From: Spirochaeta cellobiosiphila DSM 17781
Lineage (GTDB): Bacteria; Spirochaetota; Spirochaetia; DSM-17781
Reading direction: 5' to 3'
Assembly (NCBI RefSeq): GCF_000426705.1
Contig: NZ_KE384558.1
Coordinates: forward strand, 192,866 to 256,865
Length of the DNA: 64,000 nucleotides
Shown here: piece after piece, positions 1 to 64,000 of the stretch
How the letters are laid out: the number at the start of each line of letters is the position of its first letter
How positions within the stretch are numbered: position 1 is the stretch's first letter
Program-made: the position numbers and the translations under genes
The notes under the pieces: generated by a model
Databases searched by the model: none
Seen by the model: only the letters and a program-made list of their open reading frames with translations
What the model was told of the DNA's origin: nothing

Positions 1-825
1 CTCTTCTCCTGGAAGGATTTATACCGTTCCAAGGATGTGACCCAAACCAATCGTATTATGGGTATTCTATCCCGTAATATGGGACAAGGGGGGGGATTCT
101 ATTGGTTGGATATGCTCAAAGAGGAAATCAACAACCAGGATCAAAGTTTTGATGAATTGATCGTTAGTAAGAAGGTCCTAGAATTGGTTGTAGAATCAGC
201 TGATTATATGAAGAAGATCATTAATGATTTAGATGCCATATCACGCTTGGCCCATGAAGATATTCAGGTAAAATCTTATCCTTTGGACGAGGTGACCAAG
301 GGAATAGAACAATATTTTAAGGATGAGTTATTTCCCATATTAGCAGAACATCAGCGTTCTATTAGTTTGAATCCCCTTAAACTCGGTCAAAGTCATACTT
401 TAGCTGTGAATCGGGAGTCATTAGCTACTATATTCAAAGAACTTTTATGTAATGCCATAAAGTACTCCCCTGAAGATGGTAAGATTCTGTTCCTGTCTAA
501 TATTCGGCATGAGGGAAGTGAATCCTATGTGGAGTATAGCTTCTGGAATCCTCCCAAGAACACTGTTACTAGAGATGATAATGGACAAGCTATCTATGGG
601 ATTCCCTATGAGTATAGTGAGGCTGTGTTTGAGTTGTTTTATACCTTTGAGAGTTTTCCTGTCAAAATTCCTGAGGAAGAGTGGTCTCAAGGGGCTGGTT
701 TATTTGTGGTGAAACAAATGGTACAAAAGATGGGAGGGGATGTGAGAGCTCGTAATATGATTATGCACCTACCGGAAGGTAAAGTGCCTTATGTCAGGGT
801 TACTTTGCTGTTTCCCCTGTCCTGA
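1..825 (+). CDS. Histidine-kinase-like ATPase protein, 5'-truncated by window edge
   Basis: The reading frame is open to base 1, so the GTG at 37 is probably internal and the true start lies outside the window. The visible part has a helical dimerisation-like region followed by a HATPase domain: an N-box (ELLCNAIKYSP), a D-x-G-like stretch and a late G-box (SQGAGLFVVKQM). Where the H-box His is expected, the sequence reads L-S-R-N-M-G-Q, so the phospho-acceptor His seems replaced by Arg. No receiver domain follows. It may be a pseudo-kinase or a non-autophosphorylating sensor; the missing N-terminus could hold sensor domains. Its stop lies at the foot of a hairpin shared with the convergent gene downstream. 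Confidence 0.75.
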   Translation, partial: LFSWKDLYRSKDVTQTNRIMGILSRNMGQGGGFYWLDMLKEEINNQDQSFDELIVSKKVLELVVESADYMKKIINDLDAISRLAHEDIQVKSYPLDEVTKGIEQYFKDELFPILAEHQRSISLNPLKLGQSHTLAVNRESLATIFKELLCNAIKYSPEDGKILFLSNIRHEGSESYVEYSFWNPPKNTVTRDDNGQAIYGIPYEYSEAVFELFYTFESFPVKIPEEEWSQGAGLFVVKQMVQKMGGDVRARNMIMHLPEGKVPYVRVTLLFPLS

Positions 826-850
826 AGAAGGCTCCTTATGGAGCCTTCTT
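825..850. terminator. Bidirectional hairpin terminator between convergent genes
   Basis: An 11-bp perfect stem (AAGAAGGCTCC / GGAGCCTTCTT) with loop TTAT joins the ends of two convergent genes. The stop codon of the minus-strand reductase (836-838) is in the loop. The U-tract is weak on both strands, so termination strength is uncertain. Confidence 0.6.
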
Positions 851-1696
851 ATTGGCCAAAGATTTAAAATAATCCCCTAGTGTAATTTGTCCGGTAGGAG
901 GGGCTACCATATCCACAGTCATGACTGTTAAGAAGAATTCTATAGGTCCATATGTCTTCATAGAAGTGAATAAATGAAGTACTTTTATGATGAACTTGGC
1001 CATTCCAACAGGCATGTAACTGATGCGGGTTTTTTTGCCTAAGGCATCAAAGGCCAGTTTTGCTATCTCATTCTGGCTTAAGACTTGAGGCCCGCCAATA
1101 TCCAGGTCTGTGTCACTAGATTCTATTTGGGACAGGACATATTCTCCTAAGTCTTCTCCGGATATCGGATTGGCTAATTGTTCCCCATTACCTAGAAGGT
1201 AGACTCGACCATTCTTGGCCATGTTAAATATTTCTGTTATATCGGAATAGAATCCATTAGGTCTTATGACTTGGTAGGCTATTCCTGACTGTTTTAAATC
1301 ATCAACGAATTTTTCTTTGGCATCCAGGATTTTGAGTTCTCTGTATTTGGGAGCATTCAAAGCACTGATATAGATGAATTTCTTCACTCCCGATTTGACC
1401 GCTTCCTCTAGTAGGTTTTTGTTTCCCTGATAATCCACATCATAATAAGTCAAACCATCCTTTTGGCGGGTTATACCTATACTTGATATGACAATATCAA
1501 TATCCTGACAACAGCCTTCGAGGGTTTTCTTTTTGGTAACTTCACCAAGGATGACCTTGTCTGTGCCTTTGAGGGACTCATCTAACTTTCCAGGGCTCCT
1601 GACAAGAACTTTATAGTCGTATGAACTGGTGGATAATTTATCCAGTATATGACCACCTAAGTATCCTGTGGCTCCGGCTAATAGGATTTTTTTCAT
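836..1696 (-). CDS. NAD(P)-binding NmrA-like / atypical short-chain reductase
   Basis: A Rossmann-fold protein of 286 aa. The N-terminus has the dinucleotide-binding motif GATGYLGG (residues 8-15), a downstream D-I-V-I-S-S-I-G strand and a YISALNAP segment typical of the NmrA/complex-I-NDUFA9-like SDR branch, which lacks the classical YxxxK catalytic pair. The C-terminus ends with hydrophobic segments that could touch the membrane. The start has a good Shine-Dalgarno (AAGGAGG). It lies 38 nt downstream of an AraC regulator on the same strand, so the two probably form an operon and the regulator may respond to the same stress or substrate. The substrate cannot be told from sequence. Confidence 0.8.
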   Translation of the reverse strand: MKKILLAGATGYLGGHILDKLSTSSYDYKVLVRSPGKLDESLKGTDKVILGEVTKKKTLEGCCQDIDIVISSIGITRQKDGLTYYDVDYQGNKNLLEEAVKSGVKKFIYISALNAPKYRELKILDAKEKFVDDLKQSGIAYQVIRPNGFYSDITEIFNMAKNGRVYLLGNGEQLANPISGEDLGEYVLSQIESSDTDLDIGGPQVLSQNEIAKLAFDALGKKTRISYMPVGMAKFIIKVLHLFTSMKTYGPIEFFLTVMTVDMVAPPTGQITLGDYFKSLANKKAP

Positions 1697-1734
1697 TGTT
1701 ATATCCTCCTTATTCCCTGTTGCGGAATAATAAA

Positions 1735-2556
1735 TTATTCATATTCTCCTTCTTTGGATTGTAAAAAATCGGCGTTATTCAATAGGTAGCGTAGGGTGAT
1801 CTCCTGGGATTCCTCCCATAATTGTTTTGGCGCTCTTCCTGTGTAACGGTGACAGACTTTTGTAAAATGGGATTGATCATAGTAGAAGTCAACCATGTCC
1901 ATACTATTATAGGAGCCCAGGGTCTTCTTGAATTGGACAATCCCAAGGTACTCCTTAGGGGTCATTCCCACATACTTTTTAAAAAATCGTTCTAAACCGC
2001 TTTGGGAATAATTATGCTTAAGAGCTAAATCTTGTATAGATCCTCTTTGATCCAATTGGTCCATATCCTTAAGAATGGTATTGAGTTTGTCAGGTATCTC
2101 CTGACCTTTTGTCACTTGTTCCAGCCAGGTATGGATACTCTTGTACCTTTCTTCATAGGAAGGCTGTTTTATAAGCTCCTGGTAAAGGGGGTCAAGTCTC
2201 CATTCCCTGTGGGACCCATCAATGATGATGTTTTTAAATAAGCTATCCGGTCTATGAAAGAGAGGATAAAATCCTGCGGCTTTGATGACTAGGCCTATCT
2301 GGTCAACGAAATTTCCGTACTTGATAATAGTCTGTCCTGTTAGTTGACCTGTGAGGAGAATAGGAGGAAGTTTCTGGGGGATTTGTTCTCTTAACCAGTA
2401 GTAGGGATCACCAAAATTAAAGACTAAGTTAATGTAACCTCTGGGGATAATCATATCCTGTCGGGGGATATCTTCCTCTTTATCAATATGGGTATACCAT
2501 ATTTCCTGAATGAGGCTTTTATATTTATTCTGGGGAGGACGTGAATAGGCTTCCAT
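1735..2556 (-). CDS. AraC family transcriptional regulator
   Basis: A 273-aa protein with an N-terminal cupin-like/DUF6597-type domain (about 1-130; motifs IIPRGYINLVFNFG and LTGQLTGQ) and a C-terminal AraC double helix-turn-helix (about 165-260). The second HTH is clear: VDFYYDQSHFTKVCHRYTGRAPKQ. This domain pairing is common in regulators of small detoxification or redox genes. It precedes the NmrA-like reductase by 38 nt and probably controls it and itself. The start codon at 2554-2556 faces the divergent SIR2-like gene with only 28 nt between them. Confidence 0.88.
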   Translation of the reverse strand: MEAYSRPPQNKYKSLIQEIWYTHIDKEEDIPRQDMIIPRGYINLVFNFGDPYYWLREQIPQKLPPILLTGQLTGQTIIKYGNFVDQIGLVIKAAGFYPLFHRPDSLFKNIIIDGSHREWRLDPLYQELIKQPSYEERYKSIHTWLEQVTKGQEIPDKLNTILKDMDQLDQRGSIQDLALKHNYSQSGLERFFKKYVGMTPKEYLGIVQFKKTLGSYNSMDMVDFYYDQSHFTKVCHRYTGRAPKQLWEESQEITLRYLLNNADFLQSKEGEYE

Positions 2557-2572
2557 AATTAATAGTATAAAC

Positions 2573-2578
2573 TATAAT
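2573..2578 (+). promoter_or_regulatory. Consensus -10 box (TATAAT) directly before the SIR2-like start
   Basis: TATAAT ends 6 nt before the ATG at 2585, which would put the transcription start at or next to the start codon. No convincing Shine-Dalgarno precedes the ATG. The -35 region is poor. The likely result is a leaderless mRNA. Confidence 0.5.
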
Positions 2579-2584
2579 AGAGAT

Positions 2585-3559
2585 ATGCTCAGTTACAATA
2601 AAGCCTATATTCTTGGTTCTGGATTTTCAAAATCCGTGTGCCCCGGTATGCAGACCATAAAAGATCTCAATGATCAGCTTATTGAATCGACTCAGTCTGA
2701 ATATAAGGAACTTAAGGATTATCATCTGAACAACATTGCCCTTTCCGGTGGGGCTCTGGATAGTTTTGAATCTCTCTGCCATTTGGTATTATCCAAGCCT
2801 TTTTTCCGCAATAAAGCCGAGGAACTGCAATATAAGGTTCTTGAGTCTCAACTGATTAATTTTATCAGTTTTAAGTTAAATAGTAGTGATTTTGCTGTGA
2901 GGGATGATTTTAAGGAAGACTTGATCTCTTTTTTAGAAAGTAATTGCTATTCAGCCTCCGGGCCTAATGAACATCGTAATGGTCTCATCATTAGTTTTAA
3001 CTATGATCTTTTATTGGAAAAACTCCTCTATACAGAAAAGAATGCTGTATGGAATATTGATTACGGGATTCCTCTCCAATCCTATAGTCAGACTAAGCTC
3101 ACCTCTCCTGAAGATTCCTGTCCCTTAATCTTTGAGTATCATAAACTTCATGGATCCTTCAATTGGTTTCTAGCACCTTCTTCTCAGGTGATTAGTTTAA
3201 ACAATGTGTATAAGGTGGACTTGGAAGATGAATCAGGACGTTTGATTCACCTTAATGACACCCCCTTATTTGTTCCTATGTCTTTTAGCAAGCTTAAGTT
3301 CTTATCGGGAAGCTTTTTTAATTCCCTGTGGAATAAGACTCTCTCCTGTCTGGAACTAACGGATGAGATCAACTTTATCGGTTATGGCTTTCCCAGTTCA
3401 GATATTGATTATCTGGAACTATTTCTTAAATATCGGGAAAAGATTAAAGACATTGTGGTGTACGATGATAAGTCCTATCAAAGGTTAAAGGGTATCTTTC
3501 CCACTTCCAGAATCATTAAGGATGACGGGAAGGATTATATTCGTTCCCTCAATAAATAA
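2585..3559 (+). CDS. SIR2-like NAD-binding domain protein
   Basis: A single-domain protein of 324 aa. SIR2-like signatures appear in order: GSGFSK near the N-terminus (NAD-binding loop), SFNYDLLLEKLL (the Asn/Asp pair), a YHKLHGSFNW motif with the catalytic-type His, and IGYGFPSSDIDY near the C-terminus. These residues suggest an intact NAD site. There is no zinc-binding Cys quartet, so it is unlikely to be a classical sirtuin deacetylase. Family members of this kind are often NADases in anti-phage defence, but no TIR, STAND, HerA or Argonaute partner lies nearby, so that role is only an inference. The start is fixed by the N-terminal glycine motif; the mRNA looks leaderless. Confidence 0.8.
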   Translation: MLSYNKAYILGSGFSKSVCPGMQTIKDLNDQLIESTQSEYKELKDYHLNNIALSGGALDSFESLCHLVLSKPFFRNKAEELQYKVLESQLINFISFKLNSSDFAVRDDFKEDLISFLESNCYSASGPNEHRNGLIISFNYDLLLEKLLYTEKNAVWNIDYGIPLQSYSQTKLTSPEDSCPLIFEYHKLHGSFNWFLAPSSQVISLNNVYKVDLEDESGRLIHLNDTPLFVPMSFSKLKFLSGSFFNSLWNKTLSCLELTDEINFIGYGFPSSDIDYLELFLKYREKIKDIVVYDDKSYQRLKGIFPTSRIIKDDGKDYIRSLNK

Positions 3560-3588
3560 CTCCCCCCCCGAAGGGAAGGAGAAGGAGA

Positions 3589-4635
3589 CTAGATACTTTG
3601 GTTTTTCTTGTTTTTGATATAAGTAAAGACACTTTGAAGAACAATGAAGAAACACAAAAGGGCTGATAAGACGATCTTGTTCCACCAGGAGGAAAGGGTT
3701 CCATCACAACGGATGAAGGTCTCTATCGTGGCTTTTATCAAAACACCAAAAAAGGTTCCTATCACTGTTCCCACCCCACCTGTGAGAAGGGTGCCTCCTA
3801 TAACCGCAGAGGCTATGGCTTCCATTTCAAAACCTCGTGCCTGTTCAACAAAACCACTAACCGTATTGAGGCAGAAGGCCACTCCTGCGAGAGCTGCCAG
3901 GAAGCCATTGAGAGTGTAGGTTAAAAGCTTAATCCGCTTTACATTCAGTCCCATGAGAAGGGCTGATTGTTCGTTACCTCCAATGGCAAACAGAGAACGA
4001 CCGAATTTGGTATAACGGCATATATACCAAACACTAAGCATAGCCACCAAGGCGATGATGACATTAGGGTGAACAAAGGGATAGAGTTTTATACCCCGTT
4101 TATTGACAACAGCTCCAAAGAATACTTTGATGCTTTTATGAGCCATACCGAGAAAATGTTCATTAGTGATGGCGATTTGTTCCACACTAATCATAGCTGT
4201 TAACCCTCTGGCAAAGAATAATCCTGCCAAGGTTACGATGAAAGGCTGGAGTTTTAAATAGGATATGAGCCAACCCTGGACAGCGCCAAAGATAATTCCA
4301 AACACGAGGACAAGGAAGATGGCCGGGTAGGCTCCCATTCCTTTGTTTTCCATTAAATCGGCCAGCATCATACAAACGACTCCAACAACGGAGCCTACAG
4401 AGATATCAATACCTCCTGTGATGAGTACCAAGGTCATACCTGAGGCGGCAATAATAAGACCGGCATTATCCATAAGCATATTAAAAAAGGTCTGCATGGT
4501 GCCGAAGTTCTGCTGTTCATACACAACCATTCCCACTAGATACATAAGGACAAACATCGAGATTGTTACTGTAAGGAGAAAGTTGTTCCCTCCCAATCGG
4601 GAACGAACACTTTTAAGCTTTGTCAGGCTTGGCAT
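3589..4635 (-). CDS. yjfF: Sugar ABC transporter permease, YjfF-like
   Basis: A BPD_transp_2 (RbsC/XylH family) permease with about 8-10 membrane helices. The hallmark segments GMTLVLITGGIDISVGSV and FAIGGNEQSALLMGLNV are present, followed by a glycine-rich ASAVIGGTLLTGGVGTVIG. I chose the ATG at 4635: it overlaps the upstream stop as TAATG and has an AAGGAGG ribosome site; a longer reading to 4686 lacks this. It is the last gene of the minus-strand importer operon and pairs with the YtfT-like permease as a heterodimeric channel. By analogy to Escherichia coli YtfQRT-YjfF, the substrate may be galactofuranose or a related sugar. Confidence 0.85.
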   Translation of the reverse strand: MPSLTKLKSVRSRLGGNNFLLTVTISMFVLMYLVGMVVYEQQNFGTMQTFFNMLMDNAGLIIAASGMTLVLITGGIDISVGSVVGVVCMMLADLMENKGMGAYPAIFLVLVFGIIFGAVQGWLISYLKLQPFIVTLAGLFFARGLTAMISVEQIAITNEHFLGMAHKSIKVFFGAVVNKRGIKLYPFVHPNVIIALVAMLSVWYICRYTKFGRSLFAIGGNEQSALLMGLNVKRIKLLTYTLNGFLAALAGVAFCLNTVSGFVEQARGFEMEAIASAVIGGTLLTGGVGTVIGTFFGVLIKATIETFIRCDGTLSSWWNKIVLSALLCFFIVLQSVFTYIKNKKNQSI

Positions 4636-5711
4636 TAGGCTGCCTCCTTGAGTTTTTGCTGTCTGACCTTCCATTGTACTCTCCAACGCTTGAGCTCTTC
4701 CGATTGGATGGCCACGATGAGAACTACAACTATAGCCTTATACACGGGTAATTGGTCTGCTGTGACCCCCATTGCATACAGGCTTGTGGTTAAGGCTTGT
4801 ATGGTAATGGCGCCTATAACGGATCCTGCTAAACTGAACTTTCCCCCGGCTAGGCTATTACCTCCTAGGGCCACTGCGAGAATGGCATCCAGTTCCATAT
4901 AGAGACCGATATTGTTGGCATCACTAGAATAGATACGGCTTGCTGCAATGAGCCCCGCCAGTCCTGAGGCAAAGCTACAGAAAACATAGGTCAAGAAGAT
5001 GATCAGGGTGGAGTTGATTCCTACCAGCCGAACCGCTTTAGGATTGATTCCTACAGATTGTATATAGAGTCCTAAGGCTGTCTTCTTCAGAATGAGCCAG
5101 GTGATGAGCACAAAGGCCACCGCTATAAAGACGGGCGTAGGGACCACTATATGGGGGAGATAGCCTCCAATGTTTTTGAAGGACTCCATTCTCACATAGA
5201 GTATTTGTCCTGGAACCATCTTATCACCGATTTCCCTGGCACTTATGAGCTGTGCCATCCCCCTTCCTGCTGTAAATAGGATCAAAGTTGCAACCATTGG
5301 CTGGATTTTTAGATTAGCAACAAGGAAGCCATTAAAAGCTCCGCATAAGGCTCCTGCTAATAGACAAAGGAGTATAGCCACAATCATAGGAACGGCATAG
5401 GCTTCATAACTGGATCCCAGTAGGCGGACACAAACGGCACCAGCTACAGCGGCTACGGCTCCTACGGATATATCTGCCCCCCGAGAGGAGGCGACAACCA
5501 ACGTCATCCCTACGGCCATGATACAGAGTTCAGAACCTCTGTTAATGATATCAATGAGATACCCATAGAGCACTCCATTCTGGATAGATATTTTGAAGAA
5601 GGAGGGGGTAATGATCACATTGATTATGAGCATTAATCCCAAGGCAAAGAGGGGAAGAAATAAGGGCTTCCTTAGGATGTCCTGGAATTTAGTTTTTACT
5701 GTATTGTTCAC
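4635..5711 (-). CDS. ytfT: Sugar ABC transporter permease, YtfT-like
   Basis: A 358-aa inner-membrane permease of the RbsC/XylH family, with an N-terminal cytoplasmic segment and about 8-10 helices. Family motifs include GMTLVVASSRGADISVGAVA (the YtfT-like variant of the conserved first loop) and DAILAVALGGNSLAGGKFSL. The start is a GTG preceded by AGGAGG; it overlaps the ATPase gene by 23 nt, and its own stop overlaps the next permease start, which points to translational coupling. The protein forms the membrane channel with the YjfF-like partner. Confidence 0.85.
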   Translation of the reverse strand: MNNTVKTKFQDILRKPLFLPLFALGLMLIINVIITPSFFKISIQNGVLYGYLIDIINRGSELCIMAVGMTLVVASSRGADISVGAVAAVAGAVCVRLLGSSYEAYAVPMIVAILLCLLAGALCGAFNGFLVANLKIQPMVATLILFTAGRGMAQLISAREIGDKMVPGQILYVRMESFKNIGGYLPHIVVPTPVFIAVAFVLITWLILKKTALGLYIQSVGINPKAVRLVGINSTLIIFLTYVFCSFASGLAGLIAASRIYSSDANNIGLYMELDAILAVALGGNSLAGGKFSLAGSVIGAITIQALTTSLYAMGVTADQLPVYKAIVVVLIVAIQSEELKRWRVQWKVRQQKLKEAA

Positions 5712-7242
5712 TATGGGCTCCTCCTGCTATGGCTGACAGAACAGCTTGTTGATCAAGATTTTTATTATTGAGCTCTCCTACTTTTTGACCATCCCTTAAG
5801 ACACAGAGACGATTGACAGTACGGAGCATTTCATCGATTTCGGAACTGATGAACATAATGGTCATCCCTTCCTTGGCTAACTTTAATACCAGCTTCTGGA
5901 TTTCTGTTTTTGTACCCACATCGATCCCTCTGGTTGGTTCATCAAGGATGAGAAAGTCTGGATTGGTTATTAACCAACGACCCAGGATGACCTTTTGCTG
6001 GTTCCCTCCTGATAGTTGATTGACTAGGGTTTCCGGAGAAGGAGCTTTGATTTTAAGAGCTTTGATGAACTTTTCTGATAGTTCATTTTGTTTATCTCTG
6101 GGTAATAAACGGAAGACTCCCGTCTTGGCCTGAAGGGCAATGATCATGTTTTCCCTGATTGTCAGGTCCCCGATGATACTTTCTTCCTTTCTATCTTCCG
6201 GAAGGAAGGCCATTCCCTGCTTCATAGAATCAATAGGGGCCATACTTTTGAGAGGATGGTCTTTGTAGTATAATTCTCCCTGATCCGGCTGGTCTGCCCC
6301 ATAAAGGGATCTGGCCAGTTCTGAACGTCCTGAACCTAAAAGGCCGGTTAATCCTATGACTTCCCCTTTATGAATCTGTAGATCAAAGGGCTTTATAGTT
6401 CCTTTCTTCCCTAGACCAATTGCTTTAACCATAAGGGGTTGGGTGTTTGTCTCTTCTAATTCCTGTTCTTCCTGCTTGATGGAGGCCAGGTCGTCAAAAT
6501 CGTGGCCCAGCATTTTGGCTACCAGTTGTACCCGAGGTAGTTCCTGTACAGAATATCGCCCTACAAGTTCACCATTTCTTAATACGGTTATGGTGTCGCA
6601 TATCTCATACACCTGTTCTAAAAAGTGGGTGACGAAAATAATTCCTACACCCCTTTCTTTTAGATTTTTCATCACTTCAAATAGTTTTTGAACTTCTAAT
6701 TCATCTAAAGAACTGGTCGGTTCATCTAGAATGAGAACTTTACATTGAAAGTCTATAGCTCTGGCAATGGCTACCATTTGCTGAATAGCTACGGAGTATT
6801 CCCCCAGATTCTTTGTTACATCTATATTGTCTAAACCAACGGCTTTCAATATGGATTGAGCTTGTTGGTTCATTTTTTTCCAGTTAACACCGCCTATTAG
6901 GTTAAGAGGGTGACGTCCTATAAATATGTTTTCTGCCACTGAGATGTTAGGACAGAGATTAACTTCCTGATAAACAGGGCTGATTCCTAATTTCTGAGCC
7001 TCCCCGGGATTATGGGGAAAGACGGGATTCCCTTGTCCTTCCAGTAAAATGGAACCTTCTTCCATTGTACAAACCCCAGTAAGCACTTTGATCAGAGTAC
7101 TTTTACCAGCCCCGTTTTCCCCCATTAAGGCATGGATCTCTCCAGCATTAAGGGTGAAGTCCACATTAGACAAGGCTTTAACGCCAGGAAAGGTTTTACT
7201 GATATTTACCATGCGTAGGACGGGTTGGATTTCTTTTGTCAT
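5689..7242 (-). CDS. ytfR: Sugar ABC transporter ATP-binding protein, YtfR-like (two ATPase domains)
   Basis: A 517-aa tandem ATPase of the carbohydrate-uptake type 2 class. Domain 1 has Walker A GENGAGKST, an unusual signature region EYSVAIQQMVAIARA and Walker B LILDEPTSSLD. Domain 2 has a degenerate Walker A (GLLGSGRSELAR), signature LSGGNQQKVILGR and Walker B LILDEPTRGIDVG. This asymmetric layout is normal for RbsA/XylG/YtfR. It energises the YtfT/YjfF channel from the cytoplasm. The ribosome site AAGGAGA is 8 nt before the ATG. A hairpin separates it from the upstream binding-protein gene. Confidence 0.9.
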   Translation of the reverse strand: MTKEIQPVLRMVNISKTFPGVKALSNVDFTLNAGEIHALMGENGAGKSTLIKVLTGVCTMEEGSILLEGQGNPVFPHNPGEAQKLGISPVYQEVNLCPNISVAENIFIGRHPLNLIGGVNWKKMNQQAQSILKAVGLDNIDVTKNLGEYSVAIQQMVAIARAIDFQCKVLILDEPTSSLDELEVQKLFEVMKNLKERGVGIIFVTHFLEQVYEICDTITVLRNGELVGRYSVQELPRVQLVAKMLGHDFDDLASIKQEEQELEETNTQPLMVKAIGLGKKGTIKPFDLQIHKGEVIGLTGLLGSGRSELARSLYGADQPDQGELYYKDHPLKSMAPIDSMKQGMAFLPEDRKEESIIGDLTIRENMIIALQAKTGVFRLLPRDKQNELSEKFIKALKIKAPSPETLVNQLSGGNQQKVILGRWLITNPDFLILDEPTRGIDVGTKTEIQKLVLKLAKEGMTIMFISSEIDEMLRTVNRLCVLRDGQKVGELNNKNLDQQAVLSAIAGGAHSEQYSKN

Positions 7243-7267
7243 GAGTGTCTCCTTGAAGAGGAAGGCA

Positions 7268-7294
7268 GATAGAGCCGAAGGTCTCGGCTCTATC
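7268..7294 (-). terminator. Intercistronic hairpin between binding-protein and ATPase genes
   Basis: An 11-bp perfect stem (GATAGAGCCGA / TCGGCTCTATC) with a 5-nt loop. On the minus strand no U-run follows, so it is better read as an mRNA-stabilising or partial-attenuation hairpin that raises binding protein over transporter than as a full terminator. Confidence 0.65.
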
Positions 7295-7306
7295 CTCTTT
7301 TAAATA

Positions 7307-8293
7307 TTAGTATTTACGTGTAGGAAGCATGGCTGCTGCGTTAGATGTATCAAAGACATCTTCTTTGACATACATGATTTTGTCGACAGTTCCCCCGTTT
7401 TCCAAGGTTTGGATGATTTCCGCTACACGTGGTCCATGTAAGGGATTACATTCCACATCACAGTTTATTTCACCAGCTACCATTCGGTTAAAAGCTTCCT
7501 TAACCGCATCAAAGGAGATGATAATGATATCTTCACCAGGAACTTTACCTACAGCCTTGATAGCATCAATAGCTCCGAAGGCCATGTTGTCATTTTCAGC
7601 GATAACAACATCAATATCAGGATAAGCTTTTAGGAAGGATTCCATTACTTCCTGACCCTTAGACTGGGTAAATTCACCAGTTTGTTTCGCTAATAGTTTG
7701 TACTTTGGATTTTTGGCCAAACCTTCTGTAACACCCTTTGTTCTTCCTACCTGAGCAGAAGATCCAATGGTTCCTTGAAGAAGAACAATGTTTAACTCTT
7801 CATTGGCTCTTCCTTCTTTTTTCACATAGTCATTAAGCCATTTGATAGCATCTTGACCTTCTTTGAGGAAGTTACCACCAACCCAAGCTGTGTAAAGACT
7901 ATCATCAGAGAGATCCATTTGTCTGTCAGATAAGATAACAGGGATTCCCGCTTCTTTGGCTTCCTTAAGAACTGTTTCCCATCCTGTTTCCACAACTGGA
8001 GCTACTACAATATAGTCCACGTCTTGTTGGATGAAGTTCCTTATCGCTTTGATTTGGTTTTCCTGTTTTTGCTGGGCATCGTCAAATATGAGTTTGTACC
8101 CATTAGCTTCCACAAAGGTACTTTTAAATGATTCTGTATTGGCAGTTCTCCAATCAGATTCTGCTCCCACCTGGGCATAGCCGACCGTAATAAGACCATC
8201 CCCTTGTGAAGCTGCTTCTTTTTGTCCATTAGCAAAGACCATTGTGCATAAGAGCACCATTAGTCCCATTGAAAGAATAATCTTTCTTTTCAT
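7307..8293 (-). CDS. ytfQ: Periplasmic sugar-binding protein, YtfQ-like
   Basis: A 328-aa type I periplasmic-binding protein. An N-terminal signal peptide ends at MVFA and the mature protein begins NGQKEA, a start shared with other binding proteins in this window. The mature domain shows VGYAQVGAESDWRTANTESF, AQQKQENQIKAIRNFI, DYIVVAPVVETGW and GIPVILSDRQ, all close to YtfQ. It delivers sugar to YtfT/YjfF. The ribosome site is AAGGAGG. It begins the importer transcript, 119 nt after the response-regulator gene, and likely has its own promoter there. Confidence 0.87.
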   Translation of the reverse strand: MKRKIILSMGLMVLLCTMVFANGQKEAASQGDGLITVGYAQVGAESDWRTANTESFKSTFVEANGYKLIFDDAQQKQENQIKAIRNFIQQDVDYIVVAPVVETGWETVLKEAKEAGIPVILSDRQMDLSDDSLYTAWVGGNFLKEGQDAIKWLNDYVKKEGRANEELNIVLLQGTIGSSAQVGRTKGVTEGLAKNPKYKLLAKQTGEFTQSKGQEVMESFLKAYPDIDVVIAENDNMAFGAIDAIKAVGKVPGEDIIIISFDAVKEAFNRMVAGEINCDVECNPLHGPRVAEIIQTLENGGTVDKIMYVKEDVFDTSNAAAMLPTRKY

Positions 8294-8354
8294 TAGTATC
8301 CCTCCTTAAGGATTTAGAAGAATAGGCTAAGCCCGCTTTTCTAATCCGTACATG

Positions 8355-8414
8355 AGATATTTTCTGGTAATTATTTCAAGTTTTTCCTTAGTTTTTCAAA
8401 AGGTTAGATATTTT
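8355..8414. repeat. Pair of 9-bp direct repeats upstream of the ytfQ-like gene
   Basis: AGATATTTT occurs at 8355-8363 and 8406-8414, 51 bp apart, in the short gap before the importer operon. AraC-type response regulators often bind direct repeats, so these are possible sites for the adjacent YesN-like protein. The sequence is AT-rich and the match could be chance. Confidence 0.3.
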
Positions 8415-9978
8415 ACGTGAGAGTTGTGTTTTTTTCTGATCTGAACTCTCTAGGAGATATGGAGGTCGTTTTTTTGAAGATAAAACTAAAGTAATGGGGA
8501 TCACTAAAGCCTACTTCGTATCCAATATCACTACTTCGCTTGTCTGTCGTTAATAATAGATACTTAGCCCGATCGATGCGCATGTTAGTGACATATTCAA
8601 TAAAAGTGACTCCCATTTCCTGAGCAAACACTGTACTGAAGTGGTTAGGGCTCACTTTAACAAACTCCGCCACCATGTGAAGAGATAGATTGGTATCTGT
8701 ATATTGCCCATCAATGAAGCGTTTGGCCCTCTGCACAAGGGAGTAGTGTTTGTGTTTATCATGGGAATCTCTGTATCTGGTTATGGTGAGAATTAGTTCC
8801 TGGATGTGATGACAGAACTGATCTTTGCTCTGCACTATAGATTGTTGCCTTTCCTTTTGTAGATAACCGGGAATAATCTCTTCTGGATTATCACCCATAT
8901 CTACGATCATTTCAGAGGCTGTCACTAATAGGGAACCTAATAAATAATTGCATATAAAGCTGGAATGGCCGGGAATGGATTCGAGGAACTCCTTGTAACC
9001 CTTAATGAGTTCATCAACGTCTTTTCCCTGGATATAAGGTAGTTTATCTCCTAACTTGGCCGCTTTGATCGGGATTAGTGATAAGACTTCCCTGTCTGAG
9101 TGAGGGATCAGCTGGTCATCCCCTAGATTCCTGAGAGCTCCTTCGTAGGAGAGAGGAAGCTCTGTTATGCGATCCACAGGTGTTCCCCTTCCTATAATGA
9201 GTTGGCAATGGCTGTTTTTCCCTACCTTTTGCTGGATCTCATTAAGAATGACTTCCAGACGATCCCTGATATCAATAGAGGTTCTTTGCTTTATAAGTAG
9301 TATCTGACGTTCAGCTCCCTGGGAGAATATGATTGTGTCCTGGAGGTCTCTGAGCACTTTTTTGAGCATGAGTCTTGTCTGGATGAGTTCTTGGGAATAC
9401 CCTTCCTGGGCATTCAGATCAATGATTGTAATGACATACTTTTTGGCAATGAGATCGATACCCATTTCTTTAGATTGCTCTACAGCATTGGTAAAAGGGA
9501 TAAGTCCCGCCACCAGATCATTAAGCCATTCTTCCCGTCTGATGATGGTTGTTTGGATAATCTGCTGTCGAAGGCTCTTGATATCATTTTGCTGCTCTAT
9601 TTCTGTCTGTATTTGCTGGGCTACCTGATTAAGGGTTTGAAGTAATTCGGTAGAACTAAAGGGCTTGAGTAGGTAATCCTCGACTCCAATGGCTATGGCT
9701 TCTTTGGCATATTGGAACTCATCATGTCCTGATAGGATGATGATTTTAATGGAGGGATGGTTGCTCTTTACCATACGAGCCAGGGATAAACCATCAAGGA
9801 AGGGCATTCTGATATCTGTGAGCAATATGTCAGGTTTTAGATCTTCTAATAAGGGCAGTGCTGTCTCTCCATCAGAAGCTTCACCCACCAGGGTAAAGTC
9901 TGTGCTCTGCCAATCAATGTTATTACGGATACCTTCACGTATAACAATTTCATCATCGACTAATAAGATTTTATACAT
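8413..9978 (-). CDS. YesN-type response regulator with AraC DNA-binding domain
   Basis: A 521-aa protein. The receiver (1-120) has the acidic VDDE near the N-terminus, phospho-acceptor Asp in LLTDIRMPFLDGL, and Lys in LLKPF, so it looks functional. A linker of about 280 residues follows, then an AraC double HTH (about 415-515; RIDRAKYLLLTTDKRSSDIGYEVGFS and HYFSFIFKKTTSISPREF, read as two pieces). The start overlaps the kinase gene by 8 nt, which indicates coupled translation. It most likely activates the YtfQ-type importer just downstream when phosphorylated by the neighbouring YesM/LytS-like kinase. Confidence 0.92.
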   Translation of the reverse strand: MYKILLVDDEIVIREGIRNNIDWQSTDFTLVGEASDGETALPLLEDLKPDILLTDIRMPFLDGLSLARMVKSNHPSIKIIILSGHDEFQYAKEAIAIGVEDYLLKPFSSTELLQTLNQVAQQIQTEIEQQNDIKSLRQQIIQTTIIRREEWLNDLVAGLIPFTNAVEQSKEMGIDLIAKKYVITIIDLNAQEGYSQELIQTRLMLKKVLRDLQDTIIFSQGAERQILLIKQRTSIDIRDRLEVILNEIQQKVGKNSHCQLIIGRGTPVDRITELPLSYEGALRNLGDDQLIPHSDREVLSLIPIKAAKLGDKLPYIQGKDVDELIKGYKEFLESIPGHSSFICNYLLGSLLVTASEMIVDMGDNPEEIIPGYLQKERQQSIVQSKDQFCHHIQELILTITRYRDSHDKHKHYSLVQRAKRFIDGQYTDTNLSLHMVAEFVKVSPNHFSTVFAQEMGVTFIEYVTNMRIDRAKYLLLTTDKRSSDIGYEVGFSDPHYFSFIFKKTTSISPREFRSEKNTTLT

Positions 9979-11443
9979 TATCCCTCCCTAAGGGCACAGA
10001 AAAGAGTACTTTTGTTCCCTTATTGTTTTCACTTTCTATTTGTATATGGGCTTTTTTATTATAAAAAAGTTCCAGGCGTTTGCTCACATTGTAGAGACCA
10101 TAGATGTCATGCCTGGATTCTGTTGTTATTCCATCAGCCATTTGTTTTAGAATCTGGTGGAGTCTTTCTTGTGTCATCCCCTTTCCATTGTCCTCTACCT
10201 GAAAGTAAAGGTTATTGTCATCCATCCATCCTTTAACTATAAGGGAGCCTTTTGATCTTTTATTCTTGATCCCATGATAGAGAGCATTCTCTACTATAGG
10301 TTGGAGTAGTAGCTTGATTATGGGATAATCTGCCATCTGGGGATCATAACTGATCTGATAATCGAGGATGTCCCGGTAGCGGATCTTTTGAATGGTTAGG
10401 TAGGACCGAACATGTTCCAACTCTTCACCTACTGTGATCCAATCTTCCCCTTTGCTAAGGGAAATGCGAAAGAAATTGGAAAAGGCTCTTGTTATATCAA
10501 TCACCTGATCATGCTGCTGAGCTTCTGCTAACCAGATGATGGTATCTAAAGTATTGTATAAAAAATGGGGTGTGATCTGGGCCTGGAGGGCATTCATTTC
10601 TGATTTTTGACGATTCCGTTGTTCTTCTATATTGCTTTGTATGAGCTCTTGGATACGGACAGCCATAACGTTCAGGTTTTCTGTTAGTAAGTCCAGTTCT
10701 TTTACCTGGGGAAGGGGCATCCGAATGTTAAGATCTCCTTCGGCAATGCGTTGGGACATCTTTTCTAGATTTTGTATGGGGCTATTGATATTGAGAGCTA
10801 CTGACCTTTGGGCAAAGATTGCATATAAGGTTACTAACAGGAGGATGATCAACTGGAATAGAACAATTATCTTAGTCGATTCTTTGATATTCTCATTAAT
10901 TGCAGCTGTAGATTCTATCTCAAGGACAATGAAATCCTGCAGTACATCAGATACCAAAGCGGAAACACTCCGGATTTCATCAAGTATTTGCTCATTTTCC
11001 GCCACAGGATATTTTTGCTCTATTTGTAGGCCCATACGGTCAACGTATTGCTTGAGTGTTTTAACTGCTCTTTGGGCAACGGCTAGCATTTCTCTGTTTT
11101 TTTGGACCTGAGTTGTCTGTAGTATGTCCTCCAAACGTCGATTAATGTCATTAAGGATTAGATATTGCTCTCCCTGACCAAACTTTTTCTTTCCTGAAAA
11201 GATATCCCAGATCTCATTGGTTATGCTGGTTTTGACGATTTGATTGAGTTGGTTTGTTTTACTGACATTAGTAATGATTTTGTCATAACGCAGGGTTTGC
11301 AGTACTACGCTAGCTACACTGATGATAGAGGGTATAAGTAATAAGGAAATGATAATCACATAGGAGTTTTTGATTTTCTTCTTAATACTATAGGATTTGA
11401 GAAAAGGAAGCAGCCTTTCTACAAGGAGAACAAAACGGCTCAT
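9971..11443 (-). CDS. YesM/LytS-like sensor histidine kinase
   Basis: A 490-aa membrane kinase. TM1 lies at about 27-48, then an extracytoplasmic helical region of about 150 residues, TM2 at about 190-212, a HAMP domain, the His_kinase segment QAQITPHFLYNTLDTIIW with the phosphorylated His, and a HATPase domain (VENALYHGIKN, then DNGKGM). The extracytoplasmic part has no recognisable sugar-binding fold, which fits sensing through the binding-protein lipoprotein encoded immediately upstream with only 1 nt between the genes. The layout matches LytS-type kinases that read sugar through a dedicated binding protein. Confidence 0.92.
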   Translation of the reverse strand: MSRFVLLVERLLPFLKSYSIKKKIKNSYVIIISLLLIPSIISVASVVLQTLRYDKIITNVSKTNQLNQIVKTSITNEIWDIFSGKKKFGQGEQYLILNDINRRLEDILQTTQVQKNREMLAVAQRAVKTLKQYVDRMGLQIEQKYPVAENEQILDEIRSVSALVSDVLQDFIVLEIESTAAINENIKESTKIIVLFQLIILLLVTLYAIFAQRSVALNINSPIQNLEKMSQRIAEGDLNIRMPLPQVKELDLLTENLNVMAVRIQELIQSNIEEQRNRQKSEMNALQAQITPHFLYNTLDTIIWLAEAQQHDQVIDITRAFSNFFRISLSKGEDWITVGEELEHVRSYLTIQKIRYRDILDYQISYDPQMADYPIIKLLLQPIVENALYHGIKNKRSKGSLIVKGWMDDNNLYFQVEDNGKGMTQERLHQILKQMADGITTESRHDIYGLYNVSKRLELFYNKKAHIQIESENNKGTKVLFSVPLGRDNV

Positions 11444-11444
11444 C

Positions 11445-12446
11445 CTAATAGCCTCTGGGAGGCAGTTTGCTTAGATCATCCCCTTCCTTAAAGACTCCTT
11501 CATTCATATGAATAAGGCGGGGTATGGTTTCTCCATTAGCCAATTGTTTCGCCAGATCCATTATGACCGGACCTGTTTCTGGATTACATTCAATAACACA
11601 ATTCACCTCACCTTTTTTAAGAGCGTCAATAGCTGCTTGTTCTGCATCAATGGTGATAATTGTGATATCAGTGCCCGGACGGATGTTCTTTTCTTTTATG
11701 GCATCAATAGCTCCTAAGGTCATCCCATCGTTATGACTATAAAGGACATCAATATTTTCGATATTATCAAGGATCCGGGACATGATCTCATACCCCTTGG
11801 AACGAAGGAAGTCCCCCGATTCTGTATGTACTATCTGGAAACCTTTATGCCCTTCTAACTCATGGCGAAAGCCATTGGCTCTATCTATTACGCAGGAGGC
11901 CCCTTCTGTTCCGGATATCTCAACAATTCTTATAGTATCCCGGGAATCCTGTTCTTTATATTTATTTAAGAGGAACTTTCCAGCTTCCCGTCCTTCCTGA
12001 TAACTATCTGTACCCACGAATCCTGCGTAGAGGGAAGGATCCTTAGTTACTATCTTACGATCGGTAATGAGAACAGGAATACCTGCTGCTTTCGCTTCCC
12101 TGAGAACGTTATCCCAACCGTCGGCTACAATGGGTACAAAAGCAATCACATCTACCTGATAGACTATAAAAGAACGGATGGCTTTGATCTGCTTCTCCTG
12201 CTTTTGCTCTGCATTTTCGAAGAGGAGTTGAACTCCTTGATCTTCAGCTGCCATTTTTATTGATTCTGAGTTATAAGTCCGCCAACTACTTTCTGCACCA
12301 ATTTGAGAAAAGCCAAGAATAAGAGATGGTTCTTTATGATCTTTGCTGGTGGTATCTTTGCCTATAGAACAGGAGGGAAGTAGAATTATAATGAAAAAGA
12401 ACAGTAGATAGGTCAGCAAATGATGTAAAGTCGGGCTGATCTTCAT
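11445..12446 (-). CDS. Lipid-anchored YtfQ-like sugar-binding protein, probable sensory subunit
   Basis: A 333-aa type I binding protein with a lipoprotein signal (hydrophobic run ending LLPSC, Cys at about 26). It is a clear paralogue of the YtfQ-like protein in the same locus: compare GFSQIGAESSWRTYNSES, EQKQEKQIKAIRSFI and GIPVLITDRK with their counterparts. It is transcribed first, 1 nt ahead of the kinase, whereas the transport binding protein sits after the regulator. In Clostridium beijerinckii the XylFII lipoprotein binds xylose and activates the LytS kinase; this gene has the same position and form, so a sensor role is likely. Transport use cannot be excluded. Confidence 0.87.
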   Translation of the reverse strand: MKISPTLHHLLTYLLFFFIIILLPSCSIGKDTTSKDHKEPSLILGFSQIGAESSWRTYNSESIKMAAEDQGVQLLFENAEQKQEKQIKAIRSFIVYQVDVIAFVPIVADGWDNVLREAKAAGIPVLITDRKIVTKDPSLYAGFVGTDSYQEGREAGKFLLNKYKEQDSRDTIRIVEISGTEGASCVIDRANGFRHELEGHKGFQIVHTESGDFLRSKGYEIMSRILDNIENIDVLYSHNDGMTLGAIDAIKEKNIRPGTDITIITIDAEQAAIDALKKGEVNCVIECNPETGPVIMDLAKQLANGETIPRLIHMNEGVFKEGDDLSKLPPRGY

Positions 12447-12876
12447 GAATATTCCTTGTATGACTTATTATTTGTTTATTTTACTATCCCTTTTCAAAGT
12501 CTAACAAGGAAAAGTTTGTGTTTGTTTGATATCCGTGTATCTCCTCAATTACACTTAAAAAAAAGAGAGAGGATAAGCATAGAAGGAATAATTTATATAC
12601 TGATATAGATTTACAGGTATTAAGTAATACTTCAGCTAATGGGAAGTTCCTTATATAGTCGATTTTCCGCAAGTAATCCGAACTAATTGGATCTTTTAAA
12701 ATGGAGAATTTATAGTTAGTCTGGAGGACTCATTCTCATATTGTTGCTAGATGGGACAAGCTATGTTTTACTGTTCAATGAAGGGATAGGGTGATTCTAT
12801 TTCCTCATTTACTGCAAAGGAAAAATAAGCTATAGTTCAGTAAAATACTAGATATAATTAATCAAGGGGAAAGCCG
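12447..12876. other. 430-bp intergenic region between divergent sensory operon and tetR-like gene
   Basis: AT-rich. It must hold the promoters for the minus-strand sensory/importer operon and the plus-strand TetR gene. A 62-codon minus-strand frame (12484-12672) has no ribosome site or recognisable similarity and is not called. No strong hairpin or repeat was seen. Confidence 0.5.
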
Positions 12877-13494
12877 ATGGCTGGTGATTCAGAAGTTACT
12901 AAGAAAAAAATACTAGATAATGCTTGTAAGCTCTTTGCACAAAATGGTTATACTGCAACAAGAGTAGCTGATATATCAACCAAGTGTGATATCAGTAAGG
13001 CTTTGATTTATTACAATTTTCCCAGTAAACAGTCTATCTTGGATGCAATTATGGAACGGTTCAAAGAAAACATCAAAACAATGTTTACTGAAGTCTTTCA
13101 TAATGTTGATAGTGAAGATGCCATGTATTGGACAAATGAAGAAATGAAGGCTGGCATGAAAGTTTTCATGACTCACAAAGATGAGTTTACCATACTTATA
13201 TCAGAAGCCCTTAAATCTAACAACAAGGATATATCCCTCTTTGATTTCTGGGAAGAGATCAATGAGTCCATACGCAAAGATGTTTTGGCCCATAGAGGCT
13301 ATGACTTAGATAAGGATAAATTAAGCACTTCCTTATGTGATTATTTCTTTGTTCTTGTTCCTACTATCTTTTTCTCTATTATGCGTAGTGCCTGGGCTAA
13401 GAAAAAGAAAGTGAATCAGGATATCGTTGATGATGAGTTCAATAGACAGCTTAATATTATATATAAGAACTACTATACAAGAGAGAAGGCTTAG
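12877..13494 (+). CDS. TetR family transcriptional regulator
   Basis: A 205-aa regulator. The N-terminal TetR helix-turn-helix spans about 9-56: ILDNACKLFAQNGYTATRV, then DISTKCDISKALIYYNFPSKQ, a near-canonical fold. The C-terminal ligand-binding domain is helical and unassigned. The ATG is preceded by AAGGGGA. The usual efflux or enzyme partner is missing: downstream lies a 1.1 kb stretch without intact genes, so its target may have been lost or be distant. Confidence 0.9.
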   Translation: MAGDSEVTKKKILDNACKLFAQNGYTATRVADISTKCDISKALIYYNFPSKQSILDAIMERFKENIKTMFTEVFHNVDSEDAMYWTNEEMKAGMKVFMTHKDEFTILISEALKSNNKDISLFDFWEEINESIRKDVLAHRGYDLDKDKLSTSLCDYFFVLVPTIFFSIMRSAWAKKKKVNQDIVDDEFNRQLNIIYKNYYTREKA

Positions 13495-14627
13495 TTTTTA
13501 GAGATAGGAACATGTTTAACACTACTATTCTACTTATCAATATAGCTCTATTATGTTCCTCTCTGTATTCCCTATTGCTAACAGCCTTAACTTTATTTTC
13601 TTCTCCATCTGTCTATCATCGCAAGGTAGATTTTATTTAATGTTAGTATCTTCTTCTGGTATATCTAAGATTGTATTGCTGTGCTTAGAGACTCTTCTGA
13701 TCTCTTATGAGAACATAGGCCTTCAATTTTATATGAATATTGATAGATTGAATGACAGTCAAGGATGAAGAATAGTCTACCTTCTTGGTTCAATACGAAG
13801 CAAAAGGTTCTAAAGAAATTGTTTAAGCTCTTAGCTTTGTACTTACTACCAGGTCTTGTTGCTTTTTTATTTCTCTATGTATGAAGCACTTGTGAAATAG
13901 ACTGTTTTGTCTCATTTGAATTATCAGGTCATCATATTACTTAGTATGGCTATTGATTGAGTTTTTGATGTCTCTTCCTTCATTTATCTGATACTGGCAA
14001 GAGAGGGATGCCTTGCTCAGTAAATTAAATGTTATCTTAATCCCCATTATGGAACTGATGAGTGTGAGTTTGTAATCCTTATTGGGTGAAAGTAGTCGTT
14101 AACTATATAATTCTGCTGTAATAAAAACGATTTCTCAATCGATAAAGTTATCTATTATATAGAAATAGTAGTGTCTTTTTTTGTTGTGCGTTTCATAAAG
14201 TAATCTCAGCAAGGTCTATTGACAACTGTATGTCAGTGATCTCCTGTTATGATACATTGGGAATATAAAAATAATAAGAACATAATCTCTACTAGAGAAA
14301 TTCAGTTTTTCGATCGTCAGGATAAGTTGATGGATCTTTGGGAAACATTATTCCATGAGGGGATTAATCGAGATAACAATGATCCTCTTTTTTCAGGGGG
14401 TCATAAGGTAACTGTGTTTAAGGATTTTCCAATATTAAAGGCTTTTAGACCAGGGAATCTTCCCTAACCTAGGGATGGTTGTTCATTTTATTTGTGGAAT
14501 GGGGGATAATATTGAACTGTTTGAACCTGTAGAGTTGCACCAGAGAGTAAGGGATTACTTAATATTTGGCTTGAGGTCTTATAGGTGTGGGATGGTCTAA
14601 TATATGAATATAAAACTACACTGGGAA
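13495..14627. other. 1.1-kb stretch with no intact gene, probable gene remnants
   Basis: AT-rich with stops in all frames. Short pieces resemble decayed genes: a 39-codon frame at 13765-13884 encoding a basic, then hydrophobic peptide; a 72-codon frame at 14249-14467 (begins MIHWEYKNNKNI); and a 41-codon piece at 14475-14600. None has both a good ribosome site and a recognisable full domain. No terminal inverted repeats or integrase fragment were found to explain the decay. Confidence 0.5.
14475..14600 (+). pseudogene. Possible remnant of a WYL-type regulator C-terminus
   Basis: A 41-codon frame includes MGDNIELFEPVELHQRVRDY, which resembles the end of WYL-domain regulators, where a G-x-x-V-E-V-L-x-P motif is followed by an L-R-x-x-V helix. 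No WYL core or HTH precedes it in this frame, although an unrelated-looking open frame ends at 14467. The assignment is weak. Confidence 0.3.
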
Positions 14628-15758
14628 TTATCTATAATCTGATATTATGATCTGTTGAATTTTATCAAATACCTGGGTAAGATCTCCTTTATTGGCTAGT
14701 AGAACAAGACCAAATCCTTCATCTGGTATGAGGGTAAAGCGTGAATAGAAATTACTGTTTGATCCATCATGTGTTAAAATGTAATGGGGGTCTTGTTCTA
14801 TACGAATCCAACCAAGAGCATAGTTATCCATATGAACACTAGTGATTTCTTCAAAAACTTCCTTTGAAACCAAAGGAGTGCCATTGTTAAGCCAAAGTTG
14901 AGCGTACTGAGCTGAATCACGGATACTCATGTGAATCCGTCCAGCCGGATTTAAACCACGAGGGTTATCGGCATATATCGATTGAGGTGAAATTGCTTTC
15001 TCTCGATGTCCCCAGGGTTCTTCGACACCTTTATCCAATGCTGGAGGTCCAAAACCACCAGAGTCAATTGAAAGGGGGGTAAATATGAGCTGAACAACTA
15101 AATCCTCCCAGTTTGTTCCAAAGGCTCTTTCTATCATTGTTGCCGCGATAACCACTCCCATGTTTGAGTATTCACTCTTGGTACCAGGATCAAAACGGAT
15201 GTCTAATGTAAAAGTATCAGTTATCATCTGTTTTCGTTGTTCTGGTGAAGGTGCATGGGAGCTAAAATATCCTAACCATTGTTTGTTCGGTGGGATAGAA
15301 GGCACCCCAGAAGAGTGGCTCAGTAGTTGTCTTAGTGTGATGGTCTTGTAGGGCTGGGGAATCTCTGAAAAAATCTCAGAAAGTTCATCTCCTATGTTAC
15401 TTTCCCAATTTAGCAAGCCTCGGTCAACCCCTATTCCCGCCAAAAGAGCTGTAAAGGACTTAGTGTTTGAACCAATGTGAAAAGCACTGTCTAGGGTCAC
15501 TGGCTGTTCACCCTGGTGTACTGTTGTTCCTATTGCTTTCATGTCCATGATTTTATTGTTATTTATAATCACATAGGCAAATGCTGGTATTTGTGCTTCT
15601 TCCACAATAGCTTGAATAAGTTGTGCTGAAGATGTTTTATTCTTTGTATCTTCCATATTCTTAGAGCTGTGTTGACAGCCTGACAATATGATACTTAATG
15701 ATCCTATGAGTAACCCTATAAGTAATATTGCTGGTGATGAACAATGTTGGTTGGTCAT
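14628..15758 (-). CDS. Beta-lactamase-family serine hydrolase, lipoprotein
   Basis: A 376-aa class C beta-lactamase/esterase-fold protein with a lipoprotein signal (hydrophobic run ending ILSGC). The catalytic triad motifs are all visible: SxxK as SNTK (in HIGSNTKSFTALLAG), YxN as YSN, and the third motif as HDGSN. It probably acts on a peptide or ester at the cell surface or periplasm; penicillin hydrolysis is not implied, since most proteins with this domain are peptidases or esterases. It stands alone on the minus strand with a clear GGGAGGT ribosome site and no obvious partner. Confidence 0.87.
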   Translation of the reverse strand: MTNQHCSSPAILLIGLLIGSLSIILSGCQHSSKNMEDTKNKTSSAQLIQAIVEEAQIPAFAYVIINNNKIMDMKAIGTTVHQGEQPVTLDSAFHIGSNTKSFTALLAGIGVDRGLLNWESNIGDELSEIFSEIPQPYKTITLRQLLSHSSGVPSIPPNKQWLGYFSSHAPSPEQRKQMITDTFTLDIRFDPGTKSEYSNMGVVIAATMIERAFGTNWEDLVVQLIFTPLSIDSGGFGPPALDKGVEEPWGHREKAISPQSIYADNPRGLNPAGRIHMSIRDSAQYAQLWLNNGTPLVSKEVFEEITSVHMDNYALGWIRIEQDPHYILTHDGSNSNFYSRFTLIPDEGFGLVLLANKGDLTQVFDKIQQIIISDYR

Positions 15759-15990
15759 ATTAGATACCTCCCGTTAGGTATGTTAAAATTGTACTTTAAG
15801 GTTTTTACGATTTATTAGTTGTTATTCCTTGTAAAATGAGTTCTACCACATCAATATCAAATTTCTCTCGTTGATTATACCTGATAACAGTTTTTCTGTG
15901 GTAAAATATTTAGATCATTTATGTTGTCCCTATTATAAGGTAGCTTCTTAAGACCTCTTTCTTTTTGTCTTGTAAGTGAGGTCTACTTAT

Positions 15991-16785
15991 ATGAAAGTAA
16001 AACCAAATAAGACTATAGATTTTCCTGTTTTTTTTATATATTTTAAAACGATGGAAAATGTCCTGCCTTTAAATATAGGTCTAACACATAATCCTTACTA
16101 TCCGGATGTTGAACTTAAATGGGGACGAGATCAGTATTCAAGGCACACTCATATTCATCAAACCTGGTCGTTAAGTTATGTTCTCCATGGTTCTACGAGA
16201 GTCTCAATAGGTACTTTTGAAGGGGAATTAAAGTCAAATCAGTTTGTGGCTATTCCTTCAGGTATTCCCCATTTGTGTTCCCCTGATGAGAATAACCCTT
16301 TTAGTTTTGTTGTCCTTTACTTACCTATTGAATATCTGGATGAACAAATAGGGGATTGGACCAATCCGAGAATTGGTAGAATGGATTCGGCTACACTATT
16401 TGATTTCATTGATCCTTTCATATTATTAAAAACAAAGAAAGAAATTAGGAATCATACCAAGAGATTGAAACTTCTTCTGTATAATAGTAGTTCTCCTTTA
16501 GATTCCAAGTGGGGTGAGAATCTATTACATAGGGGTAGAGATCCTCATATTAAACCTGCCAAGTTAAGCCGTTTCCAACGTTATCGTTTCACTCGTAAGC
16601 TTTTTGGTATTGGACATAAAAAGCTAGATACAATAGAGAAAATGGAACAGGCTAAAAAACTACTAAATGACGGACAAGATCTGGTGGATGTCGCTTTAAT
16701 TTGTGGATTTTATGATCAAAGTCATTTCACTAAGGTCTTTAAAGCTTATACAGGATTAACTCCCAGTCAGTACTTAAAAAGGTAG
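15991..16785 (+). CDS. AraC family regulator with cupin sensor domain
   Basis: A 264-aa protein. The N-terminal half is a cupin-type ligand domain (RHTHIHQTWSLSYVLHGS with metal-type His residues, then FVAIPSGIPHLC). The C-terminal AraC domain ends with GFYDQSHFTKVFKAYTGLTP. I chose the ATG at 15991 because GAGGT lies 8 nt upstream; a GTG at 15976 would put that site inside the gene. It is followed 48 nt later by a DUF2000 gene, which it may regulate. Confidence 0.87.
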   Translation: MKVKPNKTIDFPVFFIYFKTMENVLPLNIGLTHNPYYPDVELKWGRDQYSRHTHIHQTWSLSYVLHGSTRVSIGTFEGELKSNQFVAIPSGIPHLCSPDENNPFSFVVLYLPIEYLDEQIGDWTNPRIGRMDSATLFDFIDPFILLKTKKEIRNHTKRLKLLLYNSSSPLDSKWGENLLHRGRDPHIKPAKLSRFQRYRFTRKLFGIGHKKLDTIEKMEQAKKLLNDGQDLVDVALICGFYDQSHFTKVFKAYTGLTPSQYLKR

Positions 16786-16821
16786 CGCACATTTTTACAA
16801 GAATGTTTTTGCCGTCTTATT

Positions 16822-16827
16822 TATATT
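16822..16827 (+). promoter_or_regulatory. -10 box (TATATT) just before the DUF2000 start
   Basis: TATATT ends 6 nt before the ATG at 16834 and there is no Shine-Dalgarno, which suggests a leaderless mRNA. A TTTACA at 16794-16799 is 22 bp upstream, too far for a standard -35. Confidence 0.4.
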
Positions 16828-16833
16828 CCTGTC

Positions 16834-17235
16834 ATGAAGATAGCCATAATAATAAATAACAATTTGCCCATAGGGCTAATAACAAATACCGCTTCCGTAT
16901 TGGGTATATCATTAGGTCGAACCTTTCCAGAAATTGTTCGGGAAACGGTTAATGACGCTCAGGGTAATGAGTATGCTGGAATAACAAGCCTAAATATTCC
17001 CATTTTATCAGCTACTGGTGATAAGATAAAAGAGATTGTTTCTACAGCGAGATTAGAAGATGATCTCACTCTCATTCCTTTTACTGAAGTAGCTCAAAGA
17101 AGTAGAGACTATGATTCCTATAAGGAAGATATTTCGAAAATATCGCCTGATAATGTATCTTATAGTGGAATAGCCATTGTCGGTTCTAATAAAAAGGTGG
17201 CTCGCTATACAGGTTCTCTTCCTCTATTAAGATAA
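16834..17235 (+). CDS. DUF2000 family protein
   Basis: A 133-aa protein. The N-terminal pattern KIAIIINNNLPIGLITNTAS with LGISLGRTFPEIV, then a D-A-Q-G-N segment, matches the DUF2000 fold, which resembles peptidyl-tRNA hydrolase-like small proteins of unknown activity. It is complete in length. It lies directly after an AraC regulator, a pairing seen for this family elsewhere. No ribosome site is visible; a -10 box sits 6 nt upstream. The function is unknown. Confidence 0.75.
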   Translation: MKIAIIINNNLPIGLITNTASVLGISLGRTFPEIVRETVNDAQGNEYAGITSLNIPILSATGDKIKEIVSTARLEDDLTLIPFTEVAQRSRDYDSYKEDISKISPDNVSYSGIAIVGSNKKVARYTGSLPLLR

Positions 17236-17409
17236 ATACCCATATAAAAATGACTTGGTATAGTCTTATTAGTTATGATTGTATTCAATACATAGGCCTT
17301 CCTTAACGGGGAGGTTATGTTTTGTAAAGATCTTTATAATATGTTAAAACTAATAGGATCAATCTACTATTTATTGATAAATAGATTTATATAGGAAGTA
17401 TTATTAAGA

Positions 17410-18177
17410 ATGGAATCAATAAGTACTATTTATTTCTCACCTACTGGAACTACCAAACAAATACTGACGGCCATCGCGGAAGGTATGGACAGAAAAGACT
17501 ATAAACAACTGGATATAACCCATAGTGCATTGAACTCTTCTGTTGAAGGAATTGTTTTGATAGGTGCTCCAGTGTATGCAGGACGTTTACCTACTGATTT
17601 TGTTGATAGATTAAAATCAGTCAAACTTGATCATTGCCTATGCGTACTGGTTGTTGTTTATGGTAATAGAGCCTTTGATGATGCTTTACTAGAGCTTAAG
17701 GATATGGTGGCACTCAAAGGTGGTCATATTATAGGCGCTTCTGCCTTTATCGGAGAACATTCCCTTTCTGATGATGCTCATCCAATAGCCCCGGGTCGAC
17801 CGGATATTCAAGACCTTAACATCGCTAGAGAGTTTGGCAAAAAGATTAAGAATAGTCCTATCGATAAGATAGCTGATATTGTTGTCCCCGGTAATCGTCC
17901 CTATCGTGAATTGAATCCTAAGAATGAAGTTGTCATCATAACGGATGAGTCAAAATGTACACATTGCCATGACTGTATAAATGTATGTCCTGTAGGGGCT
18001 ATTCCTAAGGATAATCCATTGATTACAGATGGTAATCTTTGTTTACGATGTTGTGCTTGTATAAAAACATGTGCGTTCAGTGCAAGAGAATTAAAAGATG
18101 AAATGAGTATTAATATCAGACAAAAACTTTATATCAATTGTCAAGAAAGACAGGAACCAGAATTGTTTTTAGCTTGA
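17410..18177 (+). CDS. Flavodoxin-ferredoxin fusion (EFR1 family)
   Basis: A 255-aa electron carrier. The N-terminal flavodoxin-like domain has the FMN phosphate loop SPTGTTKQ (residues 8-15) and a GAPVYAGRLP loop. The C-terminal domain has two [4Fe-4S] motifs, CTHCHDCINVCPVGAIP and CLRCCACIKTCAFSAR. It is soluble and probably shuttles electrons between reduced ferredoxin pools and an unknown oxidoreductase. The gene stands alone between the DUF2000 gene and a broken DHFR-family gene. The family is common in strict anaerobes, consistent with the Rnf system in this window. Confidence 0.85.
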   Translation: MESISTIYFSPTGTTKQILTAIAEGMDRKDYKQLDITHSALNSSVEGIVLIGAPVYAGRLPTDFVDRLKSVKLDHCLCVLVVVYGNRAFDDALLELKDMVALKGGHIIGASAFIGEHSLSDDAHPIAPGRPDIQDLNIAREFGKKIKNSPIDKIADIVVPGNRPYRELNPKNEVVIITDESKCTHCHDCINVCPVGAIPKDNPLITDGNLCLRCCACIKTCAFSARELKDEMSINIRQKLYINCQERQEPELFLA

Positions 18178-18201
18178 TGAATTGAATATTTGGGAGGATA
18201 A

Positions 18202-18419
18202 GTGAAAAACATCGTTTATATTGCGTCTAACAATGGAGATTTAGAATGGCTGTAGTCATGGGGCGAAATACATTTGAAAAAGTTCTAACTTTTGAGGAAT
18301 GGCCTTACGATAAAAAGGTTTTTGTCCTAAGTAATACCTTACAAAACGTTCCTCAGAAGCTTTCTGATAAGGTCCAAATCATTACGGACCATATTCCAGA
18401 TATTGTCAGAAAAAGCTAA
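18202..18419 (+). pseudogene. Broken dihydrofolate-reductase-family gene
   Basis: A GTG at 18202 with a GGGAGGA ribosome site begins MKNIVYIASNNGDLEWL and stops at 18253. In another frame from 18258 follows MGRNTFEKVLTFEEWPYD, then KVFVLSNTLQNVPQKL and QIITDHIPDIV, ending at 18419. These are the first strand, the MGRxTFE helix and the FVLSN strand of the RibD-C/DHFR-like (YyaP/YwjB) family. The middle segment between D-G-D-L-D-W-L and MGR and the entire C-terminus are missing, so this is a deletion remnant. Its final stop overlaps the next start codon as TAATG. Confidence 0.75.
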
Positions 18420-18883
18420 TGAACAGGAAAATAAGGAAGCTCTCTCCTATAGAAGAGCCCCCAATGTCCTTATTACTTCAAGCAGATCCCAATGAAGACT
18501 TGGTATGTCGTTACCTGAAAACAGGAAGTTGTTATGTAACCGAGATAGAGAATGAAATTGTAGCTGTTATACTCATAATGACCACAAAAAAAGGCACAAT
18601 GGAAATAATGAATCTGTCTGTGAGAGAAGACTGGCAGAATAAAGGTATTGGCAAACAACTTATTTTACACGTAATAGATGATATTAAGAAGTTGAAAGAC
18701 ATTAGAACTATAGAGATAGGAACAGGTAATCCTGGAGCTATTCAAATGCTTTTATACCAAAAGTGTGGATTTCGCATTGTTGGTATCGATTTTGATTTTT
18801 TCCGTCGAAATTATCCAGAACCTATTTATGAAAATGGAATAGAATGTCGTGATATGATTAGACTTCGTATGGATATAAGATAA
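18419..18883 (+). CDS. GNAT family N-acetyltransferase
   Basis: A 154-aa protein with the GNAT order: strand IRKLSP, NEIVAVILIMTT, MEIMNLSVREDWQNKGIGKQ (the acetyl-CoA pyrophosphate loop, Q-N-K-G-I-G), then TIEIGTGNPGAIQMLLYQKC and GFRIVGIDFDFF. The acceptor substrate is unknown. The ATG overlaps the stop of the DHFR remnant and has no ribosome site of its own, so expression may depend on translation arriving through the remnant or on a leaderless transcript. Confidence 0.82.
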   Translation: MNRKIRKLSPIEEPPMSLLLQADPNEDLVCRYLKTGSCYVTEIENEIVAVILIMTTKKGTMEIMNLSVREDWQNKGIGKQLILHVIDDIKKLKDIRTIEIGTGNPGAIQMLLYQKCGFRIVGIDFDFFRRNYPEPIYENGIECRDMIRLRMDIR

Positions 18884-18953
18884 TTCTCTAGCAACTGATA
18901 GTTGCCTAAAAGAACCTACTAGTTAATTGTTCTATTAAGAAAAGTATATAAAA

Positions 18954-18968
18954 TACTCCCTAGGAGTA
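18954..18968. promoter_or_regulatory. Inverted repeat over the XRE gene's ribosome site
   Basis: TACTCC-CTA-GGAGTA is a perfect 6-bp inverted repeat with 3-nt spacer. It contains the Shine-Dalgarno AGGAG and adjoins an AT-rich -10-like region (TAAAAT at 18949-18954; TTGTTC at 18927-18932 is 16 bp upstream of it). It fits an autoregulatory operator for the XRE protein. Confidence 0.45.
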
Positions 18969-18971
18969 CAT

Positions 18972-19643
18972 ATGAATATCGGAAAAAGAATACAGGAATT
19001 ACGAGTTAAAATAGGATTCACACAAGAACAGCTAGCTGACAAGTTAGGACTCTCAAGACAATCTATCGCAAAATGGGAACATAATGATTCTACTCCTGAT
19101 ATAAACAATCTCATTGAGTTGAGTAATCTATTCAATATTCCCATTGATTATATTGTGAAAGGTCCCAATCCTTACCAAAGCTATAAATCTGCCAGTTCAG
19201 AGAATCTTGATGATATTAAGAATTTTCTATGTACTGCCAAGAAAAATACCTATGCTGGGAATGGTTCAGAAATAAAGTCCTGTAGACCTTTAGCACATGA
19301 TTTACTCTATGAAGAGGAGAATCTGTCCTATCTGGATTCCTATTTTGGTGGAGAAAAGTTCATAGGTGAGGAAGTCCTCTATCTTAACTCAATATCCTAT
19401 TGGGCTATGAATTATTCAGGTCATGTACTGGATGGCCATTTTTCAGGTGATTTTCTCAAAGAATGTCTAGCTTTAGTGAGCCCTTCTCGTCCCTATAGAG
19501 GCCCCGAAATCTATCAAAAGGGACATTTTACTTATTATTGTCATATTGAAGGAGACTTTGAATGGTTCCAGGGGGATGAGTGTATATACTTTAATTCTGT
19601 AAAAGTTTATAAGTGTATATTCCATGGTGGTTTAATTAAATAA
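18972..19643 (+). CDS. XRE-family regulator with C-terminal DUF5680 domain
   Basis: A 223-aa protein. The N-terminal Cro/CI helix-turn-helix (about 4-60) is textbook: GKRIQELRVKIGFTQEQLAD, then KLGLSRQSIAKWE. The C-terminal half (about 75-222) has the DUF5680 pattern: FLCTAKKNTYAGNGSE, SCRPLAHDLLYEE, YLDSYFGGEKFIGEE and YWAMNYSGHVL. DUF5680 is thought to sense a small molecule, but its ligand is unknown. A clear AGGAG lies 7 nt before the ATG within an inverted repeat. It lies upstream of a lipoprotein and a DUF6500 gene on the same strand. Confidence 0.88.
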   Translation: MNIGKRIQELRVKIGFTQEQLADKLGLSRQSIAKWEHNDSTPDINNLIELSNLFNIPIDYIVKGPNPYQSYKSASSENLDDIKNFLCTAKKNTYAGNGSEIKSCRPLAHDLLYEEENLSYLDSYFGGEKFIGEEVLYLNSISYWAMNYSGHVLDGHFSGDFLKECLALVSPSRPYRGPEIYQKGHFTYYCHIEGDFEWFQGDECIYFNSVKVYKCIFHGGLIK

Positions 19644-19713
19644 CTAGAGTACGATACTTCTGTATTTCCGACTACTGTGATAGATTACATCATTATCTAA
19701 AAGGAGTTAGGCG

Positions 19714-20373
19714 ATGAAAATTAAATATTATTTTTCCCTATTTTTGTGTTTATGGTTTATTTCTTGTAGCACAACAACTAATGCTGAACAGAATAAGGTG
19801 AGTAAAAGGCCTTCTCCAGGTACTCTGAAGGGTACTTTGTATACCAATGAAGACCTGGGTATTTCCTTTCTATTTCCTGAAGACTGGAATCTTCAAGGAG
19901 AAGAGGAATTAAATCATATTAAAGAAGTGGGAGCCGACACCCTCTCTGGTGATGATCAAAATATGAAAGAAGCCATTAAAAGTACTGCTGCAAGCACTAC
20001 TATTTTTTCTTTAGCTTCATTCAAATATCCATTAGGAACACCACAAAAATTGAATCCTAGTGTTATGTTGATGGCAGAAGATAATAGCATGTATCCTGGA
20101 ATTAAAAACTCTGATGATTATATTCTCAATGTAAAGAGTCTATTAGCACAATCCGCAATGGATGTTAGTGTTGAAGATATTGATCCCGTTATTTTTAGTG
20201 ATGTAACGTTCAAAGGAATTAAGACAATTATTCAATTAGGTCAAGTTGATGTTTATCAACAGTATTATGTTACAATGATCGATAGAAATGTAGTTGCCAT
20301 GATAATGACATACTTTGATGATGATACCTATCAAGAGACCTTTGGTATCTTGTCTGGAATTGAAATTAAATAA
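19714..20373 (+). CDS. Lipoprotein of unknown function
   Basis: A 219-aa protein with a lipoprotein signal peptide (WFISCS, Cys at about 18). The mature part begins with a low-complexity linker, then YTNEDLGISFLFPEDWNL, a pattern found in PsbP-like and other small lipoproteins in which a folded domain starts with a 'G-I-S-F-x-x-P-x-x-W' strand. No catalytic motif is visible. Start at ATG with AAAGGAG upstream. It ends 9 nt before the DUF6500 gene, so they are probably co-transcribed. Confidence 0.72.
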   Translation: MKIKYYFSLFLCLWFISCSTTTNAEQNKVSKRPSPGTLKGTLYTNEDLGISFLFPEDWNLQGEEELNHIKEVGADTLSGDDQNMKEAIKSTAASTTIFSLASFKYPLGTPQKLNPSVMLMAEDNSMYPGIKNSDDYILNVKSLLAQSAMDVSVEDIDPVIFSDVTFKGIKTIIQLGQVDVYQQYYVTMIDRNVVAMIMTYFDDDTYQETFGILSGIEIK

Positions 20374-20382
20374 GGATTCCAT

Positions 20383-20607
20383 TTGAGAGCACAACTTAGA
20401 GAAAAAATAATACAGGTTTGTAATAGTAAGATCGAAGCTAAAGGGGATAATGTTGGATTATCCTTTTATGCTTTTTTTGCTAATAAAAACAATGATCCTG
20501 ATCTTTTGATGGAGGCGGCTACTTGGTGGATTAAGACTCATGAATTGGATCATTTTGAGAAAGCTGTTAAAATCAAAGAAATGGTGATCCTAGAGGGGGG
20601 CTCTTGA
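20383..20607 (+). CDS. DUF6500-like small protein
   Basis: A 74-aa protein starting at TTG, with AAGGA 7 nt upstream. The sequence carries IIQVCNSKIEAKGDNVGLSF, YAFFANKNNDPDLLMEAATW and THELDHFEKAVKIKEMV, which I recognise as the pattern of DUF6500, a small all-helical family without known function. Full length for the family. Cytoplasmic by absence of a signal. Confidence 0.7.
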   Translation: MRAQLREKIIQVCNSKIEAKGDNVGLSFYAFFANKNNDPDLLMEAATWWIKTHELDHFEKAVKIKEMVILEGGS

Positions 20608-20679
20608 AAAACTGTCCTCTGGGGAATTGCTATTGATATTTCCAATATTTAGATGTAACTTATTATTATAGGGGGTTTT

Positions 20680-20832
20680 ATGAAAGCCATCATTAGCGAG
20701 AGTGCTAAAAAAGTCCTAAGTGATTCGGAAGCGAGAAAGGAATTATCAGAATATATTACCAGTGGTGATAAAGAACCAAAGGTAATAACATCAAAAGGTA
20801 AAAAATATAAAATAGAGGCTGTTAACAGCTAA
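20680..20832 (+). CDS. Small hypothetical protein, 50 aa
   Basis: A short, charged frame (starts MKAIISESAKKVLSDSEA) with a GGGGG ribosome site 4 nt upstream and a stop at 20832. It is rich in Lys, Glu and Ser, with no membrane segment. Coding-like composition and the ribosome site support it. The size and the stand-alone position between the DUF6500 gene and a membrane-protein gene fit an antitoxin-like or regulatory peptide, but there is no direct evidence of that. Confidence 0.55.
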   Translation: MKAIISESAKKVLSDSEARKELSEYITSGDKEPKVITSKGKKYKIEAVNS

Positions 20833-20861
20833 TAAATAACCATAAAACAAATTAAAAAAGT

Positions 20862-21695
20862 ATGAATATAGCGTTTTCGGCATTTTATCTAATATGTTTA
20901 TTGTTACCGGGATATATCTTTCTTTATGCCTTTAACAAGAAGGAAAACACTTCAGTTGAACATTCTGGAGTAGATCGATCTTTTGTACTGGCTGTCATCT
21001 TGTCTACACTCATCCATCTAATAGGAACATCAATAGTCAGATTAATGGGCTATACCATCAATGTTGATATCAGTATCAAGATTTTAACAGGATGTAATTT
21101 GGTGCAGGATGAATTGGATATCCTGGAGGCCTGTTCTGTTCTTATTTCTATCTATTTTATGAGTGTATTTATCTCATCATTCCTGTTTGGTAAATTCTTA
21201 CAAATCATAGTACTTCAACTCTTTCCCTATAAAGATTCTCCTTTTTCCTATAATACTCCTTGGTTTTATGATCTAAGAGGGCTCATTTCCAAAGATGTAA
21301 AAGCAGACATTACTAAGATAACCTGCTTAGTGGATTTTAAAGACTCTGCTTACCTTTATAGAGGTATCCTGGAGGAGTTTCATCTTAATAAAGATGGATC
21401 GCTCGATAGAATTATTCTTAAGGATGCAATGAAAAAAAGAATTCACAAGGATAGTCCTGGATCTTTTAACTCTATAAGAGGTAACAAAATGATTATTAAG
21501 TATGAGGATATCAAAAATATGAATATACAATACTATAACCTTAATATTGAGGATGACTCAAAGGAACAGCCCTCCTATTCTTTTTGGCAGGTATTAGTAC
21601 AATTAATAAACATTCTTCGATTGCCCTCTTCAGAAAGAGATAAGATCATTGATACTATTAACCATAGTAAACAGGATAGTAAAAAAGGCGATTGA
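20862..21695 (+). CDS. Membrane protein, DUF6338-like
   Basis: A 277-aa protein. Three hydrophobic segments lie in the N-terminal half: residues 5-23 (YLICLLLPGYIFLYA), 42-62 and 93-115. The remaining half is a soluble domain with WFYDLRGLISKDVKADITKI, a strand-rich stretch and Y-R-G-I-L-E-E-F. The L-L-P-G-Y opening and the W-x-D-L-x-G/Y-x-G segments resemble DUF6338, a family of unknown function. The ribosome site is poor. No operon partner is evident. Confidence 0.6.
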   Translation: MNIAFSAFYLICLLLPGYIFLYAFNKKENTSVEHSGVDRSFVLAVILSTLIHLIGTSIVRLMGYTINVDISIKILTGCNLVQDELDILEACSVLISIYFMSVFISSFLFGKFLQIIVLQLFPYKDSPFSYNTPWFYDLRGLISKDVKADITKITCLVDFKDSAYLYRGILEEFHLNKDGSLDRIILKDAMKKRIHKDSPGSFNSIRGNKMIIKYEDIKNMNIQYYNLNIEDDSKEQPSYSFWQVLVQLINILRLPSSERDKIIDTINHSKQDSKKGD

Positions 21696-21831
21696 GATCA
21701 TGATGCCAGTCTCTAGTGTGACCAATCCCTTAAATAAAACAGGGTTAGGTTGTTGCTATTCCCCAGACTTTTTTCAATTTATGTAACTTTTATGGTATGC
21801 TTTTTTTTACAATGTGTAAGAGGGGTAGTTG

Positions 21832-23670
21832 ATGAAAAGAACATTAGGCTTTGTTAGTATTTTCTGCATTTCTTCAGGAGCTATGATTAGCTCAGGTCTA
21901 TTTGTCTTACCTGGTTTAGCCTATGTTAATGCTGGCTCAGCTGTATTCATCTCTTATTTGATCGCTGGCCTTATCGCCCTGACCACTGTGTTGAGCTTAT
22001 CAGAATTAATTACTGCCATGCCCATGGTGGGGGGGGATTATTTTTATGTATCCCGATCTTTAGGTCCTCTTTTCGGAACCGTATCAGGGTTGTTAAGCTG
22101 GTTAGCCCTTTCCCTAAAAAGTGCCTTTGCTATCATAGGTATCTCTGAATTGGTATACCTGGCTTTTGCTATTGACTTGCGTGTTACTGCATTAGTGTTA
22201 ACTTTGCTTTTCTCTATAATTAATTTATTTGGGGTCAAAGAAGCTGTTCGTTTCCAAATCGCTCTTGTCATTATGTTAATCGTGATACTACTTAGTTTTT
22301 TTGTGAAAGGGGTTCCTCAAGTCGATTTATCTTTTTATAGACCTTTTATGGAGAAGGGATTTAACTCTCTTATATCAACAGCTGGTTTTGTTTTTGTTTC
22401 CTTTGGCGGCATATTGACCACTGCCAGTATTGCTGGGGAGGTTATTCATCCTAAACGGAATGTTCCCCTTGGTCTGATATCTGCTACTGTGATTGTTACC
22501 TTGTTATATGGAACCATTATTTTTGTTGTGGTTGGTACTGTTCCTTCTCAGGAGCTATCCGGTTCCTTATCTCCCATCGCCTTAGCCGCTCAAAAGATGG
22601 GAGGACAAGTTCTCTTCTATTTAGTAGCCTTAGCTTCCTTACTGGCTTTTATTACAACCGCAAATGGTGGTATTCTCACAGCTTCAAGATATCCTGTCGC
22701 TTTAGCTCAGGATGGGATGTTTCCCCAGCTGGTGACAAAGTTAACCAAAAGAGGAAAATCTCCTTTTGTTGCTATTATTCTAACAGGTTTTCTGATTGGA
22801 ATATCAGTTCTGTTAGATTTGACCTTACTAATTAAAGCTGCTTCTACAGTTATTTTATTATCCAATATATTTGCCCATCTCTCTGTTATCATCATGAGAG
22901 AAAGTAATGTCAGCAATTATAGACCGTCTTACCGCAGTCCCTTTTATCCCTGGTTACAAATATTAGGTATTATGGTATTTATCTTTTTGATTGCAGATAT
23001 GGGCATCGTTCCTGTTCTTATTAGTTTATTGTTTGTTTTTGTCGGTGTTTTTATATACTTCCTTCGAAGAGGATCTTTGGAACATAGTTCTCCTGCATTA
23101 ATTCATCTTGTAGAACGAATCACCAATAAAGACCTTGTTACGGAAGGATTAGGATCGGAATTAAGAAAAATTATAGAAGACAGAGATGGTATTATCCTCA
23201 ATGAGCTAGATGAGGTGATTGATACCTCTGCCTTTTGGGAAGTCGATGGACATGTTCAAATTGAGGATATCTGGTTTAGCATTGCAACCACCATACATGA
23301 CAAATTACTGCCGGACTTATCACCAGAATACATTGTCAGCTTATTAAAGGAAAGAGAAGAAGAAAGTAGTACTGCCATCAGTTCCTTTGTTGCTATCCCT
23401 CATATGATTTTTGAAGGTAAAAATACTTTGAAAGTTCTGATGATACGAGCAAGAGAAGGGATTTATTTTGATGAATTCCATAATAACGTCAAAGCCGTAT
23501 TTGTTTTATTAGGAACGAAGGATTGTCGTAATTTACATCTCCGTTCATTAGCTGCTATTGCTCAAGTTATGCAGCATGCCCGATTTGAAGGGCAATGGCT
23601 CAAAGCCAAAGGTCATGAAGATTTAAAAGATATTTTAATTCTGAATCAAAATCGACATCGATATACTTAA
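21832..23670 (+). CDS. APC-family amino-acid permease fused to a PTS EIIA-like domain
   Basis: A fusion of 612 aa. Residues 1-420 form a 12-helix APC transporter, with ISSGAMISSGLFVLPG in TM1 and a GGDYFYVSRSLGP segment. Residues about 430-612 resemble a fructose/nitrogen-type EIIA: an N-terminal D-x-G-I-I-L strand, then STAISSFVAIPHMIF with the His that is phosphorylated in EIIA proteins, and AVFVLLGTKD. The EIIA domain might gate transport according to PTS phosphorylation. The ATG at 21832 is preferred over the TTG just before it. Its end overlaps the next, convergent gene by 4 nt. The transported amino acid is unknown. Confidence 0.85.
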   Translation: MKRTLGFVSIFCISSGAMISSGLFVLPGLAYVNAGSAVFISYLIAGLIALTTVLSLSELITAMPMVGGDYFYVSRSLGPLFGTVSGLLSWLALSLKSAFAIIGISELVYLAFAIDLRVTALVLTLLFSIINLFGVKEAVRFQIALVIMLIVILLSFFVKGVPQVDLSFYRPFMEKGFNSLISTAGFVFVSFGGILTTASIAGEVIHPKRNVPLGLISATVIVTLLYGTIIFVVVGTVPSQELSGSLSPIALAAQKMGGQVLFYLVALASLLAFITTANGGILTASRYPVALAQDGMFPQLVTKLTKRGKSPFVAIILTGFLIGISVLLDLTLLIKAASTVILLSNIFAHLSVIIMRESNVSNYRPSYRSPFYPWLQILGIMVFIFLIADMGIVPVLISLLFVFVGVFIYFLRRGSLEHSSPALIHLVERITNKDLVTEGLGSELRKIIEDRDGIILNELDEVIDTSAFWEVDGHVQIEDIWFSIATTIHDKLLPDLSPEYIVSLLKEREEESSTAISSFVAIPHMIFEGKNTLKVLMIRAREGIYFDEFHNNVKAVFVLLGTKDCRNLHLRSLAAIAQVMQHARFEGQWLKAKGHEDLKDILILNQNRHRYT

Positions 23671-24632
23671 GATAGTTTTTTGAGCTGGGTAGATAAACAA
23701 TCCTTTGCCCAGCTCCTATGATCTTTATCTGTAATCTTCCTTGATTCACATTCTGTAACAAATATTAAGGTAAGATATAAATCATAGAGTTGCCTCTTAA
23801 TGATGAAATCTTCTGAATTCGGCCTATCTATGCCATATCCCGAATAAAAGTCATCCGAGGATGGGTATATCTGGTTGAAATAATATTCTATAGAGGCATC
23901 GCCCCATAGGGCTCTATCACAATCTATGATACCTGTTATCTGACCACTTGCATTAACCATTACATTGCCATCATGTAGATCCCAATGTACTAAAGAGGGA
24001 ACCTTAACCTGATCAAAGAGACTTTTGTGTTGAATAAACAGTTCCCTAATATCTGTTTGCGGCCAAATGAGCTTTGCCTTGAAGTCATAGGCATCGGCTA
24101 AGATATTATCAACCATTTCCAGAAAGGCTTCCCCCCATGTTTGATATTTCTTATGCTGCTTGCCATACATTCCAAAATTAGTACCTGTTATTTTATTAAG
24201 GGATCTATTAATTCGACCTTTTTGCCGTTCAATATTTTTAAGGGTTTCTATATCAAAGCTTTGATGACATGAGGATAGGGATTCGCCTGGTAAACTTTCC
24301 ATGATGAAGTAGTCTGAATCAATAACTTCTCTGTCAAAATCGATCGATAGAACTTTGGGGGAGGGGATATCGGGGTAATTTGCCAATAATTCTAAAACTT
24401 CGATTTCTGTTATCAATAATTGCTGCTCGTACCGAAGAACAGGGATATGATCAGGTGGTGCAATTTTGAGAAACACCTTTTGGTCATTATCCAGGCAGAT
24501 ATCATATAAGGCATTAAACCAACCTTGGGTATTTTCTTTTACATTTAATATATTGATGTGAGGGCCGAAGTTTTTATGAATAAGAGAGGTAAGCTTCTTA
24601 TCGCTCAGGTTTACTTTAGAAATACTGTTCAT
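23667..24632 (-). CDS. Aminoglycoside phosphotransferase-like (APH/choline kinase fold) protein
   Basis: A 321-aa kinase-fold protein. The catalytic loop is VHWDLHDGNVMV (H-x-D-x-x-x-x-N) and the metal-binding motif is GIIDCDRALWG. The N-lobe carries KVFLKIAPP with the ATP-binding Lys. Family members phosphorylate antibiotics, sugars, choline or other small alcohols; the sequence gives no substrate, and resistance is not implied. The gene is alone on the minus strand. A promoter TCTACA-N17-TACTAT ends 6 nt before the ATG, so the mRNA is probably leaderless. Confidence 0.82.
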   Translation of the reverse strand: MNSISKVNLSDKKLTSLIHKNFGPHINILNVKENTQGWFNALYDICLDNDQKVFLKIAPPDHIPVLRYEQQLLITEIEVLELLANYPDIPSPKVLSIDFDREVIDSDYFIMESLPGESLSSCHQSFDIETLKNIERQKGRINRSLNKITGTNFGMYGKQHKKYQTWGEAFLEMVDNILADAYDFKAKLIWPQTDIRELFIQHKSLFDQVKVPSLVHWDLHDGNVMVNASGQITGIIDCDRALWGDASIEYYFNQIYPSSDDFYSGYGIDRPNSEDFIIKRQLYDLYLTLIFVTECESRKITDKDHRSWAKDCLSTQLKKLS

Positions 24633-24638
24633 ATATTG

Positions 24639-24667
24639 ATAGTACTATGGATAAAAGTTTCTGTAGA
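24639..24667 (-). promoter_or_regulatory. Promoter giving a probable leaderless mRNA
   Basis: On the minus strand TCTACA (24667-24662), a 17-bp spacer and TACTAT (24644-24639). The -10 ends 6 nt before the ATG at 24632. No ribosome site is present, so the transcript probably starts at the A of ATG. Confidence 0.55.
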
Positions 24668-24800
24668 GGATTAGTTTTCTCAGCTTTCAATCTGAAGTTC
24701 CTTTCGATATGGCTAACATGATCAATCAGAAGAGCATATACTTTATAAAAAGCTAGATCATTTTGGAATTCCCTCCCTATAATAAAACAGGGGGCATTCC

Positions 24801-26282
24801 ATCTATCACGTATTAGTTATTGAGAATGATGTTGATGATCTATCCACAATAACAAATGTGATCAGTGATTATACAAAATATTTTCAAATCTGTGGCACTG
24901 GTCAAACTTGTTATGAATCTCCTGAACTATGTGCTGAGTTAAAACCGGATCTTATCATTATGAATCAGGATCTCCCAGGAATGAGCCGCATTGATCCCAT
25001 TGGTCAGATCAAAAATATTCTTCCCAAAACTGTTTTTATTTTACTAACATCCTCCGAAGAGGACATTACGAACATAAAGAATAAGCAGGAGAATATTTTT
25101 GCTCAATTGAGTAAACCCTTAAGAAAAGAAAATTTTCTTCAAACCATGGGACAGGTCAGTATCTATCTAAATGGTATAAGAGAATCGATCCGTATAGGTG
25201 TAAAAAAAGCTCAATTAGAATATGACAATCAAATATCAACAATACGTAAGATCTTAAGTAAAGCCCTGTGGTCCAATATTTCTGTAGATATGTGGAATCA
25301 GTTTAAAAAACTAACAGGAATCAATACTGACAAAGTCCAAATTCTTCTTGTCGGTTTCGAAAGAGACAAGGATATGGATAAGGAAAGGCTTTTTGCTTTG
25401 CTTAAAGATCTGGCTAGCCGAATGATGGCCTATGGTGCCTGTCCCTCTCTTCTGGTAGGACAAAGACTAATTTTTCTCCTTCCTGAGACTAACGATTCCT
25501 TAAGTGCAACAGAAAAGATTAAGGAAATAGCCGGTTCTGCACCCTATGAATGGATTATAACGGAAGGCAGATACTATAGCTATAAAGATATTAACCAAGC
25601 TTATCTGGAAGCCATTCGTCATTATAAGAATGATTCTCCCTGGTTTCCCTTTCAGGCTTGGTATCGGGATCAATTACGTTGTCTCCTTTCTCTTCTTCAA
25701 CAAGACTCATGGGAAAAGTTTGACCAATTCTTTGTTGATTTCCAGCAGAATATAAGGGAACGAGTTCCCTTTTCCCTATTTATCAATCATATGACCGAGT
25801 GCTATATCCTGATCTTTTCTTCTATGAGGTACTTTGATCCTTCCTATGATAGGGAATTAGTTAATCCAAGTGATGACATGGCGGTTATCCAAACTGAGGA
25901 TCAATGGGAACAATGGAATATCTATGGTTTAGAAATCATCCATGCCATGTGGCAGAATAATCGTAGTCTAAAGATAAGCAAACCCCTACGTAATGCTCTG
26001 GATTATATTGAAGCCAATTACACTTCCTCTATTTTTCTGGGAAAGGTGGCTGATGCCTGCCATATATCTTCTGGGTATTTAAGCCATTTGTTTTCAGAAC
26101 AATTGAATACAACCTTTGTGGATTATCTTAATAACTACCGTATTAATCGGGCTATTGATCTGATCAGAGATAAAAAGTTGACTATTAAAGAAGTGGCTTT
26201 TCAAATTGGTTATAAGGATCCGAATTACTTTAGTAGAATCTTTAAAAAACACAGAGGTATTAATCCCTCTGAATTGGTATAG
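24801..26282 (+). CDS. YesN-like AraC regulator with degenerate receiver domain; possible AUC start
   Basis: A reading frame of 493 codons. The receiver begins YHVLVIENDVDD, matching the usual YKILLVDDE strand, but no ATG, GTG or TTG precedes it in frame; the only codon in place is ATC at 24801, six nt after AGGGGG. The first standard start, GTG at 24858, would remove strand 1. The receiver also lacks the phospho-acceptor: PDLIIMNQDLPGM has Asn for Asp, and the acidic pair is Glu-Asn. The Lys (LSKPL) and Thr are kept. The AraC domain at the C-terminus is intact (FLGKVADACHISSGYLSHLF). It lies 150 nt upstream of a ChvE/Mms-type importer that it probably controls, without a partner kinase. Confidence 0.7.
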   Translation: MYHVLVIENDVDDLSTITNVISDYTKYFQICGTGQTCYESPELCAELKPDLIIMNQDLPGMSRIDPIGQIKNILPKTVFILLTSSEEDITNIKNKQENIFAQLSKPLRKENFLQTMGQVSIYLNGIRESIRIGVKKAQLEYDNQISTIRKILSKALWSNISVDMWNQFKKLTGINTDKVQILLVGFERDKDMDKERLFALLKDLASRMMAYGACPSLLVGQRLIFLLPETNDSLSATEKIKEIAGSAPYEWIITEGRYYSYKDINQAYLEAIRHYKNDSPWFPFQAWYRDQLRCLLSLLQQDSWEKFDQFFVDFQQNIRERVPFSLFINHMTECYILIFSSMRYFDPSYDRELVNPSDDMAVIQTEDQWEQWNIYGLEIIHAMWQNNRSLKISKPLRNALDYIEANYTSSIFLGKVADACHISSGYLSHLFSEQLNTTFVDYLNNYRINRAIDLIRDKKLTIKEVAFQIGYKDPNYFSRIFKKHRGINPSELV

Positions 26283-26432
26283 CACAATATTGATATCTAA
26301 TTTGTGCAGAATAATTAGGGAAAATACCAGGTATGCCTCATTATTGACAAGGAAATATCAGATAAATCCTGTATCGAGATAAGTCAGTCAGCAGGTACAA
26401 TTTAGTTATAACGAAAGTTAAGGAGTGGTTTA

Positions 26433-27530
26433 ATGAAAAAAATTCTACTAAGTTCTTTCTGTTTATCCTTGATTCTAACGGCTGGGATCTATGGAAATGG
26501 ACAAAATGAAGGAATGTTAGACATTGGTTTGGCTATGCCCGAAACTCATGTTGAAAGATGGCAGAACGATGGGGCATCCCTCGTTGAAGAAGCAACAGCC
26601 AAGGGATATAAAGCAGAAGTTGCCTTTGGTGATGCTGATCAAAGTAAACAAAATCAGCAAATACAGGACTTTATTACTAAAGGAGCGAAGCTTCTTGTTA
26701 TAGGATCTGTAAATGAAGGTGTAGGTTCTGTTGTTTCTGATGCGGCTAGAGAAGGAATCGAGGTTATTGCCTATGATAGACTTATCGTCAATTCAGCAGA
26801 CTATGATTATTATATAACCTTTGATAACTTCAAGGTTGGTCAATTCCAGGGAAAAGGAATTGTAGAAGGTCTTAAATTAGACAGTGCTACTCAAACTAAG
26901 TACATCACATTATTTGCCGGTTCACCAACTGACAATAATGCTAATTTCTTCTTTGATGGAGCAATGTCTGTTCTTAAACCTTATATCGAAAGCGGTGTTT
27001 TAAAGGTCGTTGGTCCAGCACCAATGTCTTCCATGGATAAGAGCAATTTTACCAAAATAGCTACAGAAAACTGGAGAGCTGATGTTGCAAAAGCTCGCAT
27101 GGAAAACCTTCTTAATAATGATGCCAAAGATGTTGTTCTTGATGCTGTTCTAGCACCTAACGATACCCTGGCTCGAGCCATTATTGAAGCTTGTATGACT
27201 GATGCTAAATATGACAGCACAGAAAAACTTCCTGTTGTTACTGGACAAGATGGAGAAGTGGCTTCTGTTAAGTACATCCGTGATGGAAAACAATATATGA
27301 CTGTTTTCAAAGACACACGACAACTTGCCAAAGCAGCTATCTTATTGGCTGACGCTATCATTAAAGATCAAACGCCTAATATCCCAGGTGCCCGTATGGA
27401 TACTACTTCCTACAACACTGGTAAAAAGGTCGTTAAATCTTTTCTTCTTGAACCAATAATGGTTACCAAGGACAACTACAAGAAAGTTTTTATTGACTCT
27501 GGTTACTATAGCGCAGACGAACTCCAGTAA
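26433..27530 (+). CDS. chvE: ChvE-like multiple-monosaccharide-binding periplasmic protein
   Basis: A 365-aa type I binding protein. The signal peptide ends at IYG and the mature N-terminus is NGQNEG, a variant of the NGQKE motif shared with YtfQ and PstS in this window. Family motifs include IGLAMPETHVERWQNDGASL, AKLLVIGSVNEG, IAYDRLIVN and VVTGQDGEVASVKYI. It matches the ChvE/MmsE group that binds arabinose, glucose, galactose or xylose. It feeds the ATPase and permease encoded just downstream. Its ribosome site is AAGGAG. Confidence 0.87.
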   Translation: MKKILLSSFCLSLILTAGIYGNGQNEGMLDIGLAMPETHVERWQNDGASLVEEATAKGYKAEVAFGDADQSKQNQQIQDFITKGAKLLVIGSVNEGVGSVVSDAAREGIEVIAYDRLIVNSADYDYYITFDNFKVGQFQGKGIVEGLKLDSATQTKYITLFAGSPTDNNANFFFDGAMSVLKPYIESGVLKVVGPAPMSSMDKSNFTKIATENWRADVAKARMENLLNNDAKDVVLDAVLAPNDTLARAIIEACMTDAKYDSTEKLPVVTGQDGEVASVKYIRDGKQYMTVFKDTRQLAKAAILLADAIIKDQTPNIPGARMDTTSYNTGKKVVKSFLLEPIMVTKDNYKKVFIDSGYYSADELQ

Positions 27531-27553
27531 AAAGTTCATTGATTAACAGATAA

Positions 27554-27584
27554 ATACAGAACTGCTGTCACGGCAGTTCTGTAT
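27554..27584 (+). terminator. Intercistronic hairpin after the ChvE-like gene
   Basis: A 12-bp stem (AATACAGAACTGC... pairing from ATACAGAACTGC with GCAGTTCTGTAT) with short loop, 24 nt after the stop. There is no U-run, so it is likely a stabilising or attenuating element between binding protein and ATPase. Confidence 0.6.
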
Positions 27585-27609
27585 AGCTAAGCAGAATAGG
27601 ACGTTAAAT

Positions 27610-29136
27610 ATGAGTGACTATATACTTCATGTGGATAACCTAACCAAATCCTTTCCCGGAGTAAAAGCCTTAGATCAAGTTAATTTTCGTATAAAGAAGG
27701 GAGAAATCCATTGTCTATGCGGTGAAAATGGTGCTGGTAAATCAACTTTGATGAATATCATCAGTGGTGTCTATCCCCATGGTTCCTATGATGGAAAGGT
27801 CTTTTACAAAGGTAAAGAAGTAGCCTACAAGAGCGTAAAAGATAGTGAACGGGATAAGTTAGCCATCATTCATCAGGAACTAGCTTTGAGTCCCTATCTT
27901 TCTATATTCGAAAATATATTTCTTGGACATATCCAAAGTTCTTTTGGTGTTATTAATTGGGATAAGCTGATCTTAGAATCCAGACCCTATCTCGAACGGG
28001 TTGGTTTAAAGGAAAATCCTGAAACTATTGTCAGCAAGATAGGTGTCGGTAAACAGCAAATGGTAGAGATTGCCAGAGCTTTGTCCAAACAAGTGGAACT
28101 GCTTATTCTGGATGAGCCAACATCCTCTCTTAATGATGATGAGAGTGATAAACTCTTAGACTTGATGTTGGATTTAAAAAGGGAAGGAATAACTTGTATC
28201 ATGATTTCCCATAAACTAAATGAAATCATGAAGGTAGCTGATACCATTACCATACTAAGAGATGGCAAATCCATCTGTTCCTATGATATGGCCACTCAAG
28301 AAGTGACAGAAGACCTTATTATTCAAGGAATGGTAGGACGGGATCTCACCCATCGCTATCCTCCAAAGACAGCCAAAATCACAGATACCATAATGGAAGT
28401 GAAGGACTGGTCTGTCTATCATCCGGAATATCCAGATCGAAAAGTAGTTAATAAAGCTAATTTTCATCTACGAAGAGGAGAAATCCTTGCCTTTTGTGGG
28501 CCTATGGGAGCTGGTCGAACAGAACTCATGATGAGTCTTTTTGGCAGAGCTTATGGTTCTTCCTGTGAGGGGGAACTCTTTATCGAGGGGGAATCTAAAC
28601 ATTTCCATACCCCCAAAGACGCCATAGCCCATGGTTTGGGTTATGTATCCGAAGATAGAAAAGAGTTGGGATTAATCCTTATTCAGGATATCAAAACCAA
28701 TATTAGTAATTCCAGTTTACGACGTTTATCCCAACTGGGAATCGTAAATAAGTCAAAAGAAATCAAAGAAGCAAAAAGATTTAAAGATGCGCTTAACATC
28801 AAAACCCCTAGTATTGCCCAATTAGTGAAAAACCTAAGTGGTGGTAATCAACAAAAAGTGGTTCTAAGCCGTTGTCTATTGGCAGAACCTTCTATCTTTA
28901 TCGTCGATGAACCAACAAGAGGTATCGATGTGGGAGCCAAATATGAGATCTACACCATTCTCAATGAACTAGCTGAACAAGGAAAGAGCATCATTATGAT
29001 ATCTTCCGAATTACCAGAAGCTCTAGGAATGGCAGACCGTATTTATGTCATGAATGAAGGTGTCATTAAAGGAGAATTATCACGTTCCGAAGCCACCCAG
29101 GAAGGCATCATGCAAATGGCTTTAAGAAGGAATTAG
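27610..29136 (+). CDS. mmsA: Multiple-monosaccharide ABC transporter ATPase, MmsA/GguA-like
   Basis: A 508-aa tandem ATPase. Domain 1: Walker A GENGAGKST, VGKQQMVEIARALSK as signature region, Walker B LLILDEPTSSLND. Domain 2: degenerate Walker A GPMGAGRTEL, signature LSGGNQQKVVLSR, and Walker B IFIVDEPTRGIDVGAK. The order binding protein-ATPase-permease, and the lengths, match GguA/XylG-type importers. The ATPase stop is 9 nt before the permease start. It supplies energy for monosaccharide uptake from the cytoplasmic side. Confidence 0.9.
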   Translation: MSDYILHVDNLTKSFPGVKALDQVNFRIKKGEIHCLCGENGAGKSTLMNIISGVYPHGSYDGKVFYKGKEVAYKSVKDSERDKLAIIHQELALSPYLSIFENIFLGHIQSSFGVINWDKLILESRPYLERVGLKENPETIVSKIGVGKQQMVEIARALSKQVELLILDEPTSSLNDDESDKLLDLMLDLKREGITCIMISHKLNEIMKVADTITILRDGKSICSYDMATQEVTEDLIIQGMVGRDLTHRYPPKTAKITDTIMEVKDWSVYHPEYPDRKVVNKANFHLRRGEILAFCGPMGAGRTELMMSLFGRAYGSSCEGELFIEGESKHFHTPKDAIAHGLGYVSEDRKELGLILIQDIKTNISNSSLRRLSQLGIVNKSKEIKEAKRFKDALNIKTPSIAQLVKNLSGGNQQKVVLSRCLLAEPSIFIVDEPTRGIDVGAKYEIYTILNELAEQGKSIIMISSELPEALGMADRIYVMNEGVIKGELSRSEATQEGIMQMALRRN

Positions 29137-29145
29137 GAGAATAAT

Positions 29146-30336
29146 ATGTCTGATAACAAAGAAATGCAAATATCCTTCAAACAGATCGTGAAGGCTAATC
29201 TACGTAATTACTCAATGTTCATTATGCTGGCTGTTATCGTTATCGGCTTTGCTCTATTGACGAACTCAGTCAATATTAATGCCCGTAATATAACAAATAT
29301 CTTTATACAAAACAGTTATATTCTTGTATTAGCTGTAGGAATGGTCCTCGTTATCATTCTGGGAAACATTGATTTATCTGTTGGTTCTGTAGCTGCTATA
29401 ACAGGCGCTTTGGGAGCCATGATCTATAACACGGGTATAGGAATTGTTTTTACCATCCTTTTAACCATGATTATTGGTGCTGGAATTGGATGCTTTCAAG
29501 GAGTTTTTATTGCCTATGTTAAAATACCGGCTTTTATTGTAACCCTTGCTGGTATGCTCTTGTTCCGGGGGCTTACCTATATCGTGACCAATGTTACTCC
29601 CATATCCTTAAGGGATGATCATTTTCGTGATATTGCATCCGGTTCAATATCTCCTTCCTTTCTTCAGGTTGGAGGGCTTCACTTATTACCTCTCTTATTA
29701 GGATTACTTTTACTCGTTGTTTATATTGTCTACGCCTATCGTGATCGTGTTAAGAAAAAGAATAATCAATTTCAAATACTGCCTATAGGGTATTTTATTT
29801 TCAAGATGGCTATCTTGAGTTCTGTTGTCCTTTTATTGTGTTTGAAATTTGCCCAATACAGGGGACTCCCCACTGTCTTTGTTGTGTTAGCTATCACAGT
29901 GGGAATCTTTGTCTTTGTGACAAATAATACCATCTTTGGACGGTATGTCTATGCTGTTGGAGGTAATGCTCGATCGGCAAAGTTGTCCGGGATTAATTCA
30001 GAACAGGTTATCTTCTTTGTTCATGTGATCATGGGGGCCTTGGCTGGATTATCTGGAATCGTCTTCACTGCTTATATGAACTCAGCCCTTCCTCAAGCGG
30101 GTAACTTATTCGAACTTGATGCTATCGCCGCCTGTTTTATTGGAGGTGCTTCTGCTTCTGGAGGAATAGGAACTATCATTGGTGCCATAACAGGAGGGCT
30201 TGTCATGGGAGTCATAAACAATGGTATGTCTCTTATGAATATTGGAGCTGATTGGCAATACGTTGTTAAGGCTTCTGTTCTTTTATTAGCCGTTTGTTAT
30301 GATATCTATACTCGTAAGAAATCCGGTATTGTTTAA
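29146..30336 (+). CDS. mmsB: Multiple-monosaccharide ABC transporter permease, MmsB/GguB-like
   Basis: A 396-aa membrane protein of the XylH/GguB class with about 10 helices. Typical segments: GMVLVIILGNIDLSVGSVAA, FIVTLAGMLLFRGLTY, YAVGGNARSAKLSGINSEQV and AIAACFIGGASASGGIGTI. The extra central region (residues 190-240) is longer than in RbsC, as expected for GguB/XylH proteins. It probably works as a homodimer since no second permease gene follows. The operon ends at a strong terminator 16 nt downstream. Confidence 0.88.
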   Translation: MSDNKEMQISFKQIVKANLRNYSMFIMLAVIVIGFALLTNSVNINARNITNIFIQNSYILVLAVGMVLVIILGNIDLSVGSVAAITGALGAMIYNTGIGIVFTILLTMIIGAGIGCFQGVFIAYVKIPAFIVTLAGMLLFRGLTYIVTNVTPISLRDDHFRDIASGSISPSFLQVGGLHLLPLLLGLLLLVVYIVYAYRDRVKKKNNQFQILPIGYFIFKMAILSSVVLLLCLKFAQYRGLPTVFVVLAITVGIFVFVTNNTIFGRYVYAVGGNARSAKLSGINSEQVIFFVHVIMGALAGLSGIVFTAYMNSALPQAGNLFELDAIAACFIGGASASGGIGTIIGAITGGLVMGVINNGMSLMNIGADWQYVVKASVLLLAVCYDIYTRKKSGIV

Positions 30337-30352
30337 TATTCATTAAATACAG

Positions 30353-30386
30353 CAAACGTACATTTTTATTAATGTGCGTTTGTTTT
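30353..30386 (+). terminator. Rho-independent terminator after the Mms-type importer operon
   Basis: An 11-bp stem (CAAACGTACAT / ATGTGCGTTTG, one G-T pair) followed by TTTT. It ends the plus-strand operon and may also serve the convergent ketopantoate reductase gene. Confidence 0.75.
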
Positions 30387-30398
30387 ATAACATCTCAG

Positions 30399-31337
30399 CT
30401 ATTCCTGGTTTTCTTGTTTTGAGTATCCTGATTCTATTACTTTGATGATTTTGTAGATCGTACTATTAACAGGAGTGGGAATGGATAATTCTTTTCCCAT
30501 ACGAATAATCTTGCCTGCAAACATGTCCACTTCACTCATACGTCTGGCCTTTCTGTCTTGTAGCATGGATGTTTGTCCGTCTGGTGCCAGGGTGACTAAC
30601 ATTTTGTTCCAGGATTGAATATCTTCTGTCGTCAAATCTATCTTAAATGCCTGGGCCAGTTCTATAACTTCTCCCATAAGAGCTTTCATTAAATCCTGTG
30701 CATCTTTGTTCTGCTGGAATACTCCATAAGGTGCATCTAATACAAAGGAGGCTTGATTGATTCCTACATTTACCATGAACTTCCACCACATTTGTCTCAT
30801 CATATCTGTAGGTGTTGTGTAGCTGATCTCAGCTTTGTCGAGAACTGCCTGGACTGCTTGAACACGAGGACTGAGATTGGTGTTATCCTTCTCCCCAAAG
30901 GTAATCTTTCCTGCATTAGAATAACGGGTTTTATTTCCTTCTCTTACCGCATCTATGGCTACAGAGATTCCATAGAGAACCTTATCCGCTTCATAGATAT
31001 CTGCGATCTGGTTTTCGCTGTCCAGTCCATTCATAAGAGACAAGAATATAGTGGTTGGACCTACTATGTTGTTCAACATAGGAAGAGCCTCAGGAAGTTG
31101 ATAATCTTTTAGAGCAATTAGAATGAGGTCATATACTTCGTTTGTTTCTTCTGGATCAATGACTGGAAGTTTGAATGTTACATCATTAACAATAAGCCCC
31201 TCTTTAGTCAGGCGATCCTTACGTTTTCCCTGTGCCAGAAGTACGGTCTGAATATCATTAACCTTCGACAACTGACTAGCATAATAGGATCCTATGGCTC
31301 CTGCACCCAGGACGGCGACTTTGGTTATTTCAAACAT
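30399..31337 (-). CDS. panE: 2-dehydropantoate 2-reductase (ketopantoate reductase) family
   Basis: A 312-aa cytoplasmic oxidoreductase. The N-terminal Rossmann domain has VLGAGAIGSYYASQLSK (GxGxxG), and the family motif LMNGLDSENQIAD follows. The C-terminal helical ApbA_C domain has WWKFMVNVGINQASFVLD with the catalytic-type Lys and Asn. It would reduce ketopantoate with NADPH in coenzyme A synthesis, although the family also contains other 2-keto-acid reductases. It stands alone on the minus strand. Confidence 0.85.
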   Translation of the reverse strand: MFEITKVAVLGAGAIGSYYASQLSKVNDIQTVLLAQGKRKDRLTKEGLIVNDVTFKLPVIDPEETNEVYDLILIALKDYQLPEALPMLNNIVGPTTIFLSLMNGLDSENQIADIYEADKVLYGISVAIDAVREGNKTRYSNAGKITFGEKDNTNLSPRVQAVQAVLDKAEISYTTPTDMMRQMWWKFMVNVGINQASFVLDAPYGVFQQNKDAQDLMKALMGEVIELAQAFKIDLTTEDIQSWNKMLVTLAPDGQTSMLQDRKARRMSEVDMFAGKIIRMGKELSIPTPVNSTIYKIIKVIESGYSKQENQE

Positions 31338-31437
31338 ACTTTACCTCTGGATATATGATGATTGCTTATAGATATTTAGTCAAATATATTCTCTTTTCCT
31401 GATTTTTTATATATAAAGAATTTATATTAAATCTTTA

Positions 31438-32517
31438 ATGAGTAAGGAAAAAATGGATAACAAATTCTATTCAGACGACAGTCCCGAATACAGAATAGCC
31501 TCTTTTGTCAAAGACTGGTATTCCTGCTGGGGCAGTGTGGACCAAGTTCACGATGATGATTTTGATTTTGATCATTGGAATGATATGGTTCAGGATGTGG
31601 AAGGTAAACATTTTGTGCCTGGGTGTTTATCCGGGACAAGAAATTCCTTTAGTTCGATTCCGGACTTTGATCCCTCCACAGAGGAGATTATTTCTGTACA
31701 AGCTAGTCAAGGCTATGCTGTCATTGTCTCCAAAATAGCTAAACAAGCGATGGATGAATATCATGTCTATGATGTTATTCAACAAGGGGATGGTTCATGG
31801 CTTATTAAGAAGATCATAACCCTCTTGGATCCTCCCGAAGAGCTAGTTATTGCTCCTACTGAAGTAGATAAGATCTTAGCCTTAGCCTCTGAAAGTGCTT
31901 CTCTCCAATTATTGGATGATAAGTTGGAATTAGATGAGAATCTTCTCTTCAAGAAGGGACGTAAAATCCTGTCTTCTGATATCGATGATGAGACTCCTGA
32001 GATCAGTTTTATCGGTAATTTCCATACTCCATCAGGCATCTTGGGTATTATGGACTTTGGGGATAGTATCTATGAGTTTGAGCCTTTGGAACATAGGGTC
32101 AAGCCTGGCCATTATAAGGTTGAAGCTGTTATGGCAGACCAAAGAGTGGGAGGAATACGAATTCTTTTCAAAGATGATAAGAAAGCTGTTAAGTGGTATT
32201 CAGCCAAGACTCCCAAGGGCAACGGGATCTATGGGGTAGATGCAGGGAATCTAGCTATCTTTGATGTAAGTTCCCTGACCCAATTGAATAACCTTAAGAA
32301 AGAAAGACTTTTTACTCAATGGTCTACTTCAGAAGGGAATCCGCAGCTTCTTAATATTCATGCTCATAACGATGGTATTATTACTTCAAGTGGTTATGGA
32401 GATGGTGCTTATCCTGCTTTTTGGGGTGTCGATGAGAATGATAATATAGTATCCCTTTATATAGACTTTCTCGTTCTCGTCAAAGAACGTAAAGACGGCA
32501 TACTAATTACGATATAA
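31438..32517 (+). CDS. DUF4241-like protein with N-terminal NTF2-like region
   Basis: A 359-aa soluble protein. The first ~110 residues (SPEYRIASFVKDWYSCWGSV...) look like an NTF2-type fold. The C-terminal ~190 residues carry the DUF4241 pattern: GIYGVDAGNLAIFDVSSLTQ and TSSGYGDGAYPAFWGVDENDN. DUF4241 occurs in bacterial toxin-immunity proteins, but no toxin gene is adjacent. A second start at 31453 (AAGGA 5 nt upstream) is equally likely. Its end overlaps the U-tract of the convergent pstB terminator. Confidence 0.65.
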   Translation: MSKEKMDNKFYSDDSPEYRIASFVKDWYSCWGSVDQVHDDDFDFDHWNDMVQDVEGKHFVPGCLSGTRNSFSSIPDFDPSTEEIISVQASQGYAVIVSKIAKQAMDEYHVYDVIQQGDGSWLIKKIITLLDPPEELVIAPTEVDKILALASESASLQLLDDKLELDENLLFKKGRKILSSDIDDETPEISFIGNFHTPSGILGIMDFGDSIYEFEPLEHRVKPGHYKVEAVMADQRVGGIRILFKDDKKAVKWYSAKTPKGNGIYGVDAGNLAIFDVSSLTQLNNLKKERLFTQWSTSEGNPQLLNIHAHNDGIITSSGYGDGAYPAFWGVDENDNIVSLYIDFLVLVKERKDGILITI

Positions 32518-32556
32518 AAAAATAGCCATTCTCAAAGTATTTACTGAGAATGGCTA
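32516..32556 (-). terminator. Rho-independent terminator of the pst operon
   Basis: A 12-bp perfect stem (TAGCCATTCTCA / TGAGAATGGCTA) with 10-nt loop. On the minus strand it is followed by a run of seven U, about 20 nt after the pstB stop. Confidence 0.85.
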
Positions 32557-32575
32557 CCACTGCTAATTGTAAATA

Positions 32576-33334
32576 TCAGCCGAATTTACCAGATATATAC
32601 TCTTCTGTTTTCGCGCTTTCCGGTTTGAGGAATATCTTGTCTGTTTCTCCAAATTCTTCAATCTGACCATGAAGGAAAAAAGCCGTCTTATCAGAGATAC
32701 GACCTGCTTGATGCATATTGTGTGTAACAATGACAATAGTGTATTTTTCTTTCAACTCATGAATAAGATCTTCAATACGGGAAGTGGAGATGGGATCAAG
32801 AGCAGATGTTGGCTCATCCATAAGTACAACTTCCGGTTCTACTGCTAATACTCTGGCTATGCAGAGGCGTTGTTGCTGGCCACCTGATAATCCTAAAGCC
32901 GGTTTATGAAGTCTGTCTTTGACTTCATTAAAAAGAGAAGCCTGTTGTAAACTTTTTTCTACGATCTCATTAAGTTTTTGTTTGTTTTTAATACCATGAG
33001 TTCGAGGGCCGTAGGCAATGTTATCAAAGATAGACATGGGGAAGGGATTTGGCTTTTGAAAAACCATACCTACCTTCTTGCGAAGTTCTATGATATCCCA
33101 TTCTGAATAGATGTTTTTATCATCATAGTTGATTAATCCTTCAATGGTTACTCCATCAATAAGATCATTCATGCGATTAAGAGTTCTGAGAAAGGTTGAT
33201 TTTCCACAACCTGAAGGACCGATAAGAGCGGTCACTTCTTTGGTTTTTATGTCCATATCAATATTATGAAGAGCTTGGAATTCTCCATAATATAAGTTCA
33301 GGTCTTTGACTTCGATAGTATTTAAGGTTTCCAT
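32576..33334 (-). CDS. pstB: Phosphate ABC transporter ATP-binding protein
   Basis: A 252-aa ATPase. Walker [10 protein letters not shown] with the following [10 protein letters not shown] of PstB, Q-loop [19 protein letters not shown], signature [16 protein letters not shown], Walker [13 protein letters not shown] and switch His in [12 protein letters not shown]. Full length for the family. It powers high-affinity phosphate import by PstC/PstA. Last gene of the pst transcript. Confidence 0.96.
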
Positions 33335-33353
33335 ATAATCAATTACTCCTTGG

Positions 33354-34934
33354 TTACATTCCGGATTTCTTGTTTATCCGCTTAGTAATAAAGGTAGCGG
33401 ACAAGTTTGTTATGAGGATGATAACGACTAGAACAACTCCTGTAGAGAAGGTTCTGTCGAAGGACAATGCTTCAGAGAACAACATATACAAGTGGAGGGA
33501 TAAAACTCTGGCCGAGGAAAAGGGGCTGGACACTAGATCGTAGTTAGACCCTAATGTATAAATGAGGACCGCCGTCTCTCCCACTGTTCTTCCCATAGCC
33601 AGAATGATACCTGTGAGAATCCCTGAGGACGCAGCAGGTAGTACAACTTTTATAGTGGTTTGCAGTTTGGTAGCACCTAAAGCTAAACTCCCTTCTCTAT
33701 AAGTTTGGGGTACCGATTTTAAGGCTTCTTCTGTTGTTCGGATAATGGTAGGAAGTACCATTAAGGTTACTGTTAGGGTACTGGAAATAAAACCAATACC
33801 TAAACCACAGATCTGTACGAAGAAGATAAATCCAAATAAACCAAATACAATAGAAGGTATACCTGATAAGGTTTCTGTTCCCATTCTCAGGTAACGAACC
33901 ATTCGGCCCTGCTTTGCGTATTCCACCAGGTAGATAGCGGCCATCACACCTATAGGTGTGGAAAACAAGAGGGTAAAGATAATCAGGACAAAGGTGTTGA
34001 TAATAATATAGGAGATTCCTCCCCATTGTCCTGAACGGGCTGGTGGCTCAATGATAAAATGCCAGGTTAAATTCCAGCCTGTTTCATGTCGCAACACGGG
34101 AATAAAGGATAATCCATATTTATTAACTGTTCTTTGGTCTGTGACCAACACAGCTCCTTCAGTATTTTCTAGTTTAGTTAAACGATCTGGATCATCAGAG
34201 GACAGGAGGACTAGAGGTAAATTGGTTCCTCCCACTTGCTTCCAGTTGCTGACTTTTCCTGATGTAATAAGATTGACTTGCTCCTCTGTTAGTTCACGAA
34301 GCATCTTATTATCTTGAATCATGAGAACAGAAGGATTCACAGCCATGCTTGTTCGTCTGACCCCTAAGACTTTAACTGATTTGGGTAGGTCCTTTGCTTC
34401 TGAAGCAGGTAGAAAACCTAAAGCTCCTGGCGTGTCTCCCACCTTTTCAATCATATCGGACCAAGAGTTCACCATATTAACGTTCTTGCGGTAATCTTCC
34501 AGGTCTGATCCAGCTAGAATAAAATCTTTAACAGCTAAGGAAAAGGCTCCTTCCTCTTTGTACGCAAAGGGTTCTACTCTTAAGTCCTGTTGATTATAGA
34601 ATCCCCAGTTTTCATTACGAACCTTGTTATAGAGTTTACGTAATCCCTCTACGGGAATATCTTGTGATCTTGTTTTATCTTGGATAATAAAGACAACATC
34701 TTCATTCATTCCGTCTAAAGCCAGTTCCCTTTCAACATACGGAGTGACCGAATAGGATACCTGATTGTTGTATCGTAACCCCTTTACCAGTATATAACCT
34801 ATGATCCAGGCTAGTATAAAGATAGTCAGGAGGGCTAAGAACCAGATAATCCCTTTGGCTATCTGTTCCTGTCTACGTATCTTGCGAGAATGGGGTGAGG
34901 ATACATTAGGTTTCTTTTGTTTTAATAGGGGCAT
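33354..34934 (-). CDS. pstA: Phosphate permease PstA with a PstS-like extracytoplasmic insertion
   Basis: A 526-aa protein; PstA is normally about 280-300. TM1 is at about 28-52. Residues ~55-290 form a large outside loop, then come the usual PstA helices ([20 protein letters not shown], the EAA-like loop [19 protein letters not shown]-type, [18 protein letters not shown]). The loop contains segments like those of the window's own Pst[21 protein letters not shown] next to PstS LSHDQLIAIFAGEIKNWSEV, and [10 protein letters not shown] like VGSTPYSIGY. Two related modules can be seen, each with a V-x-x-I-Q-D strand and an N-W-x-x segment. The start overlaps the pstC stop (TAATG) with AAGGAGG before it, so this is not a fusion artefact of the ORF. 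Confidence 0.9.
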
Positions 34935-35812
34935 TATATATCCTCCTTAATGGCTTTTTTCATTAGGTATTGAACGATTAGGTTGATAGCCAGTATGAAA
35001 ATGAAGAGCACAATACCTGTGGTAAAGAGACTCACCGAATGATAATCCGTAGCGTATTTCATATCCGTTGCTATGTTCATGGTTAAGGTTCTTGTTAAGG
35101 ATAGTGGCCCTTTTGGCATAGTAACTGCATTACCAGCTACCATGAGTACAGCCATGGTTTCCCCAATGGCTCGTCCCATACCCAGAACAATACCTGCCAA
35201 TATCCCGGATCGGGCTGATGGCACCAGTACTCGATAAATAGTCATCCAATGGGTAGCGCCTAAGGCTAATGAACCTTCCTTTTGTTCCTGAGATACCGCT
35301 CTAATTGATACCTCTGTTATATTTACAATGGTAGGAAGAGTCATTATCGCCAGAACAATACTGGCTGTGATAACTCCCAGACCGGTGGGGCTATCAAAAA
35401 TCTTTCTAATAATAGGCGATATGGCTATATAGCCAAATAGACCATAAATAACAGAAGGGATACCTGCCAGTAATTCCACTACAGATCGTAATATAGAGGC
35501 AAAGCGTCCTTTGGCTATCTCAGCCATAAAGATTCCTACAGCCAATCCAACAGGTACGGATAATAACAAAGCCCCCGTTGTTACCCAGATGGATCCCATA
35601 ATGAAGGCTAATATCCCATATTGTGGAGGATCAGCGGTGGGTGCCCAATCTGATGAAAATAAAAAGGTTAGGGGACTCACTTGTGTGAAAAGGGGCAAAC
35701 CTTCCTTGAGGATAAATACTGTTATGAAGACAACACTTATTATCGATATAAAAGCGCTGATCAACAGGATTTTCTCCACGATTTTTTCCAGTAAACTCTT
35801 CGAAGATTTCAA
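34934..35812 (-). CDS. pstC: Phosphate ABC transporter permease PstC
   Basis: A 292-aa permease with six helices. FLFSSDWAPTADPPQYGILA is the family's N-terminal loop, SVPVGLAVGIFMAEIA and LLAGIPSVIYGLFGYIAISP follow, and [15 protein letters not shown]-type EAA loop sits before MTIYRVLVPSA. The start is TTG with AAGGAGA 7 nt upstream. Its own promoter region holds three TTAACA-type repeats. With PstA it forms the phosphate channel. Confidence 0.94.
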   Translation of the reverse strand: MKSSKSLLEKIVEKILLISAFISIISVVFITVFILKEGLPLFTQVSPLTFLFSSDWAPTADPPQYGILAFIMGSIWVTTGALLLSVPVGLAVGIFMAEIAKGRFASILRSVVELLAGIPSVIYGLFGYIAISPIIRKIFDSPTGLGVITASIVLAIMTLPTIVNITEVSIRAVSQEQKEGSLALGATHWMTIYRVLVPSARSGILAGIVLGMGRAIGETMAVLMVAGNAVTMPKGPLSLTRTLTMNIATDMKYATDYHSVSLFTTGIVLFIFILAINLIVQYLMKKAIKEDI

Positions 35813-35872
35813 TATATCTTCTCCTTAAGCTATATTCGTTATACAAAGATCTCAATTGAGGAAGGTGATTAT

Positions 35873-35900
35873 TGTTAGAGAAATGTTAGAGTATTGTTAA
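35873..35900 (-). promoter_or_regulatory. Pho-box-like array: three 6-bp repeats spaced 11 bp, before pstC
   Basis: Read on the minus strand: TTAACA-N5-CTAACA-N5-CTAACA (35900-35895, 35889-35884, 35878-35873). The 11-bp period and the TTAACA consensus match binding sites of PhoP in Bacillus subtilis. They lie 61-88 nt upstream of the pstC start and downstream of the pstS terminator. Confidence 0.7.
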
Positions 35901-35920
35901 ATTGATCTTCGGATATGGTT

Positions 35921-35950
35921 AAAAAAAAAGGCCGCTCTCCCGAGCAGCCT
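35921..35950 (-). terminator. Rho-independent terminator of pstS
   Basis: On the minus strand a 9-bp stem (AGGCTGCTC / GAGCGGCCT, one A-C mismatch), loop GGGA, followed by nine U. It ends the pstS transcript about 40 nt after the stop, so pstCAB needs its own promoter or read-through. Confidence 0.8.
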
Positions 35951-35988
35951 ATTAACTGTATTTGATTTTAGTTTTTATACTAATTCAA

Positions 35989-36831
35989 TTATTCATTTAA
36001 AGGTATGAAACCTTCTTCTGCTACGATGGCTTGTCCTTCGTCAGACAAGATGTAGTTGATGAAGTTTTCTTCAAGAGATCCTGCAGGAACAGTTCCCTTT
36101 GTTACAAGAAGTAATTCTCTTTGAATAACATAAGATCCATTAAGTACATTACTTGTGGAAGGTGCTATATTGTCAATCTTTACAGATTTTGTTCCTGCAT
36201 CTTTACCTAGGTAACCAAGACCACAGTATCCGATAGAGTAAGGAGTAGATCCTACTTTAGCTACCATATCACCATTTGAAGTTACAATAGCAGCTGTCTC
36301 TACGAAAGATTTACCAGCACTCTTAACAGTTTTTTCATTAAAACAATCTCTGGTACCGGAAGCTTCATCTCTGTTGAATACAACGATTTCTGCATCAGGA
36401 CCACCAACTTCACTCCAGTTTTTGATTTCACCAGCGAAGATAGCTATTAATTGATCATGGCTAAGGTTATCTAATGATACAGAACCTTTGTTTACAACAA
36501 CAGCAACACCGTCTTTAGCGATAGGAGTTCCTACAGCACCAGCTTCTTTTTCAGAATCTTTTAAATCTCTTGAAGCCGCACCAATTGTATAAGTTCCAGC
36601 TAAAGCACCCTTAACACCAGCAGAGGAACCTGGAGCATCATAAGAAATCTTAACTTCTGGATACATATCTTTGTAAGCTTCGATAGTAGCTCGAACGATA
36701 GGTTCTACAGTTGTAGATCCACCAAAAGCGTAGTTTCCAGAGAAGCTAGCTCCGGAAGCGTCTTTTTGACCATTAGCAAAAGTAAAACCAGCAACTAGTA
36801 GAATCATTAAACCAGCAATGATTTTTTTCAT
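35989..36831 (-). CDS. pstS: Periplasmic phosphate-binding protein PstS
   Basis: A 280-aa binding protein. The signal peptide ends TFA and the mature N-terminus is NGQKDA. The phosphate loops are visible: GSTTVEP, a D-A-P-G-S-S-A-G-V-K-G segment, ASRDLKDSE, and NRDEASGTRD. It belongs to the PBP_like_2 (short PstS) group. It captures phosphate for PstCA. It is separated from pstCAB by a terminator and a second Pho-like array, allowing binding protein to be made in excess. Confidence 0.94.
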   Translation of the reverse strand: MKKIIAGLMILLVAGFTFANGQKDASGASFSGNYAFGGSTTVEPIVRATIEAYKDMYPEVKISYDAPGSSAGVKGALAGTYTIGAASRDLKDSEKEAGAVGTPIAKDGVAVVVNKGSVSLDNLSHDQLIAIFAGEIKNWSEVGGPDAEIVVFNRDEASGTRDCFNEKTVKSAGKSFVETAAIVTSNGDMVAKVGSTPYSIGYCGLGYLGKDAGTKSVKIDNIAPSTSNVLNGSYVIQRELLLVTKGTVPAGSLEENFINYILSDEGQAIVAEEGFIPLNE

Positions 36832-36924
36832 TTTTCATAACTCCTTGATTATTTGCAATTAATCTCAATTGCCTTTGAGTTGACCCCATCATCAAACTTG
36901 CATATTTGAAAACGATAAAAGAAT

Positions 36925-36941
36925 TGTTAAATAACTGTTAG
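36925..36941 (-). promoter_or_regulatory. Pho-box-like pair of repeats upstream of pstS
   Basis: On the minus strand CTAACA-N5-TTAACA (36941-36936 and 36930-36925), the same 11-bp period as before pstC. It lies about 95 nt upstream of the pstS start. Confidence 0.65.
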
Positions 36942-37090
36942 GTTTTTGAGGAGGTCTCAAACGGGTGGGGTCATTAAAATTGCATTACAAGGTGAACGAT
37001 TCATAATATTTTCCTAATACAATCTTAACATACCCAATGTTTAATGTTCTTAAAAAAAGAAGGACATATTATTGAGGGCGGTTATAGACC

Positions 37091-38875
37091 ATGAAAATTA
37101 AAACCCAAGCTTTTGTTATGCTACTGTTTAGTTTCATAATGATGATAGCTATCGGGCTGGTAATGTTTAATCAAACAAAAAAAACCGATGCCCTGACTGA
37201 ACAACTTCAGAAAGCTGAAGAAGGTCTAATACTGTTAAATGAATTTCAAGTTGCGGCTATGGAACAGGTATTATATGGGGTTGATGTTTTAAGAACCGGT
37301 GATATATCCGGTGATAGGATCATTACCTATCGAATGGCAGAAACACAGATGCCAAGACAGATTGAGCGATTGTCAGAGCTTTTAAGTGTAGACAAATCGC
37401 TCCATGAAGATGTAGATCGGCTGACAAAGCGCGGTGAAGGATTAGCCCGAATGTGTAAGGAAGAACTACTTGATCCTTTGTATGCACATCAGGTTCCAGA
37501 TGAAAGCCTGTTAGGGCGATTAATTTATGAAGAATTAGCAGGATTAAAAACGGATATTAATACGGCAAGAGAAAAGTTAAGTACAATAATAAAAGAACAA
37601 AGTTTATTGCAAAGTGAGCAACAGGAAAATCTTCTAACCATTTGGCTTCCCGCTGGTTTTGGGGTTCTTTTCTTATTGTTATTTGTTAACTTTTTAATCA
37701 TCCAGTTTATTCTAAGTAATATTAATAAAACAAAAGACCTTCTGGGGGTGCTGGCAGAGGGGCAGGGGCGTTTAGATGTAGCTCTTCCTGTTAAAGGTAA
37801 AAATGAGATCTCTTCTTTAAGAGCTAACTTTAATCACTTCATGTCCAACTTGAATGAGAGACATCAGAGTTTATTAGTGATAGCAGATCAGCAAGTTCAA
37901 TCCGGAGAGCGTCTTAATGATGTTACTGTTGAACATAAGGGGGCTGTTACTAATATCACGGAGAATTTGAATTCTATCTATGAGCACAGCTATACCATGG
38001 AACAACGTGTGAGTGACTCCTTTGGAGAAGTGCAGAAGATAGCCAAAACATTAGTGGAACTCAATGCTTTGGCTTCGCGTCAGCAGAATCAGGTGGTCAC
38101 CATGGATAATCATGGTAAGGATGTTCAAGAATCCTTAGCTCGGCAGATAGAGGCGGTATCAGAACAAGTCCGATTGACAGAACAGGTTCGTAAGGAAGGT
38201 CTGGAAAACCGCCGGATTATGGAATTGCTTAAGAACCAGATTAAGGAGATATTGGATAACTCTTCATTGATTGCCAAATCTATTATGTCCATTCAGGATC
38301 TGGCTGATCAAACGGATATCTTGGCTATCAATGCTTCTATAGAAGCAGCCCAGGCCGGAAATTCTGGTAAAGGTTTTTCTGTCGTTGCCGGCGCCATGAG
38401 GCAGTTATCTAATGAAGTTCGATCTAATTCGAGTATCATCACAGAACTATTGGATGAACTTGAAGGAAGCCTGGCAAAAATGGCAGAGGAAGAAAAGGCT
38501 AGTCAAAAAACAATTGATCGTCTTATTTTACAGAACCGGAATGCAGAAGAAGCTGTACAATCCCTCAAGCAAAGTCATGGTGAAATCCACCATTTAACAA
38601 GTTCCTTTTTTAGTTCCTTAAAGGACATTCTTACTGAATCTACCAAGATCCACCACATTAGTGAAGATGTCCGCAAAAGCGGCCATCAAATAAGTCACCA
38701 TATGGAAGGAATTAAAGATAAACAAAAAGAGTTGTTGTTAGAGTCGGAAGAGATGCGTCATGGTCTGACTCAATTGGCTAATGGTACTAAGGCTTTAGGA
38801 GAGTTAAGCGAACAAAATCGGATGAGTACCTTTGAATTAAGTCAGGAGATCCATAAGTTTGGTTCCCGGGAATGA
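37091..38875 (+). CDS. Methyl-accepting chemotaxis protein
   Basis: A 594-aa receptor. TM1 at about 6-27, a helical periplasmic domain (30-175) of four-helix-bundle type, TM2 at about 182-206, a HAMP domain, then a long cytoplasmic coiled coil. The signalling hairpin is LADQTDILAINASIEAAQAG followed by GKGFSVVAGAMRQLSNEV, which contacts CheA/CheW. It lies next to pst but in the opposite orientation; phosphate sensing would be speculation. It ends at a clear terminator. Confidence 0.93.
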   Translation: MKIKTQAFVMLLFSFIMMIAIGLVMFNQTKKTDALTEQLQKAEEGLILLNEFQVAAMEQVLYGVDVLRTGDISGDRIITYRMAETQMPRQIERLSELLSVDKSLHEDVDRLTKRGEGLARMCKEELLDPLYAHQVPDESLLGRLIYEELAGLKTDINTAREKLSTIIKEQSLLQSEQQENLLTIWLPAGFGVLFLLLFVNFLIIQFILSNINKTKDLLGVLAEGQGRLDVALPVKGKNEISSLRANFNHFMSNLNERHQSLLVIADQQVQSGERLNDVTVEHKGAVTNITENLNSIYEHSYTMEQRVSDSFGEVQKIAKTLVELNALASRQQNQVVTMDNHGKDVQESLARQIEAVSEQVRLTEQVRKEGLENRRIMELLKNQIKEILDNSSLIAKSIMSIQDLADQTDILAINASIEAAQAGNSGKGFSVVAGAMRQLSNEVRSNSSIITELLDELEGSLAKMAEEEKASQKTIDRLILQNRNAEEAVQSLKQSHGEIHHLTSSFFSSLKDILTESTKIHHISEDVRKSGHQISHHMEGIKDKQKELLLESEEMRHGLTQLANGTKALGELSEQNRMSTFELSQEIHKFGSRE

Positions 38876-38880
38876 TGCCT

Positions 38881-38923
38881 TGACACCATGGAGAGCTATG
38901 CTTAGCATGGTGTCACTATTTTT
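38881..38923 (+). terminator. Rho-independent terminator after the chemoreceptor gene
   Basis: A 10-bp perfect stem (TGACACCATG / CATGGTGTCA) with a 15-nt loop, followed by CTATTTTT. It lies 5 nt after the stop codon. Confidence 0.8.
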
Positions 38924-38947
38924 GCATTTGAAAAGGGGGCTTCGCCC

Positions 38948-39766
38948 ATGCTCTACCGTTTACAGGACACCCTATGGGATATCACTCCCAAAGGCCAGCA
39001 TAATAAACAAACAGGTAAGGTTATTCTCTTTCAAGAGGATAATATTATTACTTTTCCTGGAGAAAAGCTATTTTTAGAGGCTTCTGAGTTCGAGGGGATT
39101 AGTTCGCAAGACCCTCAATACCTGGCTACCATAGATCATATAACTTGGAGTGCCTTCTGGGTGGATGATTCTTTTGACCTAGATAATGTTGAACTTATTA
39201 GTCTAAGAGATGTGGGGCCATTGGATGAACAAATATTTGTTCTTGCCGGAAGGGCTTTGAGTCTAAGACGTTGGAAACAGGATCATCAATTTTGTGGTCG
39301 CTGTGGAAAGCCACTTAACTATTTTGATCATGAACCGGGAGCCCATTGCGATAGTTGTAACTTAACTGCTTATCCCCGTATATCACCTTGTGTTATCGTT
39401 CTGGTCTACAAGGGAGATCAACTCCTTTTAGCCCGCAATGTACGTTTTAAAGACAGTGGTATGTATTCTACTTTAGCCGGTTTTATTGAATCCGGGGAAT
39501 CAGCAGAACAAGCGGTTCACAGGGAAATCTTTGAAGAAGTAGGAATCCGGGTTAAGAATGTCCAGTATTTGAATAGTCAATCCTGGCCTTTTCCTCATCA
39601 ATTAATGTTGGGATTTGAAGCAGAATACGATTCTGGTGATATCTCACTTCAAGAAGAAGAAATCGACGATGCCCGTTGGTTTGCCTTTGATGAATTACCA
39701 AAGAGAGCCCCCAACTTGAGCATCGCCGGATGGATGATAAATCGCTTCATTGAGAAGCATCAGTAA
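38948..39766 (+). CDS. nudC: NAD(+) diphosphatase / RNA deNADding Nudix enzyme
   Basis: A 272-aa enzyme. The zinc ribbon is FCGRCGKPLNYF with CDSC nearby. The Nudix box is GFIESGESAEQAVHREIFEEVGI (split: GFIESGE...REIFEEVGI), and the NudC-specific SQSWPFPHQLM motif follows. These identify the NAD(H) pyrophosphatase subfamily, which cleaves NAD to NMN and AMP and can remove NAD caps from RNA. Ribosome site AGGGGG. The stop is directly next to that of the convergent lacM, leaving no room for a terminator. Confidence 0.93.
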   Translation: MLYRLQDTLWDITPKGQHNKQTGKVILFQEDNIITFPGEKLFLEASEFEGISSQDPQYLATIDHITWSAFWVDDSFDLDNVELISLRDVGPLDEQIFVLAGRALSLRRWKQDHQFCGRCGKPLNYFDHEPGAHCDSCNLTAYPRISPCVIVLVYKGDQLLLARNVRFKDSGMYSTLAGFIESGESAEQAVHREIFEEVGIRVKNVQYLNSQSWPFPHQLMLGFEAEYDSGDISLQEEEIDDARWFAFDELPKRAPNLSIAGWMINRFIEKHQ

Positions 39767-39767
39767 C

Positions 39768-40688
39768 TTAGGGTTTTATAACAAAGGAATATTGGATATC
39801 TTTATTCCCAGGTATACGAAAATCTTCTTCTACATCACTTCCCCAACTGTCAATACCACCTACCCCTCTAACAGCACCTAGTATATTAAGTACAGTCCGT
39901 CTGACAGGGGGGAGTTCTTCTTGATGGGTAGCATTTTCTATTTCTAAAGCCGTATAGGGGAGGGCGCTAAAGGCAAAAGGTTGTCCCTTCATGGCAAAGG
40001 TTAAGGTTCCTTTCCTTTCCTGAAATTCTTGTCTAAGGGTTACATATTCTGTCTTTATATGCATACCACAGTCCTGTGGTACCAAATAGGGAGTCATAGG
40101 AAGACCTTCTACTTTATAGGTACCAGGTATGCCTCCCATTCTTCTATCGGGATAAGTCTCACCACTTAAACCTTTATAGATAAAGCTTTCAACAGGACGT
40201 GGTAAGATAAATCTTATCCCAAAAAGCGGTAGTTCAGGTAAACCTTCTTTTCCGTGATAATGAACATCAACGGTCATATTCCCATCTTCTGTTATGGTAT
40301 AGCTTACTTCTACTTTGGTAGAAGGATTTGTACAGGTTGTATAGGTATATTTTATACAGACTACCTTAGGAGTTTCATAGGCCGTCCCTCTAAAAGTATT
40401 ATTATAAGGAGCTATGTATTGGGGCAGTTCCTGTCCATCAATAATGATTTGTATAGAATCAACTCCTGTAAACAAATCAGCTCCCACCCACATATGGGAA
40501 CGTTGCCCAAACCCATTTCCTCTGTCATTGCAGGTTGTTCCCCTCCAATAGGTTGGTTTAGGACTTCTATATAGCCATTGCATATGGTCAATAACTATCG
40601 ATTCTGGTCCACCATGATCATAGGAAAACAAATATTCAAATCGATCTCCATGCAGACCTAAGAACACATCACTCAGAACGCAGCGCAT
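39768..40688 (-). CDS. lacM: Beta-galactosidase small subunit
   Basis: A 306-aa protein corresponding to the C-terminal Bgal_small_N domain (domain 5) of LacZ. Motifs: FDYLFSYDHGG-like N-terminus, YWRGTTCNDRGNGFGQRSHM (W-R-x-x-x-x-N-D-R-G), and a later LPLFGIRFILPRPVESFIYKG. It contributes to the active site and tetramer of the LacLM heterodimer. It starts 20 nt inside the lacL gene, with GAGGT 7 nt before its ATG, so it is a true separate gene and not a frameshift. Lengths agree with LacM of lactic acid bacteria. Confidence 0.92.
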   Translation of the reverse strand: MRCVLSDVFLGLHGDRFEYLFSYDHGGPESIVIDHMQWLYRSPKPTYWRGTTCNDRGNGFGQRSHMWVGADLFTGVDSIQIIIDGQELPQYIAPYNNTFRGTAYETPKVVCIKYTYTTCTNPSTKVEVSYTITEDGNMTVDVHYHGKEGLPELPLFGIRFILPRPVESFIYKGLSGETYPDRRMGGIPGTYKVEGLPMTPYLVPQDCGMHIKTEYVTLRQEFQERKGTLTFAMKGQPFAFSALPYTALEIENATHQEELPPVRRTVLNILGAVRGVGGIDSWGSDVEEDFRIPGNKDIQYSFVIKP

Positions 40689-42531
40689 AAAAATACCTCA
40701 CTTCTTGCATACAGGGCTTTTCTGTTCGATCCGCAAACAGGATTCCATTACCGGAGAATTCATAATCACTCGGTCTATCATCAAAATCTCCTCCGTACTT
40801 TAATACTTTGCGACCCGTGTAGGGATCTATAACCAGAAGAGCCTGATCAATCATGTCCCAAATATAGCCCCCTTGATATTGGGGGTATTTATCCAATAGG
40901 GCATCATATGTTTTGATTCCACCCAAACTATTACCCATACAATGCATGTACTCACATAGGATGAACGGTTTGGAACCATCTGTCTTCAAATACTCTTCTA
41001 TACGTTCAGGGGGAGCATACATTTGGGATTCCACATCTGATATCTTGGATTTTAAATCTGGATTATGAAAGACTCCTTCATAATGGACGAGACGGGAGGG
41101 ATCAGTTTGTTTGAAATACTGATTCATTTCTACCAAAGCTGTTCCTGCATAGGATTCATTACCTAAAGACCAAAAGAGTATAGAGGGATGGTTTTTGAAG
41201 GTTTCAAATACAGTTTTAGCCCTGTCCAAGACTAATGCCGTCCAATCAGGATCGTCTCCAGGAACATTCCATGATGGTTCTACAGCCCCCATCTTCTGCC
41301 ATGATCCATGACTTTCCAGATTCACTTCTGCCATGAGATAAATACCATTTTGATCACAAAGGTCATACCATTCTAAACGATTGGGATAATGACTGGTTCG
41401 TATAGAGTTGATGTGGTTACGCAGAATAATCTGTATATCCTGTTCCATTTCCGTTGTATCAATAGCTCGACCTTTCTTAGCACTCCATTCATGACGGTTA
41501 ACGCCATTGATGATAAGACGCTTTCCGTTGAATTGGATGATCTTGTTTTCCAGTCCTATACTTCGGAAACCGATATGATAGGGCACAACTTCTATAAGAT
41601 TATTCTTATCATCGAAAAGCTTAATAATGAGCTTGTATAAATAAGGTGTTTTATTCGACCATAATTTAGGACGATCTATATCCTGTTGGGGAAAGCATAT
41701 TTTTGATGATTCCCCACTTAGTTCTTGTTTGTTTTGTAAAATGACACGGTTCTCATCTTCCAGGCTATATTCTATGAAACCTTTTGAGGGAGTTTGATAA
41801 GACAATTGGACATCAAGTTGCAAACTTCCTTTGTCCTCATGCAGTTTTGTTTTAGCCCACATATCATCCAGATGTATTTTAGGTTTTGTATATATGCTTA
41901 CAGGTCGGAATATTCCACTGAACCGGAAAAAATCCTGATCTTCAACCCAGGCAGCTTTAGATCGTTTATACACTTCTACAGCTAACTTATTATCCTTTTC
42001 TTTGATATAGGGAGTTAAATCAAATTCACTAGGAGTAAAACTGTCCTCACCATAACCAATGAAATGACCATTTAAATAGAGATAAAAAGCTTGTTCTACT
42101 CCCTCAAAACGAATATAGGTCCTTTGATGGGTCCAGGAAGAGGGAATATCAAAGTTTTTGACATAAGATAGAACAGGATTATGATCCATATCCACTTCAG
42201 GGGGGCGCAAAGATACATGCCCTTCCCAGGGATACATGGTGTTTATATAATGAATTTGATCATAGCCTTGTAATTCTACATGTCCAGGAACATCGATTTT
42301 GGTGAACCCTTCCAGCTTGTCCTCTACTTTATAGAAGTCCATAGGCCTTTCTTTATAATGACGGGACCATTTAAAGTTCCATCGTCCGTTTAGGCTCATA
42401 TAACATGTCCGATTATCTTCAGTCATGTTGTCCCAACTATCATAATGAATGTGATCTGAATGAGCTGCTAATTGGTTAACTCGAAAGACTTTTGGATCTG
42501 TCAACCATTCTAACTGAGGTTTTGTATTCAT
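40669..42531 (-). CDS. lacL: Beta-galactosidase large subunit
   Basis: A 620-aa glycosyl hydrolase family 2 enzyme: N-terminal sugar-binding domain (HIHYDSWDN...), immunoglobulin-like domain and the TIM-barrel. The acid/base Glu is in LWSLGNESYAGTALVEM and the nucleophile is in FILCEYMHCMGNS. It lacks domain 5, which is supplied by LacM. It hydrolyses beta-galactosides such as lactose. It follows two sugar permease genes in the same operon, which suggests the importer takes up beta-galactosides or galactose oligomers. Confidence 0.94.
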   Translation of the reverse strand: MNTKPQLEWLTDPKVFRVNQLAAHSDHIHYDSWDNMTEDNRTCYMSLNGRWNFKWSRHYKERPMDFYKVEDKLEGFTKIDVPGHVELQGYDQIHYINTMYPWEGHVSLRPPEVDMDHNPVLSYVKNFDIPSSWTHQRTYIRFEGVEQAFYLYLNGHFIGYGEDSFTPSEFDLTPYIKEKDNKLAVEVYKRSKAAWVEDQDFFRFSGIFRPVSIYTKPKIHLDDMWAKTKLHEDKGSLQLDVQLSYQTPSKGFIEYSLEDENRVILQNKQELSGESSKICFPQQDIDRPKLWSNKTPYLYKLIIKLFDDKNNLIEVVPYHIGFRSIGLENKIIQFNGKRLIINGVNRHEWSAKKGRAIDTTEMEQDIQIILRNHINSIRTSHYPNRLEWYDLCDQNGIYLMAEVNLESHGSWQKMGAVEPSWNVPGDDPDWTALVLDRAKTVFETFKNHPSILFWSLGNESYAGTALVEMNQYFKQTDPSRLVHYEGVFHNPDLKSKISDVESQMYAPPERIEEYLKTDGSKPFILCEYMHCMGNSLGGIKTYDALLDKYPQYQGGYIWDMIDQALLVIDPYTGRKVLKYGGDFDDRPSDYEFSGNGILFADRTEKPCMQEVRYFYALRSE

Positions 42532-42562
42532 ATTGCCTCCCTATCTATATAATTGTAATTCA

Positions 42563-43396
42563 TCATTCTTTGACTGCTCCAGAAACAACCCCTGCCAGAA
42601 TATATTTTTGGAAAAAGAGGTAGAGTAATATAGTAGGGATCATAATAATAATGATTCCAGCTGCAAGAGTTTGCCATGATCCTTGTTGTGCATTGGCATA
42701 GTTCATTAAGAATGTTGTTAGGGTTCTCAACTTACTTTTGGGCATATACAAGTAAGGAATATACATATCATTGATTATTGTGATGGACTTTATGATACAT
42801 ACTGTGGCTGTTGCCGGTGCTAATAAAGGAAAGATAATTCTTCCAAATACACCATAATAGGAACATCCATCAATAATGGCTGCTTCATCCAGGGATGCAG
42901 AAATGGTGCTGATAAATTGTCTGTATATATAGAGCTGCATTAAATCACTGGCTATATATATAAGGATAGGAGCTCTCAGTGTATTGTATAATCCCAATCC
43001 GCTAATGAGTTTAAATCGGGCTATCTCTGTGACAAAGGTAGGTATTAACATTCCAAAGAAAAAGAGTCCAACTATTATCTTTTTAAAGGGGAACTGAAAA
43101 CGTTCAATAATATAGGCAGTTATGGTTCCAAAAAGAACATTGAAGACCAAACTTATCCCCAGTATAATTCCTGTGTTTTTGAACCCTAATAGTAAATATT
43201 TATTCGTAAGTACGGTTCTAAAGTTTTCCCAGGTGATACGGCTAAGAGGGGGAAGTAATAGGGGGGATGTATTAACCATATCAGCTCTATCTTTGAAAGC
43301 AGCAAATAAGGTTAAAATAATAGGCGCTGCTACAATAGCTACCATGGCTATACAAAATACTTGTTTAATTAACTGAACGGTAACGTTTTTTCTCAT
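42563..43396 (-). CDS. Carbohydrate ABC permease, MalG-like
   Basis: A 277-aa inner-membrane protein with six helices. The EAA loop is SLDEAAIIDGCSYYGVFGRIIFP-type (short form: DEAAIIDGCSYYGVF), followed by PLLAPATATV. The C-terminus is AGVVSGAVKE, typical of the MalG/UgpE class. It overlaps the MalF-like gene by 4 nt. The operon has no ATPase gene, so it probably uses a shared MsmK/MsiK-type ATPase encoded elsewhere. Confidence 0.9.
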   Translation of the reverse strand: MRKNVTVQLIKQVFCIAMVAIVAAPIILTLFAAFKDRADMVNTSPLLLPPLSRITWENFRTVLTNKYLLLGFKNTGIILGISLVFNVLFGTITAYIIERFQFPFKKIIVGLFFFGMLIPTFVTEIARFKLISGLGLYNTLRAPILIYIASDLMQLYIYRQFISTISASLDEAAIIDGCSYYGVFGRIIFPLLAPATATVCIIKSITIINDMYIPYLYMPKSKLRTLTTFLMNYANAQQGSWQTLAAGIIIIMIPTILLYLFFQKYILAGVVSGAVKE

Positions 43397-44289
43397 CTTT
43401 TCTTTCCCTCCCTTAGTACGACTTTATGTATGAGGATATTCTGGATAAGGAATATCAAGATAATCATAAACATTATGGCTACTGCCATTGTGGCTGCTAA
43501 ACCAAACTTACTGAAAGTAAAAGCGGTTTTGATTGTGTATAAGGTGAAGGTTGATGAGGCATATCCCGGCCCTCCATTGGTAATAACAAAGGGAATATCG
43601 AATACTTGCAAAGCTCCCCGTATGTTATCAAATAAGATGAAGTCCACCATCAACATAATAGAGGGAACTTGAATGTACTTGAATATTTGTAAGGGATTCG
43701 CTCCATCAACAAGAGCTGCTTCATGAATGTCCTGGGGGATAGATTGTAGGGCTGCCATAAAGAGTACCACATGGTATCCACTAAAGCGCCATAAAGATAC
43801 AAAGGCTAGGACATAATTTACAATACCTGCATCACTTAACCAATTGCGAATCAATCCAGAGAGATGCATGGTTTCTAATATGGCATTAAAGGCGCCATTA
43901 ATAGGAGAGAAAAAATAGGAAAAGGCATAACTGATGGCTACACCATTTATAATATAGGGCAAAAATACTGTTGTCTTATAGAACTTGGCTGCCCGTAACT
44001 TGCTGGTTAATAAGACGGCGAACATTAATTCAACTGGAATCATGAGAAGGTGAATAACAAAATACACCATGTTGTTTTTGAGAGATCCCCACAGATCTTT
44101 GTTGTGAAACATATCAATGTAGTTCTGGAATCCAACAAACTGATAGGATTGTGATAATCCATCCCAATCTGTTGCACTAATTCGGAATAGATCCAAACCA
44201 GGAACGATAACAAAAGCTATTAAAAGGGATATCGGAACCAGCAATGCTGTTAAAATGAAGACCATTTTTTGTTTCTTTAAAGTACCCAT
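43393..44289 (-). CDS. Carbohydrate ABC permease, MalF-like
   Basis: A 298-aa permease with six helices. The EAA loop is DIHEAALVDGANPLQIFKYI, then VPSIMLMVDFILF. The N-terminal half has FVGFQNYIDMFHN, a motif of the MalF/UgpA group. The start is an ATG with AAGGA 6 nt upstream. It pairs with the MalG-like permease. A hairpin lies between it and the binding-protein gene. Confidence 0.9.
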   Translation of the reverse strand: MGTLKKQKMVFILTALLVPISLLIAFVIVPGLDLFRISATDWDGLSQSYQFVGFQNYIDMFHNKDLWGSLKNNMVYFVIHLLMIPVELMFAVLLTSKLRAAKFYKTTVFLPYIINGVAISYAFSYFFSPINGAFNAILETMHLSGLIRNWLSDAGIVNYVLAFVSLWRFSGYHVVLFMAALQSIPQDIHEAALVDGANPLQIFKYIQVPSIMLMVDFILFDNIRGALQVFDIPFVITNGGPGYASSTFTLYTIKTAFTFSKFGLAATMAVAIMFMIILIFLIQNILIHKVVLREGKKR

Positions 44290-44305
44290 AGATAATCCTT
44301 GAAAG

Positions 44306-44330
44306 AGGAGGAGTCAACAAGACTCCTCCT
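44306..44330 (-). terminator. Intercistronic hairpin after the beta-galactoside-operon binding protein gene
   Basis: A 10-bp perfect stem (AGGAGGAGTC / GACTCCTCCT) with 5-nt loop, 11 nt after the stop of the binding protein on the minus strand. No U-run follows. It is placed like the hairpins at 7268 and 27554. Confidence 0.6.
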
Positions 44331-44341
44331 TATATAGTGGT

Positions 44342-45646
44342 TTATTGAATGTTAAGTTTGTCCCTGGCGGCTTCCCATTTGTCATTAAGCTCAGATAACT
44401 TTTGATCAAGATCAAAATTAGGTGTTAACATCTGGGCTCCTAGCTTTTTGTAGTCAAAAGCTGTTTCGTTTTGGATGGCCATAAAGTTATCGCCACCACC
44501 ATCATACATAACTAATGTCATGTCTGGTGTATTCTTATCAGCTTCTGCTAGGACTGCTTCTTTTGCTTTAGGAAAATTACTCATTGAAGAGGCACTAGAT
44601 ACATAATTCAAATAATCGGGATACCAATCTTCTGAATAGAACCATTCCAAAAAGGCTTTTGCCAATTCAGGTTGTTTGGAATGAGTTGTGATTCCCATAA
44701 AGGAATCTCCTTGTACTATTACATTGTAAGGATCTGATTCGGAGTCTCTTACAGGTAGGTAGAAGGTTCCCAAATCATCAATTGATTCTGCACCTTTAGT
44801 GATGTTTTGCAGGGACCAGTCTCCAGAGGCAAATATGGCAATGTTTTTTGTCGCAAATAGATTTGTGATTTGATCATTTCCTAAGCCTAAGGGATCCTTA
44901 CCAAGAACACCGCTTGTGTAGAGGTCGTATATCTTTTCATATACTTTTCGGATATCTGTTCCTTTTTCAAATGGTCTGTCCTGTGTGGCCATCATATTCC
45001 AGTACTGGCCATTACCACTTTCAAGTGCCGGACCAAATTCCATGAAAGGATAGTCAGGCCATTCGTCTTTAAGACCTATACCTAAAGCTATAAAGTCAGG
45101 ATTGGTCTTACTATAATAGTTCTGTAGCTTCTGGCTTACTTCTTCTAATTCTGACCAGGTTGTTGGAACTTCAACTCCTGCTTTTTCAAAGAGATCTTTC
45201 CAGTAGTATACATACTCATATCCACTAGTCATGGGGATACCAAGAACTTTTCCATTAATAGCATAACCATCTGCTAATTGATTATTTTTATTTGCCTCAG
45301 TATCTGATAGGTCAACAAGATAATCTTTGAATCTTGATAAAGTGAAAGGCTTATTAAACATAACGTCAGGTAACTGATTAGCAGAAGCACGCATCTTCAT
45401 ACTGTTCCAGTATTCTGAGTCATCCTTGATTTTTTCGACTTCCACATCCGCATTGGGATATTTTTCCTGGAACTTCGCTACCATGTCCTGGGACTCAATA
45501 AAATCATTTAGGTTATTGTCCCAGATTGTAAAGGTGATTGTTCCACTATAGGGATCATCAGATTTAGCATTACCCTTTGAACAACTTACCCCAGCCGTTA
45601 GGATAAGAACTGCCATTCCAAGAATAAGGTAATTCGTTTTTCTCAT
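44342..45646 (-). CDS. Extracellular sugar-binding lipoprotein (family 1)
   Basis: A 434-aa solute-binding protein. The lipoprotein signal ends AGVSCSKG, with Cys near residue 22. The mature domain starts SGTITFTIWDNNLNDF and contains TWSELEEVSQKLQNYY, a pattern of MalE/UgpB-type SBP_bac_1 proteins, and IAIFASGDWSLQN. It is anchored to the outer face of the inner membrane or the cell surface and feeds the MalF/MalG-like channel. The nearby LacLM suggests a beta-galactoside ligand. Confidence 0.9.
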   Translation of the reverse strand: MRKTNYLILGMAVLILTAGVSCSKGNAKSDDPYSGTITFTIWDNNLNDFIESQDMVAKFQEKYPNADVEVEKIKDDSEYWNSMKMRASANQLPDVMFNKPFTLSRFKDYLVDLSDTEANKNNQLADGYAINGKVLGIPMTSGYEYVYYWKDLFEKAGVEVPTTWSELEEVSQKLQNYYSKTNPDFIALGIGLKDEWPDYPFMEFGPALESGNGQYWNMMATQDRPFEKGTDIRKVYEKIYDLYTSGVLGKDPLGLGNDQITNLFATKNIAIFASGDWSLQNITKGAESIDDLGTFYLPVRDSESDPYNVIVQGDSFMGITTHSKQPELAKAFLEWFYSEDWYPDYLNYVSSASSMSNFPKAKEAVLAEADKNTPDMTLVMYDGGGDNFMAIQNETAFDYKKLGAQMLTPNFDLDQKLSELNDKWEAARDKLNIQ

Positions 45647-45728
45647 TCAAAATCCTCCTAGATTTTTTTGTAAGGTTAATCCAGACTAGGGGGAAAAATA
45701 GGAACTCGCTACAGGCAAATATTAATAA

Positions 45729-47957
45729 TTATTGATTATTCTTCACATTTTGTAGGTCTTTTCCCCATTTTGAGGGGCTTTTTCCTACTTCTTTTTTAAA
45801 AACCCTATTGAAATGCTCAGGACTGGCATAACCCACTTTATGTGCTATTTCGTATATCTTGAAGTTAGTTGTTTCGATTAATTGTTTAGCTTTATGGATA
45901 CGAAGTCCTGTTACATAGGATAGAAAAGTCTCTCCTGCTTCTTGATGGAATTGGGTTGCAAAATAATTCTCATTCAATTGTACATATTCAGCTACAACAC
46001 CTAGGGACAATTCTGGATTTCTGTAATTGTTAATAATGTAACGTTTGGCTAATGTCACATGATCTGTCCAATGCTGTCCTAACTGTTTGAGGCTGTAATC
46101 CAGTAATGTTCTGATTATATTATTAATAAATAGAATTAATTCTGTCACCGTTTCTATATTGTTAATTGTATCAATGTAATCTGATTTGTTATCCCCCAGT
46201 AATTGACTTAGGGACAGGTTTTCTTTGTTAAATTCCTGAACGAACGCCAGAAGTAAACTAACGATTTCATCTCTTGCTAGTGAAATGGATTCTGTCTCAA
46301 TGTGGTTAATAAACTGTTGTCTTTGATCATTTTCTTTTTTTTCATCACCCAGGTAGACCGCATGGGCCCATTCTTTATATTGACCTATTCCTTGTAGTAA
46401 TCTTTGTGTTTGGTCTTCATCCAGGATCATATATGGCTTTTGGGGGGTGATTTCAAAGAGTCCTTTAAGCTGTCCCAGTATCTTTATTTCTTCCTCTATC
46501 AATGTTAAATCTGAAAGTGGTTTCCGTAGGATAGCCTGTAGGTTGCTATGCGTTTCTTTTAAGACAATGCTATCTAAATCATGGAGCATATGAATGATTT
46601 GACTCTCGTTATATACGGACTGAAGTTGATAATGAACAATGTAGTAGTCATCCTGGAACTGCTCTATGAGGCAATGGGAGGCAAAATGGGGGACTTGATA
46701 TAAGCTTTTCACTAGGTCCTTGGTATGGTTTTTCAGTTGTAGACCAATTATTAGGAAGGGCTGTGTAAAGTATGTATTGTTTTTCTTGATGATATCTTCA
46801 GGGCTAATGTTTTTCTTGATCAGATCCATAAAGATATTCTGGGGAGTGCCATTTTGTTCATTTATTCGATTTTCATAATCATCTATGAGAGCTTTTATCC
46901 TCAAAACCATTGAGTTGAAGGAATGAGTCATAGTGCTTACTTCTAAACATCCCATTGGTTCTACATATATATCAAGCTGACCTTCTTCAACCTTTTTCAA
47001 ACTCTTCCACATTGTAAGTATAGGATGAACAATGTTCTGTAGAAACATTCGGGAGAAAACCGTGAATAGCAACAAGATAACAAGAATAACAGAGAGAATG
47101 ATAGTCGATATAACATTGAAATGTTTGGTCAAACTGGCTGTCTTCGTAATGGTTATGATATTCAAGTGCTTATCTTTTAGATTTATGGGTGTTTTGCTTA
47201 TGGTATATCCTGGTAAACTTAGCTTTCCTAGGTACCCATTTAATAATTGGGAATCGATCTTACCGGCATAGACTAATTGATCTTGGTTTTCTCCACTGGT
47301 AATGATGGTATAGCCTTGTTCTTCACTATCATAACGATGAATAAGCTTTGAGATTTCAGACAAATCATACATGGTAATGAGGCTTATCTTCTCTGATCGA
47401 TCTGTTAGTACATCAGGCTGTAAAGCAGCTACCAGAATAAGAGCACTTTTACCAGCTCCTTGATAGACTTCTTGATTTTTGTTACTTGATCCCACATAGA
47501 CTTTATTACTAACTAAGGAAGGAGTGGCAGGGATTATATTATTACGGATGTCTTCTTCTGTAAGTTCCACTTCGTTTTTATAATTGATGATTCGACCACT
47601 TTTCATATAGATATTCATTCCAATGATATGAGAGACCGGAACTAGTGCCAATTGAGCCGCTTTGTTTAATTCCTGCTCATACTGATGCCTTTCCCCGGGA
47701 TCCTTTGTGTCTATAGATGCTATGATATCCAGTAAGTTATTATTATTAACATAAACTAGATGAGACAATCGGATAGACATGGTTTCATATTCTCTTACCA
47801 GAGTATCTTTGATGTTCGATTGCCGAATTCTTATATTATCCAGGGACTGACTTTTTATTATGTTATGGATAATAGGTAATGTGATGACGAACACAATAAG
47901 GATGGGCAAGACGATTAATGTTATAAAGGACTTATAATATATTTGCTTGATTGTCAT
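45729..47957 (-). CDS. Membrane-bound AraC-family regulator with extracytoplasmic sensor
   Basis: About 742 aa. TM1 near residues 8-30, an outside sensor domain of about 240 residues (dCache-like spacing), TM2 at about 270-295, a HAMP-like segment (MWKSLKKVEEGQLDIYVEP), a long cytoplasmic linker and a C-terminal AraC HTH (ELSLGVVAEYVQLNENYFAT, then IYEIAHKVGYASPEHFNRVF). This is the one-component design common near sugar importers. The start is uncertain: I chose the ATG at 47957; a TTG at 48023 and an ATG at 47972 are alternatives, none with a strong ribosome site. It likely senses the sugar for the downstream importer-LacLM operon. Confidence 0.87.
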   Translation of the reverse strand: MTIKQIYYKSFITLIVLPILIVFVITLPIIHNIIKSQSLDNIRIRQSNIKDTLVREYETMSIRLSHLVYVNNNNLLDIIASIDTKDPGERHQYEQELNKAAQLALVPVSHIIGMNIYMKSGRIINYKNEVELTEEDIRNNIIPATPSLVSNKVYVGSSNKNQEVYQGAGKSALILVAALQPDVLTDRSEKISLITMYDLSEISKLIHRYDSEEQGYTIITSGENQDQLVYAGKIDSQLLNGYLGKLSLPGYTISKTPINLKDKHLNIITITKTASLTKHFNVISTIILSVILVILLLFTVFSRMFLQNIVHPILTMWKSLKKVEEGQLDIYVEPMGCLEVSTMTHSFNSMVLRIKALIDDYENRINEQNGTPQNIFMDLIKKNISPEDIIKKNNTYFTQPFLIIGLQLKNHTKDLVKSLYQVPHFASHCLIEQFQDDYYIVHYQLQSVYNESQIIHMLHDLDSIVLKETHSNLQAILRKPLSDLTLIEEEIKILGQLKGLFEITPQKPYMILDEDQTQRLLQGIGQYKEWAHAVYLGDEKKENDQRQQFINHIETESISLARDEIVSLLLAFVQEFNKENLSLSQLLGDNKSDYIDTINNIETVTELILFINNIIRTLLDYSLKQLGQHWTDHVTLAKRYIINNYRNPELSLGVVAEYVQLNENYFATQFHQEAGETFLSYVTGLRIHKAKQLIETTNFKIYEIAHKVGYASPEHFNRVFKKEVGKSPSKWGKDLQNVKNNQ

Positions 47958-48071
47958 ATTCTTTGAGGTCATAGATACAACAGTAATATGACTTTTAACT
48001 CTTAGCGATAAAAAAGTGATCAAATCTTGTTATTTCTCTCATTGACAAGCTTAGGATAAATCGGGAGAATG

Positions 48072-48085
48072 CGTAGCATGCTACG
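48072..48085. promoter_or_regulatory. 14-bp perfect palindrome at the marR start
   Basis: CGTAGCATGCTACG covers the MarR start codon at 48078. A TTGACA (48042-48047), 17-bp spacer and GAGAAT (48065-48070) place the transcription start in this palindrome. It fits an autoregulatory MarR operator. Confidence 0.5.
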
Positions 48086-48512
48086 TAATAGTACCGGGGA
48101 TATAGGTTTTATAATTCATCTTGTATCTAATAAGATTAGAAAACATGCTAATCAAGAATTGGAAACTGAAGGAATAACGGCTAAGCAAGGTAGATTTTTA
48201 TATTATCTTCATGAACATGCTCATGAGAAGGTTACTCAAAAGGATCTGCAGGTTCATTTTGAGATATCACATCCAACGGCTACAGGAATTATTAAGCGTC
48301 TAGAACAAAAAGGATATGTGAGTTCCAAAGTTGATACTTGTGATAAGCGATCTAAAATTATCGAGTTAACACCAAAAGAAATGGAACTAAATGAAAAAAT
48401 GGAACTCTGTCGTATAAAGATAGAGCAAGAGATAAATAAAAATTTAACAAAAAGCGAAAAATCAGAACTCATTAGACTGTTATTCAAGGTCTATGAGAAT
48501 ATAAAGGAATAG
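48078..48512 (+). CDS. MarR family transcriptional regulator
   Basis: A 144-aa winged-helix regulator. The helix-turn-helix and wing are QKDLQVHFEISHPTATGIIK and RLEQKGYVSSKVDTCDKRSK with the conserved D-x-R-x-K wing. It ends 6 nt before a MATE transporter gene, so the pair likely form a drug-responsive operon. The ATG at 48078 is preferred: an earlier ATG at 48069 is only 1 nt after GGGAG. Confidence 0.88.
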   Translation: MLRNSTGDIGFIIHLVSNKIRKHANQELETEGITAKQGRFLYYLHEHAHEKVTQKDLQVHFEISHPTATGIIKRLEQKGYVSSKVDTCDKRSKIIELTPKEMELNEKMELCRIKIEQEINKNLTKSEKSELIRLLFKVYENIKE

Positions 48513-48518
48513 AATTAG

Positions 48519-49877
48519 ATGGTAGATAAAGAAATTTTTGAACATATGCCAGTACCAAAGGCCATATTAAAGAGCGTTGTACCGGCTATTATAGGAATGG
48601 TCGTTGTCCTTGTATACAATATTGCGGACACTTATTTTGTTGGTCAAATTGGAGATCCCCTTCAGGTGGCAGCTGTTTCCTTAACAGTACCTGTATTCTT
48701 GCTTTTTATGGCAACTGGTAATTTGTTAGGGATAGGGGGAACCTCTGTGATTTCCCGTGCCTTGGGGGCAGGACGTATAGAGTATGCTAAGAAAGTATCC
48801 TCTTTTGTTTTCTATGCTTCCTTAATCTTGGGTGTGTTTATGATGATGTTGTTCCTGGGGGGTATGGGTTTTATTTTAAAACTCATTGGAGCTAGTGCAG
48901 ATACGGCCGGTTTTGCTAAATCATACTTGATGTATGTGGCCCCTAGTGCTCCTTTTGTTATCATATCAACAGCATTTAGTAATATTGTACGTGCAGAAGG
49001 TAAGTCCAAAGAGGCCATGGTGGGAATGATGATAGGAACCATTGTTAATATTATATTGGATCCTATTATGATTTTAAGTATGAATTTGGGTGTAGCCGGA
49101 GCGGCTTTAGCTACACTTATTGGTAATGTAGCAGGAGCGGCTTATTACATTTATTATGTTCTGAAGAAAAGTTCTCTTTTATCCTTGTCTCCTAAGGATT
49201 TTGATTTTAGGGATAACATAATGTTAGGCGTCTTTGCTATTGGTATTCCCGCTGCCCTTAATAATGTATTAATGAGTTTATCCAATATCTTGTTAAACAA
49301 TTTTTTAGCCACCTATGGTGATATTCAAGTAGCAGCTATGGGGGTAGCTATGAAAGTAGCTATGATTGTGGCACTTCTTCAAATTGGATTAGGAATTGGT
49401 ATTCAACCTTTGTTGGGGTATAGTTATGGTGCTCAAAATCATAAACGTTTCAATAGTATCATAAAAGTGGCTCTTCTCTATTCGATCGTTATGGGTGTGG
49501 TTATTACCTCACTTTGTTGGGTAGGTGCTCCTACCATTGTAAGAGCTTTTATTGATTCAAAAGAGGTTTTTACATATGGAGTACAGTTTGTTAAGGCATT
49601 ATTAGTGTCTGGGGTTGTGATTGGTACTTTATTTGTATTCATGAACACTCTACAGGCCTTAGGAGCAGCAAAAGAGTCTTTGATTCTCTCTATAAGCAGG
49701 CAAGGACTAGTTTTTGTTCCTTTATTGTTTATTTTAAATAGGACTATGGGGTTAACAGGGATTGTGTATGCCCAACCATTTGCTGATATCTTTTCCATAG
49801 CCTTGTCGGCACTGCTCTTTTTCTATAAAAGCCGTAAACTATGGGCTTCTCATGAGTCTGTTTTAGAGGTTCATTAA
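48519..49877 (+). CDS. MATE family efflux transporter
   Basis: A 452-aa membrane protein with 12 helices in two homologous halves. The N-terminal half has AIIGMVVVLVYNIADTYFVG; the second half has GIPAALNNVLMSLSNILLNN, both typical of MATE. GNLLGIGGTSVISRALGAG is the conserved loop. It exports cationic drugs or metabolites by Na+ or H+ antiport. It is the second gene of the MarR operon and ends at a strong terminator. Confidence 0.93.
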   Translation: MVDKEIFEHMPVPKAILKSVVPAIIGMVVVLVYNIADTYFVGQIGDPLQVAAVSLTVPVFLLFMATGNLLGIGGTSVISRALGAGRIEYAKKVSSFVFYASLILGVFMMMLFLGGMGFILKLIGASADTAGFAKSYLMYVAPSAPFVIISTAFSNIVRAEGKSKEAMVGMMIGTIVNIILDPIMILSMNLGVAGAALATLIGNVAGAAYYIYYVLKKSSLLSLSPKDFDFRDNIMLGVFAIGIPAALNNVLMSLSNILLNNFLATYGDIQVAAMGVAMKVAMIVALLQIGLGIGIQPLLGYSYGAQNHKRFNSIIKVALLYSIVMGVVITSLCWVGAPTIVRAFIDSKEVFTYGVQFVKALLVSGVVIGTLFVFMNTLQALGAAKESLILSISRQGLVFVPLLFILNRTMGLTGIVYAQPFADIFSIALSALLFFYKSRKLWASHESVLEVH

Positions 49878-49891
49878 TAAGCTTATATAAT

Positions 49892-49923
49892 CCAGGTTAG
49901 CCGGGCTAACCTGGTATTTTTTT
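49892..49923 (+). terminator. Rho-independent terminator after the MATE gene
   Basis: A 10-bp stem (CCAGGTTAGC / GCTAACCTGG) with loop CGG, followed by TATTTTTTT. It lies between convergent genes and overlaps the last codons of the reductase gene. Confidence 0.85.
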
Positions 49924-51280
49924 ATAGTCCAGACACAGATGACTGGTATCGGAGACTATCCTTCCATGATTTGAGAAGTCTGGCTGCTTCTTCTTTATCT
50001 GATGCCAAACCCTGATCTTCAAATATTCTTTTCATTGTTTTACTAACATCAACTCCCATAGCTAAACGGCCACAGAGATAGAAATGAGCCTCTTTTTCAA
50101 TCCATTCTTTTATCTCAGATCTATGATCCCAGAGATAATCCTGTACATATTGAGCTTTCCCCTCAGAAGGATCTTGGGGGCGACTGGATACTGCTGTGAT
50201 TTTATTGATAACACCCTTGACGTGATATTCTGTTAGTTCTTTTCCATAAAGACTTTTGATCTTCCATGAACGGACACCATAGATAAGCCATAAAGGACCA
50301 CCTGTGTATCCTTTTCTAAGTAAGGACATTACTCCAGCAATGCCGCTTCCTGTACATATCATGATAGTGGGAATATTCCTTTTGATTTCTGAAGGAAACT
50401 GATGGGTTTCAGGAAGGAACCATGTTTTTACCTCTGTACCTAAAGGAATCCGTGTTAAGTAAGCCGTTGATCTTCCTTCCCCCGTTTCTTTTTGACCTGC
50501 CAAATCCGTATATTCCTTTTGAAAATGACTGAGAGTGATCTCTGCTTTTACATAAGATCCCTCATGATGGCAGTGGCTCATACTATAAGATCTCGGTCTG
50601 ATAGGGGGCTGTGATTTGAGTAATGCCATTAGAGAAGGTGCTTGGGAACATTGTTTTAATACCTTAAGAAGTTTAGGATGTTTGAATTGAATCTTACTAT
50701 TGTCCTCTTTCGCTGAGATCCCCTGATTGACTTGTATATACTTTTTACGTTGGGATATTTCCATCTTTTCATTCCAGTTTGCCGTATCGGAATTACCAAT
50801 AAGTCGTAATGTTGAGTTGGAAGCTTCTGTTATATCGTAGTAGGACCTTAGTGCTTTGCGTAAAGTCATAAGTTTTAAACGACCTGGTTGATACGGGGCA
50901 CTTAATGTGGGAACAAGTATGAGTTCTGAACCTTTCTTTTTATAAAAATCCAAGAGCTCTTGTACTTCTTCAGGGGAATTCTCCCATTGTATATAAAGAA
51001 GATCCCCGGGTTTTGTTTTTGTTCGGCTTTTACCTTTAAAGACCAGCTTCCAAGTTGAATGGTCCTTATCTAGGGGATCCAGTCTAGTTCTGGATTCTAT
51101 ATGAAAGGAATCTCCTGATTTGGCTAAATTTCTAAAGAGTATGGCATTTCGTTTCTTTAATGCTTCATCATAGGTTTGGGATAATCGGGATGAGGGAATA
51201 TGAGATAGACAATAGAGAGTATTTTGTATCCAATGTGTCATTATAACTGGTAATTTATTTATGTTATTGAGGTAAATCAT
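49922..51280 (-). CDS. FAD/NADPH reductase of the sulfite-reductase/cytochrome-P450-reductase type
   Basis: About 452 aa. It has the FAD-binding RPRSYSMS motif, the connecting helical domain before it, and the NAD(P)H domain with MICTGSGIAGVMSLL (phosphate loop), LWLIYGVR and HFYLCGRLAMGVDVSKTM. There is no flavodoxin domain, so it resembles a CysJ/diflavin reductase without its FMN module and needs a separate electron acceptor. The ATG at 51280 follows AAAGGA; a longer reading to 51328 has no ribosome site. An inverted repeat lies in its promoter region. Confidence 0.8.
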   Translation of the reverse strand: MIYLNNINKLPVIMTHWIQNTLYCLSHIPSSRLSQTYDEALKKRNAILFRNLAKSGDSFHIESRTRLDPLDKDHSTWKLVFKGKSRTKTKPGDLLYIQWENSPEEVQELLDFYKKKGSELILVPTLSAPYQPGRLKLMTLRKALRSYYDITEASNSTLRLIGNSDTANWNEKMEISQRKKYIQVNQGISAKEDNSKIQFKHPKLLKVLKQCSQAPSLMALLKSQPPIRPRSYSMSHCHHEGSYVKAEITLSHFQKEYTDLAGQKETGEGRSTAYLTRIPLGTEVKTWFLPETHQFPSEIKRNIPTIMICTGSGIAGVMSLLRKGYTGGPLWLIYGVRSWKIKSLYGKELTEYHVKGVINKITAVSSRPQDPSEGKAQYVQDYLWDHRSEIKEWIEKEAHFYLCGRLAMGVDVSKTMKRIFEDQGLASDKEEAARLLKSWKDSLRYQSSVSGL

Positions 51281-51310
51281 TTTCTGGTCCTTTCGTGTAT
51301 ATATAACTAT

Positions 51311-51326
51311 GTTAATCAGAATTAAC
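51311..51326. promoter_or_regulatory. Inverted repeat upstream of the reductase gene
   Basis: GTTAAT-CAGA-ATTAAC, a perfect 6-bp inverted repeat with 4-nt spacer, followed by a further GTTAAT at 51331-51336. It is centred between two divergent genes and could be an operator, for example for a MarR- or FNR-type regulator. Confidence 0.4.
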
Positions 51327-51357
51327 ACATGTTAATACTTAAAATCAATAGGTAGGA

Positions 51358-51546
51358 TTGAAGGAAGTCAGGATTTTCCCGATTGATAATCATTTTTCTA
51401 CAGAAGTGGAAATAGAGTTAGATTTCACTGTTGGCCCAATAGAGAGTATTATGATAGCTTTGTCACAAAGAATGTATGAAAAAAATGTTTATCCCAAAAT
51501 GTTAATACCAAGGGGACATGATAAACGGACTCTATTGGTGTCTTAA
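51358..51546 (+). CDS. Small hypothetical protein, 62 aa
   Basis: A short frame starting at TTG with AGGT nearby, beginning MKEVRIFPIDNHFSTEVEIE and ending KRTLLVS. It has a strand-helix pattern and no signal peptide. It ends 24 nt before the next lipoprotein gene and may be translated with it. No family recognised. It could be regulatory or a minor folded protein; confidence is modest because only the frame and its position support it. Confidence 0.45.
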   Translation: MKEVRIFPIDNHFSTEVEIELDFTVGPIESIMIALSQRMYEKNVYPKMLIPRGHDKRTLLVS

Positions 51547-51570
51547 AGCTTGAAAGGAAGGGAGCCGGAA

Positions 51571-51960
51571 ATGAATAAAATAGGACAGTTGGGGATAATT
51601 GTCATGATAGCATTAATGGGATGCAAAACGGTTAATGAGAGCAATAGTGCTGCACTAAAATCTTCTCCAATACTTGAAAAAGGATATGAAGATGGAGGAC
51701 AGAAAGATGGTGCTTATACCATCATATATCATTGCCAATCTGTGGATCAACTGGATTTATTACGTGAACCAGTTCTTGATGCTTTTGCCTATGCAGACAA
51801 ATTCGCTGATGAAAAAAGTAATCTGATTGTTTTATTGATAGATGAAAGGAATCAGACACGCTATTTATACAGTCCAAGACCTTTATATGAAGATTATCTC
51901 AGTGAAAAAATGAGTGATGATGATTTCCTGGCTTATGTAGCCAGTAATGATTTTTTATAA
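51571..51960 (+). CDS. Small lipoprotein of unknown function
   Basis: A 129-aa protein with a lipoprotein signal (IVMIALMGCKT, Cys at about 18). The rest is acidic with DAYTIIYHCQSVDQL-like and FADEKSNLIVLLIDERNQTR stretches. No catalytic motif was seen. The ATG at 51571 has a GGGAG ribosome site; an upstream TTG at 51550 would place that site inside the gene. It lies 70 nt before uxuA. Confidence 0.7.
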   Translation: MNKIGQLGIIVMIALMGCKTVNESNSAALKSSPILEKGYEDGGQKDGAYTIIYHCQSVDQLDLLREPVLDAFAYADKFADEKSNLIVLLIDERNQTRYLYSPRPLYEDYLSEKMSDDDFLAYVASNDFL

Positions 51961-52030
51961 ATAATTTTATTTGACAGCTCTCCTTCTGTGATTCACTATT
52001 GTTCTAAGTATTAGTAATCAGGAGAGCAAC

Positions 52031-53242
52031 ATGAGTGCATTAAATGAATGGGGGATGGAAGAGTCCATGAGGTGGTACGGCCCTCTTGATAAAGTGTCTC
52101 TTAATGATATCAGACAGTCAGGAGCCAGTGCTGTCATCACTTCTTTGCATCACATCCCCTACGGTGAAGCTTGGCCTCTGGAAGATATCATTGTCCGCAA
52201 AAAGCTTATAGAAGAAGCTGGACTTAGATGGGCTGCTGTAGAATCAGTCCCGGTTCATGAAGACATTAAAACTCGAACGGGACGATATCAGGAATATATT
52301 GAAAACTACAAAATCAGTTTAATCAACCTTGGTAAAGCTGGAATTGATACGGTTATCTACAACTTCATGCCCGTATTGGATTGGGTTAGAACAGATATAA
52401 GTTACAAATTGGCTGATGGTTCGGAATGTCTCTTCTATGATCCTGTTCATTTTGCGGCGTTCGACATGTTTATACTGGAGCGGCCAGGAGCTGATAAAGA
52501 CTATACAGAAGATCAAATCAAAAGAGCAAAAATCTTTTATGATAGTCTATCATCAGAAGAAAAAAAAGAATTTACTCAAACCATCATTGATGTTTTTCCT
52601 GGGACAAAATTAGGATTGTCGATTGATGATATTAAAAATATGCTGTCCAAGTATGCCAACATTGATACGGATCAGCTAAAAGCACATTATAAAAGCTTTT
52701 TGGAAGAGATCATTCCCGTAGCAGCTCGTGTTGGCATTAGAATGGCCGTTCACCCTGATGATCCACCATGGAATATCATGGGGCTGCCCCGTATTGTCTC
52801 TTGTTCCCAGGACATTGAAGACCTATTGGCTATGGTTGATGATCCTTCTAATGGATTATGTTTCTGTACCGGATCCTATAGCCCACGCTCAGATAATGAT
52901 TTACCCCGGATGATAGAGCAATATGGAAACCGAATTAACTGTGTTCACCTAAGGAGTACCCAGCGAAACAGTGATGGAAGCTTTTATGAAGCCAATCATT
53001 TGGAAGGGTCAGTGGATATGTATCAGGTTATAACCCAATTATTAAAAGAACAGGCCAGAAGGAAATCAGAAGGCCGTCCAGATTGGCGATTCACCTTTCG
53101 TCCAGACCATGGACATACCATTATCGATGATTTGAAGAAAGAGGTACCTGATAATCCTGGATATACTCTCATAGGGCGACTGAAAGGTTTAGCTGAGATC
53201 CGGGGATTGGAATTGGGAATTATCAAAGGGCTGTGGGCCTAA
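52031..53242 (+). CDS. uxuA: Mannonate dehydratase
   Basis: A 403-aa enzyme. The N-terminus MEESMRWYGPLDKVSLNDIR is diagnostic of UxuA, followed by ASAVITSLHHIPYGEAWPLE. The metal and catalytic sites fall in MAVHPDDPPW, CFCTGSYSPR, VHLRST and RPDHGHTIIDD. It converts D-mannonate to 2-keto-3-deoxygluconate in hexuronate catabolism. The usual partners uxuB, uxaC and kdgK are not adjacent. Start with CAGGAGAG 6 nt upstream. Confidence 0.95.
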   Translation: MSALNEWGMEESMRWYGPLDKVSLNDIRQSGASAVITSLHHIPYGEAWPLEDIIVRKKLIEEAGLRWAAVESVPVHEDIKTRTGRYQEYIENYKISLINLGKAGIDTVIYNFMPVLDWVRTDISYKLADGSECLFYDPVHFAAFDMFILERPGADKDYTEDQIKRAKIFYDSLSSEEKKEFTQTIIDVFPGTKLGLSIDDIKNMLSKYANIDTDQLKAHYKSFLEEIIPVAARVGIRMAVHPDDPPWNIMGLPRIVSCSQDIEDLLAMVDDPSNGLCFCTGSYSPRSDNDLPRMIEQYGNRINCVHLRSTQRNSDGSFYEANHLEGSVDMYQVITQLLKEQARRKSEGRPDWRFTFRPDHGHTIIDDLKKEVPDNPGYTLIGRLKGLAEIRGLELGIIKGLWA

Positions 53243-53340
53243 GTATTGAGATAGCTAATCTTCCCATAACAAAAATGTTAATCTTTTTGCATAAGGGAAG
53301 TACTATTTATTTCTAATCCTTTTTGATATTCTCCTGTTGT

Positions 53341-54186
53341 ATGAAATATTTCAATATCTTTTGGAAAGGGATGGTCATTGGTATTGCCAATATCATTCCT
53401 GGAGTATCCGGTGGAACAATGGCTTTTATCTTTGGTCTCTTTGATCAATTAACAGAAGCTTTAGGTAATTGGGCAACAGACAAAGAAAAAAGACTATCCT
53501 ATACGATCTTTCTCTTTGTTTTAGGTTGTGGAGCTATTATTGGTATATTGGTCTTTGCCAGAATTTTCAGAATCCTCTTAGGTTCTGATGTCCTCAGTCA
53601 GCCTACGTATCTCTTTTTTGCTGGTTTGATTGGCGGATCCTTACCCTTTTTAATTACAAGTATGGAAGATAAAAAGCCCAATATTAAAAGGATACTTTTA
53701 TTTCTATTGGCTGCATTTTTAGTCATTCTCACGACAGTTCTTAAATCTAATAGTGTGGATATGACTGCAGGACCTATTGTGATAACTCCTCTTTATGGTC
53801 TCTGGCTCATTTTCTGTGGATTCCTTGCTGCTGGATCTATGATCATTCCAGGCTTTTCCGGTTCCGCTCTTCTTGTCAGTCTAGGTGAATACAATAATAT
53901 TCTAATGTTCGTTGATGAGCGAATGCTTGTCCCTGTGGCCCTTGTTGGTGTAGGCGCCATTGGAGGCATCCTTATTGTTGCGCGAATAATCGATATTGCT
54001 TTAAAGAAAGCCTTTTCTGGAACAATGTACTTTATCATTGGTTTGGTCATAGCTTCTTTTTATGCTCTCGGAGTAGAAGTCGCTCATCAGTTCAATGCTA
54101 ATGTTTATGTAATTCTAACATCTCTTATTACTTTTATATTAGGAATAGCTGTAGCTTACGGTTTCAGTAAAATATCAAAGGAATAG
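53341..54186 (+). CDS. DUF368 family membrane protein (undecaprenyl-phosphate translocase type)
   Basis: A 281-aa membrane protein with about 8 helices. The diagnostic N-terminal stretch FWKGMVIGIANIIPGVSGG and GTMAFIFGLFDQLTEAL matches DUF368; the second family repeat is AAGSMIIPGFSGSALLVSLG. Recent work assigns DUF368 (PopT) to recycling of undecaprenyl phosphate across the inner membrane. The ATG at 53341 has no ribosome site; a TATTCT lies 8 nt upstream, so it may be leaderless. It is followed 4 nt later by a DMT-family gene. Confidence 0.85.
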   Translation: MKYFNIFWKGMVIGIANIIPGVSGGTMAFIFGLFDQLTEALGNWATDKEKRLSYTIFLFVLGCGAIIGILVFARIFRILLGSDVLSQPTYLFFAGLIGGSLPFLITSMEDKKPNIKRILLFLLAAFLVILTTVLKSNSVDMTAGPIVITPLYGLWLIFCGFLAAGSMIIPGFSGSALLVSLGEYNNILMFVDERMLVPVALVGVGAIGGILIVARIIDIALKKAFSGTMYFIIGLVIASFYALGVEVAHQFNANVYVILTSLITFILGIAVAYGFSKISKE

Positions 54187-54189
54187 TTC

Positions 54190-55038
54190 TTGAAGGGTGA
54201 GCTTATTGCCATGGGCTTAGGGATCCTTGGGTCCCTAGCTGTGCATTTGGCTAAGGGAATGCAGAAACATGTGTTTATTCTGCATCGCCAAGGCAAATCA
54301 AAAAAACTACTAACCTTTCTATATTCTATTAGTTTTATTTTTAATAATGCCTTTGGTTTCTTTATGATCCCTGCCACTAAATTTGCCCCCCCTTCTTATT
54401 TTTCCTCAATGTTTGCCGTTGGTTTACTGGGCTTGATGTTCTATAGTCATTTCTTGCTGAAGGAAAAAGTATCCAAAATAGAAGTATTGGGTGTTTTGAT
54501 ATTGATTATGGGGACTTTAATTCTTGGTGTTGATAATGTTTTAAGAGAGGCCCCTTCCTTCCATCTTCTTCAAAAGAGAGGTTTTCTTGTTAGTGCCTAT
54601 GGGGGAACGCTTTTACTATTGTTTTTTGTTTTATTAACAAAATCCAGTCATCATCTATTGGTCAAATCTTTATTCTTTGGAGCCTTTAGTGGTTTTCTTA
54701 ATGGATTAGACCCTCTTATGAAAGCCCTTGGTCAGATATCTGTCCATGGTATGACCTATCTGCCTCAACATAAATGGGGTTGGGTTATCTTCGGGACCAG
54801 TTTTTTCTTTGGTACAGGTTCCTTCTTGATGACCCAGTACTCTTTTAAGAAAAGAATACCTGCCTCTCTTGTTATTCCTGTACATAATGCTTTTTTCATT
54901 TTTACTCCCTTACTTTTACAGATTTTTTGGCTTCCGGGCTTCTTTTTTTCTGGACTTTCTCTGTTGGGAGTAGGATGTATTATAGGGGGATTAGGAGTCA
55001 TGAATTGGCGGGCTAATCAAAAAAAAAGAATTTCTTAA
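54190..55038 (+). CDS. DMT superfamily (NIPA/EamA-like) transporter
   Basis: A 282-aa membrane protein with about 9 helices. It starts at TTG (MKGELIAMGLGILGSLAVHL), very close to the DUF368 stop, so the two are translationally linked. The pattern of ten-helix drug/metabolite transporters is visible: an N-terminal G-I-L-G-S loop, LLKEKVSKIEVLGVLILIMG (a typical half-repeat end) and GCIIGGLGVMNWRANQ at the end. Substrate unknown; Mg2+-type NIPA transport is possible. Confidence 0.75.
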   Translation: MKGELIAMGLGILGSLAVHLAKGMQKHVFILHRQGKSKKLLTFLYSISFIFNNAFGFFMIPATKFAPPSYFSSMFAVGLLGLMFYSHFLLKEKVSKIEVLGVLILIMGTLILGVDNVLREAPSFHLLQKRGFLVSAYGGTLLLLFFVLLTKSSHHLLVKSLFFGAFSGFLNGLDPLMKALGQISVHGMTYLPQHKWGWVIFGTSFFFGTGSFLMTQYSFKKRIPASLVIPVHNAFFIFTPLLLQIFWLPGFFFSGLSLLGVGCIIGGLGVMNWRANQKKRIS

Positions 55039-55090
55039 TAGTAATCTAACGTATGAATCATAGTTTTAATATTGTAAAGTGAGGTGTAGT

Positions 55091-56149
55091 ATGCGAGTTG
55101 GAATATCAATGAGTGGTGAAGGTCGTGGACATGTGTCACGGGTTATCGCATTAAGCTATTTTCTTCGGGAAGAACATGAATTATTCTATTGGTGTCCTCC
55201 CTCTGTAGAGCCTGTCTTAAGAGAGAACTTCCCTGATGCAGAGATTCGTTCCATTCCTTATATCCATTTTGTTAAAGAAAACCATCAAATCAACTATCAT
55301 AAAACAGTCTTCTCAAATCTGGAAAATATAACATCACTACCTTCTGTCATCAAAACCATGGAAACCCAATTAGAAAATCTTAAGATAGATGCCGTTCTTT
55401 GTGACTTTGAACCATATCTTGTCTATGCTGCTAATGGTTTGAACATACCTGTCTTACTTCTTAATCATCAGGGAGTTCTGTTCCGTGCCGGATTAAATGA
55501 TCACAATTGGGATGCTGTTGTTGCAAGATTTATATCAGAGCGATTAATGCCCAGAGCCGATCGATTTCTTACTTGTAGCTTTTTCCATGGTGATATTGGT
55601 CCCATCATCCGTAAAACCATATTGGATCTGGAACCGAAAGTAGGTGATTATTACATAGTCTATACAAAGAAGACCTTTAAAGACTCTATTACTAAAGCTT
55701 TGGAAAAGCACAAGGATAAGAAGTTCAAATTCTTTCCTAATAAGGAAGAAAACTTTGAAGAAGCCCTTGCTGGTGCCAAAGGAGTCATCGCTCCCGCTGG
55801 CCATCAGATGATCTGCGAAGCTCTCCATTTGGATAAACCAATTCTAACCTTTCCAGAGAAAGGACAATACGAGCAAAGACTTAATGCGGAATATTTAGAA
55901 AAATCCGGTAGAGGAATGTACGGTCATATGGAAACGGTTCAATGGGATGTCGATAGGTTCTTAAATAATATAGAACAGTTCCCCAGGGAACCTCTTGATA
56001 ATTCTATTCCCTTTAAATTCAAGAATGACACAGAGAATGCCGTTGCTCTGGTTAATAAGTTTCTGGAAGATTTCTCAGGTCATGAATTACCAACCTTCAA
56101 TCCTTTAGATAGATGGAACTTTGATAAGGAGTTTTTCCTGGTCAGTTAA
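55091..56149 (+). CDS. Glycosyltransferase of the MJ1255/VC2487 (GT1/MurG-like) type
   Basis: A 352-aa GT-B fold enzyme. The N-terminus GISMSGEGRGHVSRVIALSY (after MRV) is the glycine-rich acceptor loop, IDAVLCDFEPYLVYAANGLN follows, and VIAPAGHQMICEALHLDKPI is the nucleotide-sugar binding site. I chose ATG 55091 with GAGGTG upstream rather than GTG 55079. It probably adds a sugar to a lipid or envelope polymer, in line with the DUF368 and DMT genes before it. Confidence 0.82.
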   Translation: MRVGISMSGEGRGHVSRVIALSYFLREEHELFYWCPPSVEPVLRENFPDAEIRSIPYIHFVKENHQINYHKTVFSNLENITSLPSVIKTMETQLENLKIDAVLCDFEPYLVYAANGLNIPVLLLNHQGVLFRAGLNDHNWDAVVARFISERLMPRADRFLTCSFFHGDIGPIIRKTILDLEPKVGDYYIVYTKKTFKDSITKALEKHKDKKFKFFPNKEENFEEALAGAKGVIAPAGHQMICEALHLDKPILTFPEKGQYEQRLNAEYLEKSGRGMYGHMETVQWDVDRFLNNIEQFPREPLDNSIPFKFKNDTENAVALVNKFLEDFSGHELPTFNPLDRWNFDKEFFLVS

Positions 56150-56152
56150 TAC

Positions 56153-56467
56153 TTGATTTCATCGCCATTTATGGCTAACATCAAGCACATGAGTAATAAT
56201 ATATTTGAAGGTAAGGAAATACAGTTTCCTGTTATATATGATCTTAAGGTCGTACTCGATACTAAGCGTACAGAAGATGAGAATAAGCGTAACATAGAGG
56301 CGGCCTTATCACAAACAGGCCTGTCTTATCAGGAATTTTCAACAAAAGTGTCTTCTAAAGGTTCCTATGTCAGTTATTCTGTAAGCCTTTTGGTTCCTAC
56401 AAAAGATAAATTTGAAGAGCTATACAATCGAGTTCATCTTTTGCCGGGAATAAAATACGCTCTGTAA
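56153..56467 (+). CDS. DUF493/YbeD-like protein
   Basis: A 104-aa protein with the small alpha/beta fold of YbeD: EIQFPVIYDLKVVLDTK, then VSSKGSYVSYSVSLLVPTKD and LPGIKYAL, with the ACT-like pattern. Cytoplasmic and probably regulatory; the molecular role is not settled. Start codon uncertain: TTG 56153 is 3 nt after the preceding stop, but ATG 56171 or 56189 are possible; none has a ribosome site. Confidence 0.72.
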   Translation: MISSPFMANIKHMSNNIFEGKEIQFPVIYDLKVVLDTKRTEDENKRNIEAALSQTGLSYQEFSTKVSSKGSYVSYSVSLLVPTKDKFEELYNRVHLLPGIKYAL

Positions 56468-56545
56468 GTTTATATTTATGTGTTATAGTAATTATTAATA
56501 AAACCAATAAAGAGAAATAGTATAAAAGGACAATCAGAATAAGTA

Positions 56546-57595
56546 ATGCGGTCAGAATATCTTCCTTTTTTAAGAAATATATCGGAAAAGCTACTAAAGC
56601 AGCAGGATTGGAAAAAAGTAATTGCCTATGGAATCAGTACAATAGGCAGAATAATGAACTGGGATGAAGTGATTATCGCCCGTTCTATACCTAATCAAGA
56701 AGAACTAACCCTTCAGGAACGTGAACATTGGGTAAGAGAGGGGATGGACCTTTCTCAAAAGACCAGTTCCTTAGTAGATGATTTTGCTCTCAATAAAGTT
56801 CCTTCAGAGTTAGTGGATGCTCTCAAAAGTTATGAAAGCTACAGAAGTAAAGATTCCCCCTGGGTTCAATCTAGACAGCTGAGAAGTATTGTTGTTCTTC
56901 CTATCGTCAGGGGCAATCTCTTATGGGGCGCCCTTCTTCTCATTAACCATGAAGAAAGGGAAGAATTAACTTCTGAGGATTATGATTTTCTCTGGTCCTT
57001 TAGTGGAATCATCTCTTCCCGCTTGGGTGAACTTGATGTCCATAGTCAGTTAACAGGAGGACATAATGATATTGAGTCTAACATTGATATGTTCTTCAGC
57101 CAGTTGACTCATGATCTTAAGACTCCTCTCAATGGAATACTAGGTTATACCCAGGTATTGCTCCGAAAGGGGGGAGTCGACGAATTTACCATTAATTGTT
57201 TAAACCTTATCGATAAGAGCGGACAAAGCCTCCTGAGTATGATTGATAATATACTGGCCATAACAAGAGGGGATAGTGTTGATTCGGTAAAACGTAATAA
57301 ACCAAAAAACAGAATAGAAGGTCTTAGCTCTCATCGGGAACAGCAAATCCTTAATCAAACGACAAAAAACACAGCCAACAGTGGCAAACTACACTATTCC
57401 ATTCCTGATAAGGAGACCTTACTACAACTAAAGGAAGTCGCCTATTCGGGAGACTGGAAAGCATTAGGAACCCAATTGGATCAATTAGATAAAGAGTTCG
57501 AAACTTTCAAGGGGGAGGCAAAGGCTCTTGTTGTTGGATTTCATGTTGAAGGATTTAAGGCTTTTATTAACCAGCTGATCAAGAGGGCTTCCTGA
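56546..57595 (+). CDS. GAF-HisKA protein lacking its HATPase domain
   Basis: A 349-aa protein. A GAF-like sensor domain spans about 15-160 (RSIVVLPIVRGNLLWGALLL). Residues ~180-250 are a HisKA dimerisation domain with an intact H-box, LTHDLKTPLNGILGYTQVLL. No N-box, G1 or G2 box of a HATPase follows. Instead comes a polar linker, then a ~60-aa tail (LLQLKEVAYSGDWKALGTQL) of the type found at the end of large hybrid kinases. It seems to have lost the catalytic and receiver domains while keeping both flanks. A partner kinase in trans would be needed for phosphorylation. Its end overlaps the convergent flavoprotein gene. Confidence 0.75.
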   Translation: MRSEYLPFLRNISEKLLKQQDWKKVIAYGISTIGRIMNWDEVIIARSIPNQEELTLQEREHWVREGMDLSQKTSSLVDDFALNKVPSELVDALKSYESYRSKDSPWVQSRQLRSIVVLPIVRGNLLWGALLLINHEEREELTSEDYDFLWSFSGIISSRLGELDVHSQLTGGHNDIESNIDMFFSQLTHDLKTPLNGILGYTQVLLRKGGVDEFTINCLNLIDKSGQSLLSMIDNILAITRGDSVDSVKRNKPKNRIEGLSSHREQQILNQTTKNTANSGKLHYSIPDKETLLQLKEVAYSGDWKALGTQLDQLDKEFETFKGEAKALVVGFHVEGFKAFINQLIKRAS

Positions 57596-58724
57596 ACTTA
57601 TAAATATCATTCTGATTATAGAGATAATTAAGAATCCTGATTCCTGTCCTATGGGCTCCTTGTATATTGAGAGCACTTGTTCCAATCTCAAGCTCAGATA
57701 AGGGCCCTGTTAAGTATAAGCCAGTCATCCAACGGGCATACTTGTCAGGAATAGGATATCCATCAGGAGCTGTAGGAAGCTTATGTTTCTCTGCAAAGGG
57801 CTGTAACCAGGATTGTCCTGGAACCTTTTTTTCGAATCCTGTAGAAAGAATAACCTGATCAAAGGATTGGAGTTCTTTATAGTTAGACCCATTGATTTCA
57901 CATAGTTCTAATTGAACTTGTCCATCCTGGATACATTGATTTACTTCTTGAAATATATCCCAGGGGAGAGTCCCTGGATAACGATATTTCTTAAGCCACT
58001 GTCTACGTTCCGTATAACTATCCAATTTTTGATAATCTTCCATCAATTTGGGACCAACAAGAGCAGGATCACCGTCAAACTTCCTCTCCTTTAAAGGGGT
58101 CGGATTATAAAGGGTCACTTGTTTATGGGGGGCTAATTTTATAGCCAGCTGACAGCCGCTGATCCCTCCACCTATAATGGCCACTTTATTTTTATCGGCA
58201 AGGGAAAAGGAAGATCCGAACAGGTGAGTAATATTGTCCAGTTTTTCAGCCCAATGAGGAATGGAGGGCGTATGGGATATTCCCATTGCGAGGATGACAT
58301 TTTTAGAATAATAAGAATTATTATTCAGACTATGAAGATAAAAAAATTCTCCGTCATGATCTAAAAAGGTAATCTCATCTTGCAAAAAATGATCCTGTAA
58401 TTGATATTCACTAATAATATGTTCACAATGGTCATTGAATAAGGAAAGACTAGGGCGGTTGTAAGGTTCGATAAACTCGTCAGAACGTCCCTTTTTCTTG
58501 GCATAGCAGGATAAATCTGTATAAGATTCTGATAGACTATGACTACCGGGACTTCTTAGAAACTTCATTCCTGTACGAGACGTAAAATCATTCCATACAG
58601 ACAATAAGCTGTCATGAGGATCAATAATAAGCAGGCTGTCATGAGGACGGTATTTCCTTAATAGACCTCCTAGATAGCTTCCATGCATACCAGCACCAAC
58701 GATAATCCAATCCCATTGTTTCAT
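57579..58724 (-). CDS. FAD-dependent oxidoreductase (pyridine-nucleotide-disulfide-like)
   Basis: A 381-aa flavoprotein. Two nucleotide-binding motifs: WIIVGAGMHGSYLGGLL at residues 6-22 (FAD) and VAIIGGGISGCQLAIKL at about 180 (NAD(P)H). VILAMGISHTPSIPHWA and QVILSTGFEKKVPG are the ATG/DG-like segments. It resembles FAD-binding monooxygenase-like proteins of the Baeyer-Villiger/lysine-ornithine group. Substrate unknown. A palindrome lies 20 nt upstream. Confidence 0.82.
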   Translation of the reverse strand: MKQWDWIIVGAGMHGSYLGGLLRKYRPHDSLLIIDPHDSLLSVWNDFTSRTGMKFLRSPGSHSLSESYTDLSCYAKKKGRSDEFIEPYNRPSLSLFNDHCEHIISEYQLQDHFLQDEITFLDHDGEFFYLHSLNNNSYYSKNVILAMGISHTPSIPHWAEKLDNITHLFGSSFSLADKNKVAIIGGGISGCQLAIKLAPHKQVTLYNPTPLKERKFDGDPALVGPKLMEDYQKLDSYTERRQWLKKYRYPGTLPWDIFQEVNQCIQDGQVQLELCEINGSNYKELQSFDQVILSTGFEKKVPGQSWLQPFAEKHKLPTAPDGYPIPDKYARWMTGLYLTGPLSELEIGTSALNIQGAHRTGIRILNYLYNQNDIYKFRKPS

Positions 58725-58743
58725 GTCTAGAATATAGCAAAAA

Positions 58744-58758
58744 TGCCCATTATGGGCA
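58744..58758. promoter_or_regulatory. 15-bp palindrome upstream of the flavoprotein gene
   Basis: TGCCCAT-T-ATGGGCA, a perfect 7-bp inverted repeat, centred about 27 nt before the minus-strand start at 58724. It could be an operator or a short 5' hairpin. Confidence 0.4.
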
Positions 58759-58867
58759 ATAAGAATGGCTGTTTTTTTATAGATATAAAATTATATAATA
58801 TAAGGTTTTATCCTGTTGAGACCTGGTATCATTTTATTGTTTTTTCTTTATGAAAATTATTAACCAG

Positions 58868-58876
58868 TGATATAAT
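58868..58876 (+). promoter_or_regulatory. Extended -10 promoter for rseC-rnf
   Basis: TGA-TATAAT (58868-58876) is an extended -10. The -35 region is poor (TTATGA at 58848-58853). It lies 31 nt before the rseC start and would give a leader of about 25 nt with GGAGG. Confidence 0.55.
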
Positions 58877-58907
58877 CTGACCGTTCAAATCAGGTGTGGA
58901 GGTATCA

Positions 58908-59330
58908 ATGTCTGAGGAAGTTCTGTCTCATACAGGAATAATTAAAGATATAAAAAGTGAAGATAATCATAAAAAGGCTACCGTTGAAGTTCCCGTATCA
59001 AGCGCCTGTGCCCATTGTAAAGTAAGCGGCTCCTGTTCTTCAAGTTCTACATCACAGAGGGTTTTAGAGACAATCTTGATGTCAGAGGCGAATGTAGGTG
59101 ACAGAGTTCGTGTTGAAATGGCACAAAAATTAAGCTGGATGGCTCTTCTTTACAGCTTTGCTATCCCCTTGATTTTGATATTTGGAACATTTTTTGGATT
59201 ACTGGAAGTGACCACTGAAATAGTGGCGGCAGCAGGATGTTTATTCATTCTTCTTCCCTACTATGGCCTTCTACGTATTCTGAAAGGGAAGTTTGAAAAA
59301 ACCTTTCTCTTTCAAGCTTATAAGCTGTAA
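58908..59330 (+). CDS. rseC: RseC/MucC-like positive regulator
   Basis: A 140-aa inner-membrane protein. An N-terminal beta domain carries a Cys-rich segment VSSACAHCKVSGSCSSSS, then two helices (LYSFAIPLILIFGTFFGLL and IVAAAGCLFILLPYYGLL). It starts at ATG 58908 with GGAGG upstream rather than at 58896. In Escherichia coli RseC helps the Rsx/Rnf complex keep SoxR reduced; here it directly precedes rnfB, as in many anaerobes. Confidence 0.88.
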   Translation: MSEEVLSHTGIIKDIKSEDNHKKATVEVPVSSACAHCKVSGSCSSSSTSQRVLETILMSEANVGDRVRVEMAQKLSWMALLYSFAIPLILIFGTFFGLLEVTTEIVAAAGCLFILLPYYGLLRILKGKFEKTFLFQAYKL

Positions 59331-59351
59331 TTCTTTTAAATCGAGGTATAT

Positions 59352-60203
59352 GTGAGTTTAACAATTCTATTTTCTGTAATTACCCTCGGTATACTGGCTA
59401 TTTTATTCGCCTCCATTTTATATGGAGCTGCAAAGAAATTTGCAGTAGAAGAGGATCCCCGAATTGATGAAGTGACTGAACTTCTCCCCGGGGCTAACTG
59501 TGGTGGATGTGGATTTCCAGGTTGTCGCGGGTTTGCTGAGGCCTTAGTAGGTGCTTCTGAATCAGGAGATCTAGGGACTTTGGCTTGTCCTCCGGGGGGC
59601 GCTGATACTATGGCCAAAGTTGGCGAGTATTTCGGTATTGAAACTAAAGCTCCCGAACCAAAGGTTGCTGTATTGCGATGTGGTGGAAGCTGTGGAAATG
59701 CTCCTGCAAAAACTAAATATGAAGGCCCTTCCAGCTGTGCTGTTGCCCATAGCTTGTTTGCTGGAGAATCGGGATGTCCTTCAGGATGTTTAGGATTAGG
59801 AGATTGTGTATCTGCGTGTACATTTGGAGCCCTTTCTATTAATAGTGAAACTGGGCTACCTGAAGTTAACGAAGAGAAATGTACGGCCTGTGGTGCCTGT
59901 GTTACTGACTGTCCACGTAAACTCTTTGAATTACGACCAACCGGCAGAAAAGGTCGAAGAGTTTGGGTTAACTGTCAGAATGTTGAAAAAGGTGCAGCCA
60001 GCCGCAAAAGTTGTACTGTAAGCTGTATTGGCTGTGGTAAGTGTGTTAAAACATGTCCTGAAAAGATCTCTGCTATCACTTTAGAGAATAATCTAGCCTA
60101 TATCGATCCTGCAAAATGCATAGCCTGTGGTTTGTGTATTAATGTTTGTCCTACAGGTGCGATATCAGCGACTTTTGAACCACCCCAAAGGAAGAATGCC
60201 TGA
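59352..60203 (+). CDS. rnfB: Rnf complex subunit RnfB, polyferredoxin type
   Basis: A 283-aa protein: N-terminal membrane anchor (about 3-26), a [17 protein letters not shown] iron-sulfur domain, and ferredoxin motifs [39 protein letters not shown] and [12 protein letters not shown]. That is longer than the gamma-proteobacterial form of about 190 aa and similar to those in acetogens and Bacteroidetes. It takes electrons from reduced ferredoxin and passes them to the membrane subunits. GTG start with GAGG upstream. First rnf gene here, stop overlapping rnfC. Confidence 0.93.
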
Positions 60204-61537
60204 TGAAATTAAGAACATTTAAACTTGGTGGAATTCATCCTCCTGAAAACAAGATCACCAAAACTGAGGCTATTCAAGAATTAGAACTTCCCAAAGAAGT
60301 ACGTATTCTCCTATCCCAGCACATTGGTGCCCCAGCCACTCCTGTTGTCAAGAAAGGAGACAAGGTTAAAGTAGGTACCCTTATTGGGGCAGGCTCTAGC
60401 TTTATTAGTGCCAATATTCATAGTTCTGTATCAGGAACTGTTGTCAAAATCGATGATATTTCTGATGTAACAGGATATAAGAGAACAGCAGTAATCATCC
60501 AGGTTGAAGGTGATGAATGGGAAGAATCCATTGATAGACGCCCTGATATCCTTAGGGATATCAAGCTTGAACCACAGGAAATTGTGGAACGTATCAATAA
60601 AGCCGGTATTGTTGGGAAGGGGGGCGCCGCTTTCCCTACTCAAGTAAAATATACTATTCCCAAGACAGGACAAACAGTCGATGCCCTTATTATTAATGGT
60701 GTTGAGTGTGAGCCTTATCTCACAGCGGATCACCGGGTCATGGTCGAACGAGCAGAAGAGATCATCGTTGGTATTCGTATTATGATGAAAGCCCTGAACG
60801 TAGAACGAGCTTTTGTTGGTATAGAAGCTAATAAAATGGACGCTGTTGAAGTCTTAAATAAAGCCAGCTCGGAATATGAAAATATCCATATTACTCCTCT
60901 AAAGGTACAATATCCTCAAGGGGCAGAAAAGCAATTGATCCAGGCTGTATTGGATAGGGAAGTCCCCAGTGGAAAACTTCCTCTCGATGCAGGTTGTGTT
61001 GTTAACAATGTAGGTACGGCTCTTGCCATATACGAAGCTGTTCAAAAGAACAAACCCTTTATTGATCGCGTGGTAACAACCACTGGTAAAGGTTTAACTA
61101 GTCCGGGGAACTTCAAAGTTCGTGTAGGAACCAGTTTTACAGAACTAATCAACAAAGCAGGAGGTCTTCCTGAGAACAGCGGCAAAGTAATCGCCGGTGG
61201 TCCCATGATGGGTAAGGCTGTCACCTCTATTGATATTCCCGTGACCAAAGGAACTAGTGGCATATTGGTTCTAAACAAAGAGGATTCCCATAGAAAGAAA
61301 ACCTATACCTGTATCCGATGTGGTAAATGTGTTGGTGTCTGTCCTATGGGATTACAACCGTATCTGCTGGAAATGTACAGCCGAAAGGATTCCTTTGATA
61401 ATGCCGAATCCAATCATGCCCTGGATTGTATTGAGTGTGGATCTTGTCAGTTTATCTGTCCCTCTGCACGACCTTTATTGGATTACATTCGTTATGGGAA
61501 ACAGAATATCTTACGTATTAGAAGAGGCAGGAAATAA
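60203..61537 (+). CDS. rnfC: Rnf complex subunit RnfC
   Basis: A 444-aa soluble subunit. GGIHPPENK is the diagnostic N-terminus; GIVGKGGAAFPTQVK and INGVECEPYLTADH are the NADH/FMN-binding region (NuoF-like). At the C-terminus lie two [4Fe-4S] sites: CIRCGKCVGVCPMGLQP and CIECGSCQFICPSARPL. It reduces NAD with electrons from the complex. Overlaps rnfB by the TGATG junction and rnfD by TAATG. Confidence 0.95.
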   Translation: MKLRTFKLGGIHPPENKITKTEAIQELELPKEVRILLSQHIGAPATPVVKKGDKVKVGTLIGAGSSFISANIHSSVSGTVVKIDDISDVTGYKRTAVIIQVEGDEWEESIDRRPDILRDIKLEPQEIVERINKAGIVGKGGAAFPTQVKYTIPKTGQTVDALIINGVECEPYLTADHRVMVERAEEIIVGIRIMMKALNVERAFVGIEANKMDAVEVLNKASSEYENIHITPLKVQYPQGAEKQLIQAVLDREVPSGKLPLDAGCVVNNVGTALAIYEAVQKNKPFIDRVVTTTGKGLTSPGNFKVRVGTSFTELINKAGGLPENSGKVIAGGPMMGKAVTSIDIPVTKGTSGILVLNKEDSHRKKTYTCIRCGKCVGVCPMGLQPYLLEMYSRKDSFDNAESNHALDCIECGSCQFICPSARPLLDYIRYGKQNILRIRRGRK

Positions 61538-62493
61538 TGGATAATAAATTTACTGTATCACTTTCACCTCATGAAAAAGGCCCCTTCGCCGTATCTGGTG
61601 TGATGTGGGGTGTTGTTATCGCCCTGGTTCCTGCTCTGATCATGTCTGTAGTAACTTTTGGTCCACGTGCTTTACTTGTGATCGGGGTTTCCATACTAGT
61701 AGCCCTTGTAACCGAATATATTGCTGACAGGATGTTAGGATACGAGAATACAACTGCTGATGGTTCTGTTGTAATAACAGGATTATTATTGGCTTTCAAC
61801 TTACCAGCTGGCATGCCTTTACCTATCGTAGCTATTGGATCTTTATTTGCCGTAGCTGTTGGTAAAATGGCCTTTGGTGGTTTAGGGAAAAACCCCTTTA
61901 ACCCTGCTTTAGTAGGACGGGCTTTTCTTTTAGCCAGCTTTCCCTCACAGACAACAACCTGGCCTATACCAGGTTGGGGTACCGATGGGGTGACCGCGGC
62001 AACGGCCTTGGGAACCTTAAAAGAAGGAGGGGGAGTTCTTCCTTCTCACTTAGATCTTTTATTAGGTCATGTCGGTGGTTCTATCGGAGAAGTCAGTGCT
62101 TTAGCGATCTTAATTGGTGGTATCTTCATGATTGCGACCAGGATTATCAAATGGCATATCCCTGTATTTTTCCTTGGAGGCCTAGCTGCTTTTACAGGAA
62201 TCTTTTATGTAATCGATCCTGTGAATTATGCTGATCCTCTTTATCATGTTCTCGCCGGGGGCGCTATGCTTGGTGCCTGGTTCATGGCTACAGATATGGT
62301 GACGAGTCCCATGTCCACTTCAGGTAAGATTGTCTTCGCCCTGGGGGGAGGATTGCTCTGTGGTGCCATTAGAATATGGGGGTCTTACCCAGAAGGTACC
62401 AGTTATGCCATTCTCATCATGAATGCACTGGTTCCTTTGATTGATAAGAAATTTAAACCCACTCCTTATGGGAAAGGAAAGGTAGCTGCATGA
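61537..62493 (+). CDS. rnfD: Rnf complex subunit RnfD
   Basis: A 318-aa membrane protein with about 8-10 helices. It belongs to the NqrB/RnfD family; the FMN-attachment site is in GTDGVTAATALGTL with the modified Thr. GGLGKNPFNPALVGRAFLLA is the conserved loop. It forms part of the ion-translocating core. The start overlaps the rnfC stop and the end overlaps rnfG by 4 nt (ATGA). Confidence 0.93.
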   Translation: MDNKFTVSLSPHEKGPFAVSGVMWGVVIALVPALIMSVVTFGPRALLVIGVSILVALVTEYIADRMLGYENTTADGSVVITGLLLAFNLPAGMPLPIVAIGSLFAVAVGKMAFGGLGKNPFNPALVGRAFLLASFPSQTTTWPIPGWGTDGVTAATALGTLKEGGGVLPSHLDLLLGHVGGSIGEVSALAILIGGIFMIATRIIKWHIPVFFLGGLAAFTGIFYVIDPVNYADPLYHVLAGGAMLGAWFMATDMVTSPMSTSGKIVFALGGGLLCGAIRIWGSYPEGTSYAILIMNALVPLIDKKFKPTPYGKGKVAA

Positions 62494-63044
62494 AATTAAA
62501 GTCTACTTATCCCAACATGGTCATTGTTTTAACACTCATCTGTGCTATTAGCAGCTTAGCTCTTGCTGTGACTTATGGGGGAACTAAGGATCAGATCGCT
62601 GCTATTCAACAGCAGCTTAAAATGGATCTAATTACCCAAGTTCTTCCTGAGTTTGACAATAATCCGGATAGTGAAAAAGTGGTTATCGGTGATGCTATTC
62701 TCTATCCCGGTAAGAATAATGGACAGTTGATCGGTGTTGCTGTGCAAGCGGTCAGTCCCATTGGATATGGTGGTGATGTCTCCATCATGGCAGGATTCGA
62801 TCCCCATGGAAAAATCCTTGGTGTACAAGTGCTCAGTCATGCTGAGACTCCCGGTCTAGGTTCTAACATGACCAAGCCCAAATTTCTTAACCAGTTTATT
62901 GGCAAGAAACCTACTTCCTTTACATTAAAAGTAAAGAAGGATGGAGGAGATGTTGATGCTTTAACAGCAGCAACTATTAGTTCAAGAGCATTCTCTGATG
63001 CTCTATCCCGTGCCTGGGAAGCTTATCAGAAGGGGAGTTTTTGA
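62490..63044 (+). CDS. rnfG: Rnf complex subunit RnfG
   Basis: A 184-aa protein with an N-terminal anchor helix (about 9-26) and an extracytoplasmic FMN-binding domain. GYGGDVSIMAGFDPHGKILG and LGSNMTKPKFLNQF are family motifs, and VDALTAATISSRAF holds the Thr to which FMN is attached covalently. It relays electrons on the outer side. Overlaps rnfD and rnfE. Confidence 0.93.
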   Translation: MKLKSTYPNMVIVLTLICAISSLALAVTYGGTKDQIAAIQQQLKMDLITQVLPEFDNNPDSEKVVIGDAILYPGKNNGQLIGVAVQAVSPIGYGGDVSIMAGFDPHGKILGVQVLSHAETPGLGSNMTKPKFLNQFIGKKPTSFTLKVKKDGGDVDALTAATISSRAFSDALSRAWEAYQKGSF

Positions 63045-63634
63045 TGTCAATGCAGAATTTCACAAAAGGATTTTTGAAAGAAAATCCTGTATTTGTATTG
63101 CTACTTGGTATGTGTCCTACCCTAGGGGTAACCACTAGTGCCATTAATGGATTAGGAATGGGATTGGCCACGACCAGTGTTTTAATATTGAGTAACGTGG
63201 CTATTGCCTTGATCAAGGATCTTATTCCAGACAAGGTTCGTATCCCCGCTTTTATTGTGGTTATAGCCAGCTTTGTAACCATTATCGAAATGCTAATGGC
63301 CGCTTATCTTCCTGCGTTACATAAACAGTTAGGTTTGTTCATACCTTTGATTGTTGTTAACTGTATTATCCTGGGAAGAGCTGAAGCGTTTGCTGCCAAG
63401 AATGGTGTTGTCGAGTCTTTAATAGACGGTCTTAGTATGGGATTAGGCTTTGCTTTAGCTTTGACCATATTAGGAAGTGTGAGAGAGATTCTAGGTTCCG
63501 GTAGTATCTTTGGTTGGCAATTCCTACCAGAGACTGTACCCACAATGCTTTTATTTGTTATGCCTCCTGGTGCTTTTATTGCCCTAGGCTTTATCATTGC
63601 CGGTGTGAACCGCATTAAGAGGAGTCTACTATAA
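63044..63634 (+). CDS. rnfE: Rnf complex subunit RnfE
   Basis: A 196-aa membrane protein of six helices, in the NqrD/RnfE family. Motifs: [20 protein letters not shown] with the Cys that helps bind the membrane [2Fe-2S] cluster, and [21 protein letters not shown] chose ATG 63044 (TGATG junction, GGGGAG upstream) rather than the TTG at 63041. Confidence 0.93.
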
Positions 63635-64000
63635 TGGAATATGTATTAATCTTAATTGGTGCTGTTTTTGTTAATAACATTGTCTTAAATCAGTTCTTGG
63701 GTATATGTCCCTTCTTAGGGGTAAGTACTAAGGTTGAAACAGCCGTTGGTATGGGCCTGGCCGTATCTTTCGTTATGGTCCTTTCCACTCTAGCGACCTA
63801 CTTAATTCAAAATCTGATATTGACACCCTTAGATATTAATTTTATGCAGACTGTTGTTTATATATTGGTCATTGCCTCTTTGGTACAGCTTGTTGAGATC
63901 GTTTTGAAAAAAGTTAGTCCCCCTTTATACCAGGCTTTAGGGGTATTTTTACCCTTGATAACTACTAACTGTGCTATCTTAGGTGTCGCTTTATTAGTCT
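63634..64000 (+). CDS. rnfA: Rnf complex subunit RnfA, 3'-truncated by window edge
   Basis: 122 codons are visible. [20 protein letters not shown] has the Cys of the shared [2Fe-2S] site, and [16 protein letters not shown] is the second family motif. RnfA and RnfE are homologous with opposite topologies. The start overlaps the rnfE stop (TAATG). The remaining ~70 residues lie outside the window. Confidence 0.95.

Follow-up and report, generated by a model that had tools for sequence, protein, structure and literature searches.

Introduction

The AraPST system of Geobacillus stearothermophilus, which is concerned with arabinose, is encoded by genes for a binding protein, a kinase and an AraC-type regulator, located directly 5' of an ABC importer that has a binding protein of its own. 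We know of no 40-bp element in it resembling the one described below. In XylFII-LytS-YesN of Clostridium beijerinckii (5XSJ, 5XSD, 5XSS), a tethered binding protein is likewise combined with a helical-bundle kinase and a regulator. Sugar-binding domains of related fold serve signalling also in BT1754 of Bacteroides (2X7X, from whose title this role is taken) and in GanP of Geobacillus (6GQ0/6GT9). AraPST is named in PMC4194401, and the same gene order has been tabulated for Geobacillus arabinose clusters (PMC4428132, Table 6). In CuaDSR of Ruminiclostridium cellulolyticum, the dedicated protein CuaD binds the extracellular domain of the kinase, whereas the transport protein CuaA does not, and a neighbouring importer operon is controlled (PMC10384115).

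The locus described here, found in a 64,000-nt stretch of Spirochaeta cellobiosiphila DNA (the window), resembles these systems to different degrees. It has the gene order of AraPST, and an importer with its own binding protein; the likeness to this arabinose cluster is one of gene order, and the host of AraPST, unlike that of our system, is Gram-positive. As in CuaDSR, a second binding protein appears to be dedicated to signalling, but CuaDSR responds to cellobiose and its importer and binding protein belong to another family. BT1754 is fused to its kinase and GanP binds glucose/galactose, whereas the sensor in the window is a separate protein with a furanose-type pocket. The fold and pocket residues of GafA/YtfQ furanose proteins (2VK2, 5OCP, 6HBD/6HBM; PMC10191376) recur in both binding proteins of the window; known members of that family serve transport, whereas the sensor clade defined below, which scores beneath the NCBIfam YtfQ cut-off, is putatively assigned to signalling. 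For spirochetes, treponemes and relatives of Sphaerochaeta included, the literature searched describes no comparable circuit.

Organization of the locus

The features of the locus, listed in the order of transcription, are as follows.

11445..12446, minus strand: sensor binding protein, GafA/YtfQ-like, predicted lipoprotein (Peripla_BP_4; lipobox LPSC)
9971..11443, minus strand: histidine kinase, YesM-type, 490 aa (HAMP, His_kinase PF06580, HATPase_c)
8413..9978, minus strand: YesN-type response regulator, 521 aa (Response_reg, AraC-type HTH)
8344..8383, minus strand: 40-bp element with CTCATGTACGGAT at its end, predicted regulator binding site, 5' of the importer
7307..8293, minus strand: transport binding protein, GafA/YtfQ-like, soluble type (signal peptide without lipobox)
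5689..7242, minus strand: importer ATPase, YtfR-like (best NCBIfam model YtfR)
4635..5711, minus strand: importer permease, YtfT-like (best NCBIfam model YtfT)
3589..4686, minus strand: importer permease, YjfF-like (best NCBIfam model YjfF)

The sensor gene ends 1 nt before the kinase gene, the kinase gene shares 8 nt with the regulator gene, and a gap of 119 nt follows before the gene of the transport binding protein, with which the importer of the YtfQ/R/T-YjfF type begins (8293-3589, minus strand). The first-pass annotation had placed a lipoprotein, a kinase and a regulator before a transport binding protein and importer, and both positions and order proved to be as claimed. Its description of the lipoprotein as a lipid-anchored paralogue of the transport protein, 1 nt away from the kinase gene, is also borne out, the anchor being a lipobox prediction: in this protein of 333 aa, the LPSC motif is preceded by a hydrophobic stretch. 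The NCBIfam models YtfQ, YtfR, YtfT and YjfF fit the importer best, although the curated cut-off was reached by none of its proteins. A scan for promoter and terminator consensus sequences gave no matches above those in shuffled sequence. A strong 11-bp inverted repeat occurs between the transport binding-protein and ATPase genes (7268-7294) and perhaps sets the relative expression of these two genes.

Conservation of the module in spirochetes

Among 60 genomes searched, six besides the window's own encode full-length orthologues of the kinase, 57-59% identical to it with the sensor domain included; the match to the remaining kinases was mostly confined to the catalytic half. A scan of genome contigs, using patterns of limited recall outside spirochetes, yielded 51 kinase-orthologue loci, almost throughout from spirochetes with a few from Clostridia. 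The order sensor-kinase-regulator, which the first-pass annotation had proposed to look for in other spirochetes, is kept in 44 of them. The seven loci without one of the parts are explained mostly by a contig end. In L077 a run of N is responsible, and the kinase-regulator fusion that seemed to be present there was rejected as its artefact. Only in L041 is the absence real: a kinase and a regulator (10001-12698) stand without a sensor gene or importer nearby, as a degenerate or rewired copy. The kinase gene of L073 (5195-6678) is made up of two open frames, due to either a frameshift or an assembly error.

The kinase sensor domain was found in 42 of 393 sampled spirochete genomes, representing 13 of 168 genera, a frequency that does not support the earlier opinion that such a system is unusual in a spirochete. 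The arrangement of the module is neither a product of chance nor rare. Where the importer was seen, it was located downstream in the same orientation in 17 loci and was convergent in nine, so that transcription as one unit is not conserved. The case for the previously proposed single transcript is weakened further by the importer's own conserved upstream element.

Two other arrangements were encountered. In three clostridial loci (L088, L091 and L092), kinases that are less close, but whose sensor domain is related, adjoin a YtfQ-type importer gene, with a regulator gene also seen in two of them and a separate sensor protein absent from the flanking sequence covered; in these loci, sensing and transport may both be tasks of the transport protein. 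The second arrangement is common in spirochetes (L008, L010, L012, L015, L019 and similar loci) and comprises a regulator, a kinase of about 590 aa, a binding protein about 24% identical to the sensor in the window and, often, an ABC ATPase.

Sensor and transport binding proteins

The two binding proteins of the window are 42% identical over 295 residues, and each finds its best solved matches among furanose proteins of the YtfQ type. With 272 and 297 bits they miss the NCBIfam YtfQ equivalog cut-off (510 bits) and, judged by these scores, are relatives of YtfQ and not its equivalogs. A maximum-likelihood tree places the sensors in a single clade, to which no transport protein belongs (support 93/92 for the whole clade and 100/99 for its spirochete part). 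A lipobox-like motif was predicted in 44 of 47 sensors, the other three having a hydrophobic N-terminus without that Cys, and in nine of 31 transport proteins, three of these nine being from Clostridia and one, L067, doubtful. The separate clade and the predicted lipobox both favour the earlier suggestion of a sensor function for the first binding protein, as a paralogue dedicated to this task and anchored in the membrane. The sensors of spirochetes share about 55-70% identity with that of the window, while the identity of transport proteins to their counterpart ranges from about 32 to 82%.

The furanose pocket (W55, R56, D129, R130, R189, F213, N239, D267 and E286) is invariant or nearly so in 48 sensors, and its conserved residues are present in both binding proteins of the window. 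Near the pocket, the transport protein differs from the sensor by R215Q, H238E and D212E, and therefore the two proteins may differ in the sugar bound. In divergent transport proteins of the Sphaerochaeta group and some treponemes, W is changed to Y, F to W and E to Q, whereas the sensors accompanying them keep the pocket. An AlphaFold model of the sensor, made with homologues (pLDDT 87.7), matched best MSMEG_1712 with D-galactofuranose or L-arabinofuranose, followed by 5OCP and 2VK2.

The kinase sensor domain

The kinase consists of a membrane helix, an extracytoplasmic helical bundle, a second membrane helix, and HAMP, His_kinase and HATPase_c domains. In an AlphaFold model of the segment, made with homologues (pLDDT 90), it is all-helical, with four helices between membrane helices 1 and 2. 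A Foldseek search with this model matched LytSN of the XylFII-LytSN complex (5xsj_L) with a target TM-score of 0.87, the highest in the list shown, and an rmsd of 2.1 over 122 columns, at only about 9% identity; the list by E-value is headed by NarQ and not LytSN, and the weight of the match is limited by the resemblance of helical bundles to many folds. LytSN was found by this fold search only; it was not among the entries listed when PDB sequences were searched with the alignment of kinases. The name 'LytS-like', given to the kinase by the first-pass annotation, is not supported: Pfam gives only HAMP, His_kinase and HATPase_c, the canonical 5TM LytS domain being absent from this YesM-type protein, but the structure of the sensor domain does resemble LytS of the XylFII-LytS complex.

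In a comparison of distance matrices, computed without L073 with its split kinase gene, the kinase sensor domain correlated with the sensor protein at 0.92 and with the transport protein at 0.58; the partial correlations, given the regulator and the catalytic domain, were 0.58 and 0.29, respectively. By this measure, in which interaction and shared inheritance are not fully separable, the sensor protein appears to co-evolve with the extracytoplasmic domain of the kinase.

Prediction of the ligand

GafA/YtfQ proteins have identical pocket residues and differ subtly from one another; the ring is held between a Phe and a Trp, which are named among the pocket residues together with Asp and Arg, and galactofuranose is excluded in the Shewanella protein by Phe40 (PMC10191376). 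The equivalent position, mapped by our own alignment, is Asn in both proteins of the window and in MSMEG_1712, which binds both galactofuranose and arabinofuranose. The closest solved relatives bind L-arabinofuranose and D-galactofuranose alike (PMC10191376).

Flanks of seven of the 51 loci contain araA, whereas a frequency of one gene per 3.3 Mb would predict 0.12 (P is about 1e-10 if the loci are taken as independent, and about 1e-5 when the count is reduced to four lineages). Genes similar to araB adjoin several loci, L073 has an aldolase-II gene and L079 a GH43 gene, and in L062 a GH42 beta-galactosidase gene adjoins araB-araA. Further genomes also have araA/araB at the module (L104, L111 and L112), while no galactofuranosidase was identified among the neighbour genes scanned. 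In the window's own genome araA is not near the module; araBAD is located on a separate contig together with a ChvE-type importer. That region (L095, G000:C26:301000-318000) contains araB, araA and araD-like genes, a LacI-type regulator and the importer, identities that are a reading of the sequence, with a Pfam match for araA alone.

Several lineages have araA/araB in the flanks of the module, which makes L-arabinofuranose the probable ligand, with D-galactofuranose possible. Because the relatives bind both sugars and araA/araB are neighbours of the module, L-arabinose is at least as likely as galactofuranose, and the clear prediction of a galactofuranose ligand made in the first-pass annotation is weakened.

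The conserved 40-bp element

The sequence TCATGTAC forms the end of a conserved 40-bp element, which 29 spirochete loci have 5' of the importer. Exact copies of the 8-mer were present upstream of 24 of the 32 transport genes, with 0.1 expected, and upstream of none of the 46 sensor genes, for which reason autoregulation of the sensor operon through this element was rejected. A 40-bp matrix of the 29 sites gave leave-one-out scores of 21.7-45.1, and a maximum of 10 on reversed sequences; since the alignment was made on the TCATGTAC core, the information at the core is partly by construction. When held-out, non-duplicate loci were scanned, a site scoring more than 14 bits was present in 11 of 18, in every case just 5' of the importer binding-protein gene and nowhere else, although these are not 11 independent tests, because some of the loci are close relatives of training loci. 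At the 14-bit threshold no site was present in the other seven, mostly diverged treponeme-like systems. The element precedes the importer even where the binding protein of the latter is only about 33% identical.

Apart from importer promoters, the matrix found few sites: one before a ChvE-type importer (L060), one at the end of a contig, immediately behind the regulator gene (L065), and two without a clear target (L031 and L058). No element was found with it upstream of araA. The copy at 8344-8383 is the sole match in the window, and the rest of the genome gave no convincing further match; one candidate (C27:187488), with two mismatches, higher control counts and no adjacent importer, was rejected. 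In the regulator, mean identity is 67% in the HTH and 41% in the middle domain. The YesN-type regulator is presumably the protein that binds the element.

Discussion

We consider it very likely that the locus encodes a three-component sugar switch, composed of an anchored sensor, a kinase and a regulator, and leading through the 40-bp element to activation of the importer. Conservation of gene order, the sensor clade with its predicted anchor and pocket, the LytSN-like fold, the co-evolution and the promoter element were computed directly, whereas we infer that the lipoprotein touches the kinase and that the regulator binds the element, as well as the identity of the sugar and the sign of signalling. 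The lipid-anchored protein would reside at the membrane beside the helical-bundle sensor domain of the kinase and bind a furanose, most likely L-arabinofuranose and possibly D-galactofuranose. Closed and loaded, it would make the kinase dimer pack differently and alter its autophosphorylation; phosphate would then pass from the kinase to the YesN-type regulator, and the latter, acting at the element with the TCATGTAC end, would activate transcription of the GafABCD (YtfQRT-YjfF) importer. Such a mechanism has precedents in XylFII-LytS, CuaDSR and AraPST; what is new is the furanose type of the sensor, the sharing of one element and the replacement of importers. All likelihoods given here are judgements.

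The locus shares with XylFII-LytS a dedicated binding protein, a predicted tether, a LytSN-like bundle and a cognate AraC/YesN-type regulator alongside, and its arrangement matches this precedent, which the first-pass annotation had cited. It is very improbable, nonetheless, that the system is an orthologue of XylFII-LytS sensing D-xylose: its sensor, mostly lipid-anchored among its relatives and probably binding a different sugar, matches XylFII with an E-value of 2e-8 and GafA/YtfQ proteins with 1e-81, and its pocket is of the furanose type. Specificity for D-galactofuranose, as assumed earlier, is a less remote alternative, considering that E. coli YtfQ and MSMEG_1712 bind this sugar (2VK2, 6HBD) and that both proteins of the window share with MSMEG_1712 the Asn in place of Phe40. 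We still regard it as unlikely, as MSMEG_1712 binds both sugars, several lineages have araA/araB beside the module, no galactofuranosidase was identified among the neighbours scanned, and the element of L060 precedes a ChvE-type importer, the type found with araBAD in the window's genome.

A different possibility is that the lipoprotein is a second transport binding protein of the same importer, and that the kinase senses something else directly via its helical bundle. The furanose pocket common to both binding proteins would agree with this, as would the clostridial kinases adjoining a YtfQ-type importer with no separate sensor in the flanking sequence covered. Yet the lipoprotein gene lies directly 5' of the kinase gene and travels with it, being conserved while importers are replaced, its product is predicted to be anchored whereas transport proteins are mostly soluble, and the kinase domain is LytSN-like; hence, we find this possibility quite improbable and favour the signalling role of the lipoprotein.

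The circuit, including the DNA site in the importer promoter, is traceable through many spirochetes. Its sensor, kinase, regulator, DNA site and target importer make up a complete, testable sugar-sensing circuit in these bacteria, treponemes and Sphaerochaeta relatives among them, and the 40-bp element permits prediction of the regulon. The swapping of importers under a constant sensor is a natural experiment that bears on the maintenance of regulation when a transporter is replaced. A tentative reading, to which we give somewhat less than even weight, is that spirochetes detect short-lived L-arabinofuranose, fresh from plant polymers, by means of a furanose-specific transmembrane system. Its GafA-type sensor would have stayed the same, and the importers under its control would have been exchanged for ones with different pockets, each keeping the promoter element.
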